IMG/VR virus record: IMGVR_UViG_3300029918_000010
Coordinates: 1 to 39,857 of that record
Strand: one strand, 5' to 3'
DNA from: a virus
DNA length: 39,857 bases
The notes beneath the pieces are model-generated. The model was given only the letters and a program-made list of their open reading frames with translations, did no database searches and was not told the origin of the DNA. Shown here one piece after another: positions 1 to 39,857 of this stretch (positions are counted from its first letter, which is position 1; every line of letters begins with the position of its first letter). A program made the translations under genes and the position numbers.

Positions 1-1088
1 GTGACAGTACCAGTAAATCTAAGGGCCAAAGCCTGTCCAGTAGTTATTTGAGTATTAGCAATAGTGGCATTCAAAGTACCAATTTGTACAATACCCGGAC
101 TTGCAGTGAGTGGGATGGTAGCAGTAAACACATTAGTACCATAAGCTGGCACACCAATAAACAAGGTGCTATATGACCAAGTTGTAGCAGCTGCATTAAA
201 AGCAGCATTGGCGGTTAGAGTAAGAGATGTAGTACTATTAACGGAAGCAATCACACCAAGAGTTCTACCATATTGATCATACAAGTTACTACCAACTGTA
301 ACAGAACTAGCAAAACCAGCAGCAGTAACAGTCACAGCAGAAGTTGCAGTAGACGCAGTAAGGTTACCAGTACCAGTAAGATAAGGGCCGTAATTCCAGG
401 CAGAACCAGTCAATACCTGAGTACCACCACCCCATGCATTAGAAGCAGCCACAGCCAATGTAAGAGAGGTTGTGCTACCTACAGCTGAGACTGTACCAAT
501 ATAAGTACCTGAAGGACTGAAAATTGCGGAACCAATTAGTGCAGAAGTAAATGTAGTACTAACACCATTAACAGTAGCAGAAGAGTTAGTAGTAGTAATA
601 GTACCAGCACCAGCTAATATACCTTGAGAGAAAGGACATACACCTAACTGAAGTGCACAAGAAGAGCCACCAGGAGTAGTATATACAAATGAACCACTCA
701 ATACGTTATAAGGACGGTCAGCTACATAAACATATTGATCAATAGCATTAGCGGCGAGGGGGACATTGATATCTAGTGGATTGTTACCAACTGGAGTCCA
801 CTGCGTGCCTGTATTAATGTAAGCCTGACCAGTTTCACGGAGTCTACTAATACCACTTGTATCAGTATAAGTGAAATAATACCCAGATGGATTTAAACAA
901 AATCTGATACCACCAGCAAAAAATCCAGCTGCTGTGGCTTGAGCACCAGCAAAGCCAGTACCACCAGGGTTATTTTGTTGTGAACCAGGAGTCAAAACTC
1001 CAGGCAATGTACCAGGCTTAGGGTTAGCATTACCAGAAGTTGGAGCTAAAACTGCTGATGTCCTTCTAATACTAGAGGCGTCTGACAT
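1..1088 (-). CDS. Repeat-containing virion (tail/fibre or decoration) protein, C-terminus outside window
   Basis: Seen: an open frame of at least 362 codons runs from an ATG at 1088 off the left edge without a stop. The start reads MSDASSIRRTSAVLAPTSG. The first 50 residues are Gly/Pro/Ala/Gln rich. From about residue 160 two similar units of about 70 residues follow. Each has a Thr/Ser/Val-rich beta part and ends in a TTSLTL block (VGSTTSLTLAVAAS and VNSTTSLTLTANAA). Inference: such Thr/Ser/Gly-rich beta repeats are typical of phage tail, fibre or head-decoration proteins, so it is probably structural; the exact role is unknown. It is transcribed away from the homing endonuclease at 1175, with an 86-base AT-rich gap between the two starts. 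Confidence 0.7.
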   Translation of the reverse strand, partial: MSDASSIRRTSAVLAPTSGNANPKPGTLPGVLTPGSQQNNPGGTGFAGAQATAAGFFAGGIRFCLNPSGYYFTYTDTSGISRLRETGQAYINTGTQWTPVGNNPLDINVPLAANAIDQYVYVADRPYNVLSGSFVYTTPGGSSCALQLGVCPFSQGILAGAGTITTTNSSATVNGVSTTFTSALIGSAIFSPSGTYIGTVSAVGSTTSLTLAVAASNAWGGGTQVLTGSAWNYGPYLTGTGNLTASTATSAVTVTAAGFASSVTVGSNLYDQYGRTLGVIASVNSTTSLTLTANAAFNAAATTWSYSTLFIGVPAYGTNVFTATIPLTASPGIVQIGTLNATIANTQITTGQALALRFTGTV

Positions 1089-1174
1089 AGATTGTATAAT
1101 TAGTTAAAATAAACATAATTGTTTATTCGTATATTTCTATATTAACTATTATTATAAGTTTAGTCAACAGATAT

Positions 1175-1873
1175 ATGCGCTATAATATTGACAGCGTGGT
1201 AGCTAATGTGTACTGTCATTATATGGATTTAACTAATATAACAGCAGAGACAGCATATACGTTAGGATTTATCTGGGCCGACGGGTCTATATCTAAAGAA
1301 AATAAAATTAAAATAGCTATAAAACAAGTTGATGCAGTAATTATTGAACCAACACTTATGAAAGCCTGGAATTGGAATATACGTAGAAATATACAAAAAA
1401 CAAATCCACCAGGGCAATTACAAATGAGTTTTCAAAAAGGTAGTGTAGAATTAGCAACTAAATTAATTAGTTACAATTATAGAAGTAAAGATCAAGCTCC
1501 TACAATATTAAGCATTATACCTGAAAACCTAACTCATTACTGGTGGAGGGGTTACAGTGATGGGGATGGTTGTTTTTGTATATCCAGAGATGGTCATTGT
1601 TCTTATAGTATTTGTGGTCCCTACACTCAAGATTGGTCTGCTTTTGAGAAATTAGTATTACCTATGGAGATTCATTATAGAATAGGGAGGGAGATTAATA
1701 AAAAAACTGGACATAAGGGTTCTAGAATAGTTATACCTAGCATTTGTGGTGGTTATAAATTCGGTAACTATATTTATCAAGGCTTTCTAGAAGACAGAAT
1801 TGGACTGACTAGAAAGTATGAGAAATATCTACAATTCAACTTACCAAGAAATGAAAGAAGAAGGCCTGCTTAA
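1175..1873 (+). CDS. Free-standing LAGLIDADG homing endonuclease
   Basis: Seen: two LAGLIDADG-type helices with their acidic residues, AYTLGFIWADGS near residue 27 and YWWRGYSDGDGCF near residue 122, spaced as in single-chain two-motif enzymes. Family knowledge: these enzymes cut a long recognition site and spread their own gene by homing. The gene is not inside an intein or recognisable intron and is the only plus-strand gene among minus-strand neighbours, which suits an inserted mobile gene. An alternative ATG at 1223 (MDLTNITAETAYTLG) would shorten it by 16 residues and is a typical start for the family. The TAA stop overlaps the TAA of the convergent gene at 1870 in a shared TTAA. Confidence 0.8.
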   Translation: MRYNIDSVVANVYCHYMDLTNITAETAYTLGFIWADGSISKENKIKIAIKQVDAVIIEPTLMKAWNWNIRRNIQKTNPPGQLQMSFQKGSVELATKLISYNYRSKDQAPTILSIIPENLTHYWWRGYSDGDGCFCISRDGHCSYSICGPYTQDWSAFEKLVLPMEIHYRIGREINKKTGHKGSRIVIPSICGGYKFGNYIYQGFLEDRIGLTRKYEKYLQFNLPRNERRRPA

Positions 1874-2154
1874 CTATGATGTACAAGCAGTAAAGTCTGA
1901 ATACACCAGCCCGCAAAAATTAATATCACATTTACGGCTACCAATACTCCAGTAGTTTTAGCTTTAGATAATTCAAGTTTTTCGACCTTTTCTCTCAGAC
2001 TTTTTACTTCATCTGCTTGAGCACAACTTAGCTTAATATCAGTAATATCCTTAGCTAATTGTTTTTGACCAGTCCTGAGTTCTTCAAGATTATCTTTAAT
2101 AGTTTTTCTCCATTCAGCATTCAATTGCTGTTCTAATTGTGTTTCGTTCGACAT
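1870..2154 (-). CDS. Small coiled-coil protein with C-terminal membrane segment
   Basis: Seen: 94 residues. Residues 5-68 are highly charged with heptad-like Leu spacing (LREKVEKLELSKAK), and residues 70-90 are a single hydrophobic segment (VLVAVNVILIFAGW) followed by a short tail. The architecture, soluble coiled coil then C-terminal anchor, resembles XhlA-type holin accessory proteins of phages, but I see no diagnostic motif. It lies 12 bases downstream of the RNAP beta N-terminal gene on the same strand and ends the left minus-strand block. A lysis role is inference only; a virion-internal membrane protein is equally possible. Confidence 0.6.
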   Translation of the reverse strand: MSNETQLEQQLNAEWRKTIKDNLEELRTGQKQLAKDITDIKLSCAQADEVKSLREKVEKLELSKAKTTGVLVAVNVILIFAGWCIQTLLLVHHS

Positions 2155-2166
2155 ATATTTGAGTAG

Positions 2167-2865
2167 TTATTCTTCTTCATTACCTATGACTTTATTATAC
2201 AATTTATCAAATTCTAGTCCAGTATATTGAGATTTATTTTTATTGAATATTTCAGAACCCCAAACTTTCTCCATCTCACTATCAGATACGCCCATTTCTT
2301 TAAGTAATCCATATAGCTTAATTTGAGTAGTTCCAACTTGATAAACGAATAATGCACGGTCAGGGTAAAAAATTACTTTGCCACCTACTCCAGTTCCAGG
2401 TAAGACATTGATGTGGGCTTCAGCTTCTCCAGATTCCTTAGTACGAGTATAGACACCTGGTAGTAAACGTTGTTGATGTGCAACTGAGTATTCCGCACCA
2501 TGTAAGATTACTGTATTCCTTTCAGTAAGCCAGGGGATATGAGCGATAGTTGTAGTTTTGGTATCTAATACATTACCAGTTTTCTTATCTATCATCTGAA
2601 AAGTACCTCGTAATGGAGTGGACAAATCTCTTTTCTCCATTATAGCCTTATTTTGTTCTTTATAAGTTGGAGAATGTTCAGGAGCATTATAAGATAAGTC
2701 TGTTACTTTTAGTTTGTAGGCTGGACTTTCAATTGTATTAAGCTTCTTCTGAAAAGAATCCAAGGCTTTAGTATGTAACCATTCCCTAGTCTTCTCTGGA
2801 TCGAAAAAACCACGCACATTCTTTGGAATAGGCAAACTATATAATGGATCTATATGATTGTTCAC
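2167..2865 (-). CDS. rpoB: RNA polymerase beta subunit, N-terminal fragment
   Basis: Seen: 232 residues beginning at a GTG two bases after the upstream stop. Residues 117-160 contain NTVILHGAEYSVAHQQR followed by LLPGVYTR, the counterpart of the beta N-terminal motif around FIINGAERVIVSQ and RSPGVYF. The end (YGLLKEMGVSDSEMEKVWG) matches the start of the beta lobe. Known: this part of beta forms the protrusion/lobe floor and holds no catalytic residues. The chain stops near where E. coli beta is only about one fifth complete. The C-terminal half of beta is on the other strand at 24275, and the part between (fork loop, rifampicin region) is absent from this window. Split beta subunits are known in phiKZ-like phages. 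Confidence 0.78.
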   Translation of the reverse strand: MNNHIDPLYSLPIPKNVRGFFDPEKTREWLHTKALDSFQKKLNTIESPAYKLKVTDLSYNAPEHSPTYKEQNKAIMEKRDLSTPLRGTFQMIDKKTGNVLDTKTTTIAHIPWLTERNTVILHGAEYSVAHQQRLLPGVYTRTKESGEAEAHINVLPGTGVGGKVIFYPDRALFVYQVGTTQIKLYGLLKEMGVSDSEMEKVWGSEIFNKNKSQYTGLEFDKLYNKVIGNEEE

Positions 2866-2867
2866 AA

Positions 2868-3668
2868 TTATAATGATTGTGGAGCATTCAGCCTAGGTTG
2901 TAAACTATTTTGTTGAGTTTGTTGGGTAGCTTGGGCTGTGGCTGCGGTATTTTTCATAATACTATACACCAAACCTATCAAAGCTGTTCCACCTATCACA
3001 CTAGCCAGAGTCTGCCAATTATTCTTTAACCACTGACCACTAAGTTCTCCAGCCCTCCCTAACATAGAATTAGTGACTAGAGACTTTATTTTAGGATCTT
3101 GCATCATCACACTAGATAATGTTTTATGATCTCCAGTTAGGCCTTGTTTAGCAGCACTACCTAAATCAGACCAGGAAGCATTACTAAAACTGGATTTAGC
3201 TCCTCTCTCTATCTGACTACTTAAGAATTTGGCTAAATCTGGATGATAAGTACCTATAGTATTTATTGCTACTGCTTGCTGTTCAGGAGGTAAATTTTGA
3301 AAACTAGTAAATACATCATTAAGTTTACCTTGATTATCAGCTAATGAAGCACTATTTATAGGATGTGCTAGTATCTGTGAAAATGAAGGAGTGACTGTAT
3401 TTTTAAATTGCTCAGGAGTAGTGGAAGCTAATTGATTATCTGGTATACTACTAATAGATTTCTCTATATTAGGCAAAGCTGATTCTACTTTAGGATAAAC
3501 ACTTTCAAAATCATTTATTGTATGCTGAGTTTGAGAGAGAAGAGGTGCCTTAATACCTGAGATAACTGGACTAGGAGCTGAAGGTGTTATTTGAGGTGTA
3601 GGAGGAGTTACTTGAGCAAACTTATTTATCTCACTAAGTACTCCTCTATAAAAAGCATTATTTTGCAT
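2868..3668 (-). CDS. Putative virion protein with N-terminal targeting-like peptide and one membrane segment
   Basis: No recognised family. Seen: the ATG at 3668 gives MQNNAFYRGVLSEINKFAQ, which fits the F-x-x-G-(F/L) N-terminal peptide shared by many proteins here; a GTG at 3677 is a weaker start. Residues 20-60 are Pro/Thr/Ser rich. Near residue 235 there is a hydrophobic glycine-containing segment (LASVIGGTALIGLVYSIM), then a Gln/Thr-rich tail. It overlaps the upstream gene by 11 bases, indicating co-translation. Inference: a virion-internal or ejected membrane-active protein. Confidence 0.6.
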   Translation of the reverse strand: MQNNAFYRGVLSEINKFAQVTPPTPQITPSAPSPVISGIKAPLLSQTQHTINDFESVYPKVESALPNIEKSISSIPDNQLASTTPEQFKNTVTPSFSQILAHPINSASLADNQGKLNDVFTSFQNLPPEQQAVAINTIGTYHPDLAKFLSSQIERGAKSSFSNASWSDLGSAAKQGLTGDHKTLSSVMMQDPKIKSLVTNSMLGRAGELSGQWLKNNWQTLASVIGGTALIGLVYSIMKNTAATAQATQQTQQNSLQPRLNAPQSL

Positions 3669-4626
3669 ATTCAACACCTACAGGATATTGAGCTTTTTCT
3701 TCCTTCTCTTTTTTCTTTAGATGATTATTTAATAGTATACCGAATGTACCAGCTGTACCTAAACCAGCTAATGCCTTCCAAGTATCTTTAGTCTGTCCCC
3801 AATAATTACCAGTAAGCTTGTTTACAAATGCATTACCACCTTTAGAAGCTTTATTAGATAAACTATCTTCAGCACTTAACAAGCTAGCATCATCAGTAGG
3901 GAGATTCTTCATAATAGTACTACTATCAATACCAGGTACTGCTGAGGGAGCAAATCCCATAGCATTTGGTGCATTTTCTGTTAAAGATTTAGTAGTTGGT
4001 TCTACATAATTATCAGCCACACCTAATGCACCTAAACCTGCGATAGGGGTAACCCATTTATGTTGATTAGTGAAACCTTTTACAGCATTAAGACCTGGTA
4101 CTTTATTTATCAGACCTTTTGTCAAACTAAGTAAAGAAGCAGCTTCTTTATCCAATTCTTCTGCAGCAGCTTTACAGAATGCATCTACTAATGGTGTTTC
4201 TTCACTCATTTTATTCATTTGTTGAGCTAGCATTAACTGCTTAGTATAATTCTTTTTAGCTTCGGCTATCTGAGCATTTCCTTGATTCTCCTGATATTTG
4301 TCATAAAGCGCTTTAGTTCCTAAGAATCCTATAGGCAAACCTACTAAGGCTGAGAGAGGAGAAACATACCAATCAGGCTGCATTGGTTCTGCTGATTTAC
4401 CGAAACCTTGTAATGGACCAGCTTCCCCAGGAGTTACTGAAGCAATTCCATTATTTTCCGGTAATTGTAGCTTGATTTTATTTTGCTCTACTTTAGGTGG
4501 ATTTAATTTACTCCCCATATCTGTGAGCAACCTTAGTCCGGCAAATACACTTCCGCCACCCAAAGCAGATAACAACATCAATTCTGGGGGAGTATAGCCT
4601 GAAGCTTTCTTTAAAATTTCATTCAT
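3658..4626 (-). CDS. Multi-spanning glycine-rich membrane protein, putative virion component
   Basis: No recognised family. Seen: 322 residues starting MNEILKKASGYTPPELM. Several glycine-zipper-like hydrophobic stretches occur: LMLLSALGGGSVFAGLRLL near 17-35, ALVGLPIGFLGTKAL near 93, VTPIAGLGALGVADNYV near 191, and ALAGLGTAGTFGILLNNHL near 285, the last followed by a Lys/Glu-rich tail. Between them a stretch rich in Ala, Glu and Lys (AFCKAAAEELDKEAASL) looks like an amphipathic helix. It overlaps the neighbours by 4 bases upstream and 11 downstream. Repeated Gly-rich membrane segments suggest a protein that inserts into a membrane, possibly at DNA ejection. That is inference. Confidence 0.6.
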   Translation of the reverse strand: MNEILKKASGYTPPELMLLSALGGGSVFAGLRLLTDMGSKLNPPKVEQNKIKLQLPENNGIASVTPGEAGPLQGFGKSAEPMQPDWYVSPLSALVGLPIGFLGTKALYDKYQENQGNAQIAEAKKNYTKQLMLAQQMNKMSEETPLVDAFCKAAAEELDKEAASLLSLTKGLINKVPGLNAVKGFTNQHKWVTPIAGLGALGVADNYVEPTTKSLTENAPNAMGFAPSAVPGIDSSTIMKNLPTDDASLLSAEDSLSNKASKGGNAFVNKLTGNYWGQTKDTWKALAGLGTAGTFGILLNNHLKKKEKEEKAQYPVGVEYAK

Positions 4627-5027
4627 ATATTGTTTTCCTTCTCTTTCTCCAACTCTGCTTTAACATCCAGGTTTTCAACATATTCAACAAACATTACCAA
4701 ATCTCCTTTATGGGTCCAATTATCAGACCGATTCAAAACTCTATATCTTCTAGAGTTATTATATAAATCTTGTAATAATTGAGCATGTTCATCATCACTA
4801 CATGGTTTTAAAAATATACACTTATAGATCTCATTAGGAATAGGTACATTATTTGATTTTATACCTAGTTGAGTTTCAAAAGCATCAAGTATCTTATCCG
4901 GGTCACTACTTTTAAATAAATCTTTCTGAATCTGTTCTTCAGACTTTGGTTCCCAAGGTACCTCACTCAATGTTCCTTGCAGCATGAAGTCTTCACGATT
5001 CTTAATCTCAATATTTTTCTTAGGCAT
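4623..5027 (-). CDS. Small acidic soluble protein of unknown function
   Basis: Not recognised. Seen: 134 residues, no membrane segment and no N-terminal FxxG peptide. The N-terminus is charged (MPKKNIEIKNREDFM). The centre contains PNEIYKCIFLKPCSDDE, and a predicted helix and strand follow (QLLQDLYNNSRRYRVLNR, GDLVMFVEYVENL). The C-terminus is Glu/Lys/Asn rich. Start and stop overlap or nearly touch both neighbours (ATGA with 3658-4626; 2 bases to 5030), so it belongs to the same transcript. Its solubility amid membrane-type genes suggests an accessory or chaperone-like role, without direct support. Confidence 0.6.
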   Translation of the reverse strand: MPKKNIEIKNREDFMLQGTLSEVPWEPKSEEQIQKDLFKSSDPDKILDAFETQLGIKSNNVPIPNEIYKCIFLKPCSDDEHAQLLQDLYNNSRRYRVLNRSDNWTHKGDLVMFVEYVENLDVKAELEKEKENNI

Positions 5028-5029
5028 AA

Positions 5030-5368
5030 TTATAGAGTTGAAGGGTTTTTAATATGTTCTATTAAAGATCTGGTAGCTTCTTCGTATTGTTGTTTTTCCC
5101 TGATTTTCTTTAATTGTTGATTAGTACTATCCTCATTAGCCTGCAACCCCATATAAGCACCAGTACCTCCTAATGCACCTACCGCTAATGCTGAGGCTCC
5201 GTAAAGATTTAATAGACCTTTACCTACATTAGTGAACGATTCTGGTGAAAAGAACAAGCCACCTCCACCAGCCTCTTTACTCAAGGCTCTCTCCAAGTCT
5301 AACAATGTCTTACCTTCTTTAGCTAATTCAGCAGAGATTGCTTCTTTTATCAATTCAGCTTTATTCAT
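5030..5368 (-). CDS. Small membrane protein with amphipathic N-terminus
   Basis: Not recognised. Seen: 112 residues. The first 35 form a charged amphipathic helix (MNKAELIKEAISAELAKEG, LERALSKEA). A Gly run follows, then one glycine-zipper membrane segment around 57-77 (ASALAVGALGGTGAYMGL) and a charged C-terminal helix (LKKIREKQQYEEATRSLIEH). The spacing of 3 bases to the next gene suggests a common transcript. The amphipathic N-terminus is a looser relative of the shared targeting-like peptide. Inference: virion-internal membrane-interacting protein. Confidence 0.6.
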   Translation of the reverse strand: MNKAELIKEAISAELAKEGKTLLDLERALSKEAGGGGLFFSPESFTNVGKGLLNLYGASALAVGALGGTGAYMGLQANEDSTNQQLKKIREKQQYEEATRSLIEHIKNPSTL

Positions 5369-5371
5369 ATA

Positions 5372-5674
5372 TTAATATTTATCAGTATCAATCTTATAAG
5401 TTCTAGTCTTGTCATCGTAATTAGCAAACTTACTACGATGATAATAATCATAAATCACACTACCCAGACCAAAACCTAATAGTGTTAACAATACTTGGGT
5501 AGTCTTGCTTAAATCATTAAATTTAGCAACTACCAATCCTATAGCGGAACCAGCTACACTAGATAATAACTTTTCAAGTTTCTGTTTATTCTCTGCTTGA
5601 TTCAATTCCTGTTTCTGCTCACTACTCAGGTTATTATCATTATTAACCAGATTCATTATAGTATCAATATCCAT
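5372..5674 (-). CDS. Small two-segment membrane protein
   Basis: Not recognised. Seen: 100 residues. A charged, Gln/Asn/Glu-rich N-terminus (about 1-33) is followed by two hydrophobic segments, LLSSVAGSAIGLVVAKF and TQVLLTLLGFGLGSVIYDYY. A basic/aromatic tail (YHRSKFANYDDKTRTYK) follows. The hairpin of two glycine-containing membrane helices could fit a holin, but the long polar N-terminus and its place among similar Gly-rich proteins make a virion membrane protein equally likely. Spacing is 4 bases to the upstream gene and 3 to the next. Confidence 0.6.
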   Translation of the reverse strand: MDIDTIMNLVNNDNNLSSEQKQELNQAENKQKLEKLLSSVAGSAIGLVVAKFNDLSKTTQVLLTLLGFGLGSVIYDYYHRSKFANYDDKTRTYKIDTDKY

Positions 5675-5678
5675 TTAA

Positions 5679-6590
5679 TTAAGGAAATATGTTTAATTTA
5701 GGATCATTAATAGCGTTAGGTAGCATCTGTCTACCAGCTATATTTAAACCAGCCATACCTAGAGCTGGTAACATCACTCTTTTACCAAGTTTTCCACCTT
5801 CTGCATCTTCTTCAGCATTTTCTTGAGTCGTATTTAACAGATTACGTTTAGCTAAATGATATAATAAACCACTACCAGCACCTATCCCACTAGCTAGCAA
5901 GGCATTACCGGCTATAGTTCCTGCACCCTCAGTAGATATTGGACCGTTATCTGATTGTTGTACTGGTACTTCTCCACCAATTCTACCAGGTAATAGAGGA
6001 AGTTTAGTAATTCCATTAGCCAATCCTTGCACTCCTCTACCTATTACATGATTGGCATTATCAAAAAAACTTGGTCCATCACCTTCTTTAATGAATTCCT
6101 CCAACTCTTTTAACATACCTTCTTTTACTTTTTCCAAGTTTACATTAAGAGGAGTAACTGTTTCTTTTAGTTGGGCTTTGACTTTTCTAGGTTTAGGAAT
6201 AGCTTTCCATTTACTATCTCCCTGATGTTTTAAAGTATAGGTTGGATTATTTCGTCCTTCTTGCAAAGTAAAATATATACTACCTGGATCTGATCTATGT
6301 ACCTGAGCCCTACCCTTAATCTTAGCATTGGAAAATACATTAGGTAGTGGTGCTTCTGGCATCTTCTCCAATTCTGTATCATACTCACTTAGATCACCTT
6401 TAAAACTATAAGTATGAGTACCATCAGAGAAATGTATATTACCATTATCCTTGGCGAACTGCCAGGTAGATTGAGAAGTGTTGTGAGGGAATAAATCACC
6501 ACTCTTCATTTCAAAGATATTGTTACCTTGTTTATATAGTGCCAGGATATCTTTAACACCTTCACTAAAATCATTAATATCTAGTTTCAT
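5679..6590 (-). CDS. Putative virion protein with Gly-rich C-terminal membrane segments
   Basis: Not recognised. Seen: 303 residues. The start MKLDINDFSEGVKDILALYKQ fits a loose form of the shared FxxG peptide. Residues 25-130 look like a soluble beta domain (WQFAKDNGNIHFSDGTHTY, IYFTLQEGRNNPTYTL). A basic linker (KAIPKPRKVKAQLKE) and an acidic helix (MLKELEEFIKEGD) follow. The last 90 residues carry glycine-rich hydrophobic stretches (AGTIAGNALLASGIGAGSG; VMLPALGMAGLNIAGRQM). It overlaps the neighbour upstream by ATGA. Role unknown. Confidence 0.6.
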   Translation of the reverse strand: MKLDINDFSEGVKDILALYKQGNNIFEMKSGDLFPHNTSQSTWQFAKDNGNIHFSDGTHTYSFKGDLSEYDTELEKMPEAPLPNVFSNAKIKGRAQVHRSDPGSIYFTLQEGRNNPTYTLKHQGDSKWKAIPKPRKVKAQLKETVTPLNVNLEKVKEGMLKELEEFIKEGDGPSFFDNANHVIGRGVQGLANGITKLPLLPGRIGGEVPVQQSDNGPISTEGAGTIAGNALLASGIGAGSGLLYHLAKRNLLNTTQENAEEDAEGGKLGKRVMLPALGMAGLNIAGRQMLPNAINDPKLNIFP

Positions 6591-6799
6591 ATAGTTCTGG
6601 TAAACCCTGGGCTGTTTGTCTGTATATTAGGTGTCATACCGCCAATACTAGGAACAGGACTAGGTCGTGGGGCAGGATTAGGAGGAGGTAATGAAGCTGA
6701 TTGTGGAGCTGGATTTGTATTACTAAAACTTGTATTTGGTTGATTAGCGAAACCAAACTCATTAGCTTCTTTAAGGATTTGTGTAAGATATAGAAACAT
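6587..6799 (-). CDS. Short proline-rich protein with N-terminal amphipathic helix
   Basis: Seen: the ATG at 6799 lies 4 bases after the stop of the upstream gene and gives a 70-residue protein. An in-frame extension to 6859 is possible but would overlap that gene. The first 15 residues (MFLYLTQILKEANEFGF) are an amphipathic helix like the other N-terminal peptides here. The rest is a Pro/Ser/Asn linker (SASLPPPNPAPRPSPVPS) without fold-forming sequence. It overlaps the next gene by ATGA. The layout, short helical N-peptide plus proline-rich tail, matches the proteins at 18691, 23163 and 37065, minus their globular part. Confidence 0.5.
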   Translation of the reverse strand: MFLYLTQILKEANEFGFANQPNTSFSNTNPAPQSASLPPPNPAPRPSPVPSIGGMTPNIQTNSPGFTRTI

Positions 6800-6803
6800 A
6801 TGA

Positions 6804-7565
6804 TTATTTATGTGGTACTGTATTTGTTGCATTATTAACAGGACTAATAGGTTTAACATTAGGAATACTATTAGTAGGAGCTGAGGTAGGAGTTGGTTCT
6901 ATAACACCATGACTCTGATTACTAGGAGCACTAGTAGGTAGATCGTCAGGACCATGATTCAGACTACTAGGAGCCCTGTCTGGAAGTTCTTGAGGAGGAG
7001 GAGTAGGTTTGGGAACTCCATCTCCAGAATTAAACATATCTCTAATACCTTGATTACCTAAGAATGCTCCTGAAGCTGCACCACCTAAACCACCCAGCAT
7101 CAGACCAGACATTGGATGACCTAGCAATGCACCAATTAATAGTCCTCCTAAACCACCACCCATACTACCAGAGAGTAGACTAGATAATAGGTTTGGATTG
7201 TTATGTAATGCTTGCTGTATAAATTGAGGCATCCAGGATTGATGCTCCAGCCAATTTTGACCCTGGCTTAATCCTCCATTATTAAGTCCGCCTAGGAAGT
7301 TTTCATAACCTTTCTCAGTATCTTGTAAATCTGCTTGTTTATGTATTTGAGGTAGTAGTTGAGTAAATCTAATAATCTCATTAGCTAGCTTAACCTTGTA
7401 TTGAGGGTCACCAGATTCTTTAGCTAGTACGTCAAAGGCTTGCGTCCAAATATCTACTATTTCATCAGCTTGCTTAATATAGCCTTTGAGGAAATCTACG
7501 TCACACTTCTCTTCTTCAGCCAGCTTTAAGAAACCGCTTACAAATTCATTATATAAGTTACTCAT
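6804..7565 (-). CDS. Putative virion protein: FxxGF N-terminal peptide, glycine-zipper membrane region, Pro-rich tail
   Basis: Not recognised. Seen: 253 residues starting MSNLYNEFVSGFLKLAEEE, a good match to the shared peptide (F-V-S-G-F-L-K-L-A). Residues 25-120 are helical and soluble. Residues 125-172 are a dense glycine-zipper region (LLSGSMGGGLGGLLIGALLG, SGLMLGGLGGAASGAFLG), long enough for two membrane helices. The last 75 residues are Pro/Ser/Thr/Asn rich and disordered-looking. It ends 4 bases before the next start. Inference: ejected or internal virion protein. Confidence 0.62.
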   Translation of the reverse strand: MSNLYNEFVSGFLKLAEEEKCDVDFLKGYIKQADEIVDIWTQAFDVLAKESGDPQYKVKLANEIIRFTQLLPQIHKQADLQDTEKGYENFLGGLNNGGLSQGQNWLEHQSWMPQFIQQALHNNPNLLSSLLSGSMGGGLGGLLIGALLGHPMSGLMLGGLGGAASGAFLGNQGIRDMFNSGDGVPKPTPPPQELPDRAPSSLNHGPDDLPTSAPSNQSHGVIEPTPTSAPTNSIPNVKPISPVNNATNTVPHK

Positions 7566-7567
7566 AA

Positions 7568-8587
7568 TTATTTGGTTAACTCTGCCTCTCTACGTACTTG
7601 TTCTAGTAAATGTGCAATAGTCTGAAAATTCTCAGTATTTCCTTTATTAGACCAAGGAGTAGGGTTATAACCTATATTAGCTAATGTACCAGGACTTGTC
7701 ACTAGATTATTTGATCCAGAACTAAAGAAACTATTTAATCTTTGTTTAGCATCATTGATTAAGGCCGGATCGCCAGACCTTAGTTCCTGTCTTATACCAG
7801 GGTTATTCTTAGTACCTACTAGACTATCTGCTACACTACCTAGCAAATCTGAATGTTGTTGAGCTTTATCTCCTCCTTCATTTAATAAAGCTTGAACTGC
7901 AGCCCCACCAGATAACGGTACAGCAGCTACACTACCAGCAGCAGCAGTCATGGCTCGAGGTGCAGCAAAACCTGGTAAGAAGCTTTGTATAGCTGGGGCA
8001 GTACTTCTAAGAGCTGATGGTAGTAGTTTGGAGGCAAGGTTGGTTATTGGTCTCATAGATACTGATCTACCTAGACTACCAAATCCACCCATAGGAACAG
8101 ATTTACCAGCCAAACCTAAACCACCTAATACTGCTTGAGATGCACCACCTACACCTTGAACTGCTCTTAAACCAGGACTTAAGTTATCAGGATTTGAAAC
8201 ACTATCATATATATTATTAATTCCACTAAGAGCATCAACTCCACCAGATACTCCATTAAGGCCCCATTTCTTTACAGCCAAACCACCTAAACCTGCTCCA
8301 ACTCCAGTAGCTATTCCATTATTCAAAGAGTTAAATGAGGTAGGGGCAGGAGTGGTAGGAGTGGTAGGAGTAGAGGTAGTAATTGATTGGGTTGGGCTTG
8401 TTGCAGGATTATCAAAATATCTATTCAATCCATAAGTACCTAGAGCGCCAGCACCAATACCTAATCCTCCTAATACATAAGGATTCTGATACCAATGTTT
8501 TTTAGATGGTTCTTTAGCTAGTTCAGATAGTTTGGTTAGTTTGGTTAACTCAGCTAGTAAACCTTTATAGAAGGATGTTTTATTCAT
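7568..8587 (-). CDS. Putative virion protein with FxxG N-terminal peptide and Gly-rich hydrophobic regions
   Basis: Not recognised. Seen: 339 residues. The start MNKTSFYKGLLAELTKLTKL matches the shared peptide. One membrane-like segment lies near 37-55 (YVLGGLGIGAGALGTYGLN), then a Thr/Pro linker of about 25 residues, then several Gly/Ala-rich hydrophobic stretches (ATGVGAGLGGLAVKKWG; GGASQAVLGGLGLAGK; AAAGSVAAVPLSGGAAVQAL). The C-terminal 100 residues look soluble and helical. It overlaps the upstream gene by ATGA. Architecture resembles the proteins at 6804 and 33452. Confidence 0.62.
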   Translation of the reverse strand: MNKTSFYKGLLAELTKLTKLSELAKEPSKKHWYQNPYVLGGLGIGAGALGTYGLNRYFDNPATSPTQSITTSTPTTPTTPAPTSFNSLNNGIATGVGAGLGGLAVKKWGLNGVSGGVDALSGINNIYDSVSNPDNLSPGLRAVQGVGGASQAVLGGLGLAGKSVPMGGFGSLGRSVSMRPITNLASKLLPSALRSTAPAIQSFLPGFAAPRAMTAAAGSVAAVPLSGGAAVQALLNEGGDKAQQHSDLLGSVADSLVGTKNNPGIRQELRSGDPALINDAKQRLNSFFSSGSNNLVTSPGTLANIGYNPTPWSNKGNTENFQTIAHLLEQVRREAELTK

Positions 8588-9393
8588 TGAGAACGAAGTA
8601 AATGCAGGGCTACAGTTGACTTTAATTCATTATATTTGATTAATTCTAAAGAGTCTAAAGAATCTATATGTTTGATCAATTCATTAACACGATAATGCCA
8701 GGAATTACCTAGTACATCTCTTAAAACCATATTATAGGATTCACTAGTTAATTGCAAGCCTTCAGCAAATGACTTGAGCTTATTACGGTATGCTTTAGTA
8801 TACTTATTTAATATCTGACATTTATCTACTACCGCCATACCCCAACTAAAGAAGAATCTAATGTATTTATCTCTCTTTTCTCTTTTATAAGGAACATTAG
8901 ATACTAAATACCATTTATATGCAGTTAGATTCTTTCTAATAGGGGTTAGGAATATTCGACCTAAACCCAGCTTTTTACCTATACTCATTAGTTTACTATT
9001 AATAACTTGCCAGGTAGTAGGGAGGCTATTTCTATACTTCTTGGTATAATAGTTGTAGAATTTCAAGCTATCCTTATCTTTAAAATGCTTATATAGATTG
9101 TAGTATCTTTCACTCTGTTCAAAAGCTACCCAGTCAAAGTTAGTGACAGGACCAGGCATCTCCACACCTATATGAGCATGTAGTTTACCAGAATCAGACC
9201 TGGTTACGATAGAGACTCCTTTACTAAACAACTTCTTTAAGCAGGCATTCAGCTTATTTAACTTGTTAGGAAATTCACCGTCATACTGATCAGACCTTTT
9301 AGCCGTAACCAGTATATCTCCAACCAAGTTCTGAGCTGATAGTTGGTCAATACTATAGACTAATTTAGAGATGATCTGACTACGTGAATACAT
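8584..9393 (-). CDS. HUH-endonuclease-like (rolling-circle Rep / inovirus Gp2-like) protein
   Basis: Seen: 269 residues. A strand-forming N-terminal motif (GDILVTAKR, about 25-33) is followed by a SGKLHAHIGVEMP block holding a His-x-His pair (H72, H74). A central KKLGLGRIFLTPIRKN motif (about 140-155) precedes Y159, Y162 and RDKYIRFFFSWG. Family knowledge: Rep proteins of inovirus Gp2 type carry a metal-binding HxH, a G-x-G-R-x-x-x-x-P-I block and then a catalytic Tyr in an alpha helix. The order here matches, though overall likeness is loose. Role would be single-strand DNA nicking in replication or transposition. It is the first gene of the minus-strand block, behind a TTGACA-type promoter. 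Confidence 0.48.
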   Translation of the reverse strand: MYSRSQIISKLVYSIDQLSAQNLVGDILVTAKRSDQYDGEFPNKLNKLNACLKKLFSKGVSIVTRSDSGKLHAHIGVEMPGPVTNFDWVAFEQSERYYNLYKHFKDKDSLKFYNYYTKKYRNSLPTTWQVINSKLMSIGKKLGLGRIFLTPIRKNLTAYKWYLVSNVPYKREKRDKYIRFFFSWGMAVVDKCQILNKYTKAYRNKLKSFAEGLQLTSESYNMVLRDVLGNSWHYRVNELIKHIDSLDSLELIKYNELKSTVALHLLRSQ

Positions 9394-9406
9394 TTAGATA
9401 AATAAA

Positions 9407-9435
9407 GAGTTTAGAGGTATACGGATTATTGTCAA
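9407..9435 (-). promoter_or_regulatory. Sigma70-like promoter for the 9393-1870 block
   Basis: On the minus strand a perfect TTGACA (9435-9430) is followed after 16 bases by TAAACT (9413-9408), 14 bases before the ATG at 9393. The -10 matches only 4 of 6. Confidence 0.4.
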
Positions 9436-9447
9436 TTACTATTAGCT

Positions 9448-9477
9448 AAAAAAAGGAAACACATGAGATATTTCCTT
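9448..9477 (-). terminator. Rho-independent terminator of the 11379-9529 block
   Basis: On the minus strand the stem AAGGAAA/TTTCCTT (9477-9471 with 9459-9453) runs into a string of T residues (complement of the A run at 9448-9454). Just upstream (9486-9525) is an imperfect longer hairpin with arms ATGACCT and AGGTCAT. Confidence 0.6.
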
Positions 9478-9528
9478 CTAAAAGAATGACCTAAGAGAGC
9501 CTTATTAGAAGAAATAAGAGGTCATATT

Positions 9529-9924
9529 TTATAGTTCAAGTTCTAGCCTTCTATCATTAATATTCAGTTCTGGTCTAGTATCATTTTGAATTATTTTAGG
9601 TCTGGGCGATGGTTCACAATCTATTAAATTAGTACAATTACTGCAACTACTACACTCACTACAAGTAATACAATTAATACACGCAATACAATCACTACAA
9701 TCATCACAATAACTACAATCAATACAATCTCTACAATCAATACAATTACTACAATTATAACAATCTCTACAACCATTACAACCACTACAACCACTACAAG
9801 CATTACAATCTCTACAATTATAACAATTAGTTAAGGTAGGTGAATATGTAGTAGCTGATTCTTCTGTAGACCAACTATTATCGTTTTCGTCATACCATCT
9901 ATCAGCTCTTTTTGTTAGTTTCAT
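9529..9924 (-). CDS. Cysteine-triplet repeat protein (C-x-x repeated over 20 times)
   Basis: Seen: 131 residues. The N-terminal 30 residues (ADRWYDENDNSWSTEE) are acidic and aromatic. From about residue 34 to 98 a cysteine occupies every third position without break, 22 in register, in units such as YNC, RDC, SGC, IDC, DDC and SNC. One more Cys follows after a short gap. The other two positions are mostly Asp, Asn, Ser, Gly and Ile. The DNA shows a matching 9-base periodicity. The C-terminus is polar. Such spacing could form a narrow beta-helix or a multi-metal cluster; function is unknown. It starts in an ATGA overlap with the small membrane gene at 9921. Confidence 0.65.
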   Translation of the reverse strand: MKLTKRADRWYDENDNSWSTEESATTYSPTLTNCYNCRDCNACSGCSGCNGCRDCYNCSNCIDCRDCIDCSYCDDCSDCIACINCITCSECSSCSNCTNLIDCEPSPRPKIIQNDTRPELNINDRRLELEL

Positions 9925-10058
9925 AAGTCATCAAAGCGTTTATTTTCAATGTCAGAATTAATATCCCTACGTCTTTTACTTTCACTTCTGATATAGGTGG
10001 ACCAGAACCAATAGCTGAGCAGGGAGACTACCAGGATTAAAGGTATGAATAATCTCAT
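9921..10058 (-). CDS. 45-residue single-pass membrane protein
   Basis: Seen: the ATG at 10058 sits in an ATGA overlap with the stop of the upstream gene, and its TGA at 9921 overlaps the ATG of the Cys-triplet gene in the same way. This is strong context for a real translated gene despite its size. The N-terminus is a membrane segment (MRLFIPLILVVSLLSYWFW) followed by a highly charged tail (SESKRRRDINSDIENKR). The shape recalls small i-spanin or membrane-anchor peptides, but nothing is diagnostic. Confidence 0.6.
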   Translation of the reverse strand: MRLFIPLILVVSLLSYWFWSTYIRSESKRRRDINSDIENKRFDDL

Positions 10059-10423
10059 AATTTAGGACAGATAGTATCAACGTAAATACAGTATATGCCA
10101 GGAATTGCAGCCACTACTTGATTATATAAGGATTTCAATTCATTTTCACAGTAAGTTCTATTACAGGTAATTATAGTATCGCCGTAGTGACTAGTATCAA
10201 ATCCTATCCACCACAATGTTGTATCATATATATTATTAGGTAAATACGGGTTGGAATAAGTAAGCCCACCGTGAATGGAAACGTCAAGATTAGTATAATA
10301 CTTACCGAACCAAGGATGTTCAGGAGGCATACCTACATAACCATTAGCATATCCACCACTTAAACTAAGAGGTAGCTCCATAATACTGCGTTCAATCAAT
10401 ACTTTCTTAATCTTATCTTTCAT
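10055..10423 (-). CDS. Conserved phage protein of unknown function (HGGLTYS / WWIGFDTSHYGD)
   Basis: Seen: 122 residues with two motifs that I recall from a widespread phage and bacterial family of unknown function, SIHGGLTYS (about 50-58) and WWIGFDTSHYGD (about 71-82). The conserved His, Asp and Gly positions suggest an active or metal site, but no activity is established to my knowledge. The C-terminus (GIYCIYVDTICPKL) is strand-like. Both ends overlap neighbours by ATGA. Family membership is from memory of the motif and should be checked by profile search. Confidence 0.6.
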   Translation of the reverse strand: MKDKIKKVLIERSIMELPLSLSGGYANGYVGMPPEHPWFGKYYTNLDVSIHGGLTYSNPYLPNNIYDTTLWWIGFDTSHYGDTIITCNRTYCENELKSLYNQVVAAIPGIYCIYVDTICPKL

Positions 10424-10776
10424 AATATCAGTTGTTTAAGTAGTTCGTATTCATGTTCAGTTAGCAGATTAATAACTCTGCTTCCTCGTTGATATGTAAG
10501 CGTCTCGGCCAAGTTCTGACTATTCTTTATATATACTAGTATTCTTACCCACTTAGTTCTTTTACTAGTAGGTAGAGTTCGCCAGTAATCACCTAGATTA
10601 ACAGTATCCCGTTCCAGGTTATTTACTATACTATTAATAACTATAAAAGAATCAATTAATATAGTATGGCTGAAATTACTTATAGCTAGTTTACATAAGG
10701 CTTTAATTAGTAGTAGTTTGGCCTCACTACTTAAATTGAGGATAAATGGTTCATTAAAGATAGGATTGTTATTCAT
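10420..10776 (-). CDS. Tandem paralogue 3 of a small helical protein family
   Basis: Not recognised. Seen: 118 residues with the pattern shared by the two upstream genes. There is a helix after LSSEAKLLLIKALCKLA, a central block with a conserved aromatic at the start of a helix (YWRTLPTSKRTKWVRILVYI), and a C-terminal LTEHEYELLKQLIL matching TETDMQILSNLI and TKKHIKLLKSII in the others. The three arose by tandem duplication and have diverged strongly. ATGA overlaps at both ends place them in one transcript. Confidence 0.6.
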   Translation of the reverse strand: MNNNPIFNEPFILNLSSEAKLLLIKALCKLAISNFSHTILIDSFIVINSIVNNLERDTVNLGDYWRTLPTSKRTKWVRILVYIKNSQNLAETLTYQRGSRVINLLTEHEYELLKQLIL

Positions 10777-11075
10777 ATAATTGATTTCAGTAGTTTTATA
10801 TGTTTCTTAGTAAAATATATATTGATATTAGGATCAGCCTCTAGTTCATCTTCTTTAATGTAAGTTAGGAGCTTTTTATAATATCCTGTTATCGGATACC
10901 AGTCTGAGCTAGGAAAAGATAATGCATGTACTACGGTTAATAGTGATACTTTATCTTTATTACTTCTACCAGTATTAACTAGAATGGTATCAAAGAATAT
11001 ATTAGTTAAACTATAAATAAGGTCTAGTCTATCAGTTTTGGATATTAGCTTGATTTTGTTCGGTAGTAAGGTCAT
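10773..11075 (-). CDS. Tandem paralogue 2 of a small helical protein family
   Basis: Not recognised. Seen: the ATG at 11075 (MTLLPNKIKLISKTDRLDL) is preferred over a TTG at 11084. The gene overlaps the end of paralogue 1 by 44 bases and paralogue 3 by ATGA. The 100-residue protein has the same helix-linker-helix outline: RLDLIYSLTNIFFDTIL, a middle helix YYKKLLTYIKEDE, and a C-terminal TKKHIKLLKSII. The middle contains a Val/Leu segment (LLTVVHAL) comparable to LIVLIHAL in paralogue 1. Confidence 0.6.
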   Translation of the reverse strand: MTLLPNKIKLISKTDRLDLIYSLTNIFFDTILVNTGRSNKDKVSLLTVVHALSFPSSDWYPITGYYKKLLTYIKEDELEADPNINIYFTKKHIKLLKSII

Positions 11076-11379
11076 GGAATTCAATCAGGTTGGAGAGGAT
11101 TTGCATGTCAGTTTCGGTTAAGTATTGGTTAGCATTAATATATACTCTATCTTCAACTTTATTATTCTTAATACATTTAAATAGTTTATAAAAGAATCTA
11201 CCAATCTCATAATAGGTAATATTAGTGGTAGCGCTAGTTAAGGCATGTATAAGAACGATTAAATAATAGTGAGTAGTTGAAGAGAGGGGGTATAGGAGGG
11301 TTAGTTTATTTATCAGGGTTAGTTTGTATTCTGGAGGTAGGGAGTGGTGGTTTATTGTAATTCGAGTTGTATGTTTCAT
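11032..11379 (-). CDS. Tandem paralogue 1 of a small helical protein family
   Basis: Not recognised. Seen: 115 residues. The core LPPEYKLTLINKLTLLYPL, LIVLIHALTSA, FFYKLFKCIKNNK and YLTETDMQILSNLI aligns with the two downstream paralogues. A polar tail follows. It is the first gene of the minus-strand block that ends at the terminator near 9460. Upstream, 11380-11549 is noncoding AT-rich sequence with a pyrimidine-rich stretch on the minus strand and presumably holds the promoter, though I see no clear -35/-10. Confidence 0.6.
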   Translation of the reverse strand: MKHTTRITINHHSLPPEYKLTLINKLTLLYPLSSTTHYYLIVLIHALTSATTNITYYEIGRFFYKLFKCIKNNKVEDRVYINANQYLTETDMQILSNLIEFHDLTTEQNQANIQN

Positions 11380-11549
11380 ATAGATAAAATAATACTACAG
11401 TTTGATATAATGAGTAATGTTTATAGGGTAAAGGTGAGGGTTAGGGGATGCAGAGAGGGGTGGAGGGAGGTGGATAGGAGGGTAAATGTGGTATATAAGG
11501 TAAAACAGTTACTTATAGTTAAAAATAAGTTAAATTATTTATTTTTAAG

Positions 11550-11590
11550 GAATTGGTAGAATAGCCAGAGTTGAACTATTCTACCAATTC
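11550..11590. repeat. Perfect 15-bp inverted repeat
   Basis: Arms GAATTGGTAGAATAG (11550-11564) and its exact complement (11576-11590) flank an 11-base loop. Neither strand has a T run after it, so it is not a textbook terminator. It lies between the paralogue block and the first hexamer array. It also contains the TAG that would end the Gly-Gln frame of that array. Confidence 0.7.
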
Positions 11591-11941
11591 AAATTGCTTA
11601 CTTAATAGCACCTGCCCTTGACCCTGACCATTACGATGACCCTGCCCTTGACCCTGACCCTGACCCTGACCATGACGATGACGATGACCCTGACCCTGAC
11701 CCTGACCATGACCTTGTCCCTGACCATGACCTTGACCCTGACCATGACCTTGACCTTGACCCTGACCTTGACCTTGACACTGACTCTGACCCTGACCTTG
11801 ACCATGACCTTGACCCTGACCCTGACCCTGACCCTGACCCTGACCCTGACCCTAACCTTGACCCTGACCCTGACCCTGACCCTGACCCTGACCCTAACCT
11901 TGACCTTGTCCCTGACCATGACCTTGACCCTGCGTTATCAT
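11576..11941 (-). pseudogene. Degenerate copy of the Gly-Gln repeat gene, or TAG-interrupted version
   Basis: Seen: the leader and first codons (MITQGQGHGQ) are nearly identical to the intact copy at 12773. Here the Gly-Gln frame meets TAG at 11894-11896 and 11852-11854, each where a CAG Gln codon is expected (one C-to-T change), and then TAG at 11576. The frame coding Ser/Arg/Gly (start 11969, MNISLLRAQYDNAG) and a Val/Arg frame are also open, because a hexamer repeat keeps all frames open. Without the TAGs the product would be about 121 residues. Unlike the second copy it has no partner gene downstream. Either a decaying duplicate or a gene read with TAG as Gln. Confidence 0.45.
11618..11938. 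repeat. Hexanucleotide tandem array 1 (CCTGAC and one-base variants)
   Basis: About 50 units of six bases, mainly CCTGAC with CTTGAC, CATGAC and CGATGA-type variants and two CCTAAC units. Purity is highest at 11811-11890. The minus strand reads GGTCAG/GGTCAA, coding Gly-Gln. Confidence 0.9.
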
Positions 11942-12090
11942 ATTGTGCTCGTAGTAAAGAAATGTTCATGTTGTTTGTTATTGTTAGCTGGCAAAAAAAT
12001 TAGATGACAAAATAGTAAGTAAACTGCTTACTAAATATAATTAGGAGAGGCTGAAGACTATTCTTCTCCAACCCCTCCTATTAACTTCAC

Positions 12091-12453
12091 TTACTTGGTC
12101 TGGGTAGGTAACACCGGAATCATTACTGCATCCAAAATCGCAGCCCTACCAATAATCACTTTCTGGCAAGCCGGGTACATCTCAACTTCATTGAAATTAC
12201 CAGAACTGACCGCTGCTGAAAACTTACCATCATCTGCAACCCATGCGGCCTGGGAGAGGACCAACTCATGTTCCGATACCTGCTCTAACTGGCCGGTATA
12301 GTGATGGGTAACGGTCCGTACGAAATATTTATCACCGACTTGGTACGGATGGGAGTTATTTTCAGGAGCAGGTTTGGAACAGAGGTTTAACGACTGAGCA
12401 ATTTTTGCCAGTTCCTTGACTTCCCCAATAGTTAGTTCATTAATGTTAATCAT
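12091..12453 (-). CDS. Conserved protein of unknown function (RTVTHHYTG family), partner of the Gly-Gln repeat gene
   Basis: Seen: 120 residues with VGDKYFVRTVTHHYTGQL (about 42-59), ELVLSQAAWVADDGKFSAAV (about 65-85) and a C-terminal FNEVEMYP. This is a pattern I recall from a family common in environmental phages and bacteria that often follows a gene of Gly-X repeats. Function is not known to me. Its ATG overlaps the stop of the Gly-Gln repeat gene (ATGA), so the two are translated together. Codon use is less AT-rich than in the flanking RNAP and virion genes. The hairpin at 12042-12080 (arms TAGGAG and CTCCTA) follows its stop and probably ends the transcript. Confidence 0.65.
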   Translation of the reverse strand: MININELTIGEVKELAKIAQSLNLCSKPAPENNSHPYQVGDKYFVRTVTHHYTGQLEQVSEHELVLSQAAWVADDGKFSAAVSSGNFNEVEMYPACQKVIIGRAAILDAVMIPVLPTQTK

Positions 12454-12773
12454 ATTTTTGTTGTTGTTTGTTGTTTGTTGTTTGTTGTTTGTTGTTCGTT
12501 GGTAGAGTTGATCAGAACTTTATTATTTTTACCATGTCCCTGACCTTGACCCTGACCTTGACCTTGACCTTGACCCTGACCTTGACCTTGACCTTGACCT
12601 TGACTCTGACCATGACCTTGACCCTGACCTTGACCATGACCTTGACCCTGACCTTGACACTGACCATGACCCTGACCTTGACCCTGACCCTGCCCTTGAC
12701 CTTGACACTGACTCTGACCCTGACCTTGACCCTGACCTTGTCCCTGACCATGACCTTGACCCTGCGTTATCAT
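12450..12773 (-). CDS. Gly-Gln dipeptide repeat protein
   Basis: Seen: 107 residues. After MIT, some 38 Gly-x dipeptides follow, x being Gln, sometimes His or Ser, with Cys in two places (GQSQCQGQ). A polar Asn/Thr/Gln tail (NEQQTTNNKQQTTTKI) follows. All three frames of the array are open, but only this one continues to an ATGA overlap with the downstream gene, which is why it is preferred. A longer Ser/Arg/Gly frame starting at 12801 is the main alternative. Low-complexity Gly-Gln chains are flexible, so a linker, adhesive or phase-separating role is conceivable. No function is shown. Confidence 0.5.
   Translation of the reverse strand: MITQGQGHGQGQGQGQGQGQSQCQGQGQGQGQGQGHGQCQGQGQGHGQGQGQGHGQSQGQGQGQGQGQGQGQGQGQGQGHGKNNKVLINSTNEQQTTNNKQQTTTKI
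12537..12765. repeat. Hexanucleotide tandem array 2 (CCTGAC/CTTGAC variants)
   Basis: About 38 six-base units of the same kind as array 1 but with more CTTGAC and no CCTAAC, so the Gly-Gln frame stays open. The flank 12762-12845 is nearly identical to 11931-12020, showing that array plus leader was duplicated. Confidence 0.9.
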
Positions 12774-12842
12774 ATTGTGCTCGTAGTAAAGAAATGTTCA
12801 TGTTGTTTGTTGTTCGCTAGCAAAAAAAATTAGATGACAAAA

Positions 12843-12886
12843 TAGTAAGTAAACTACCTATGAGTATCTAGGTAGTTTACTTACTA
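12843..12886 (-). terminator. 18-bp inverted repeat, probable terminator of the 13104-12991 gene
   Basis: Perfect arms around AGTAAGTAAACTACCTA (12843-12860 with 12869-12886) and an 8-base loop. On the minus strand it is followed by a T-rich run down to about 12825. A shorter relative (AGTAAG...CTTACT) sits at the same place before array 1. Confidence 0.55.
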
Positions 12887-12907
12887 CTGAATGTAACTGG
12901 AAGGATA

Positions 12908-12936
12908 GGGGCTGAAGACTACTCTTCTCCAGCCCC
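12908..12936. repeat. GC-rich hairpin, duplicated near 12042-12080
   Basis: GGGGCTG pairs with CAGCCCC, continued inward by GAAGA/TCTTC. A related hairpin with shared centre (CTGAAGACTA, TCTTCTCC) lies at 12042-12080. Both sit just upstream, on the minus strand, of the array leaders. Confidence 0.6.
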
Positions 12937-12990
12937 CTCCTACCGCAACCGTTGGCTTACTGCTGGGCGCGCCAGGGTTGAAACTTGTAC

Positions 12991-13104
12991 TTACTTCTGG
13001 GCAGTAGGGGCCGGGGCTCTGCTCCCAGAGGGGGTGGTCTTGACAATGGCCCAGCCCAGTAAAACGACACAGGCCACGGATAAACAGATAACAGTGATCT
13101 TCAT
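12991..13104 (-). CDS. 37-residue membrane or exported peptide
   Basis: Seen: the ATG at 13104 begins MKITVICLSVACVVLLGWA, a basic start plus a hydrophobic core, then a short Pro/Ala-rich tail (TTPSGSRAPAPTAQK) and TAA. It could be a signal-anchored peptide; the Cys-containing core might also be a lipoprotein-type signal, but no clear lipobox is present. A TATAAT on the minus strand at 13182-13177 lies 72 bases upstream. Base composition is GC-richer than most of the window. A 37-residue frame could occur by chance, so confidence is moderate. Confidence 0.45.
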   Translation of the reverse strand: MKITVICLSVACVVLLGWAIVKTTPSGSRAPAPTAQK

Positions 13105-13469
13105 AATGTTTTGTAGTAACGTTTGTTGCGGTTTACTGAGAACATCTCTAAATATTTAAAGACGCTCTATCAGACTATTATACCTTTATTTAGGCAAAAT
13201 AATTAGGAGGGGAGGGGTCGGGTACTATATTACACGATACATATGAATAACGACCCCTCCCCCCACCATCTATATTTACCATAATCAGGTATAATATATT
13301 GAACAGAGTTTGTTAACTTAATGAAAATCAAAATCGCAAAAATTCAATTGCTGGCTTTTGTTCCAGCAATAAAGATAAGGCAGGAGGGGGTTGTTAGAAC
13401 TCCTGTAAAACTCACAATCAATAATAGGGACAAGATAAATTCCTTGTTCCTCCTTCAAACTAAAAACAT
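13105..13469. promoter_or_regulatory. Divergent intergenic region with leader hairpins
   Basis: This 365-base gap separates divergent genes. It has TATAAT on the minus strand (13177-13182), a 12-bp GC-rich inverted repeat (13209-13262), and TATAAT on the plus strand (13290-13295). A transcript from the last would carry a leader of about 165 bases before 13470. The leader holds a hairpin (ATTGCTGG/CCAGCAAT, 13347-13370) and a weaker GGACAAG/CTTGTTCC structure at 13428-13450. A 55-codon open frame from the ATG at 13321 ends in TAG inside the next gene; I do not call it. Confidence 0.45.
13209..13262. repeat. 12-bp perfect GC-rich inverted repeat with 30-base loop
   Basis: GGGGAGGGGTCG at 13209-13220 pairs exactly with CGACCCCTCCCC at 13251-13262. 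Lying between divergent promoters it may be an operator or a transcription block; no T run follows. Confidence 0.6.
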
Positions 13470-14312
13470 ATGCGCGTTCACGAATTAGCTAAGAAGTTGG
13501 GAATCTCTAGTAAGGAGATTCTCAAGTATGTCCCTCGGCTCAACTCAACCTCCTGCTCCTTAACAGAACTTGAGGTTGAGGAAGTTGTTAAACTCACTAA
13601 ACTCACTAATATTCAACCAGAGATGAAGTCGGTCAAGGTCGAACAGGAGGTAATCGATCTGGTTATTGACATTACATTGGCGGGTGGGAAGTATGCCGGA
13701 TTCATGCTCCGGAAACTGCAGGCTGGGAAAATTCAGCTTAATGTGGTAAAGCGTGATCCGGTTAGTGGCGAAACCAACTCCATTGCTACTTTGGTAGTGA
13801 AGGAGATCAAGCCGGAGGCATTCCCACCAATATCAGATGTAGTGAAGCAGCAAATCAAGGCTGCCTATTTAGCTACGATAAGGCAGTTGGGTGGGCCGAG
13901 TGCGAACTTAGCATCTGTAGGGGAGACTTTGAAAAAGCTCAACCCAGAGATAGACTACACTGAGTTCGGAGTTACATCGCTCTCCGAAATCATTGAAATG
14001 TTACCTGAGTTCGAGATGAAAACCGTTTCTTCAGTTGGTGGGCAGATTCGGTACATTGGGTTGAAGGAACTGACCTCATCTAATGAAAGGGTGGAGGGTA
14101 CTGTCATCTCCATCTTCACTAATGGGTATGGATTTATTCTTCCCAATATCCCTGGGGCACAACGGCTATACTGGCACGTCACTAACTGGGAAGATGTAAC
14201 ATTTCCCATCGATAGCGGGAAACTATATGAAGGAGATACCGTCTCTTTCGTATATTCCACTAATAAGAAGGGGCCATGTGCAGATAAGATCAGGTTTGTT
14301 CGGGAAGGGTAA
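13470..14312 (+). CDS. IF2N - LOTUS (OST-HTH) - cold-shock domain chimera, putative RNA-binding regulator
   Basis: Seen: residues 1-45 (MRVHELAKKLGISSKEILKY) match the N-terminal domain of translation initiation factor IF2. Residues about 122-198 (VVKQQIKAAYLATIRQLGG, LASVGETLKKLNPEIDY, FGVTSLSEIIEMLP, IRYIGL) match the OST-HTH/LOTUS winged-helix pattern. Residues about 206-278 (RVEGTVISIFTNGYGFILP, LYWHVTNW, EGDTVSFVYSTNKKGP) match a cold-shock OB fold. Residues 55-118 look like a separate alpha/beta unit. Known: LOTUS and cold-shock domains bind RNA, and IF2N-like modules bind RNA or ribosomes. Inference: the protein acts on mRNA or ribosomes in the infected cell. It heads the accessory block and has a structured leader. 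Confidence 0.7.
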   Translation: MRVHELAKKLGISSKEILKYVPRLNSTSCSLTELEVEEVVKLTKLTNIQPEMKSVKVEQEVIDLVIDITLAGGKYAGFMLRKLQAGKIQLNVVKRDPVSGETNSIATLVVKEIKPEAFPPISDVVKQQIKAAYLATIRQLGGPSANLASVGETLKKLNPEIDYTEFGVTSLSEIIEMLPEFEMKTVSSVGGQIRYIGLKELTSSNERVEGTVISIFTNGYGFILPNIPGAQRLYWHVTNWEDVTFPIDSGKLYEGDTVSFVYSTNKKGPCADKIRFVREG

Positions 14313-14382
14313 AATAATATAGTTGGTTGACTATAATAACACAACCTGGACTAGCTCCCATAAGAAGCTGTAGTTAATCTAA

Positions 14383-14769
14383 ATGAAAACAAAAACTAAC
14401 CGACTAGTAGGAGAGGTTTTAAAAACCCTCTTCACTGAATTGGAAAATATAGGGGTACATGGAGATCATACCCTACTATTACATCATCCTGATTACCAGG
14501 AGTTAATTCAGGAATTCGTTCCGATGTGCTATGCCTTCGGACTTAACCCGTTAGGAGCCTTGAGACTTCGGTTTCCAGGCTTTGTATTCACATATCACCT
14601 GTTCCAGCTAGATGATAGTTTGGAGCAACTACAAGGATTCAATAGACCGGTTGCATTAGTGCAGCACGGTCATGTAGTTAAAATAGAGCTAGTCAAAGCT
14701 CTCAAACTAGACCAACCAACGAAAGCTGGGTACATTCCGTATCTAGTAATAACCAAAAAACAATATTGA
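14383..14769 (+). CDS. Accessory protein of unknown function
   Basis: Not recognised. Seen: 128 residues, soluble alpha/beta look, with a helical start (VGEVLKTLFTELENIGV), His-rich HGDHTLLLHHPDY, and LRFPGFVFTYHLFQLDD in the middle. No signal peptide or membrane segment. Spacing is 1 base to the following gene, so they are probably one transcript, and 70 bases from the IF2N-LOTUS gene. Codon use is intermediate between the GC-richer accessory genes and the AT-rich virion genes. Confidence 0.6.
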   Translation: MKTKTNRLVGEVLKTLFTELENIGVHGDHTLLLHHPDYQELIQEFVPMCYAFGLNPLGALRLRFPGFVFTYHLFQLDDSLEQLQGFNRPVALVQHGHVVKIELVKALKLDQPTKAGYIPYLVITKKQY

Positions 14770-14770
14770 T

Positions 14771-15100
14771 ATGGCATCATTAGATAACTATAATAGGGCG
14801 AACCGTCTCTTTAAGAGGCGGACAGATCCGGGGAAAATTCCACTGCATACTGATATTGCAGTGAACTTAGGGCAGCAGAATAGTAGTGCTAATCCTCACA
14901 AGATTCTGAAGTTGGAAAGCATTACTTTTTGTGGCAAGACGATCAACGGTCACTTCACTGTGATCGTAGTAGGGCATTACCAGGGTGGTGTGCATATCGA
15001 GAAGCACTACTCTGATGATATGACGGCAACTGCTGGCGATCTACCAGCTTATGTTAATGTTCCGGTAGAGTCTCAGCCCGTTCACTGGTCTCAAATTTAA
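14771..15100 (+). CDS. Accessory protein of unknown function
   Basis: Not recognised. Seen: 109 residues. A basic N-terminus (NRANRLFKRRTDPGK) is followed by a beta-rich part (ILKLESITFCGKTINGHF, TVIVVGHYQGGVHIEKHY) and an acidic turn. The pattern of short strands around VIVVGHYQGGV suggests a small beta barrel, but no family is evident. It directly follows the 14383 gene and is ended by the hairpin at 15110. Confidence 0.6.
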   Translation: MASLDNYNRANRLFKRRTDPGKIPLHTDIAVNLGQQNSSANPHKILKLESITFCGKTINGHFTVIVVGHYQGGVHIEKHYSDDMTATAGDLPAYVNVPVESQPVHWSQI

Positions 15101-15109
15101 ACTAGGAGT

Positions 15110-15137
15110 GGTGGATTCTAAATGAGTCCACCCTCTT
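15110..15137 (+). terminator. Hairpin terminator, copy 1 of a duplicated intergenic cassette
   Basis: 9-bp stem (15110-15118 with 15124-15132, one G-T pair), loop TAAAT, then CTCTTT. The following AT-rich run TAATAAAATGATAAAAT leads straight into the ATG at 15155. The same block recurs before 15857. Confidence 0.7.
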
Positions 15138-15154
15138 TAATAAAATGATAAAAT

Positions 15155-15793
15155 ATGAAAAAACATAGAAGATTAATTGCAGCTTTGATGGCTGCAAAGG
15201 AAAATGGAATAAAAGAGGTTGCCCAAAAATGGGCAGAATCCATGACTAAATCCCAGCAAGACTGGGAACATGGGTATCTGGCAGGGACGGCGGAATGCCA
15301 ATCTTATTGGATAAAAGAAATTCCGGAAAACTATCCGGACGAGTTGGTTTACACCCCATTCAGCCGGTGGGATGGTAGAAAGTTCATATCTACCGGCATT
15401 AATGCCGAATTCAGGGACACATCGGAATCGTACCGAGCCGGATATATTGCTGCTTTAAAGCAGTATATGGCTGATGAAACAGCCAAGCACCTTTGTTACC
15501 TCGAAATAGCAAGGCTAGGTCATTGGATAGGCCTAGCAAAAGAGGTGGCCCTATATCTATGGGCTAATAATCAGGACTTCACAGAAGTTCGCAAACTGAA
15601 AACAGAGTTTATCCGATGGGATGTCGGTGGTACATACCGCCATCAAGTGCTGCTAGTAGGTGCACATATATGTACCAGCCACCATGGGCATTATAGGCCA
15701 GGCATAGTGGGCTACCTGTTTGGTCGTGGTAGCAGTTCTAAATCTGGAGTGGTTGATACTCTAGAAGGGATCTTGGTCTATCAAGATCAATAA
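15155..15793 (+). CDS. Accessory protein of unknown function
   Basis: Not recognised. Seen: 212 residues, soluble. The basic helical N-terminus (MKKHRRLIAALMAAKENG) is followed by Trp/Tyr-rich segments and repeated helix signatures with Gly-Tyr (DWEHGYLAGTAE, ESYRAGYIAALKQY), which may be a duplicated helical unit. The C-terminal third has GGTYRHQVLLVGAHICTSH and HYRPGIVGYLFGRG, possibly a small beta region with clustered His. It stands alone between two identical hairpin/leader cassettes, suggesting an independently gained gene. Confidence 0.6.
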   Translation: MKKHRRLIAALMAAKENGIKEVAQKWAESMTKSQQDWEHGYLAGTAECQSYWIKEIPENYPDELVYTPFSRWDGRKFISTGINAEFRDTSESYRAGYIAALKQYMADETAKHLCYLEIARLGHWIGLAKEVALYLWANNQDFTEVRKLKTEFIRWDVGGTYRHQVLLVGAHICTSHHGHYRPGIVGYLFGRGSSSKSGVVDTLEGILVYQDQ

Positions 15794-15806
15794 CTACAAT
15801 TAAACT

Positions 15807-15840
15807 AGGAGGGTGGATTCTAAATGAGTCCACCCTCTTT
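15807..15840 (+). terminator. Hairpin terminator, copy 2 of the duplicated intergenic cassette
   Basis: Arms GGGTGGATTC (15811-15820) and GAGTCCACCC (15825-15834) extend outward by AGGA/TCTT with one G-T pair. Loop TAAAT, then a T tract. It shares about 50 bases, including the AT-rich leader up to the ATG, with copy 1. Confidence 0.75.
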
Positions 15841-15856
15841 AATAAAATGATAAAAT

Positions 15857-16126
15857 ATGAAAAATTTTGCAAATGCAGTTTGTTGTGAATGCCAACGATT
15901 CGTAGTTAATGGAGCATTCTTGGATAATCCGGCTAATCAAGAATATGTAATGAAACGCCATCCAGCTAACAGTGTTTTTGTTGATGTATCGAAGGATGGA
16001 TGGGAAGCCGAGTTCGATCCGGCAGTCCATACTTCTTGTTTAGGAGGTGGTTCTACTCCTCAACTAGTTGAAGGAATGGTACCTTTATTTGAACGAGGTA
16101 CAGTTCTATGGTTGGAAAAAGAATAA
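15857..16126 (+). CDS. Small cysteine-containing accessory protein
   Basis: Not recognised. Seen: 89 residues. A Cys cluster near the start (AVCCECQRF), a His at HPANSVFVDV and another His-Cys pair (VHTSCLGGG) could bind a metal. A beta-like C-terminus follows (GMVPLFERGTVLWLEKE). It starts with the same leader as the 15155 gene (ATGAAAAA/ATGAAAAATT) and is followed after one base by the 16128 gene. Metal binding is inference from residue spacing. Confidence 0.6.
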   Translation: MKNFANAVCCECQRFVVNGAFLDNPANQEYVMKRHPANSVFVDVSKDGWEAEFDPAVHTSCLGGGSTPQLVEGMVPLFERGTVLWLEKE

Positions 16127-16127
16127 T

Positions 16128-16385
16128 ATGAAAACTACTCAAGAAACAATTAACTGGCTGGTAGGAGTTGTTAAAACCTCTCCTACCCAAATCACAGTGA
16201 GAGACTTGATAAATTCTGCTCTCAACAACGGGGTGCGTTCAAAAGATATTAGTCACTCTGGTAATTTGTTCCAAGCAATCCAAGCCTTGATAGTATTAGG
16301 CTTCATTAAATCATCAGAAGAACTAGTCTTTATGAATGATGATACAATATTGACTCTTGGAGAAACAACGCTATTACAATCATGA
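16128..16385 (+). CDS. Small helical accessory protein
   Basis: Not recognised. Seen: 85 residues from the ATG at 16128, one base after the previous stop; a longer frame from 16068 would overlap that gene and is rejected. The sequence (ETINWLVGVVKTSPTQITVR, ALNNGVRSKDISHSGN, FQAIQALIVLGFIKS) looks like a small winged-helix-type fold with strand-like VFMNDDTILTL at the end, so DNA binding is possible but unproven. It overlaps the next small gene by ATGA. Confidence 0.58.
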   Translation: MKTTQETINWLVGVVKTSPTQITVRDLINSALNNGVRSKDISHSGNLFQAIQALIVLGFIKSSEELVFMNDDTILTLGETTLLQS

Positions 16386-16510
16386 ACACTACAATTAAAA
16401 CTATGAGGGCAGCAGGATTTTCCCTCCAAGATTTCCGGGGCAAGTCCAAATTCAAAAGGTACTTGCTCTGGTGTCTTGTAATTTCCTGCTCATTTCAAGA
16501 ACCACTATGA
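16382..16510 (+). CDS. 42-residue basic peptide
   Basis: Seen: starts in an ATGA overlap with the previous gene and ends in an ATGA overlap with the next. This is the main reason for calling it. The sequence is basic (TTIKTMRAAGFSLQDFRGK) with a short hydrophobic part (YLLWCLVISCSF), which could be a membrane segment. No function is suggested. Confidence 0.45.
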   Translation: MNTTIKTMRAAGFSLQDFRGKSKFKRYLLWCLVISCSFQEPL

Positions 16511-16845
16511 AATACAAAACAGTAATAACCCTCTCTGTTGAAGAGGCACAGGAAGAACTTGCAAGGCAAAAAAAGGAATTGTCAATAAACCAAGAGTTGC
16601 CTATTACTACTGAGTATGTTATTGAATTGCCTACTACTAGACGGAAAGCTGGTGATCCTCTTCCTCTCCGTCTCCGTCTTTACAAAGACCAAAAATTAGA
16701 ACTGGCAAAATTTCTGATAGAAGTTATGATAGCCCTGGAGTCTGGTGAACTTAAATATGAGGTTACCGATAATGGTTGTAGTGTTCCAGTTACAATCGAA
16801 CGCGCAAAACTGTTTGTAGATAATTATCTTGCTAGTCAACCTTAA
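16507..16845 (+). CDS. Small charged accessory protein
   Basis: Not recognised. Seen: 112 residues from the ATG at 16507; a 12-residue upstream extension would overlap the 16382 gene. The N-terminal strand and helix (MKYKTVITLSVEEAQEELAR) are followed by a Pro/Arg segment (TTRRKAGDPLPLRLRLYKDQ) and a helix-strand end. It is compact and soluble. The next gene begins 16 bases later with an A-rich leader (AAGAAAGGAAAAAT), one of the few sites here with a good AAGGA-type ribosome binding sequence. Confidence 0.58.
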   Translation: MKYKTVITLSVEEAQEELARQKKELSINQELPITTEYVIELPTTRRKAGDPLPLRLRLYKDQKLELAKFLIEVMIALESGELKYEVTDNGCSVPVTIERAKLFVDNYLASQP

Positions 16846-16861
16846 ACAAGAAAGGAAAAAT

Positions 16862-17113
16862 ATGGAAGTAGACTTTGAGTTAGTCCAAACCTGCATTCTT
16901 GAAATTAACAAGATTGCAGGGAAAAATTTGCAGTTCACCAAAGTCCTGTGGCATAATGACTTGGACAATCCTGAAAATGAAGAAGCGGTTGTCTCGGTAG
17001 TGGTTAATGTCAAGGCGATGAAAAAGTTGCCAGGCATTGGTGATAAAAAAGTAGGTCAACTATTAGTCCAGCCTTTGAAAGATGCTGGATACCGGGTTTT
17101 CACTGAGCTTTAA
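16862..17113 (+). CDS. Small protein with a helix-hairpin-helix-like motif
   Basis: Seen: 83 residues from the ATG at 16862, which has AGGAAA 5 bases upstream; a longer frame from 16829 would overlap the previous gene. The first half is an alpha-beta segment (VQTCILEINKIAGKNLQF). The C-terminal half has KKLPGIGDKKVGQLLVQPL, which has the hydrophobic-Pro-Gly-Ile-Gly pattern of helix-hairpin-helix DNA-binding motifs. A single motif in so small a protein is weak evidence. A hairpin at 17127 follows. Confidence 0.5.
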   Translation: MEVDFELVQTCILEINKIAGKNLQFTKVLWHNDLDNPENEEAVVSVVVNVKAMKKLPGIGDKKVGQLLVQPLKDAGYRVFTEL

Positions 17114-17126
17114 ATAATCAATAAAA

Positions 17127-17156
17127 GTTAGTAGAGTGCATGCTACTAACTATAAT
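17127..17156 (+). promoter_or_regulatory. Hairpin followed by TATAAT
   Basis: GTTAGTAG (17127-17134) pairs exactly with CTACTAAC (17143-17150), immediately followed by TATAAT (17151-17156), 16 bases before the ATG at 17173. It may end one transcript and start the next. Confidence 0.5.
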
Positions 17157-17172
17157 AAAAAGGAATTAAGAT

Positions 17173-17605
17173 ATGAATAAAGCAATCCATGCTATACATT
17201 ATGTTGGTTTCGGGGACCGAAAACTTATTCAGGACGTGCTGGTAATCATTACGAGCGGACAGGAGCTCGACTTGCAACGGTTTGCCGGGGGTCGAGCAGG
17301 CCGGAGTCAAAATATTCAGAACTAAACCTAAGGACCTAGCTTTTCAGCTAGTTGACGGTATAGTGTATAACGCGAACGTACTCACTAATGGAGTTAACCA
17401 TGGTGGGTATTCACGGACGTTATGGGTAGATGATTCCTTGGTTAGTATATGTCTAACTATAGATTCAGTATTAATAAGAGACAGTTACATCTGGGACATG
17501 ACTGGTAACTTGATTGTTGAACCAAGACAATCAGTGTTAGCCCAATTTACTGACAAAGAGTTGACAGAATTCGCCAGGACTGGGCTTCTCATTAAGATGA
17601 AATGA
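17173..17605 (+). pseudogene. Small accessory gene with a +1 frame break at a G run
   Basis: Seen: an ATG at 17173 after AAGGAATTAAGAT opens a frame (MNKAIHAIHYVGFGDRKLI) that ends at 17322 with an unlikely Arg/Ser/Gln tail. A second frame, shifted by +1, is open from 17282 (only a TTG start) to 17605 and gives an ordinary-looking protein (VKIFRTKPKDLAFQLVDGIV, YSRTLWVDDSLVSICLTI). Removing one G from the GGGGG at 17287-17291 joins them as FAGVEQAGVKIF. So either a recent frameshift, a sequencing error in a homopolymer, or programmed +1 shifting. Joined length is about 143 residues. Not a recognised family. Confidence 0.5.
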
Positions 17606-17714
17606 AATTCACTTACCTACCCCACCCCTCTACCATGATTTCAAGTAATTGTGGTATAACATAATGAACAAGGATATTAGCCTTTGTTATAAGAACAATC
17701 AACAATTAATAAAT

Positions 17715-18116
17715 ATGAAAAAAGCATTGTGGTTTTCACGGCATACCCCAACCCCTGTCCAAACCGCTGAGGCGGTGGGGATGGGGTTCGAACTGGTGAT
17801 ATTGGAGGAGGCAACAAAGTATGCCTCCATGTCAATCCAGACTGATGACGATTTATTGGGGGTGGTGGCGTACTTGCAGTACGCGGAGCTTCCTGACTGT
17901 CCTCCTGACTGTCCTCCCTCCGAGAATATATTCTCGGCGGTGTTTGGTGTCTTTGCAGCACCGGTGCAGTCCCATTTGGTTAATGAAACTGCAAGATATG
18001 TAACTGGAGGTGGGACGGCAATTCCATGCTACTCTGCATGGAATGTGCAACGGACGGTGGAAGGTGGGAAACCTACTTTCGAACACAAGCAGTGGGTGTT
18101 TGTAGGGCGGATTTAG
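17715..18116 (+). CDS. Small protein of a WFSRH-type family, function unknown
   Basis: Seen: 133 residues from the ATG at 17715 (MKKALWFSRHTPTPVQTAEA). An upstream extension uses a TTG or an ATG at 17664 and is less likely. The start (strand, then S-R-H-x-P-T-x-x-Q) recalls a family in phages and bacteria that I know only as uncharacterised. A Rossmann-like alternation of strands and helices follows (GFELVILEEA, IFSAVFGVFAAPVQSHLV). It is the only gene in the window ending in TAG; a TAA lies 7 codons further. A terminator follows at 18125. Confidence 0.55.
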   Translation: MKKALWFSRHTPTPVQTAEAVGMGFELVILEEATKYASMSIQTDDDLLGVVAYLQYAELPDCPPDCPPSENIFSAVFGVFAAPVQSHLVNETARYVTGGGTAIPCYSAWNVQRTVEGGKPTFEHKQWVFVGRI

Positions 18117-18124
18117 TATTTCAT

Positions 18125-18150
18125 GAGGGATTAATCATCCCTCTTTTTTA
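18125..18150 (+). terminator. Rho-independent terminator
   Basis: GAGGGA (18125-18130) pairs with TCCCTC (18138-18143), loop TTAATCA, followed by TTTTTT. Confidence 0.8.
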
Positions 18151-18202
18151 ACAATACAATCCCAGCATAACAAACTAAGCAAAAGGATGAAAGACAAAAA
18201 AT

Positions 18203-18643
18203 ATGAGAACGAGGCAGGAAATAAAAGAAATATTTGAGGGAAGGGGCTGCACCGTAATAGTGGCTTCTTGTGAGCGTTGTTGGCCTCAACTGCCGGCAAG
18301 CGATGGATCCGGTGAGATATGGATTTTGGCACCAGGCTTGCCAACAAAAGGACCATTTGAAATAACCAAAGCTCCTTTTGGGGCTTCTGATGCTGCAAAT
18401 ACTAATCATCCTGATACACAGGAAACCTATGATATATGGGTGTTTTCAAAACCTGATGAAACCGGCGATGGTTATGTTCCTTGTTCTGAGCAGGAATTTA
18501 ATGAGGCAGCGGCAGATAAGAAAATGTTGTTTAAATACAACTTTTTACCAACAAGCAGAGGCGTTGGTTGGTTCTGTAGGGCCTCAGAAAAGAAGCGTCT
18601 CCAAGCTGACCTTACTAGTACCTTTAAAGTATTAGGAGTATAA
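18203..18643 (+). CDS. Accessory protein of unknown function
   Basis: Not recognised. Seen: 146 residues from the ATG at 18203, preceded by AAAGACAAAAAAT. The N-terminus (MRTRQEIKEIFEGRGCTVIV) suggests a helix then strand. A Cys pair (ASCERCWPQL) could bind metal, and aromatic/acidic segments follow (IWVFSKPDETGDGYV, GVGWFCRASEKKRLQ). No signal peptide. It is the last plus-strand gene of the accessory block and faces the convergent gene at 18691 across a terminator. Confidence 0.58.
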   Translation: MRTRQEIKEIFEGRGCTVIVASCERCWPQLPASDGSGEIWILAPGLPTKGPFEITKAPFGASDAANTNHPDTQETYDIWVFSKPDETGDGYVPCSEQEFNEAAADKKMLFKYNFLPTSRGVGWFCRASEKKRLQADLTSTFKVLGV

Positions 18644-18654
18644 GTTAAAACAAC

Positions 18655-18686
18655 AGGTTGAGAGTGCAAACTCAACCTCTTTTTTA
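18655..18686 (+). terminator. Rho-independent terminator
   Basis: AGGTTGAG (18655-18662) pairs with CTCAACCT (18671-18678), loop AGTGCAAA, then a T-rich tail through 18686. Confidence 0.8.
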
Positions 18687-18690
18687 ACTA

Positions 18691-19485
18691 TCAATTTTGC
18701 CCAAAGTACTTCTGATACAATTCTTGAGCTAAAGGTGGATTAGTAGTGGCTAGATGTTTAACCATCTGCAATAGTTGACCCATACCTTGTTCATGAATTC
18801 CAGGATCACTATTCCACAATCTACCAGGCAGACCATTAGCAGCACTTTGTAATTGATCGAATAGACCGTTATTATTCGTCATATTGTGTTGCAGTCTTTG
18901 ATATAACTCATTAGGATCAGGTTCAGGACTACCACCTCTAGTAACGCTATCTACTCTAGGAAGACCAACACTAGTATATGGATCACCTAATATATCGTTA
19001 GCAGATCTATTCAAATCCAGATCTGGTTTCCCTAAATTACTATAAGCTGAACGCAAAGCTTGGTTCTCTACTTCTGGAGTAATAGCTTGTCTAGCAATTG
19101 GTTTTTCATTAGATATACTATTATCGTTGTTAAAATCCTCCAAACTTTGAGCACCTTCACCTAATTCATGATTCATTAAATGATACTTACCAGCAGTATC
19201 TTGGTAATCATAAGTTCCACCATTATTAGATTTAGCATATCCCCTCAATTTCCAACCATCATATTGTGGCATAATACCATGATTTAGATTAGTAGGTGGT
19301 TGAGTAGGTAGAACTTGAGGTGGAGGAGTGTTGGCTAAAGGAGGAGGTGGAGCTGGGTTAGGTGAAGGAGCTGATTGAATAGGTGGAGAGCTGGGTTTAG
19401 GAGCTGGCTTAGGTTGACTAATATTGCCTGGATTAGTTAGAGCAGCCTTAATAAAACCATTAATAAAGTGTTCATTTAAATGCAT
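18691..19485 (-). CDS. Putative virion protein with FINGFIKAA N-terminal peptide and proline-rich linker
   Basis: Not recognised as a whole. Seen: 264 residues starting MHLNEHFINGFIKAA, the canonical form of the shared peptide. Residues 20-70 are a Pro/Ser/Ala linker (PKPAPKPSSPPIQSAPSPNP). A small Gly/Tyr-rich part follows (QYDGWKLRGYAKSNNGGTYD), which may be a short beta domain, and then a helical C-terminus (YQRLQHNMTNNN, LAQELYQKYFGQN). It is divergent from RNase HI at 19531 and convergent with the accessory block. Inference: packaged or ejected virion protein in which peptide, linker and cargo are modular. Confidence 0.62.
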   Translation of the reverse strand: MHLNEHFINGFIKAALTNPGNISQPKPAPKPSSPPIQSAPSPNPAPPPPLANTPPPQVLPTQPPTNLNHGIMPQYDGWKLRGYAKSNNGGTYDYQDTAGKYHLMNHELGEGAQSLEDFNNDNSISNEKPIARQAITPEVENQALRSAYSNLGKPDLDLNRSANDILGDPYTSVGLPRVDSVTRGGSPEPDPNELYQRLQHNMTNNNGLFDQLQSAANGLPGRLWNSDPGIHEQGMGQLLQMVKHLATTNPPLAQELYQKYFGQN

Positions 19486-19530
19486 AATGATATAATACCA
19501 AACAATAACAATTTTTACAATAACAACAAT

Positions 19531-19977
19531 ATGGCTTTAATAATTTATACAGATGGTGGAGCAAGTTCAAAAGATAAGGTTGGTGGGTGTAGCGCCATTA
19601 TATGTAATGACGATATAGTAATAAAAAGATTAACTGCGGCTTACCCTGATGTTACTAATAACCAGATGGAAATTTATGGTGCTATTTTAGGATTATCATA
19701 CATACTAGACAATCCCGAACTAGGTACTATAGTTAAAGTAATTGCTGATAGTGAGTATGTAGTATTGGGAGCTAGTCTATGGATAACTAATTGGAAGAGA
19801 AATGGTTGGAGGACAAAAGATAAAAAACCAGTAAAAAATAAAGTACTGTGGGAAACTATGGATTGTTTTATGGATAAATTAAAGATTACCTGGGAATGGA
19901 CTAAGGGCCATGCCGGAAATCCTCTAAATGAAGAAGCAGATAGTTTGGCAGTACAGGCTTATAAAGACTTGTTGTAA
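19531..19977 (+). CDS. rnhA: Ribonuclease HI
   Basis: Seen: 148 residues from the ATG at 19531; a frame from 19480 adds an Asn-rich stretch and is rejected. The catalytic set is complete: D8 in IIYTDGGAS, E47 in NNQMEIYGAI, D73 in VIADSEYVV and D137 in NEEADSLA, plus the His of KGHAGNP (about H127). Known: RNase HI cuts the RNA strand of RNA-DNA hybrids with two metal ions, removing primers or R-loops during phage DNA replication. Length is that of the E. coli enzyme (155). A TATAAT lies at 19491-19496. A terminator follows at 19983. Confidence 0.93.
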   Translation: MALIIYTDGGASSKDKVGGCSAIICNDDIVIKRLTAAYPDVTNNQMEIYGAILGLSYILDNPELGTIVKVIADSEYVVLGASLWITNWKRNGWRTKDKKPVKNKVLWETMDCFMDKLKITWEWTKGHAGNPLNEEADSLAVQAYKDLL

Positions 19978-19982
19978 TGAGA

Positions 19983-20007
19983 GGGGAGACTGCAAATCCC
20001 TTTTTTT
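19983..20007 (+). terminator. Rho-independent terminator of rnhA
   Basis: GGGGA (19983-19987) pairs with TCCCT, loop GACTGCAAA, followed by TTTTTTT. Confidence 0.72.
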
Positions 20008-20019
20008 AGCTATCAGTAA

Positions 20020-20047
20020 TTGACATAAGAAAATATTAAGCTATATT
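20020..20047 (+). promoter_or_regulatory. Sigma70-like promoter directly upstream of an ATG
   Basis: Perfect TTGACA (20020-20025), 16-base spacer, TATATT (20042-20047). The ATG at 20055 is only 7 bases beyond the -10, so the transcript would begin at or next to the start codon (leaderless). Confidence 0.6.
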
Positions 20048-20054
20048 TACAGTT

Positions 20055-20309
20055 ATGATAAATATTAATTCTTATATCGTTACAGAAAATTCAGTGGTTA
20101 GTGGAGTTACTTCTGGAGTTGAGGCATTACTTAAAGATGTGAATAACTTTAGCAAACCTGAGGTAGTTATAAATACAATCGCTAGTTCGGTAATGGATGA
20201 ACTATGCAATGTATTTGATTTCGGAGATCAGCCGCTAAGATTCACCCCAGACTTGATGCGGAAAATACTGCAATTAGCTAAGGAGCAGGAAAAGGAAGAG
20301 AAAGCTTAA
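20055..20309 (+). CDS. Small helical protein of unknown function
   Basis: Not recognised. Seen: 84 residues with a predicted helix-loop-helix: VSGVTSGVEALLKDVNNF, NTIASSVMDELCNVFDFG, then DLMRKILQLAKEQEKEEKA, the last a charged C-terminal helix. No membrane segment. It has its own strong promoter and probably a leaderless mRNA. Its TAA overlaps the TAA of the convergent helicase gene (shared TTAA). Its lone plus-strand position between terminator and helicase suggests it is expressed separately from the virion blocks. Confidence 0.6.
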   Translation: MININSYIVTENSVVSGVTSGVEALLKDVNNFSKPEVVINTIASSVMDELCNVFDFGDQPLRFTPDLMRKILQLAKEQEKEEKA

Positions 20310-23161
20310 TTGTAGTTAAGCCAAGATTTAGGTTCTTGATTCTTGGCTATTAAATTAGTTATTTCTTGATTAAGATTATCTTTTGGTTTACTGATTGAAT
20401 TTCTAATATATGAATCTGTACCAGTAGGTTTGGGATTGAATGTAAGTTTATCCAATAAACTAGGTTTTGGTGTGGCAAAATAACGTTGCACTAAAACCTT
20501 TCTCTTTTCTGGAGGCAAACTATCATGACTATGGAAACGTACTGATCTTCCGATAACTTGTCTCTCTTTAGGAAGGTTCCAAAAAGGTTCCAAAAGTTGT
20601 GTCAAATTTGTAGCCTTCAAATCCAATCCTTCAGCCCCAGCTCCTGATACTAATAATGCTCTTAATTTATTAGCATTATAATCTTTAACTGCCTGGTCTC
20701 TTATAGTAGGTGTTACAGCTCCACTAAACTCTCCAAATGGTATATTATTCTTTCTTAATAATGATTCATAAGGTCTAAGACCATTATTAAGATAATTACT
20801 ATATACTAGAGCTTTATAGTTTGGATCTTGTTTTAATTGTATTTGTAAAAACTTAAAAGCTGCATCTATTTTAGGGGATTCCACGTCTCTTAAATTTTTA
20901 GTAAATCCAGCAGTTGAATTGCTTACTTGTCTAGGTCCACTTAAAAATGCTCGCATACCTTCTAATTCACCACGTCCAGGAGGTAAATTATGTTTAATTC
21001 GATAACGTGTCCAAAATGGTGTCTTTCCGAGTATTGTATCATATATCTCTTGTTGTTTAGCACCCATAGGAACATTAACTTCTTGCTCCGTCACAGTAGG
21101 ATATCCTTCTTGAGTAGGTTTATAGTAGTCAACATACTTATCCAGAATCTTAGATAGTTGAGCTTTATTCTGTAGCTTATATTGAATGCCTGGAGAAACT
21201 CCCATTAATCTACCAAAAAATCCAGGTTTAACTTCTTCCTGTTTAAAATATTGTTTTTTAAACTCAGATAAATTATTAGGTAATACTTGTTTCTTTGCTA
21301 CTAAGTTAACAAGATTACTTAATTCAGTAGGATCATTTAGAATTGGAGTTCCTGAAAGGAGAAGGCGCTTGGCTGGATTCGTTTTAACCAATGCTTGATA
21401 TAATTCACTATTACTATTTTTAGCTTTTTGAGCTTCATCTACTATCTGCAAACCAGTATTGTATATTGGAGTATTTAACTTAGAATTAGCAAATCTTTGT
21501 TGACTAATTAAGTTGATATTAGAAGGATTAGAATTGCCATACCATCTCTGCAACTCTTTACGATAGTTGGATTTTAATGAAGCTGGAACAATGATATCAG
21601 TCTTAGGTAATCCTAATGCTTTCCAGGATTCAATACTTTCGCGTGTATTGTGCGTAACTATACAATGTTCAGTAATATATAGATGAGAAGGGTCATCGAT
21701 TGCAATACAGATTGTCTCTTTTTTTCCAACATATTCTATACTTTTTATATATCTAGTTGGTTTATATTTAGTCTTAGGAATTACTTGAATTGCTTTTCTG
21801 TGTAATCTAAATGGATTGATATTTGGTGGTAAACTTAACCAAACCCTATAACATAAAGCTCCTTTCTTTTTTTCTCCTTTATATGAATATGTTGGAATTC
21901 TAGTTGTTATCTTTGCTAAACCTCCTAGTGATTCAACAAGGAATTGCACACCATCTGCTAACTGTTTTGAGACGGACTCATAAACTATAGCCATACCATC
22001 TTTACTTACAGTACCATCAGTATCCATTAACCCTTGTAATAATGCTATGCGAGATTTCACTGTGTTAAACATATAAATATCAGGTATAAATTTTGTAAAA
22101 CAATTCATACCTTGTAATTTTAATTCTTTAAATGCTTGAACAATGTAACTGTTATATCCTTTTGGTTTACCTAATCCATAAGTATATTTAGAATATTTTT
22201 TAAGAGTAAAATTTGGAAATAAAGACTTAATTGATTGCAGAATTTCGTCATCTGCTGTTGTTATCGCACAGCCACCTCCACAAATACTACCATCTCCTAA
22301 AATCAAACCAACAAAATACGGGTCTAGTGGAAGTTTTCTATATTTAAAATGAATAGGTTTCACAATAGGAATAGTATAATTTAAACTATTATCATTAGAT
22401 AATACTGTATCTTTAATTTCGCTTGTACTCCTGACTTTACCTACCCACCTATATTTAAATTGATCCTTGCTTTTAACGTAATTTTTACGTTCACATCTAG
22501 ATTGAGTGAACCATAAATGAGAATCATCACATTCTATAGTAGCACCATCCCTAAAAGTAATTTTATACACATCTTTATACCCTTGAGGATAGACTCCAGT
22601 CACATTAGCTTTCACACCATTAACAGAAATCACTTCTGTGTTTTGTTTTATATCTTCTATATTTATCCACCCTGTAGGTGTTAATATCTTTGAGCCTATA
22701 ACCAATCCTTTTCCACTACCCATCCCATGATAAAGCACTAACCCTGAAGTATTCTTATCTTGAATCTTCTTAATTACTCTAGCTTGTTGAGGTTGTAACG
22801 CTTCTTCACCAGCCTCCTTCTTCAAAGGTACGGTTCTAGGATTCCCACCTACTACTGGATAACCCTCAGCCCTTAACTTCTTTGCCAACCATTCCTCGGT
22901 TCTTTCAGCTTTATGAAATGGCATGGGATTTAAATCTTTATAATGTTCAGGCCTAAGTCTAAGCCCATGATTCTTTACCCAGATATTGGCTTTTAGTCCA
23001 GTTTTATGTTTCTCGAATCTAGCTTCAGGACTCAAACCAGTCTCTCCTACATAAAGTGGAGGTAGTTCTGGATTGTAGTTAGGATTCAACTTTAAAAACT
23101 TTTTTTTAGCTAAGACCTCCTTATCCAATTCAACTACATATACATTGTGTCGGTCTGTCAT
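20306..23161 (-). CDS. GIY-YIG plus SNF2-like superfamily 2 helicase, interrupted by a class 3 intein
   Basis: Seen, numbered from the ATG at 23161: residues 5-105 form a GIY-YIG-like domain (NVYVVELDKE, PLYVGETGLSPEARFEKHK, AERTEEWLAKKLRAEGY). The helicase core then begins (QPQQARVIKKIQD). Walker A GMGSGK is cut from its Thr by the intein. After it follow motif II (VDEAQKAKN), motif III (LLLSGTPILND), motif V (LLVSGAGAEGLDLKATNL) and motif VI (KERQVIGRSVRFHSH). Known: such ATPases translocate on duplex DNA, and GIY-YIG domains nick DNA. Inference: a nuclease-translocase for replication, recombination or host DNA attack, about 597 residues after splicing. The ATG at 23161 follows the upstream stop by 1 base; a longer frame to 23206 overlaps that gene. 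Confidence 0.82.
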   Translation of the reverse strand: MTDRHNVYVVELDKEVLAKKKFLKLNPNYNPELPPLYVGETGLSPEARFEKHKTGLKANIWVKNHGLRLRPEHYKDLNPMPFHKAERTEEWLAKKLRAEGYPVVGGNPRTVPLKKEAGEEALQPQQARVIKKIQDKNTSGLVLYHGMGSGKGLVIGSKILTPTGWINIEDIKQNTEVISVNGVKANVTGVYPQGYKDVYKITFRDGATIECDDSHLWFTQSRCERKNYVKSKDQFKYRWVGKVRSTSEIKDTVLSNDNSLNYTIPIVKPIHFKYRKLPLDPYFVGLILGDGSICGGGCAITTADDEILQSIKSLFPNFTLKKYSKYTYGLGKPKGYNSYIVQAFKELKLQGMNCFTKFIPDIYMFNTVKSRIALLQGLMDTDGTVSKDGMAIVYESVSKQLADGVQFLVESLGGLAKITTRIPTYSYKGEKKKGALCYRVWLSLPPNINPFRLHRKAIQVIPKTKYKPTRYIKSIEYVGKKETICIAIDDPSHLYITEHCIVTHNTRESIESWKALGLPKTDIIVPASLKSNYRKELQRWYGNSNPSNINLISQQRFANSKLNTPIYNTGLQIVDEAQKAKNSNSELYQALVKTNPAKRLLLSGTPILNDPTELSNLVNLVAKKQVLPNNLSEFKKQYFKQEEVKPGFFGRLMGVSPGIQYKLQNKAQLSKILDKYVDYYKPTQEGYPTVTEQEVNVPMGAKQQEIYDTILGKTPFWTRYRIKHNLPPGRGELEGMRAFLSGPRQVSNSTAGFTKNLRDVESPKIDAAFKFLQIQLKQDPNYKALVYSNYLNNGLRPYESLLRKNNIPFGEFSGAVTPTIRDQAVKDYNANKLRALLVSGAGAEGLDLKATNLTQLLEPFWNLPKERQVIGRSVRFHSHDSLPPEKRKVLVQRYFATPKPSLLDKLTFNPKPTGTDSYIRNSISKPKDNLNQEITNLIAKNQEPKSWLNYN
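21647..22708 (-). other. Class 3 intein with LAGLIDADG endonuclease in the helicase Walker A motif
   Basis: Seen: 354 residues between GSGK and T of the P-loop. The first residue is Gly (GLVIGSKILTPTGWINIEDI), not Cys or Ser. Block B has the sequence DDSHLWFT (Trp), block F has ETICIAIDDPSHLYI (Cys at position 4), and it ends IVTHN followed by Thr. That Trp-Cys-Thr set defines class 3 inteins, which start splicing from the block F Cys. The centre has two LAGLIDADG motifs (PYFVGLILGDGSI and LLQGLMDTDGTV). Confidence 0.85.
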
Positions 23162-23162
23162 A

Positions 23163-23840
23163 TCAGTAATTATAGTAAGTCCCTTTATCCACCCAATTAG
23201 TACCACCTTGTAGATTATATTGATGAGGCAAGCTTGTAGTTATTGGATCATTAGGATTCCTATCTTTAATAATTCTATTTATTATATTCACTACGTCTGG
23301 GTATTCATTAGTCTTAAATTGACTTGGAATTAATGGACCATAATGCCTGGGAGGGATTTGAACAACGTTAGTAAGATTAGGGAATAATTTACGGTACATA
23401 GCTGGAGTAGCAAACCCTTTAAGCACTTCGTTTGGACTCACATTAGTATTGGAGCAATCCCCACCATTACAAGCAGTAGTATAAATATTATTGATATTGT
23501 TAGTAGCTGGACCAATAAGTTTAGCCAATGTTTGAGGAGTATAAGTTAGTGGTTCATTGTTATAAAGCAAGTTTTTAGAATTATTAGAATCACTTTGAAA
23601 TGCATATTCTCCATTAATAGCACTATCAGGACCACCGTGAGCATTTATATTAAGGGTATTACCACCTTTATTAACAAAATTATGCATATTTGGAGGGAGA
23701 CCACCAACAGTATAAGCATTGTGTGGTAATGAAATCATCGGAATTTTTGGAGGTGTAGGAGGTGTAGGAGGTGGAGGAGGTGGAGGGAGTGGGCCAGCAG
23801 CCTTGATAAAACCATTAATAAATGCATCTAACTTATTCAT
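23163..23840 (-). CDS. Putative caspase-like (clan CD) cysteine peptidase with virion-type N-terminal peptide
   Basis: Seen: 225 residues. The start MNKLDAFINGFIKAAG is the shared peptide and is followed by a Pro/Thr linker (residues 17-33). The globular part has TLNINAHGGPDSAING with His68-Gly69 after a hydrophobic strand, and INNIYTTACNGGDCSN with Ala123-Cys124 after a second strand. Known: clan CD peptidases (caspases, gingipain, C80, CHAT) are marked by exactly this HG ... AC pair. The helix between (TLAKLIG) also fits. It starts in an 8-base overlap with the lysozyme-like gene. Inference: a packaged peptidase active in the capsid or in the host. Without structure prediction this stays a motif-based call. 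Confidence 0.5.
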   Translation of the reverse strand: MNKLDAFINGFIKAAGPLPPPPPPPTPPTPPKIPMISLPHNAYTVGGLPPNMHNFVNKGGNTLNINAHGGPDSAINGEYAFQSDSNNSKNLLYNNEPLTYTPQTLAKLIGPATNNINNIYTTACNGGDCSNTNVSPNEVLKGFATPAMYRKLFPNLTNVVQIPPRHYGPLIPSQFKTNEYPDVVNIINRIIKDRNPNDPITTSLPHQYNLQGGTNWVDKGTYYNY

Positions 23841-24183
23841 ACTGTTTCATTATTAAAGATACATTCTTATACCAGTTATCATTTAAATGATTAGGGTCAT
23901 TTTTAGCATTTATAGGACAATAGTGTTGTTGTAGATATCTTAAGAAATCTGTTTTAGAACTACTATTTAACCAGTTATTGTAATTATGTTTTATAGTATT
24001 GGCAGCTATAATTCTTGGACTCTTTTTAAAATCTCCAATCACTCCATAAGGATATTTAGTATTAGCCCCACCCTCAGCTAGATAAATAGCGTCTAATAAG
24101 TGATTTAGATAGACTTTATTTAATTGTTGTGCTTCAATACTAATACTAATCAAGCTAAATACAATAATAATCCAACTCTTCAT
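23833..24183 (-). CDS. Secreted lysozyme-like / lytic transglycosylase-like protein
   Basis: Seen: 116 residues with a signal peptide or signal-anchor (MKSWIIIVFSLISISIEAQQ). Then LLDAIYLAEGGANTKYPYG with a Glu (E37) in the Glu-Gly-Gly turn where lysozyme-fold enzymes place the catalytic acid. Residues 60-110 (AANTIKHNYNNW, FLRYLQQHYCP, LNDNWYKNV) match a small secreted family I recall by its EGG...PYG and NW..NV signatures. Likely role is peptidoglycan cleavage at lysis or entry. The signal peptide would route it through the host Sec system without a holin. It is the first gene of the short minus block 24183-20306. Confidence 0.58.
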   Translation of the reverse strand: MKSWIIIVFSLISISIEAQQLNKVYLNHLLDAIYLAEGGANTKYPYGVIGDFKKSPRIIAANTIKHNYNNWLNSSSKTDFLRYLQQHYCPINAKNDPNHLNDNWYKNVSLIMKQYE

Positions 24184-24238
24184 AAATCTAACCTAGTTTA
24201 ATGTATATTCCAGGTTAATTAAAGACTAAAGTTTGAGG

Positions 24239-24268
24239 TTGTGGAAATCAATAATAAGAGTATATAAT
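24239..24268 (+). promoter_or_regulatory. Putative promoter of the RNAP block
   Basis: TATAAT at 24263-24268 with a weak TTGTGG 18 bases upstream (24239-24244). The ATG at 24275 is 6 bases after the -10, again suggesting a leaderless message. Confidence 0.45.
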
Positions 24269-24274
24269 CAAAAT

Positions 24275-27028
24275 ATGAGTTATACTGTACTTAATAAGGG
24301 AAATTTTGAGAAGGTGGACAAACTAAATGAAGATCATATATCCATGCCTTCGAGTAGGGATTTATTTGCTTTACCTACTAACATGATTACTGGGCTAAAT
24401 TCAGTTTCCGGCGGGCGTGTGTTACTAGGAGCCAAGGCTTCTCTCCAAGCTATACCTTTAGTAAATCCTGAACGTCCGTTAGTAGAAAGTTCAGATGACA
24501 CTAACAAAGAAAGTACTCAAGAACTATATGGTAAACATTATTTATCTGTAACTGCAACTAAACCTGGTACTGTTACTGAAGTTACTGAAAATCATATTAA
24601 AGTAGATAATACAGATAAAACCAAGTCTACCTATCAACTATATAATAACTTTCATTTAGGCAGGAAAAGCTTTATTACTCATACCCCTAAAGTGAAGGTT
24701 GGTGATAAAGTTAAAACTAATGAAGTAATAGCTTACAGTAATTATAATGATAAAGAAGGTAATATGGCGATGGGAACTAACCTTACTACTGCTATAATCC
24801 CGTACCGCTCAGACAACTTTGAGGATGCTTTTGCAGTGACTGAAAGTGGTGCTAAAAAGTTGGCAGCAGAACAAATGATCAATTTTAGTATTGAAGAGAA
24901 ATTTGGAGTAGAGGCAGGCAAGGATAAATTTGTAGCACTATTTCCTAATAAATATACGAATAATCAAATTAAAAATATAGATTCAGATGGAGTGGTTATA
25001 GTAGGGTCTAGATTGAAAGCTGGAGACCCGGTAATCCTGGCTTACTCACCCAGAGCATTAAAGAGTACAGATTTGGCATTAGGTAAGCTGAGTAAAGTAT
25101 TAAAACATGCATTCAAAGATAATTCAGAAGCCTGGGACTACGAACATGATGGAGAAGTAGTGGATGTAACCAAACATGGCCCACTTATTACAGTACATAT
25201 CAAGACGGTAAGAAGTCTATTACCTGGTGATAAGATTTCTAATTACTTTGGAGCTAAGGGTGTAACGAAGATTGTATCAGACTCACAAGCTCCACTACTA
25301 CCTAATGGGAAGCCAGTTGATATCATGCTTAACTCCATGTCCATCACGTCAAGAGTTGCACCAGCCTTAGCCATAACTCTAGGCCTTGGTAAATTAGCTG
25401 AGAAGACTGGTAAGACTATTAAAATGGATCAGTTTAGAAAGGATTCATCTATTAAGAATGTAATTAATGTATTAAAGAAGAATAATATAAATGATACTGA
25501 ACAACTATATGATCCAATTACTGGTAGAAATATTGAAGCAGTTGTAGGTCCATTATTCTATAGTAGGTTAACTCATATTAGTGAAGATAAACTAAGTACT
25601 AGAAGTCAGGGGTCCGGATACAGTTTCGACCGGCAACCAAGTAAGTCAGCAGTGGAAGGTGGTTCATCAAAGAGAATAGGAAATTTAGGTACTACAGCTT
25701 TGCTAAGTCATGATGTCAGACATGTATTGGAGGATATAGGTACTGTTAAAGGTACTCAGAATGATGAATTCTGGCGTGCTATTAAATTGGGCCAAACCCC
25801 ACCCAGCCCTAAAGTTCCATTCATCTTTAACAAGTTCATAGATAGTTTAAAAGCTGCCGGTATTAATGTAGATAGAGTTGGTAATACCTTTAATATCCTA
25901 CCTTTAACAGATAAGGATACTACTGCTTTGAGTAATGGTGAAATTAAGAAACCTTCATTATTCAAGCCACATCAAGAAGAACTAATACATGAACCTGGCG
26001 GACTATTTGATCCTAATATAATAGGCATATTAGGTGACAAGTTTAATCACATAAATCTTAATCATCCCATACCTAATCCTATTAGTGAGGATTATCTCAG
26101 AAAGTTGTTAGGAGTTACCAAGTTTAAGTTTAATGATATGGTAGTGGATGGGGAAATGGAAAAAGCCCTTAATAATATAGATCTGGATAAGAAGATAGAA
26201 GAAATGAAGAAGTATATAGGTAGTGAGAAGAAGACTAGAAGAGATGATGCCGTTAAATTGTTAGAATTTCTCACTACACTAAAAGAACATAAGTTACATC
26301 CTAAAGATTTGATGTTGCATAAAGTACCTATTCTACCAGCCCAATACAGACCTGCTAGTAAGATGGGTGATGTAGTATTAACTAGTGATGTTAATAATCT
26401 ATATAAAGACCTCATACTAAATAACAATGCACTTAAAAATACTGAGAATGTGCCGGACGAAGTAGTTAGGAAATTAAAACAAAATGAATATGATGGAGTA
26501 AAAGCTGCCTTTGGTTTGGGTGATCCAATTAATAAGAAACACCAGGATAAGAATGTTAAAGGTATATTAGCTACTATGTTTGGATTAAAGGGTGGAACGG
26601 CTAAAAGTACAATGTTTCAGAGTAAGGTGGTTAATAAGAGTCTGGATTTGGTGGGAAGAGCTGTGTTAACTCCAGATACTAGATTGGATGTAGACCAGGC
26701 TAGTGTACCTCAAGATATGCTGTGGCAGATATATAAACCTTTTGTTATTAGAAGGTTGGTTATGAAGGGTGTACCAGCTATTAGTGCGGTTGATTATGTT
26801 AAAAAACATAGTCCATTAGCAGTTATGGCATTAAAGGAAGAGATGGCAGTAAGACCTGGTATTATAACGCGAGATCCAGCCTGGCATAAATATAATCTAT
26901 TAGGGTTTAATTTAATTGCTAATCCAAATTCTAAAGATAAAACTATTAAAATGAATCCATTAGTATTTAAGGGGTATGGTGCGGATAGTATTGTAGATTA
27001 TATTATTTATAGAGAGAAAATTAATTGA
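24275..27028 (+). CDS. rpoB: RNA polymerase beta C-terminal / beta' N-terminal fusion ending in a short N-intein
   Basis: Seen, numbered from the ATG at 24275 (917 aa): beta signatures run from LNEDHISMPSSRDLFALP (about 17) through RVLLGAKASLQAIPLVNPE, SDNFEDAFAVTESGA and LLPGDKISNYFGAKGV (about 315-330, the Lys pair of the beta active site) to KPVDIMLNSMSITSR and the clamp region. Without a stop the chain continues into beta': GGLFDPNIIG (about 575), VPILPAQYRP, DVNNLYKDLILNNNALK, VGRAVLTPDTRLDVDQASVP, then MNPLVFKGYGAD (893-904). The last D is the first Asp of the catalytic NADFDGD motif. The final 13 residues are an intein start. The beta' zinc-ribbon N-terminus is not recognisable. Beta-beta' fusion is known in Helicobacter and some mobile-element polymerases. 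Confidence 0.85.
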   Translation: MSYTVLNKGNFEKVDKLNEDHISMPSSRDLFALPTNMITGLNSVSGGRVLLGAKASLQAIPLVNPERPLVESSDDTNKESTQELYGKHYLSVTATKPGTVTEVTENHIKVDNTDKTKSTYQLYNNFHLGRKSFITHTPKVKVGDKVKTNEVIAYSNYNDKEGNMAMGTNLTTAIIPYRSDNFEDAFAVTESGAKKLAAEQMINFSIEEKFGVEAGKDKFVALFPNKYTNNQIKNIDSDGVVIVGSRLKAGDPVILAYSPRALKSTDLALGKLSKVLKHAFKDNSEAWDYEHDGEVVDVTKHGPLITVHIKTVRSLLPGDKISNYFGAKGVTKIVSDSQAPLLPNGKPVDIMLNSMSITSRVAPALAITLGLGKLAEKTGKTIKMDQFRKDSSIKNVINVLKKNNINDTEQLYDPITGRNIEAVVGPLFYSRLTHISEDKLSTRSQGSGYSFDRQPSKSAVEGGSSKRIGNLGTTALLSHDVRHVLEDIGTVKGTQNDEFWRAIKLGQTPPSPKVPFIFNKFIDSLKAAGINVDRVGNTFNILPLTDKDTTALSNGEIKKPSLFKPHQEELIHEPGGLFDPNIIGILGDKFNHINLNHPIPNPISEDYLRKLLGVTKFKFNDMVVDGEMEKALNNIDLDKKIEEMKKYIGSEKKTRRDDAVKLLEFLTTLKEHKLHPKDLMLHKVPILPAQYRPASKMGDVVLTSDVNNLYKDLILNNNALKNTENVPDEVVRKLKQNEYDGVKAAFGLGDPINKKHQDKNVKGILATMFGLKGGTAKSTMFQSKVVNKSLDLVGRAVLTPDTRLDVDQASVPQDMLWQIYKPFVIRRLVMKGVPAISAVDYVKKHSPLAVMALKEEMAVRPGIITRDPAWHKYNLLGFNLIANPNSKDKTIKMNPLVFKGYGADSIVDYIIYREKIN
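26987..27025 (+). other. Short N-intein (about 13 residues) of a split intein
   Basis: Seen: directly after the catalytic Asp comes SIVDYIIYREKIN and then TGA. The first eight residues fit intein block A (nucleophile Ser1, Ile2, Asp4, then hydrophobics). Known: atypically split inteins such as AceL-TerL and VidaL have N-parts of about 16-25 residues. This would be at or below that range. Confidence 0.6.
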
Positions 27029-27053
27029 CAAGTTCAACTAGTCACCGTATTGT
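27025..27053 (+). promoter_or_regulatory. Possible promoter of the C-intein gene, overlapping the upstream stop
   Basis: TTGACA (27025-27030), 17-base spacer, TATTGT (27048-27053), ATG 6 bases further at 27060. It overlaps the TGA of the upstream gene. The geometry equals that at 20020 and 24239. Confidence 0.4.
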
Positions 27054-27059
27054 GTCTAT

Positions 27060-28508
27060 ATGATTAATTATAAATATACACTAGTACCTATTTCAGATTT
27101 CCCTAGAATAGAAAATTCAGCCACTACTACTATAAATGGTAATATCCTTTATGATGTACCTAGTAATGTAGAAGTAAAATCATTAAACCTTATAACTGGT
27201 GAAGTAGATTGGGTAAATCCAAAGACATTCTCGATTCATCCTAATGTACCTTTATATTTGGTACAATTTATAGATGGGGATTTTATATTTGCAGCCAAAG
27301 ATCATAGTTTATTAGCTTATACTGATAGTGGTATTGAAGAAGTTGATACCGAAGAGGCAGTAGGTAGGTATTGTCCTAGTGATGTTACAACTATAGCACC
27401 CAATATTCAATCAAGTGTATTAGCTGAAGGTATGATGGGTACTAGAGGAATGAAAGGAATACGAGGAAAAGGATTTGTTAAAAATTCATTTAACTTGCAA
27501 CTTAATTATAAAACCGGACTTTTTATAGGAATGGTTTTAGGTGATGGTTGGGTAGATAATGCTAATCAACTTTTCTTAGCCGGTTCTACCAAAGAAAAAT
27601 TAATGAATAGAAAAGTATTTGCTGATTTATGTAATAGTGAATATCTTCCTTATGAAAATGGAGTTAAAGAAATAGATAGAGTTAGTGAGAATATGATGGG
27701 GCAATTTACTTCTAGAGGTAAAACTAGAGCTTCTTGTGCCTGGTTTAATAAGTGGTTAAAAGAGCAGATAGGGAGTGGAGCTTTTAATAAGAAAATACCT
27801 ACTTTTAGTTTAAACGGTCCTGAAGAACATCTACTAGGTATATTAGATGGGTTAATCTCAACTGATGGAACAGTAAGTGTCAGTTCTTCTAATAAAACAG
27901 TTATAAATATAAGTATCTGCACATCATCAATTCATTTAATTAACGGTTTAAGATATATGAGTAAACGGTTAAATTTAAATTATGGAGTATATAAAGGGGC
28001 ATCTAGGCTGAGTAGTAAAGATAATTTCTCCTTCAGATTTCATACTGGGACATTTAAAAAGTTAGTTGAAAGAACAAAATTTAGAATAAGTCATGAGTTG
28101 AAGAAGGAAAAATTAGAGAATAGCTTAAAAGATATAACAGGTATAGGTGATAACTTTAATGACTTAGTACCACTTCCTTCAGAAACTGTTAAAAAAAATA
28201 TAATTACAGCTATTAATAATAAATATAAATTACAAAAGAATAAGGAACTTTATAATTTAAAATATAGATTAAGCCAGGAATTTAAAACAGATAGATTTCG
28301 TAAAAGCACTTTAAAAGAAATAATTGAAATACTTCTAGTTGAGTTAAAGAATAATGAACAATGGATATCATATTTAGGTAAGGTGTATAATGGTAGTTTA
28401 AAATGGAAGAAAGTTAAAAGAGTAACTAAGTTACAATCTAATACTGCTTACGATTTGGAAATACCAAACTACGGAAGTTTCTTAACTATAGGAGGATATA
28501 CAAAAAAT
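27060..28508 (+). other. C-intein (483 residues) with LAGLIDADG endonuclease
   Basis: Runs from the ATG to the Asn of TKN before Ser484, the +1 nucleophile. The usual penultimate His is replaced by Lys, and the block F Asp is present (YDLEIPN). Endonuclease motifs look intact, so it may still home. Confidence 0.78.
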
Positions 28509-28781
28509 TCCGACGGAGACCAACTTAATGTCCATATTCCAGGCACTGAAGAAGCACGTAAAGAAGTTATAGCTAAAATGATGCCTAGCAAAAATTTATT
28601 ATCTGTTAAATCTTTTCAACCTGTATTAATCCCTAGTAATGAAGCAGCTTTGGGCCTTTATGGACTAAGTACAGAAAACAAACATAACACTCCTAAAAAA
28701 TATAAAACTGAACAAGAAGTAGTTGCTGCATATAACAGAGGTGATTTAGAGCCAGGAGACAACATAGAAATAGAGAAATGA
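27060..28781 (+). CDS. rpoC: C-intein with LAGLIDADG endonuclease joined to the RNAP beta' catalytic segment
   Basis: Seen: 573 residues. Residues 1-483 are intein: block B around NVEVKSLNLITGEVDWV and FAAKDHSLLAY, LAGLIDADG motifs GLFIGMVLGDGWV (about 155) and LLGILDGLISTDGTV (about 258), and block F/G NTAYDLEIPNYGSFLTIGGY ending TKN. Residues 484-573 are polymerase: SDGDQLNVHIPGTEEARKEV, then LIPSNEAALGLYGLS, matching beta' just after the catalytic motif. Block A is missing here and is found at the end of the previous gene. Trans-splicing would give GYGAD-SDGDQ, with Ser in place of the usual Phe. The frame differs from the upstream gene and a TAG lies between, so the two are separate products. 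Beta' resumes at 31111. Confidence 0.85.
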   Translation: MINYKYTLVPISDFPRIENSATTTINGNILYDVPSNVEVKSLNLITGEVDWVNPKTFSIHPNVPLYLVQFIDGDFIFAAKDHSLLAYTDSGIEEVDTEEAVGRYCPSDVTTIAPNIQSSVLAEGMMGTRGMKGIRGKGFVKNSFNLQLNYKTGLFIGMVLGDGWVDNANQLFLAGSTKEKLMNRKVFADLCNSEYLPYENGVKEIDRVSENMMGQFTSRGKTRASCAWFNKWLKEQIGSGAFNKKIPTFSLNGPEEHLLGILDGLISTDGTVSVSSSNKTVINISICTSSIHLINGLRYMSKRLNLNYGVYKGASRLSSKDNFSFRFHTGTFKKLVERTKFRISHELKKEKLENSLKDITGIGDNFNDLVPLPSETVKKNIITAINNKYKLQKNKELYNLKYRLSQEFKTDRFRKSTLKEIIEILLVELKNNEQWISYLGKVYNGSLKWKKVKRVTKLQSNTAYDLEIPNYGSFLTIGGYTKNSDGDQLNVHIPGTEEARKEVIAKMMPSKNLLSVKSFQPVLIPSNEAALGLYGLSTENKHNTPKKYKTEQEVVAAYNRGDLEPGDNIEIEK

Positions 28782-28797
28782 AAGAAGAAGACCTTAT

Positions 28798-29019
28798 ATG
28801 ATAACTAGAGATGTATGGTTAGTATTGAACGAACAACAGAAATTAGATAAGTTGATAGAAGCTCTAACTCAACTAAGAGATATTGATTTGCCTAAAAGTA
28901 AATTAAAGGGTAGAATAGACCAAGGTAGATTAGCTAATGTTAAAAAATCCTTGGAAGAATTTATTATTGATGAAGCTGTGGCCTGGGAAAGTGAGAAACT
29001 ATTACAAAAGTATCATTAA
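28798..29019 (+). CDS. Small charged helical protein
   Basis: Not recognised. Seen: 73 residues, almost wholly helical and charged (LNEQQKLDKLIEALTQL, KGRIDQGRLANVKKSLEEF, AVAWESEKLLQKYH). No membrane segment. It begins 16 bases after the C-intein/beta' gene and lies between beta' pieces, so it may be a small polymerase-associated factor, but position is the only argument. A 63-base AT-rich gap with TAA in all relevant frames separates it from 29083. Confidence 0.58.
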   Translation: MITRDVWLVLNEQQKLDKLIEALTQLRDIDLPKSKLKGRIDQGRLANVKKSLEEFIIDEAVAWESEKLLQKYH

Positions 29020-29082
29020 TATAACTACCATCAATCTCCATAATAGATAGAACTTTGAAATAGAGATAATACCAATTTTAAT

Positions 29083-29736
29083 ATGACTTACAGACAAATC
29101 TTAGAAGAAATAGGTAGTATGATGCATAAACAAGCATTTATACCATCACCTAATAGTACTGCTGCTCAACAACAAGGAGGTTTACCTGGGCAACAACCTC
29201 AACCTCCACAATCTTCACAATCTCCACAACCAAGTCAAGGTGGATCAGGTCAACAACCAGACCCACAACAGATGGCTCAATTAGCTCAACAAATGGGTCA
29301 AGGCCAAGGAATGCAACAAGAAGGCCAGGGTCAACCTCAGCAAGATCTGAGTCAGGGAGGTCAGCCACAACCAGGACAAAGTGATGATTTAGCCCCAAAA
29401 CAACAGTCTAGAGGGTTAAAAGATACTACAGTTACATTAAGTGTAGCTGATCTATTAGATTTACATAGTGGCGGGAAGGCAACACAGAGTCATTTGAAGA
29501 CTGAACAATTAAAAGAAAAGCATCAATATGAACGTGCTAAGATGCATAGGGAAGAGCAACAGAAGCAGAGAGAAGAACAGCAGAAGCAACAACAAGAACA
29601 AATGATGCAACAACAGCAACAACAAGGTATGATGGGTGGAGGTATTTATGGTAGTGGGCCGATGGATGGTAGTAATCCTGCACAACCAACCCAACCAGCA
29701 CAATCAGCCCAACCCCAACAAGGTCTAGGTATATGA
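29083..29736 (+). CDS. Gln/Pro-rich low-complexity protein, putative virion component
   Basis: Not recognised. Seen: 217 residues. An amphipathic N-terminal helix (MTYRQILEEIGSMMHKQAF) resembles the other N-terminal peptides loosely. Residues 25-105 are Gln/Pro/Gly/Ser (GQQPQPPQSSQSPQPSQGG). A short ordered block LKDTTVTLSVADLLDLHSGG follows. After a charged helix (LKEKHQYERAKMHREEQQKQ) comes a Gln run, and then a Gly/Gln/Pro tail. The long coiled Gln-rich helix may bind other proteins. It overlaps the next gene by ATGA. Confidence 0.6.
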   Translation: MTYRQILEEIGSMMHKQAFIPSPNSTAAQQQGGLPGQQPQPPQSSQSPQPSQGGSGQQPDPQQMAQLAQQMGQGQGMQQEGQGQPQQDLSQGGQPQPGQSDDLAPKQQSRGLKDTTVTLSVADLLDLHSGGKATQSHLKTEQLKEKHQYERAKMHREEQQKQREEQQKQQQEQMMQQQQQQGMMGGGIYGSGPMDGSNPAQPTQPAQSAQPQQGLGI

Positions 29737-30434
29737 ATCTAAATAACGCATTTATTAACGGATTTATTAAAGCTTCTGCAAATCCTATTAAGTCATTTGA
29801 AGAATTGGCTAATGTACTTAAACCTGAAGTTACTGGTGCTACTGAGGCTACTGGTGCTTCTATACCAGAGGCAGCTGTTTCTAATTTAGCTATACCTAAA
29901 GCTCCTTCTAGTTCTGACTTTCCATCTAGTAAACTTAATCTAGGTTCTATAAGTAATAAGATTAAATTAGATGGCTTTGGAGGAAATCAACTTAAATTAA
30001 ATAGTAAACCAGAACCAGCTAATATTGATGCCAAATCCGTATTGAGTAAACTATTCAAAAGTAAATCAGTTGGTGACATGGGACTAGGTACTGCTGCCGG
30101 ACTTGGAGTAGGTGGAGGCATAGGTGCTCATTATGCTGGTCAAGGATTAGGTAATGTATTTAATAATGTAAATGCTAATACTACTATTAAACCTAGTATA
30201 CATGGAGCTATAACTGGAGCAGAACAAGCTTTACATAAGAATGATATTTCTCCCCAATCTTTATTTGAAGTATTATCCAATCATATTAGTAACAACAAAG
30301 TTCCTTATGAATTAGGTTTGGGCGCTGCAGGTTTAGGTGGTTTAGGGGCTTATCTATATAGCAAGCATAGAAAATCAGAAGATAGTGAATATGATAATGG
30401 TGAAGATGAACCAGGCGGAAATCCAGAAATCTAA
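29733..30434 (+). CDS. Putative virion membrane protein with FINGFIKAS N-terminal peptide
   Basis: Not recognised. Seen: 233 residues starting MNLNNAFINGFIKAS, canonical shared peptide. Residues 25-105 are a low-complexity Thr/Ala/Ser/Lys linker. Two glycine-zipper segments follow: MGLGTAAGLGVGGGIGAHYA near 116 and LGLGAAGLGGLGAYLYSKHR near 194. The end is acidic. The pairing of targeting-like peptide with Gly-rich membrane helices repeats the left-block proteins, so these two gene blocks make one family of products. Overlaps the upstream gene by ATGA; 2 bases to the next. Confidence 0.62.
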   Translation: MNLNNAFINGFIKASANPIKSFEELANVLKPEVTGATEATGASIPEAAVSNLAIPKAPSSSDFPSSKLNLGSISNKIKLDGFGGNQLKLNSKPEPANIDAKSVLSKLFKSKSVGDMGLGTAAGLGVGGGIGAHYAGQGLGNVFNNVNANTTIKPSIHGAITGAEQALHKNDISPQSLFEVLSNHISNNKVPYELGLGAAGLGGLGAYLYSKHRKSEDSEYDNGEDEPGGNPEI

Positions 30435-30436
30435 CA

Positions 30437-31108
30437 ATGAACTTTAATGTTATCCAATCATTTCTTGAAAAGTCAGCAGAGTCCAAGGATGTAAAAGTAA
30501 AGAAGGCTGCTTCATCCTTACTAGACCAGCTAGTTAATGCTGAAGAAACAGAAGAAATCGAACAACCAGCTTTACATGCCCAGGAACAGAATCAGCCACT
30601 AACAAATCGTACTAAAGATGAGGTTGACCAAAAAATTGATAAATGGATGCCTGATATAGCTAAACCTGAACCGAATAAGTCTGAATTTGGCAAGGTTGCT
30701 TCTGCTTATGTAGCTGATATTACAGTAAATAGCCTACCCAAAGATACTCAAGCAGATGTATTAAAATTTGCTCCTGGAGCTGATAAAGATACCAAACTCG
30801 TACTTTATGGTATGACAACTAGTGAGCTATTACCTAAAGTAGATATACATAACTACGAATCTGCTAAATCTCATATAAAGAAAGAAATGACTAAACTAGG
30901 TAAGAAAGCTTTAGCCGATAAATTTCAAGCCAAGAATAATAATAAGTATATATTGTTACTCAATGATAGTATCCTTGACGGACATCATCACTTAGCTATG
31001 GCGGATATATTAGGTATTTCTTGCAGTCTTAAAGTATTAGATCTTACACCTGCTAGATTTCAAATAGTAAAGAAATCTTCTCTATTTGAACTATATAGCA
31101 ATCACTAA
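30437..31108 (+). CDS. Protein with ParB/sulfiredoxin-like DGHHR-type motif
   Basis: Seen: 223 residues. A helical N-terminus (MNFNVIQSFLEKSAESKD) is followed by an acidic linker, a middle alpha/beta part (VASAYVADITVNSLPKD), and a C-terminal NKYILLLNDSILDGHHHLAM with ADILGI after it. Known: ParB-N/Srx-fold domains carry D-G-H-H-R followed by a helix with Ala and Gly-Ile, acting as CTPase, nuclease or kinase-like enzymes. Here the last residue is His instead of Arg, so activity is uncertain. It lies 2 bases before the beta' C-terminal gene. Confidence 0.5.
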   Translation: MNFNVIQSFLEKSAESKDVKVKKAASSLLDQLVNAEETEEIEQPALHAQEQNQPLTNRTKDEVDQKIDKWMPDIAKPEPNKSEFGKVASAYVADITVNSLPKDTQADVLKFAPGADKDTKLVLYGMTTSELLPKVDIHNYESAKSHIKKEMTKLGKKALADKFQAKNNNKYILLLNDSILDGHHHLAMADILGISCSLKVLDLTPARFQIVKKSSLFELYSNH

Positions 31109-31110
31109 TT

Positions 31111-33450
31111 ATGTCTGAGGTAACAACAGTAGGCAAAATCCTGCTTAAGCATTACTCTCCTGCTAACTCTCATTCATTTATAGAAAGCAAAGATTTGGAT
31201 AAGAAGAATATAGGTGCTTTCTTCTCTAATTTAGCAGAGCATAATGAAGATAGTTATAAGAAAGTAGTATCAGATTTAACTAGACTTGGGTTTGAATCAG
31301 CTACTAGGTTGGGTAGTACTGTCAGACTAGGTGACTTGCTTCCACCCTCCTTTAAAGATGAGAGATTTAAAGAACTCAATAAAGAGATTAAGAGCATAAA
31401 GGATAAAAAGTTACCTAAAAAGAAAGAAGATGATGAACTAACAAATTTGCTCAACAAGTTTTCTGACACTGCAAATAAGGAAATAATAGAAGAAGGCCTT
31501 AAAGATAATAAGACTCTAGCCAAGGTAGTTAAAGCCGGAGCGAGAGGGAGTCCCGAACAATATCGTCAAACTATTTTCTCCCCAGTAGCCGTTAACGATA
31601 ATAAAGGCGGTATTCTAACTGATTTTATTATTGATAGATCTTTTGCTGAAGGATTAACCTTGCCCCAATATTTGGCACATACTTTTGGTGCGAGACAAGC
31701 CAGCGCGGCCACAAAATTATCAGTGGCAGAAGGTGGGTTTTTAGGCAAGCAATTAGCTAGAGCAAACATGACAATGGTGATAGAAGAACATGATTGTGGT
31801 ACTCATAATGGAATACCTGTAAAAACAAATGATAATGATTACATCGGTTCGTTCTTAGCTCATCCTATAGACAAATATCACTATAATAATGAAGTTACCT
31901 CTAGTATGCTGGGTATTCTAAAAAGCAAAGGCATAGAAGAGATTGTAGTTAGAAATCCTATAACTTGTGAAGCTAGTCATGATGGAACTTCTAGTGCTCT
32001 TTGTCAATTATGTGTGGGTATCAGAGGTAAAGGCTTGTCTGAACTTAATTCTTTTATTGGAGTTGTTGCCGGTACTTCAGCAGCAGAACCAGTAGCACAA
32101 GGGGCGTTAAACTGTTTAGCTGAAGGAACACTAGTAAGAATGGCAGATTATTCTATTAAAGCTATTCAAGATATAAAGGTCGGAGATATGGTGCTTGGCT
32201 CTGATAACGCTGGTCAAACCTCTCCAGTCAAAGTTCTAAGGTTATTCAATCAAGGATTACAACCTGTTAATAAATATATATTTATAGATAATAAAGATAA
32301 AGTAATTGAACTATATGCTACAGAGAATCATAAGATACTTTGTGAAACCCTGGAATGTAGTAATGTATTAACAGAAATGCCTCTAAAAGATATTGATGAA
32401 ACTATAGATGTAGTTACTACAAATGATTATTGGGTAGTACTATACAATAAACCAGAGTATCTAGGATTAATACAATGTTGGGATATTGAAGTAGATAGTA
32501 AAGATGCTTTATTTGTATTAGCGAATGGCTTAATAGTACATAATAGTAAGCACAAGGGAGGTAGTGCAACTGGTTCTAATCAATTTGGTGGCTTTAAATA
32601 CATCAATCAATTATTTAATATCCCGGATTCATTTGTCCATGAAGCCCCAATAGCTGACTCTGATGGTAAGATAGAAGAAGTAAGAGTAGCACCACAAGGA
32701 GGTCATTATATAGTTATTAAGCATGATAATGGAAAACTTGAAGAATATTATGTACACCCAGATTTGAAAGTATTGGTTAAATCAGGCCAGCTAGTTGAAG
32801 AAGGTGATGTGTTAAGTGATGGTATACCTAATCCAGCTAAAATAACAAAGCATAAAGGTATTGGAGAAGGTAGAAGGTATTTCTCCAAAGCTATTAAAGA
32901 TACATTTGAAACTAGTCAATTAGGTGGAATAAATAAACGTAATTTTGATATTATAAGTAAAGGTTTAATTACTCATGTTAAAATAACCAATCCTAAAGGC
33001 TTAGGGAATAACTTGCCAGACAGTATAGTAAATTATCATACACTGGAGAAAGCCTATTCTCCTAGAACTAATAGTAAGAAGGTCAGAACTGATATGGCTC
33101 AAGGTTTATACTTGGAAATACCTGAATTACACTATACAATAGGAACTAGAATCACCAGTACTGTAATTAATGAGTTGAAGAAACATAATATCGATTATGT
33201 TACGGTAAATGAGACAAAACCTGAATTTGAACCAGAAATGCAAAGATTATTAGATGTCCCAGCACATGAACATGACTGGATGCATACCTTATATAGTACT
33301 AATCTGGAACGTAGATTAATAAAGGCTGTCAATACTGGAGCTTCTAGTAGTTTGGAGGGACCATCTCCAATACCAGGGCTTGCATATGCCAAAGGATTTG
33401 GGACCCATAAATTTGCAGAAGAACTGGAAGAGCAGTTATCATTTGAGTAA
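31111..33450 (+). CDS. rpoC: RNA polymerase beta' C-terminal fragment with internal mini-intein
   Basis: Seen: 779 residues. TTVGKILLKHYSP at the start matches beta' shortly after the segment ending at 28781. Then LTRLGFESATRLGSTV, KAGARGSPEQYRQTIFSPVA, SFAEGLTLPQYLAHTFGARQ (about 177-196, bridge-helix/trigger-loop neighbourhood), EEHDCGTHNG, RNPITCEASHDGTSSALCQL with paired Cys, and VVAGTSAAEPVAQGALN (318-334). The intein occupies 335-478. SKHKGGSATGSNQFGG then resumes the region equal to the GEPGTQLTMRTFHTGG motif. The C-terminus (GYTRITS-type GTRITSTVINELKK, HEHDWMHTLYSTNLERRLIK) fits the beta' end. Spliced length about 635. Start is 2 bases after the previous stop. Confidence 0.85.
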   Translation: MSEVTTVGKILLKHYSPANSHSFIESKDLDKKNIGAFFSNLAEHNEDSYKKVVSDLTRLGFESATRLGSTVRLGDLLPPSFKDERFKELNKEIKSIKDKKLPKKKEDDELTNLLNKFSDTANKEIIEEGLKDNKTLAKVVKAGARGSPEQYRQTIFSPVAVNDNKGGILTDFIIDRSFAEGLTLPQYLAHTFGARQASAATKLSVAEGGFLGKQLARANMTMVIEEHDCGTHNGIPVKTNDNDYIGSFLAHPIDKYHYNNEVTSSMLGILKSKGIEEIVVRNPITCEASHDGTSSALCQLCVGIRGKGLSELNSFIGVVAGTSAAEPVAQGALNCLAEGTLVRMADYSIKAIQDIKVGDMVLGSDNAGQTSPVKVLRLFNQGLQPVNKYIFIDNKDKVIELYATENHKILCETLECSNVLTEMPLKDIDETIDVVTTNDYWVVLYNKPEYLGLIQCWDIEVDSKDALFVLANGLIVHNSKHKGGSATGSNQFGGFKYINQLFNIPDSFVHEAPIADSDGKIEEVRVAPQGGHYIVIKHDNGKLEEYYVHPDLKVLVKSGQLVEEGDVLSDGIPNPAKITKHKGIGEGRRYFSKAIKDTFETSQLGGINKRNFDIISKGLITHVKITNPKGLGNNLPDSIVNYHTLEKAYSPRTNSKKVRTDMAQGLYLEIPELHYTIGTRITSTVINELKKHNIDYVTVNETKPEFEPEMQRLLDVPAHEHDWMHTLYSTNLERRLIKAVNTGASSSLEGPSPIPGLAYAKGFGTHKFAEELEEQLSFE
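32113..32544 (+). other. 144-residue mini-intein at the beta' trigger-loop region
   Basis: Starts CLAEGTLVRMADYSIKAIQD (Cys1, block A), block B with ATENHKILCE (His), block F CWDIEVDSKDALFVLANG, and ends LIVHN before Ser. All splicing residues are present; there is no endonuclease. Inteins at the equivalent site are known in archaeal RNAP A''. Confidence 0.9.
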
Positions 33451-33451
33451 T

Positions 33452-34735
33452 ATGAATGCCAATACTAAAGCTTTGACTAATTTCATTGATAAGAAAGCTA
33501 ACGTATTATCTCAATTAGGACGTATATTTGATTATAGTAGAGCTGGTTTGAAAGGTGCTGCCGGTCTAGGTTTGGGAGCAGGGTTAGCCTCAGCAACTCT
33601 AGAATCAGGTGGAAGGACTATTAATAATGCTTTACACGGTCATCTAGAAATGGGTGGTGCTCCTTGGACTGGTAGACAAGTAGGCCATCTAACTAGTGCA
33701 ATACTTAATGCTACTGGTGCTGGTCCTGCTCTTGGTTCTGCTTCTGATAGTGTATTAAATAGTGTAGATAAAAATCCTAATGCTCAGAAAGTATTGGATT
33801 CACTATCTAATATAACTAATCCTACTACTAGAAATGAATTTGCTGAAGCATTAATAGACAAGGCTAATGAGAAAATGGGTCCTCTTTATAATGAGGCAGG
33901 CAAGGAATTTGGTAAAGGCATATTCTCTAGTACTATGCAAGATATGGCGAATCATCCAGTTAAAAGCATATTAGGGGCTACCGCTCTTTCTGCTGGCCCG
34001 GTTATGGCTTATGATGCCATTACTAGGAAGCATAGAAAAGAAGAAGCTGAAAGAACAAATGCTTTATTACAGATGCTTACTCATAAACAAGCATCAGTAT
34101 TGGATAGAATAGTAGACAACCCTCTGTTTAAAAAATATATAAACCGACCATCTAATATTGGAGTTGATAAATTACAAGAACTGATAAGTAATGCTAAAGA
34201 TAATGCAGTTCCTCTAAACATATTACAAAAGAATGTAAATCATCCTAATACTCTGTTAAACAATTTTATTACTAGGAATCCAGTCAAGAGTTTAATGATT
34301 CCTTCAGCTATATTAGGTAGTGCAGAGACTATAGCTGAAAGACAAAATGATAATAGTGGTAACTTTGATACTCTTCCAAAAGCATTAACACGATTAGGCA
34401 GTAATGTATTTAAGACTCCAGCTAATCTTATTGAAGGTATTGAAGGTGCTGGTGCTGAGAATATTAACTTTGACAAATCCAACTCAGTTCAAAAGATTAA
34501 GCAGATAGGACAGAATATTAATGATAGTTTTAAACCTGGCTTACCCGTAGCACCTTCTAAGCCTGCTACGGGATGGGAAGCTTTAAAACCATATCTAGTA
34601 GCTGGTGGTATTATTGGAGCCCCTACAGCTGCTATAGGTGCTTATAATCATTATCATAATAAAGACATAGACAACTTGAATAATGAGAATAAAATGATGC
34701 AAAATAAAGTTAGGAGTGAATTAGCTAATGTATAA
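33452..34735 (+). CDS. Putative virion membrane protein, glycine-rich
   Basis: Not recognised. Seen: 427 residues from the ATG at 33452, one base after the rpoC stop; a frame from 33380 overlaps rpoC and is rejected. The N-terminus MNANTKALTNFIDKKANVL is a looser version of the shared peptide. A glycine-zipper stretch lies near 32-50 (GAAGLGLGAGLASATLESGG), another hydrophobic part near 175 (SILGATALSAGPVMAYDA), and another close to the C-terminus (YLVAGGIIGAPTAAIGAY) before a charged end. Long helical soluble parts lie between. Similar in design to 7568-8587. Confidence 0.6.
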   Translation: MNANTKALTNFIDKKANVLSQLGRIFDYSRAGLKGAAGLGLGAGLASATLESGGRTINNALHGHLEMGGAPWTGRQVGHLTSAILNATGAGPALGSASDSVLNSVDKNPNAQKVLDSLSNITNPTTRNEFAEALIDKANEKMGPLYNEAGKEFGKGIFSSTMQDMANHPVKSILGATALSAGPVMAYDAITRKHRKEEAERTNALLQMLTHKQASVLDRIVDNPLFKKYINRPSNIGVDKLQELISNAKDNAVPLNILQKNVNHPNTLLNNFITRNPVKSLMIPSAILGSAETIAERQNDNSGNFDTLPKALTRLGSNVFKTPANLIEGIEGAGAENINFDKSNSVQKIKQIGQNINDSFKPGLPVAPSKPATGWEALKPYLVAGGIIGAPTAAIGAYNHYHNKDIDNLNNENKMMQNKVRSELANV

Positions 34736-34819
34736 TAGACATTGCTTAACTATAACTTTCCTAATATGATAATAATAAGTGAAGATGAGTATATATAAGA
34801 AGCCTTCTTCTTTCAATTT

Positions 34820-37063
34820 ATGAATAGTTCAACTAAATTAGCGAGTTCTGAGGATGATTTTGAGAAAGCGTTCTTTACTCTTGCATATGATAAGTTACAA
34901 GGCAAACTAAGTAACCTAGTACCATTCTTAGTAGGCTTCCAGCTAATTAAAAAGAGTGATAACGATACCAAAGCTGTGGGTGTTTTTGGATTTAAGAGTA
35001 ATAATGGACAAATCATGTTTGTCCCTGCTTTCTTTGTTGATGGAAAAATTAAAGACTTGGACATACTATATAGTAAGAACAATCAACAAATGTACCCACT
35101 TACTGAAGATTTTGCAGAACTATTCTTAAAAGATGATGTAACTGGGATGGGAAGTGTAAGCAATCAACGTAAAGAGGATGTGCAAAAAGATATTGTTGCT
35201 CCTAGTATGCGTAATGTGATCTGGCCTCCTCGTACTGGACGTATTAGTTATGCTGAAGCTAAAGATTTGGAAGAAAAGAATTCAGAAGTATTTGATAAGG
35301 TTGCTGAGAGCTTGTTAGATAAAAAAGATTTTCTCCCTATCCCTTCTTTATTAGATTATATAAAAAACTCGGATAATTCAGTTAAAGAAGCATTTTGGGA
35401 CGTTATGAATAAGAATGCTGAATTTACTGATGCTGTCAGGACATTCTATTCTGATAATGCAATTGCTGAAGCTTTGACTGTTCCAGCTATTGTAAAAGAA
35501 GCTAAACCTAAGAAATTAAAGGTAATAGACTTTGATACCGAAACTAACTTTAAAGATTTGTCTGAACATACTAAGAAAGAACTGGTTACTAAAGGAATTT
35601 CTATTGTAGATAATAGAATGAAGGAAGAGATATCTGAAGTTGGTATCTTTAAGTTTACTGAGCAGTTTAGCAACCCTGTACAAACTGGTTTTTATCCATA
35701 TATAACTGAGTTAGGTACTATTAGATATGGGTTAGTATTAACTAGTGTTGAATCATTAATACCTGGTTATGGTCATGATAAAGCCTTGGTTATAGATTTA
35801 CAAGCAGCTAGACCGGGACAGGCCTATGATTGCAATGTAAAGGATATATTTATTAAGGACCAAATAGTAGTTAAAGATATAAGTGAGGCTATGAAGAATT
35901 TGGAGGAATTAGCTGAAGCCTTGCCTAGCTATGATGACTATGTATTATTGAATGAGAATCTTAAAGCTACTGAACCTTTTAGAATCATTGAGAACTATAA
36001 AGATGGTTCTGGTATTAGAAGGCTTAAAATTGAACCTACCTGGTATAATGAAGCTAAAAAAGCTTATAACTGTGGTGAACCTAGGAAGAAAGACAATGGC
36101 GAAACAATATTGGTACTTACTAAAAAACCAGGGGATAAACTAGAACATCGTAATAAGGCTGTCTATGTTCCTAAAGGATTCAAATTGCTTAAAATACATT
36201 TAAGTTCTTATTATCGTCCTGACATAGATTATTCTGCTTCCAAGACACAACAAGATAAACAGAGAATGGAGGGTCAGAAACAGCAGTCTGAAATCAAGTC
36301 TGGCAAACCTGGTGGTCTATGTTATCTAACTAGTTTCCTTAGAGAGAACAATACTTTCCCGTTAACTTTACACACAAATGGTAGTGACTTCTTCCTTAAT
36401 GTAGCTGGCGCAAAAGTAACTTATGCAAATCCACTTGAAGCTAAAATTGCAATGGTTACTGATATTGGATTGAGAGAAAAGGATGCAGAGGCAGTTTTGG
36501 CTGACCTAATTCCTAATAAGAAAAGAGAAGGAATGGTTAAAATATCTGTGTTAGGTGACCATACTTTAACTCTACAAGATGAAACTCCGGAAAGTAATGA
36601 AGCTGGGCAACCTACTTATTATGGCATTCCTTGGGTAGACCAGCATGATTGTAGTGATGGGTATACCAAAGATCCTACACAGCAAGGTTTGGGGGTTAAG
36701 CCTGATGAAGCACAATTAGACGGTACAATCAATCATGCAGTTCAATTAGCTCAACAAGGACAAAAAGAAATATTCGATACCCAGACTATTGGTGCATTGG
36801 CTAAATATACTAATTCTGGAGATAAAATACAGGAATACGTGCCTAACTTTGTATCGGCTCTAGATAAACTTGGTAAAATGTTGTTTTTAACTTATTGGAA
36901 TACTGATGAATTTGATGAATTGTTCGGCAAAGATCAACTTCCAGAACTAATTGAATTAGTTAAAAATGTATTTAATAATTTAGGAGATCTGGTAATCTTC
37001 CTAAAAAAACAGATGCCAAATATGGATATCAATTCTAATGACCAATCTAAAAATGATATATAA
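34820..37063 (+). CDS. Large conserved phage structural-type protein
   Basis: Seen: 747 residues, soluble. The N-terminal region (FTLAYDKLQGKLSNLVPFLV, VGVFGFKSNNGQIMFVPAFF, GKIKDLDILYSKNNQQMYPL) matches a pattern I recall from large-phage proteins annotated only as virion or hypothetical. The middle has IWPPRTGRISYAEAKDLEEK. Around 480-500 there is a Lys/Gln-rich charged linker, then GGLCYLTSFLRENNTFPLTL. The C-terminus is helical (LPELIELVKNVFNNLGDLVI). It is an 84-base gap after 34735; the gap is AT-rich with TATATAA and no clear -35. Function unknown; a head or tail role is inference. Confidence 0.55.
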   Translation: MNSSTKLASSEDDFEKAFFTLAYDKLQGKLSNLVPFLVGFQLIKKSDNDTKAVGVFGFKSNNGQIMFVPAFFVDGKIKDLDILYSKNNQQMYPLTEDFAELFLKDDVTGMGSVSNQRKEDVQKDIVAPSMRNVIWPPRTGRISYAEAKDLEEKNSEVFDKVAESLLDKKDFLPIPSLLDYIKNSDNSVKEAFWDVMNKNAEFTDAVRTFYSDNAIAEALTVPAIVKEAKPKKLKVIDFDTETNFKDLSEHTKKELVTKGISIVDNRMKEEISEVGIFKFTEQFSNPVQTGFYPYITELGTIRYGLVLTSVESLIPGYGHDKALVIDLQAARPGQAYDCNVKDIFIKDQIVVKDISEAMKNLEELAEALPSYDDYVLLNENLKATEPFRIIENYKDGSGIRRLKIEPTWYNEAKKAYNCGEPRKKDNGETILVLTKKPGDKLEHRNKAVYVPKGFKLLKIHLSSYYRPDIDYSASKTQQDKQRMEGQKQQSEIKSGKPGGLCYLTSFLRENNTFPLTLHTNGSDFFLNVAGAKVTYANPLEAKIAMVTDIGLREKDAEAVLADLIPNKKREGMVKISVLGDHTLTLQDETPESNEAGQPTYYGIPWVDQHDCSDGYTKDPTQQGLGVKPDEAQLDGTINHAVQLAQQGQKEIFDTQTIGALAKYTNSGDKIQEYVPNFVSALDKLGKMLFLTYWNTDEFDELFGKDQLPELIELVKNVFNNLGDLVIFLKKQMPNMDINSNDQSKNDI

Positions 37064-37064
37064 T

Positions 37065-37352
37065 ATGACAATAGAAGATGCATATATTAATGGTTTTATA
37101 AAAGCAGCGTTAGGAGAAGGTGGTCAAATTCCGGCTTTAGGTGCAATGAGTAATATGTCACAACCTAACCCTGCAATGAATCAACCAGGACCTCAAGCTA
37201 CTAGACCAGCTCAACCTTCACAACCACAAAATCAATCAGGAGCACAACAACTCCCTTTCTACCAATTACTCTCCCAGTTCAGACAACAAAATCCAATATC
37301 TCAAGTACCGGGAGTAGTTCCAAATCTAAATAATAAACCATTTAGTATTTAA
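37065..37352 (+). CDS. Short putative virion protein with YINGFIKAA peptide and Gln/Pro tail
   Basis: Seen: 95 residues from the ATG at 37065, one base after the previous stop; a frame from 37038 overlaps that gene. It starts MTIEDAYINGFIKAALGEGG, the canonical shared peptide with Tyr for Phe. The remainder is Gln/Pro/Asn/Ala-rich low complexity (MSQPNPAMNQPGPQATRPAQ) and ends with a weak helix (FYQLLSQFRQQNP). With no globular domain it is almost a bare peptide plus linker, comparable to 6587-6799. Confidence 0.58.
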   Translation: MTIEDAYINGFIKAALGEGGQIPALGAMSNMSQPNPAMNQPGPQATRPAQPSQPQNQSGAQQLPFYQLLSQFRQQNPISQVPGVVPNLNNKPFSI

Positions 37353-37375
37353 TTAGATGGAATCAGATAGTAATC

Positions 37376-38446
37376 ATGCTTTTACCTATAGTTCCAATCA
37401 GCAAGATGGGGACTCAGTTTCAATCCCCTTCCTGGAGATATCAATTAGCTTTTTACCCTGAACGATTTGGATTTGAAAAGTTCTGTTCCCAGCCCGGTGT
37501 TAACTCAGGCAATTTAAAGCGTTTAATTTCTAATGGTATCGTTCCTGTAGATTCTTATGATCTACCTATATATATTAAACAATTATATAACAAGCTTCCA
37601 GCCTTACTTTATCAACAACTTATAAAAGTTTGGGATAAAAGATACTTTAATAATAGGGTTAGAAAAGTTACTTTCAATAATAACCGGGCAGGGATGATTA
37701 ACTGGAACATTAATAAGGTTAAAAAGATTAATGACGATTATGTTCAAAAACTTATCTTTCATTGCTATAACTATGAAGCTAATGAGTATATTTCAGAAGC
37801 TATAAAGTTCTATAAAACCAAGACTAATGAGACTAATTGTAAATGGTTAAATTATAGTATATATGGTAATAAAACAGATATAGAACTAGCTAAACAATGG
37901 TATAAGCCAGTTAAATTCATAGAAGCTTTAAGATTAATATTCTTTGACTATTCTGGCTGGCCTAAAGATAAGTTAGTTCAATATAGTTGCTTAAGACAAT
38001 TAGCCAATAATAAAGAGATAGATGATGCTGATTATCATGCATTTAAGCGTATTTATGATTTAGGAGAACTGGGTTTAAGAAGTATATTGGGACATCAAGT
38101 ATTAACTGAAGATGAAAGGGATGAGGTTAAGTCTTATTTAGCTGGAGCAGGTGTGGATAACTTAATGGATCAGAGATTTGCCATAACTAGTCTTAAAGAA
38201 TCAGTTATCTTTAATAATTCTGTAGTAGGTTATGTTAATGCTAATCTACACAGACTTGAACTTGAACAAAGGGCTGCAGTAATGAGGTTGAATGCTCAAA
38301 GAATAGAAAAAGAGTTGGGTATCAATGAAACTGTAAGTCTTACCGTAGAAGATAATACTTTAATGGAAAACTTAAGAGAAATGATGTTATTAGAGAATCC
38401 AGGCAAATATCCTTCATATGTAGATGTGTTGGAGGTAAAGCCTTAA
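37376..38446 (+). CDS. Helical protein of unknown function, putative structural or packaging component
   Basis: Not recognised. Seen: 356 residues, aromatic and basic, no membrane segment. The N-terminal part (FYPERFGFEKFCSQPGVN, GNLKRLISNGIVPVDSYDLP) looks like a conserved folded region. The middle is rich in Tyr/Lys/Asn helices. The C-terminus (VGYVNANLHRLELEQRAAVM, RLNAQRIEKELGI) is a long helix and an acidic tail. The start at 37376 is uncertain: M11 (37406) is possible. A 34-codon frame from 37356 (MESDSNHAFTYSSNQQ) runs +1 out of phase up to the FYPERFG region, which may reflect a frame break. Confidence 0.55.
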   Translation: MLLPIVPISKMGTQFQSPSWRYQLAFYPERFGFEKFCSQPGVNSGNLKRLISNGIVPVDSYDLPIYIKQLYNKLPALLYQQLIKVWDKRYFNNRVRKVTFNNNRAGMINWNINKVKKINDDYVQKLIFHCYNYEANEYISEAIKFYKTKTNETNCKWLNYSIYGNKTDIELAKQWYKPVKFIEALRLIFFDYSGWPKDKLVQYSCLRQLANNKEIDDADYHAFKRIYDLGELGLRSILGHQVLTEDERDEVKSYLAGAGVDNLMDQRFAITSLKESVIFNNSVVGYVNANLHRLELEQRAAVMRLNAQRIEKELGINETVSLTVEDNTLMENLREMMLLENPGKYPSYVDVLEVKP

Positions 38447-38450
38447 TGAA

Positions 38451-38479
38451 TTGACTAGAATTATATAACATATTAATAT
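38451..38479 (+). promoter_or_regulatory. Possible promoter
   Basis: TTGACT (38451-38456), 17-base spacer, TAATAT (38474-38479), 19 bases before the ATG at 38499. The -10 matches 4 of 6. Confidence 0.3.
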
Positions 38480-38498
38480 AGATATAACAAACACTTTT

Positions 38499-39308
38499 AT
38501 GCGCACACCTGAAGAATTGGTAAAATTTGCAGTCCATGAGATAGTTACTGAGATAAATACTGGTACTCCACCTCAAGAAGCAGCTACTAAGGTTGCTAAA
38601 TCACTGGAACTTAATCATAACTTTATTAAGCGTAGTTGTGAAGCTATTAATGTAGCTTTGCACTATGATCACTTTAAGAAGCATCCAGACTCAAAAGCTG
38701 ATGATTTTCCCATAGTTGATGCAGCCAAAGTTGCTGAAGATATATATAGCGGAAAAGAAAAGACTGCCTCAGAATTGGAATCAGAACTATTCTCTTCTTT
38801 TCAAATCCAAGAAACTGCTCCTAAATTTGCAAGATATTTGGAGCCAGGACCTTATAAAGAAGCTTATGCTAAACTAATACTTACTGAAGATGTAGGTAAA
38901 AATGAATTAAGTAAATCTGGTGCTTATGATAAGAGTGTAAAATATATTAGTAAATTACAAAAACAAGCCTATGATGCTGAAGCAGATAGATTAGATGCTG
39001 AATTTGAAGTAAATAAAAACTTCTGCAATATACTTAGAAAATTCGCTGAGAGTAATGATTGTAGATCTGCCTGGCATGAATTTGAAACTAGCGTATTTAG
39101 TAAGTATGGTAATGCTAGTAATGGATATTTGGATTTGTTATATAAAACCTCTAATCTAAAAGAAGAAAGAGGTGTTCATGATTCCAACATTAAATTAGCT
39201 GCACTATGTAATGAAACTGAACTATATGATAAGTTTATTAATAGTGTAACATATCTTAAAGAAGCTACCGTAAAGTCAGAAGATGCAGCCTATAACCTTA
39301 ATTTTTAA
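38499..39308 (+). CDS. Helical structural-type protein, frame broken by TAA from the following open frame
   Basis: Not recognised. Seen: 269 residues, almost all helical and charged. The start MRTPEELVKFAVHEIVTEIN is an amphipathic helix; later parts (KVAKSLELNHNFIKRSCEAI, LEPGPYKEAYAKLILTEDVG, VKYISKLQKQAYDAEADRLD) show no membrane segment or catalytic motif. It ends with TAA at 39306, but the same frame continues open for 183 codons to the window edge. The two parts may be one protein of more than 450 residues interrupted by a nonsense codon or read through. Confidence 0.6.
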   Translation: MRTPEELVKFAVHEIVTEINTGTPPQEAATKVAKSLELNHNFIKRSCEAINVALHYDHFKKHPDSKADDFPIVDAAKVAEDIYSGKEKTASELESELFSSFQIQETAPKFARYLEPGPYKEAYAKLILTEDVGKNELSKSGAYDKSVKYISKLQKQAYDAEADRLDAEFEVNKNFCNILRKFAESNDCRSAWHEFETSVFSKYGNASNGYLDLLYKTSNLKEERGVHDSNIKLAALCNETELYDKFINSVTYLKEATVKSEDAAYNLNF

Positions 39309-39857
39309 CAGAGTTATTTTAAAGGATTGTTTAAACAAGATATAGAAAAGATAGCAGATACTGATTCTTTGTTAGCCCAGGTCGATGCATCTATCAAGGC
39401 AGAAAGAAGTAAGATTGCCAAGGCTGACCCTGAAGATCCGGTTATGACTTGTATTGCTGAAAAGAAAGCTGCGGTAGAGGAGGAGTTTGATAGTAGAATT
39501 AAGTCTGCAATTGACCTCATGAATATAACTAAAAGCTTTTCAGGTTATAAGGATAAACAAGGTAAACCAGAATTGAGTGCCAGTACTAATACTCCTGAAG
39601 CGAACAGGGATAGAGCATTATTACTACAAGAACTTGTAGCTACTGATCCTATTATAAGTAAGTTTCCTACTCATCATGTAGTAGATGCTTACCAACAAAT
39701 GCTTAGAATTGCTCCAGAATTAAGTAGTGAGAAGGAAATTACTAGAGCATTCCTTAGACAAGCTGGTGCGAGTCAGGCCATTTCACCATTTGAGGCAGCT
39801 GACTTAATTAAGGCGAATACAGGTTTATTTAAGCAACATCAACTACAAAGAGGACTA
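39309..39857 (+). CDS. Open frame continuing after an in-frame TAA, 3' end outside window
   Basis: Seen: 183 codons without stop in the same frame as the previous gene, beginning right after its TAA. No ATG occurs before codon 46 (VMTCIAEKK); a TTG at 39327 is the only early start-like codon. The residues before that ATG look coding (SYFKGLFKQDIEKIADTD), and SYFKGLF resembles the FxxG N-terminal peptide of neighbours, for example SFYKGLL at 7568. Later parts (HHVVDAYQQMLRIAPELSSE, LRQAGASQAISPFEAADLI) look like a helical phage structural protein. Either a separate gene with a non-ATG or mutated start, or the second half of the 38499 protein. Confidence 0.5.

What the first reader, a model, noticed from the sequence alone, without database searches (positions are those of the whole stretch)
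26987..28508. RNA polymerase active site assembled by a split intein cut just after block A
The gene at 24275 ends GYGAD-SIVDYIIYREKIN-stop. The next gene begins with an intein lacking block A and ends its intein at TKN before SDGDQLNVH. The extein junctions fall inside the beta' NADFDGD motif, so the first metal-binding Asp is in one protein and the other two in the next. The predicted N-intein is 13 residues, at or below the shortest natural examples I know (AceL-TerL, VidaL type). The C-intein keeps a LAGLIDADG endonuclease, so it could still be mobile. Separate frames, an intervening TAG and a TTGACA-type promoter over the junction argue against a sequencing error. A phage polymerase inactive until trans-splicing would be an unusual control point.
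Basis: partly seen in the sequence, partly recalled or inferred. Interest (0 to 1): 0.92.

Follow-up and report, generated by a model that had tools for sequence, protein, structure and literature searches.

The report
Phage polymerase split by an intein
In an uncultured phage the catalytic site of its RNA polymerase is encoded in two separate genes that look able to be stitched together by a split self-splicing protein with an unusually short 13-residue first piece, apparently made when a small DNA insertion broke a once continuous intein.

Summary
ORF 24275-27028 (C-part of beta plus N-part of beta') ends GYGAD-SIVDYIIYREKIN-stop. ORF 27060-28781 starts inside a LAGLIDADG intein and resumes as SDGDQLNVH. 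A 78%-identical relative (L014) has one uninterrupted gene reading GADNDGDQLN, so the insertion is 26987-28508 (1522 bp). Three other IMG/VR records are identical over the junction; no further copy of the motif was found in the 151-kb and 127-kb ones. New here: (i) the C-intein is homologous, over nearly its whole length, to a contiguous 492-aa intein three residues downstream in a related phage polymerase (L048); (ii) the split is best explained by a 43-bp insertion between 7-bp direct repeats, at the turn where natural short-N ("S1") split inteins are cut; (iii) Ser1/Ser+1 put it with cysteine-independent inteins. If it splices, its 13-aa N-fragment is shorter than the 15 aa given as the record in the papers read. 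Trans-splicing is the best explanation (0.6). Translational bypassing of the 43 nt and a dead gene remain open. A control point is speculation. Evidence for the 13-mer is moderate: good against a TFIIB intein, no better than chance against the nearest phage inteins.

The parts
24275..26986 (+). N-extein: C-terminal part of RNAP beta fused to N-terminal part of beta', ending GYGAD (first catalytic Asp)
   Evidence: Pfam PF00562 (E 5e-45) and PF00623 above, PF04997 just below their cut-offs; partial matches to NCBIfam rpoB/rpoC models, below their whole-protein cut-offs; alignment with Arash and Vibrio phage D69 and L014
26987..27025 (+). candidate 13-aa N-intein, Ser1, SIVDYIIYREKIN (stop TGA 27026-27028)
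   Evidence: starts at the empty-site boundary set by L014; joined to the C-part it matches a TFIIB intein N-terminus better than 3224 of 3243 Ser-initial 13-mers; not better than chance against L048/L043; outside the BLAST alignment with L048
27020..27069 (+). 7-bp direct repeats ATTAATT (27020-27026 and 27063-27069) flanking an inferred 43-bp insertion (e.g. 27026-27068)
   Evidence: taking out 43 bp leaves an open 493-aa intein frame; a repeat of at least 7 that restores the frame arises in 60 of 2000 shuffles
27025..27053 (+). promoter-like TTGACA-17-TATTGT ending 6 nt before ATG 27060
   Evidence: one of six sites at 10 of 12; not above chance in number
27060..28508 (+). C-intein (483 aa), ends GGYTKN
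   Evidence: NCBIfam PRK14898 (intein-bearing) E 1e-14 and Pfam Intein_splicing E 3e-6, both below the curated cut-offs; 24% identity to the contiguous L048 intein over joined residues 12-486
27831..28007 (+). LAGLIDADG_3 homing endonuclease domain inside the C-intein
   Evidence: PF14528 E 8e-8, above its cut-off, residues 258-316
28509..28781 (+). C-extein: SDGDQLNVH... beta' fragment with the other two catalytic Asp; +1 residue Ser
   Evidence: TIGR02386 rpoC E 1e-14, residues 480-572; L014 homology
31111..33450 (+). third RNAP gene (beta' C-part), not split in trans; holds its own cis mini-intein at 32113-32544

Best explanation
It is an atypically (S1) split Ser1/Ser+1 intein. ORF1 makes N-extein plus a 13-aa N-intein; ORF2, starting at its own ATG, makes C-intein (with a LAGLIDADG endonuclease domain) plus C-extein. 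The 13-mer would supply the first strand of the Hint fold; Ser1 attacks after Asp(-1), the ester passes to Ser+1, the last Asn cyclises, and the ligated chain reads ...KGYGADSDGDQLNVH..., restoring the Asp triad. Historically a continuous intein of about 493 aa at this site was split by a 43-bp insertion in its first hairpin turn that brought a stop and a start codon. Shown: junctions, frames, empty site, homology of the C-intein. Inferred: identity of the N-intein, insertion history, docking, splicing.
For: Empty site in L014 and uninterrupted motif in 29 of 32 readable relatives. Homology of the joined pieces (493 aa) with the contiguous L048 intein (492 aa): residues 12-486 to 10-484, 24% identity, E 5e-27 in a two-sequence database. 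The profile of the two inteins finds a TFIIB intein, 5o9j, and PI-PkoII, 2cw7, as best solved relatives; PMC10189870 passages name the MjaTFIIB and PI-TkoII inteins as Ser1/Ser+1(Thr+1) inteins. A His aligns with the NX-motif position (window FSIHP, TFIIB VSRHP) and lies 22 residues before the block B His (joined H70/H92), as His68/His90 in Aes123 PolB1. The N13 join scores 30 against the TFIIB intein and an alternative join 11; 19 of 3243 Ser-initial 13-mers do as well. The cut lies near the turn where VidaL and PolB16 are naturally split (PMC13014065). Engineered 10-12 aa N-inteins trans-spliced in 4 of 14 inteins (PMC3620165). ORF2's lack of a Shine-Dalgarno is usual here: 37 of the 39 ORFs I picked lack one. 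Both halves are open in the window and identical in three other records, ORF2 being cut by the contig end in one.
Against: No activity data. The first 11 residues, most of N13, lie outside the BLAST alignment with L048, and N13 resembles the L048/L043 N-termini no better than 29% of Ser-initial 13-mers. The TFIIB test was made after that null result; with Ser fixed, 202 of 3000 shuffles of N13's own letters match TFIIB as well. L048 alone finds archaeal V-ATPase inteins first (E 1e-4) and TFIIB fourth (E 0.028). Block A lacks GDT; the penultimate residue is Lys, not His; the NX His is preceded by Ile, where PMC10189870 finds Arg/Lys invariably. AlphaFold models of L048 and of the C-intein were poor (pLDDT 44.6 and 38.9). 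The split is known from one phage lineage only, so selection cannot be measured. The first 111 residues of the joined reading find no intein in PDB, Pfam or NCBIfam by themselves.
Confidence: 0.6

Rival explanations
1. Translational bypassing: the ribosome stops at AAT followed by TGA, skips 43 nt, lands on the matching AAT and makes one continuous precursor whose intein splices in cis, as in T4 gene 60 (50 nt).
For: Matched codons AAT/AAT, a stop right after the take-off codon, a gap size near T4's 50 nt (PMC5009743 passages), a small hairpin just after take-off (-4.1 kcal/mol, z -2.06, 11 of 200 shuffles as good).
Against: Matched codons follow from any insertion with direct repeats. The 56-nt and 89-nt stretches fold no better than shuffles (z -1.0 and -0.4). 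Of 97 ORFs (of 199, at least 80 aa) of the relative G004 with homologues in G001, 6 align in two pieces and only beta' changes frame; small genes and piece borders were not seen. The insert has no second copy at up to 3 mismatches in 7 records. An ATG in the insert offers an ordinary start.
Confidence: 0.13
2. Broken gene: the insertion inactivated the polymerase in this lineage, and the phage survives on host RNAP or with a helper.
For: Insertions usually inactivate; near-identical records cannot show selection; N13 is only moderately intein-like.
Against: The window keeps the RNAP parts open: ORF2 has no stops in 573 codons and keeps splice-site residues, and the third RNAP gene is open; the same allele is in three other records.
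Confidence: 0.2
3. Other history: a 55-bp insert (26987-27041) right after GAD, so that the true block A is SPYCVYMIN in ORF2's frame and the tail of ORF1 is meaningless.
For: It also gives an open joined frame (944 joins of the region are open); its N-terminus scores slightly better against L048/L043 (-1.5 versus -4.0).
Against: No flanking repeat (read); scores 11 against 30 on the TFIIB intein; no Asp in block A.
Confidence: 0.05
4. Sequencing or assembly error.
For: Metagenome assembly.
Against: Identical in three other records, which may come from related samples; no one- or two-base indel joins the frames.
Confidence: 0.02

Closest known systems
PolB16 OarG split intein (sheep gut metagenome; PMC10189870)
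   Same: Ser1/Ser+1, Asp at -1 in the construct used (SGDTD), atypical split near the N-terminus with a very short N-fragment (15 aa), metagenomic origin, NX-motif His
   Different: host protein is a PolB DNA polymerase; C-part 168 aa against 483 here; NX and block B His 41 apart (68/109) against 22 here; trans-splicing proven there, not here; N-fragment 13 aa here
VidaL (16 aa) and AceL-TerL (25 aa) split inteins (PMC13014065 passages)
   Same: short N-fragment, large C-fragment; VidaL is cut at the S1 position
   Different: cysteine-dependent; AceL-TerL is cut at S2
Contiguous inteins of L043 (cut by its contig end) and L048 (found here)
   Same: same host protein, three residues away, homologous, Ser1
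   Different: one reading frame, cis; L048's ends in Asp before Thr+1; inserted after DGD instead of inside AD^xDGD
crAss-like zeta-group RNAP genes (PMC7886860, section 11)
   Same: phage RNAP beta' genes with stops and frameshifts inside the DxDxD motif, expression unexplained by the authors
   Different: very divergent crAss-type RNAP, alternative genetic codes and many introns; no split intein proposed in the section read
T4 gene 60 bypass (PMC5009743 passages)
   Same: short out-of-frame insert with matched flanking codons and a stop after the first
   Different: no strong stem-loop found here; bypassing untested

Membership tests
Inteins (class 1) | nucleophile at position 1 exactly at the extein border | tested here: met
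   Ser at the border fixed by L014
Inteins (class 1) | block B histidine, terminal Asn and +1 Ser/Thr/Cys | tested here: met
   AAKDHSLL; YTKN then S; block B region in the profile alignment to 2cw7 and 5o9j
Inteins (class 1) | GDT in block A and penultimate His | tested here: not met
   VDY (5o9j also has VDY) and Lys; both features are often missing in real inteins (recalled)
Ser1 (cysteine-independent) inteins | NX-motif His preceded by Arg/Lys | tested here: inconclusive
   His aligned and spaced as in Aes123 PolB1, but preceded by Ile (Val in L048 and L043); L056 does not keep it
Atypical S1 split inteins | two separate reading frames, N-piece about 11-16 aa, cut in the turn after the strand following block A | tested here: met
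   ORFs; cut falls near the KENGE turn of the TFIIB intein in my alignment; structure model too poor to confirm
Atypical S1 split inteins | protein trans-splicing activity | not testable with these tools
   needs co-expression
LAGLIDADG homing inteins | endonuclease domain | tested here: met
   PF14528 E 8e-8; activity not testable
[quoted passage not shown]
   AAT TGA ... AAT, but implied by the direct repeat
Translational bypassing (T4 gene 60 type) | stimulating stem-loop and nascent peptide | tested here: inconclusive
   weak hairpin; nascent peptide not testable
Multisubunit RNAP beta' | NADFDGD-type Asp triad | tested here: met
   complete only after joining: GAD + SDGD

The most novel reading that the evidence does not exclude
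The 43-nt insert is a phage translational bypass element inside an intein: ribosomes skip it at AAT/TGA and the restored intein then splices in cis, so the polymerase's catalytic loop needs two successive unconventional decoding steps.
Probability: 0.12. Interest if true: 0.88.

Novelty: new variant of a known kind. Interest (0 to 1): 0.7.

Why it matters
If it splices, its 13-aa N-intein is shorter than the 15 aa that the papers read (PMC10189870 of 2023, PMC13014065 of 2026) give as the shortest. It shows how a contiguous homing intein can become a split one by a single small insertion, with a contiguous homologue and an empty site both in hand. It places the cut between the catalytic aspartates of an RNA polymerase, so the enzyme should not work before protein ligation. 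It also offers a concrete model to test on the unexplained broken DxDxD motifs reported in crAss-like phage polymerases (PMC7886860).

Tried and rejected
Intron in the split region: no Rfam match at its gathering score in 26500-29000 (one sub-threshold snoRNA hit, E 0.17). Insert as a repeated mobile element: one copy each in 3 of 7 records searched, the three records of this phage; a viral-contig scan for its core found only those three. Further gene with the whole motif: none found in two long records. Duplication of the block A DNA in the insert: local similarity reached by 69 of 1000 shuffle pairs; there is also a second 7-bp repeat, GTATTGT at 26988 and 27047, not among the frame-restoring joins of that length. 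Intein relatives in genome contigs: none of 64 pattern matches confirmed; in phages at E up to 0.01 only weak matches, best 5e-5 and 8e-7. RNAP relatives in plasmids at E up to 1e-40: none. Structure prediction: low confidence, so no fold search was made. PDB search with the C-intein alone found nothing at E up to 1. tRNAs in the window: none. Splitting as regulation: no evidence either way.

Relatives: of the 23 loci, I read the motif in 14 (L020 ends before it, so 13 readable); not read were L011-L013 (the same phage), L025 and L029-L033 (partial matches). From, I read the 15 new loci. With Arash, D69, D181 (the last two are nearly identical) and L056 this makes 32.
Full report
What is there. 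The window is a 39,857-bp virus record. ORF1, 24275-27028, matches the C-terminal half of RNAP beta followed by the N-terminal part of beta'. It ends LVFKGYGAD-SIVDYIIYREKIN and TGA. ORF2, 27060-28781, in another frame, begins MINYKYTLVPISDFPRIENS, contains a LAGLIDADG domain and ends its intein at GGYTKN before SDGDQLNVHIPGTEEARKEV. ORF1's frame stops at 27026 and ORF2's frame has TAG at 27039, so no one- or two-base indel joins them.

It is real. Three other IMG/VR contigs are identical over the junction; they bear different metagenome numbers but may be related samples, so they speak against assembly error, not for selection. One of them ends inside ORF2. A relative at 78% identity, L014, carries one 985-aa gene with GADNDGDQLNIHVPATEEARKEV, so the insert is 26987-28508, 1522 bp. 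In all, 32 other relatives were readable at the motif: 29 uninterrupted (counting Arash and the Vibrio phages D69 and D181), 3 with an intein just downstream in the same frame (L048, L056, and L043, whose contig ends inside it), none split like this. In the 151-kb and 127-kb records of the phage the motif segment of L014 matches only the two halves.

Where the intein comes from. L048 has a contiguous 492-aa intein after ADYDGD. Joined, the window's pieces give 493 aa; BLAST aligns residues 12-486 with L048 10-484 at 24% identity. The first 11 residues, most of N13, are outside that alignment, so it supports the C-intein, not N13 itself. The insertion points differ by three residues. The profile of the two inteins finds a TFIIB intein (5o9j, E 5e-6) and PI-PkoII (2cw7, E 1e-5) as best solved relatives; L048 alone finds archaeal V-ATPase inteins first (E 1e-4) and TFIIB fourth (E 0.028). 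PMC10189870 (abstract, outline, passages and section 6 seen) lists MjaTFIIB and PI-TkoII as Ser1/Ser+1(Thr+1) inteins; that these correspond to 5o9j or 5o9i and to PI-PkoII is recalled. The window intein has Ser1, Ser+1, Asp at -1, the block B His and a His at the NX position, 22 residues earlier, the same spacing as His68/His90 in Aes123 PolB1 (PMC13014065, passages); in PolB16 the pair is His68/His109. Against the rule, its NX His follows Ile instead of Arg/Lys.

How it was split. A 7-bp repeat, ATTAATT, lies at 27020 and 27063. Without one copy and the bases between (43 bp) the frame is open through the intein. In 60 of 2000 shuffles a repeat at least this long restores the frame by chance, so this is likely but not certain; 944 joins of the region are open in all. 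The insert brings the stop of ORF1 and the start of ORF2. It was not found elsewhere.

Is the 13-mer an N-intein? I made two tests. The first, against L048 and L043, was null: 29% of Ser-initial 13-mers of the window do as well. The second, against the TFIIB intein N-terminus (SVDYNEPIIIKENGEIKVV; letters confirmed except Ser1), aligns VDY, II, E and IENS: 19 of 3243 Ser-initial 13-mers do as well, 7 of 3203 others, and 202 of 3000 shuffles of its own letters with Ser fixed. So the assignment rests on position, Ser1 and the TFIIB match. The cut falls near the turn where PolB16 (15 aa) and VidaL (16 aa) are cut; engineered N-inteins of 10-12 aa worked in 4 of 14 inteins (PMC3620165, passages).

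Can ORF2 be translated? 37 of the 39 ORFs I picked have none of six Shine-Dalgarno-like words in the 25 bases before the start, so their absence before ORF2 is usual. By my count of the same table ORF2 shares the T at -1 with 28 of the other 38. The promoter-like site at 27025-27053 is one of six with 10 of 12 matches, in a region with fewer sites than shuffles give.

Rivals. Bypassing as in T4 gene 60 fits the matched AAT codons and the stop, but these follow from the repeat; the fold is weak. Among 97 ORFs of G004 (of 199) with homologues in G001, 6 align in two pieces and only beta' changes frame. A dead gene cannot be excluded. An alternative 55-bp insert is less likely.

What is known. 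In the searches made (open-access PMC papers only, listings of at most 20 each) I saw no report of a split intein in an RNAP beta' subunit; eight papers were opened, for passages or single sections. PMC7886860 (passages and section 11) reports stops and frameshifts in the DxDxD motif of zeta-group crAss-like RNAPs with unknown expression. PMC6892783 (passages) reports a putative split PolB intein in phage MIJ3 with an HNH gene between the halves. PMC1635734 (passages) names archaeal rPol A' and a second archaeal rPol intein as the only RNAP inteins known before it.

Verdict. Most likely a natural S1-type split intein, a new variant of a known kind, with activity unproven.

Noticed in passing
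window 32113-32544 (+), in gene 31111-33450: A second, cis mini-intein (144 aa, Cys1, HN|S) sits in the trigger-loop region of beta' (EPVAQGALN^SKHKGG); L014 lacks it. Two catalytic elements of this polymerase are thus interrupted by inteins (the name of the region is recalled).
   Followed up: partly
window 20306-23206 (-): SNF2-type helicase with a LAGLIDADG intein, placed in the GxGSGK motif as read from the sequence.
   Followed up: no
L048 6961-8019; L043; L056: These related polymerases also carry inteins in beta at GDKL^C...SGN^SGRYGNKG (L048, L043) or SGN^CGRHGNKG (L056), so one gene holds two inteins.
   Followed up: no
L056 3806-3840: The motif before the intein reads GADYDGN, with Asn where the third catalytic Asp is expected, and two candidate intein starts (CADF and CMQTADTK); unexplained.
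   Followed up: no
L010 4051-4331 (Vibrio phage D181): Group I intron (RF00028, E 1.5e-26) followed by a homing endonuclease gene, between pieces of the RNAP gene that is one CDS in Vibrio phage D69.
   Followed up: partly
L068 786-3341 (-): A gene of the same phage with a weak head-maturation-protease match carries an in-frame LAGLIDADG/Hint insert absent from the relative G004.
   Followed up: partly
window 23163-23840 (-), 29733-30434 (+): Proteins share an N-terminal leader like AFINGFIKAA/S, possibly a capsid-targeting peptide; an L014 protein has the similar AFLTGMIKAA.
   Followed up: no
window, 39 picked ORFs: Nearly no Shine-Dalgarno sequences (37 of 39 without) and mostly T just before the start codon, suggesting a host with SD-independent translation.
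   Followed up: no
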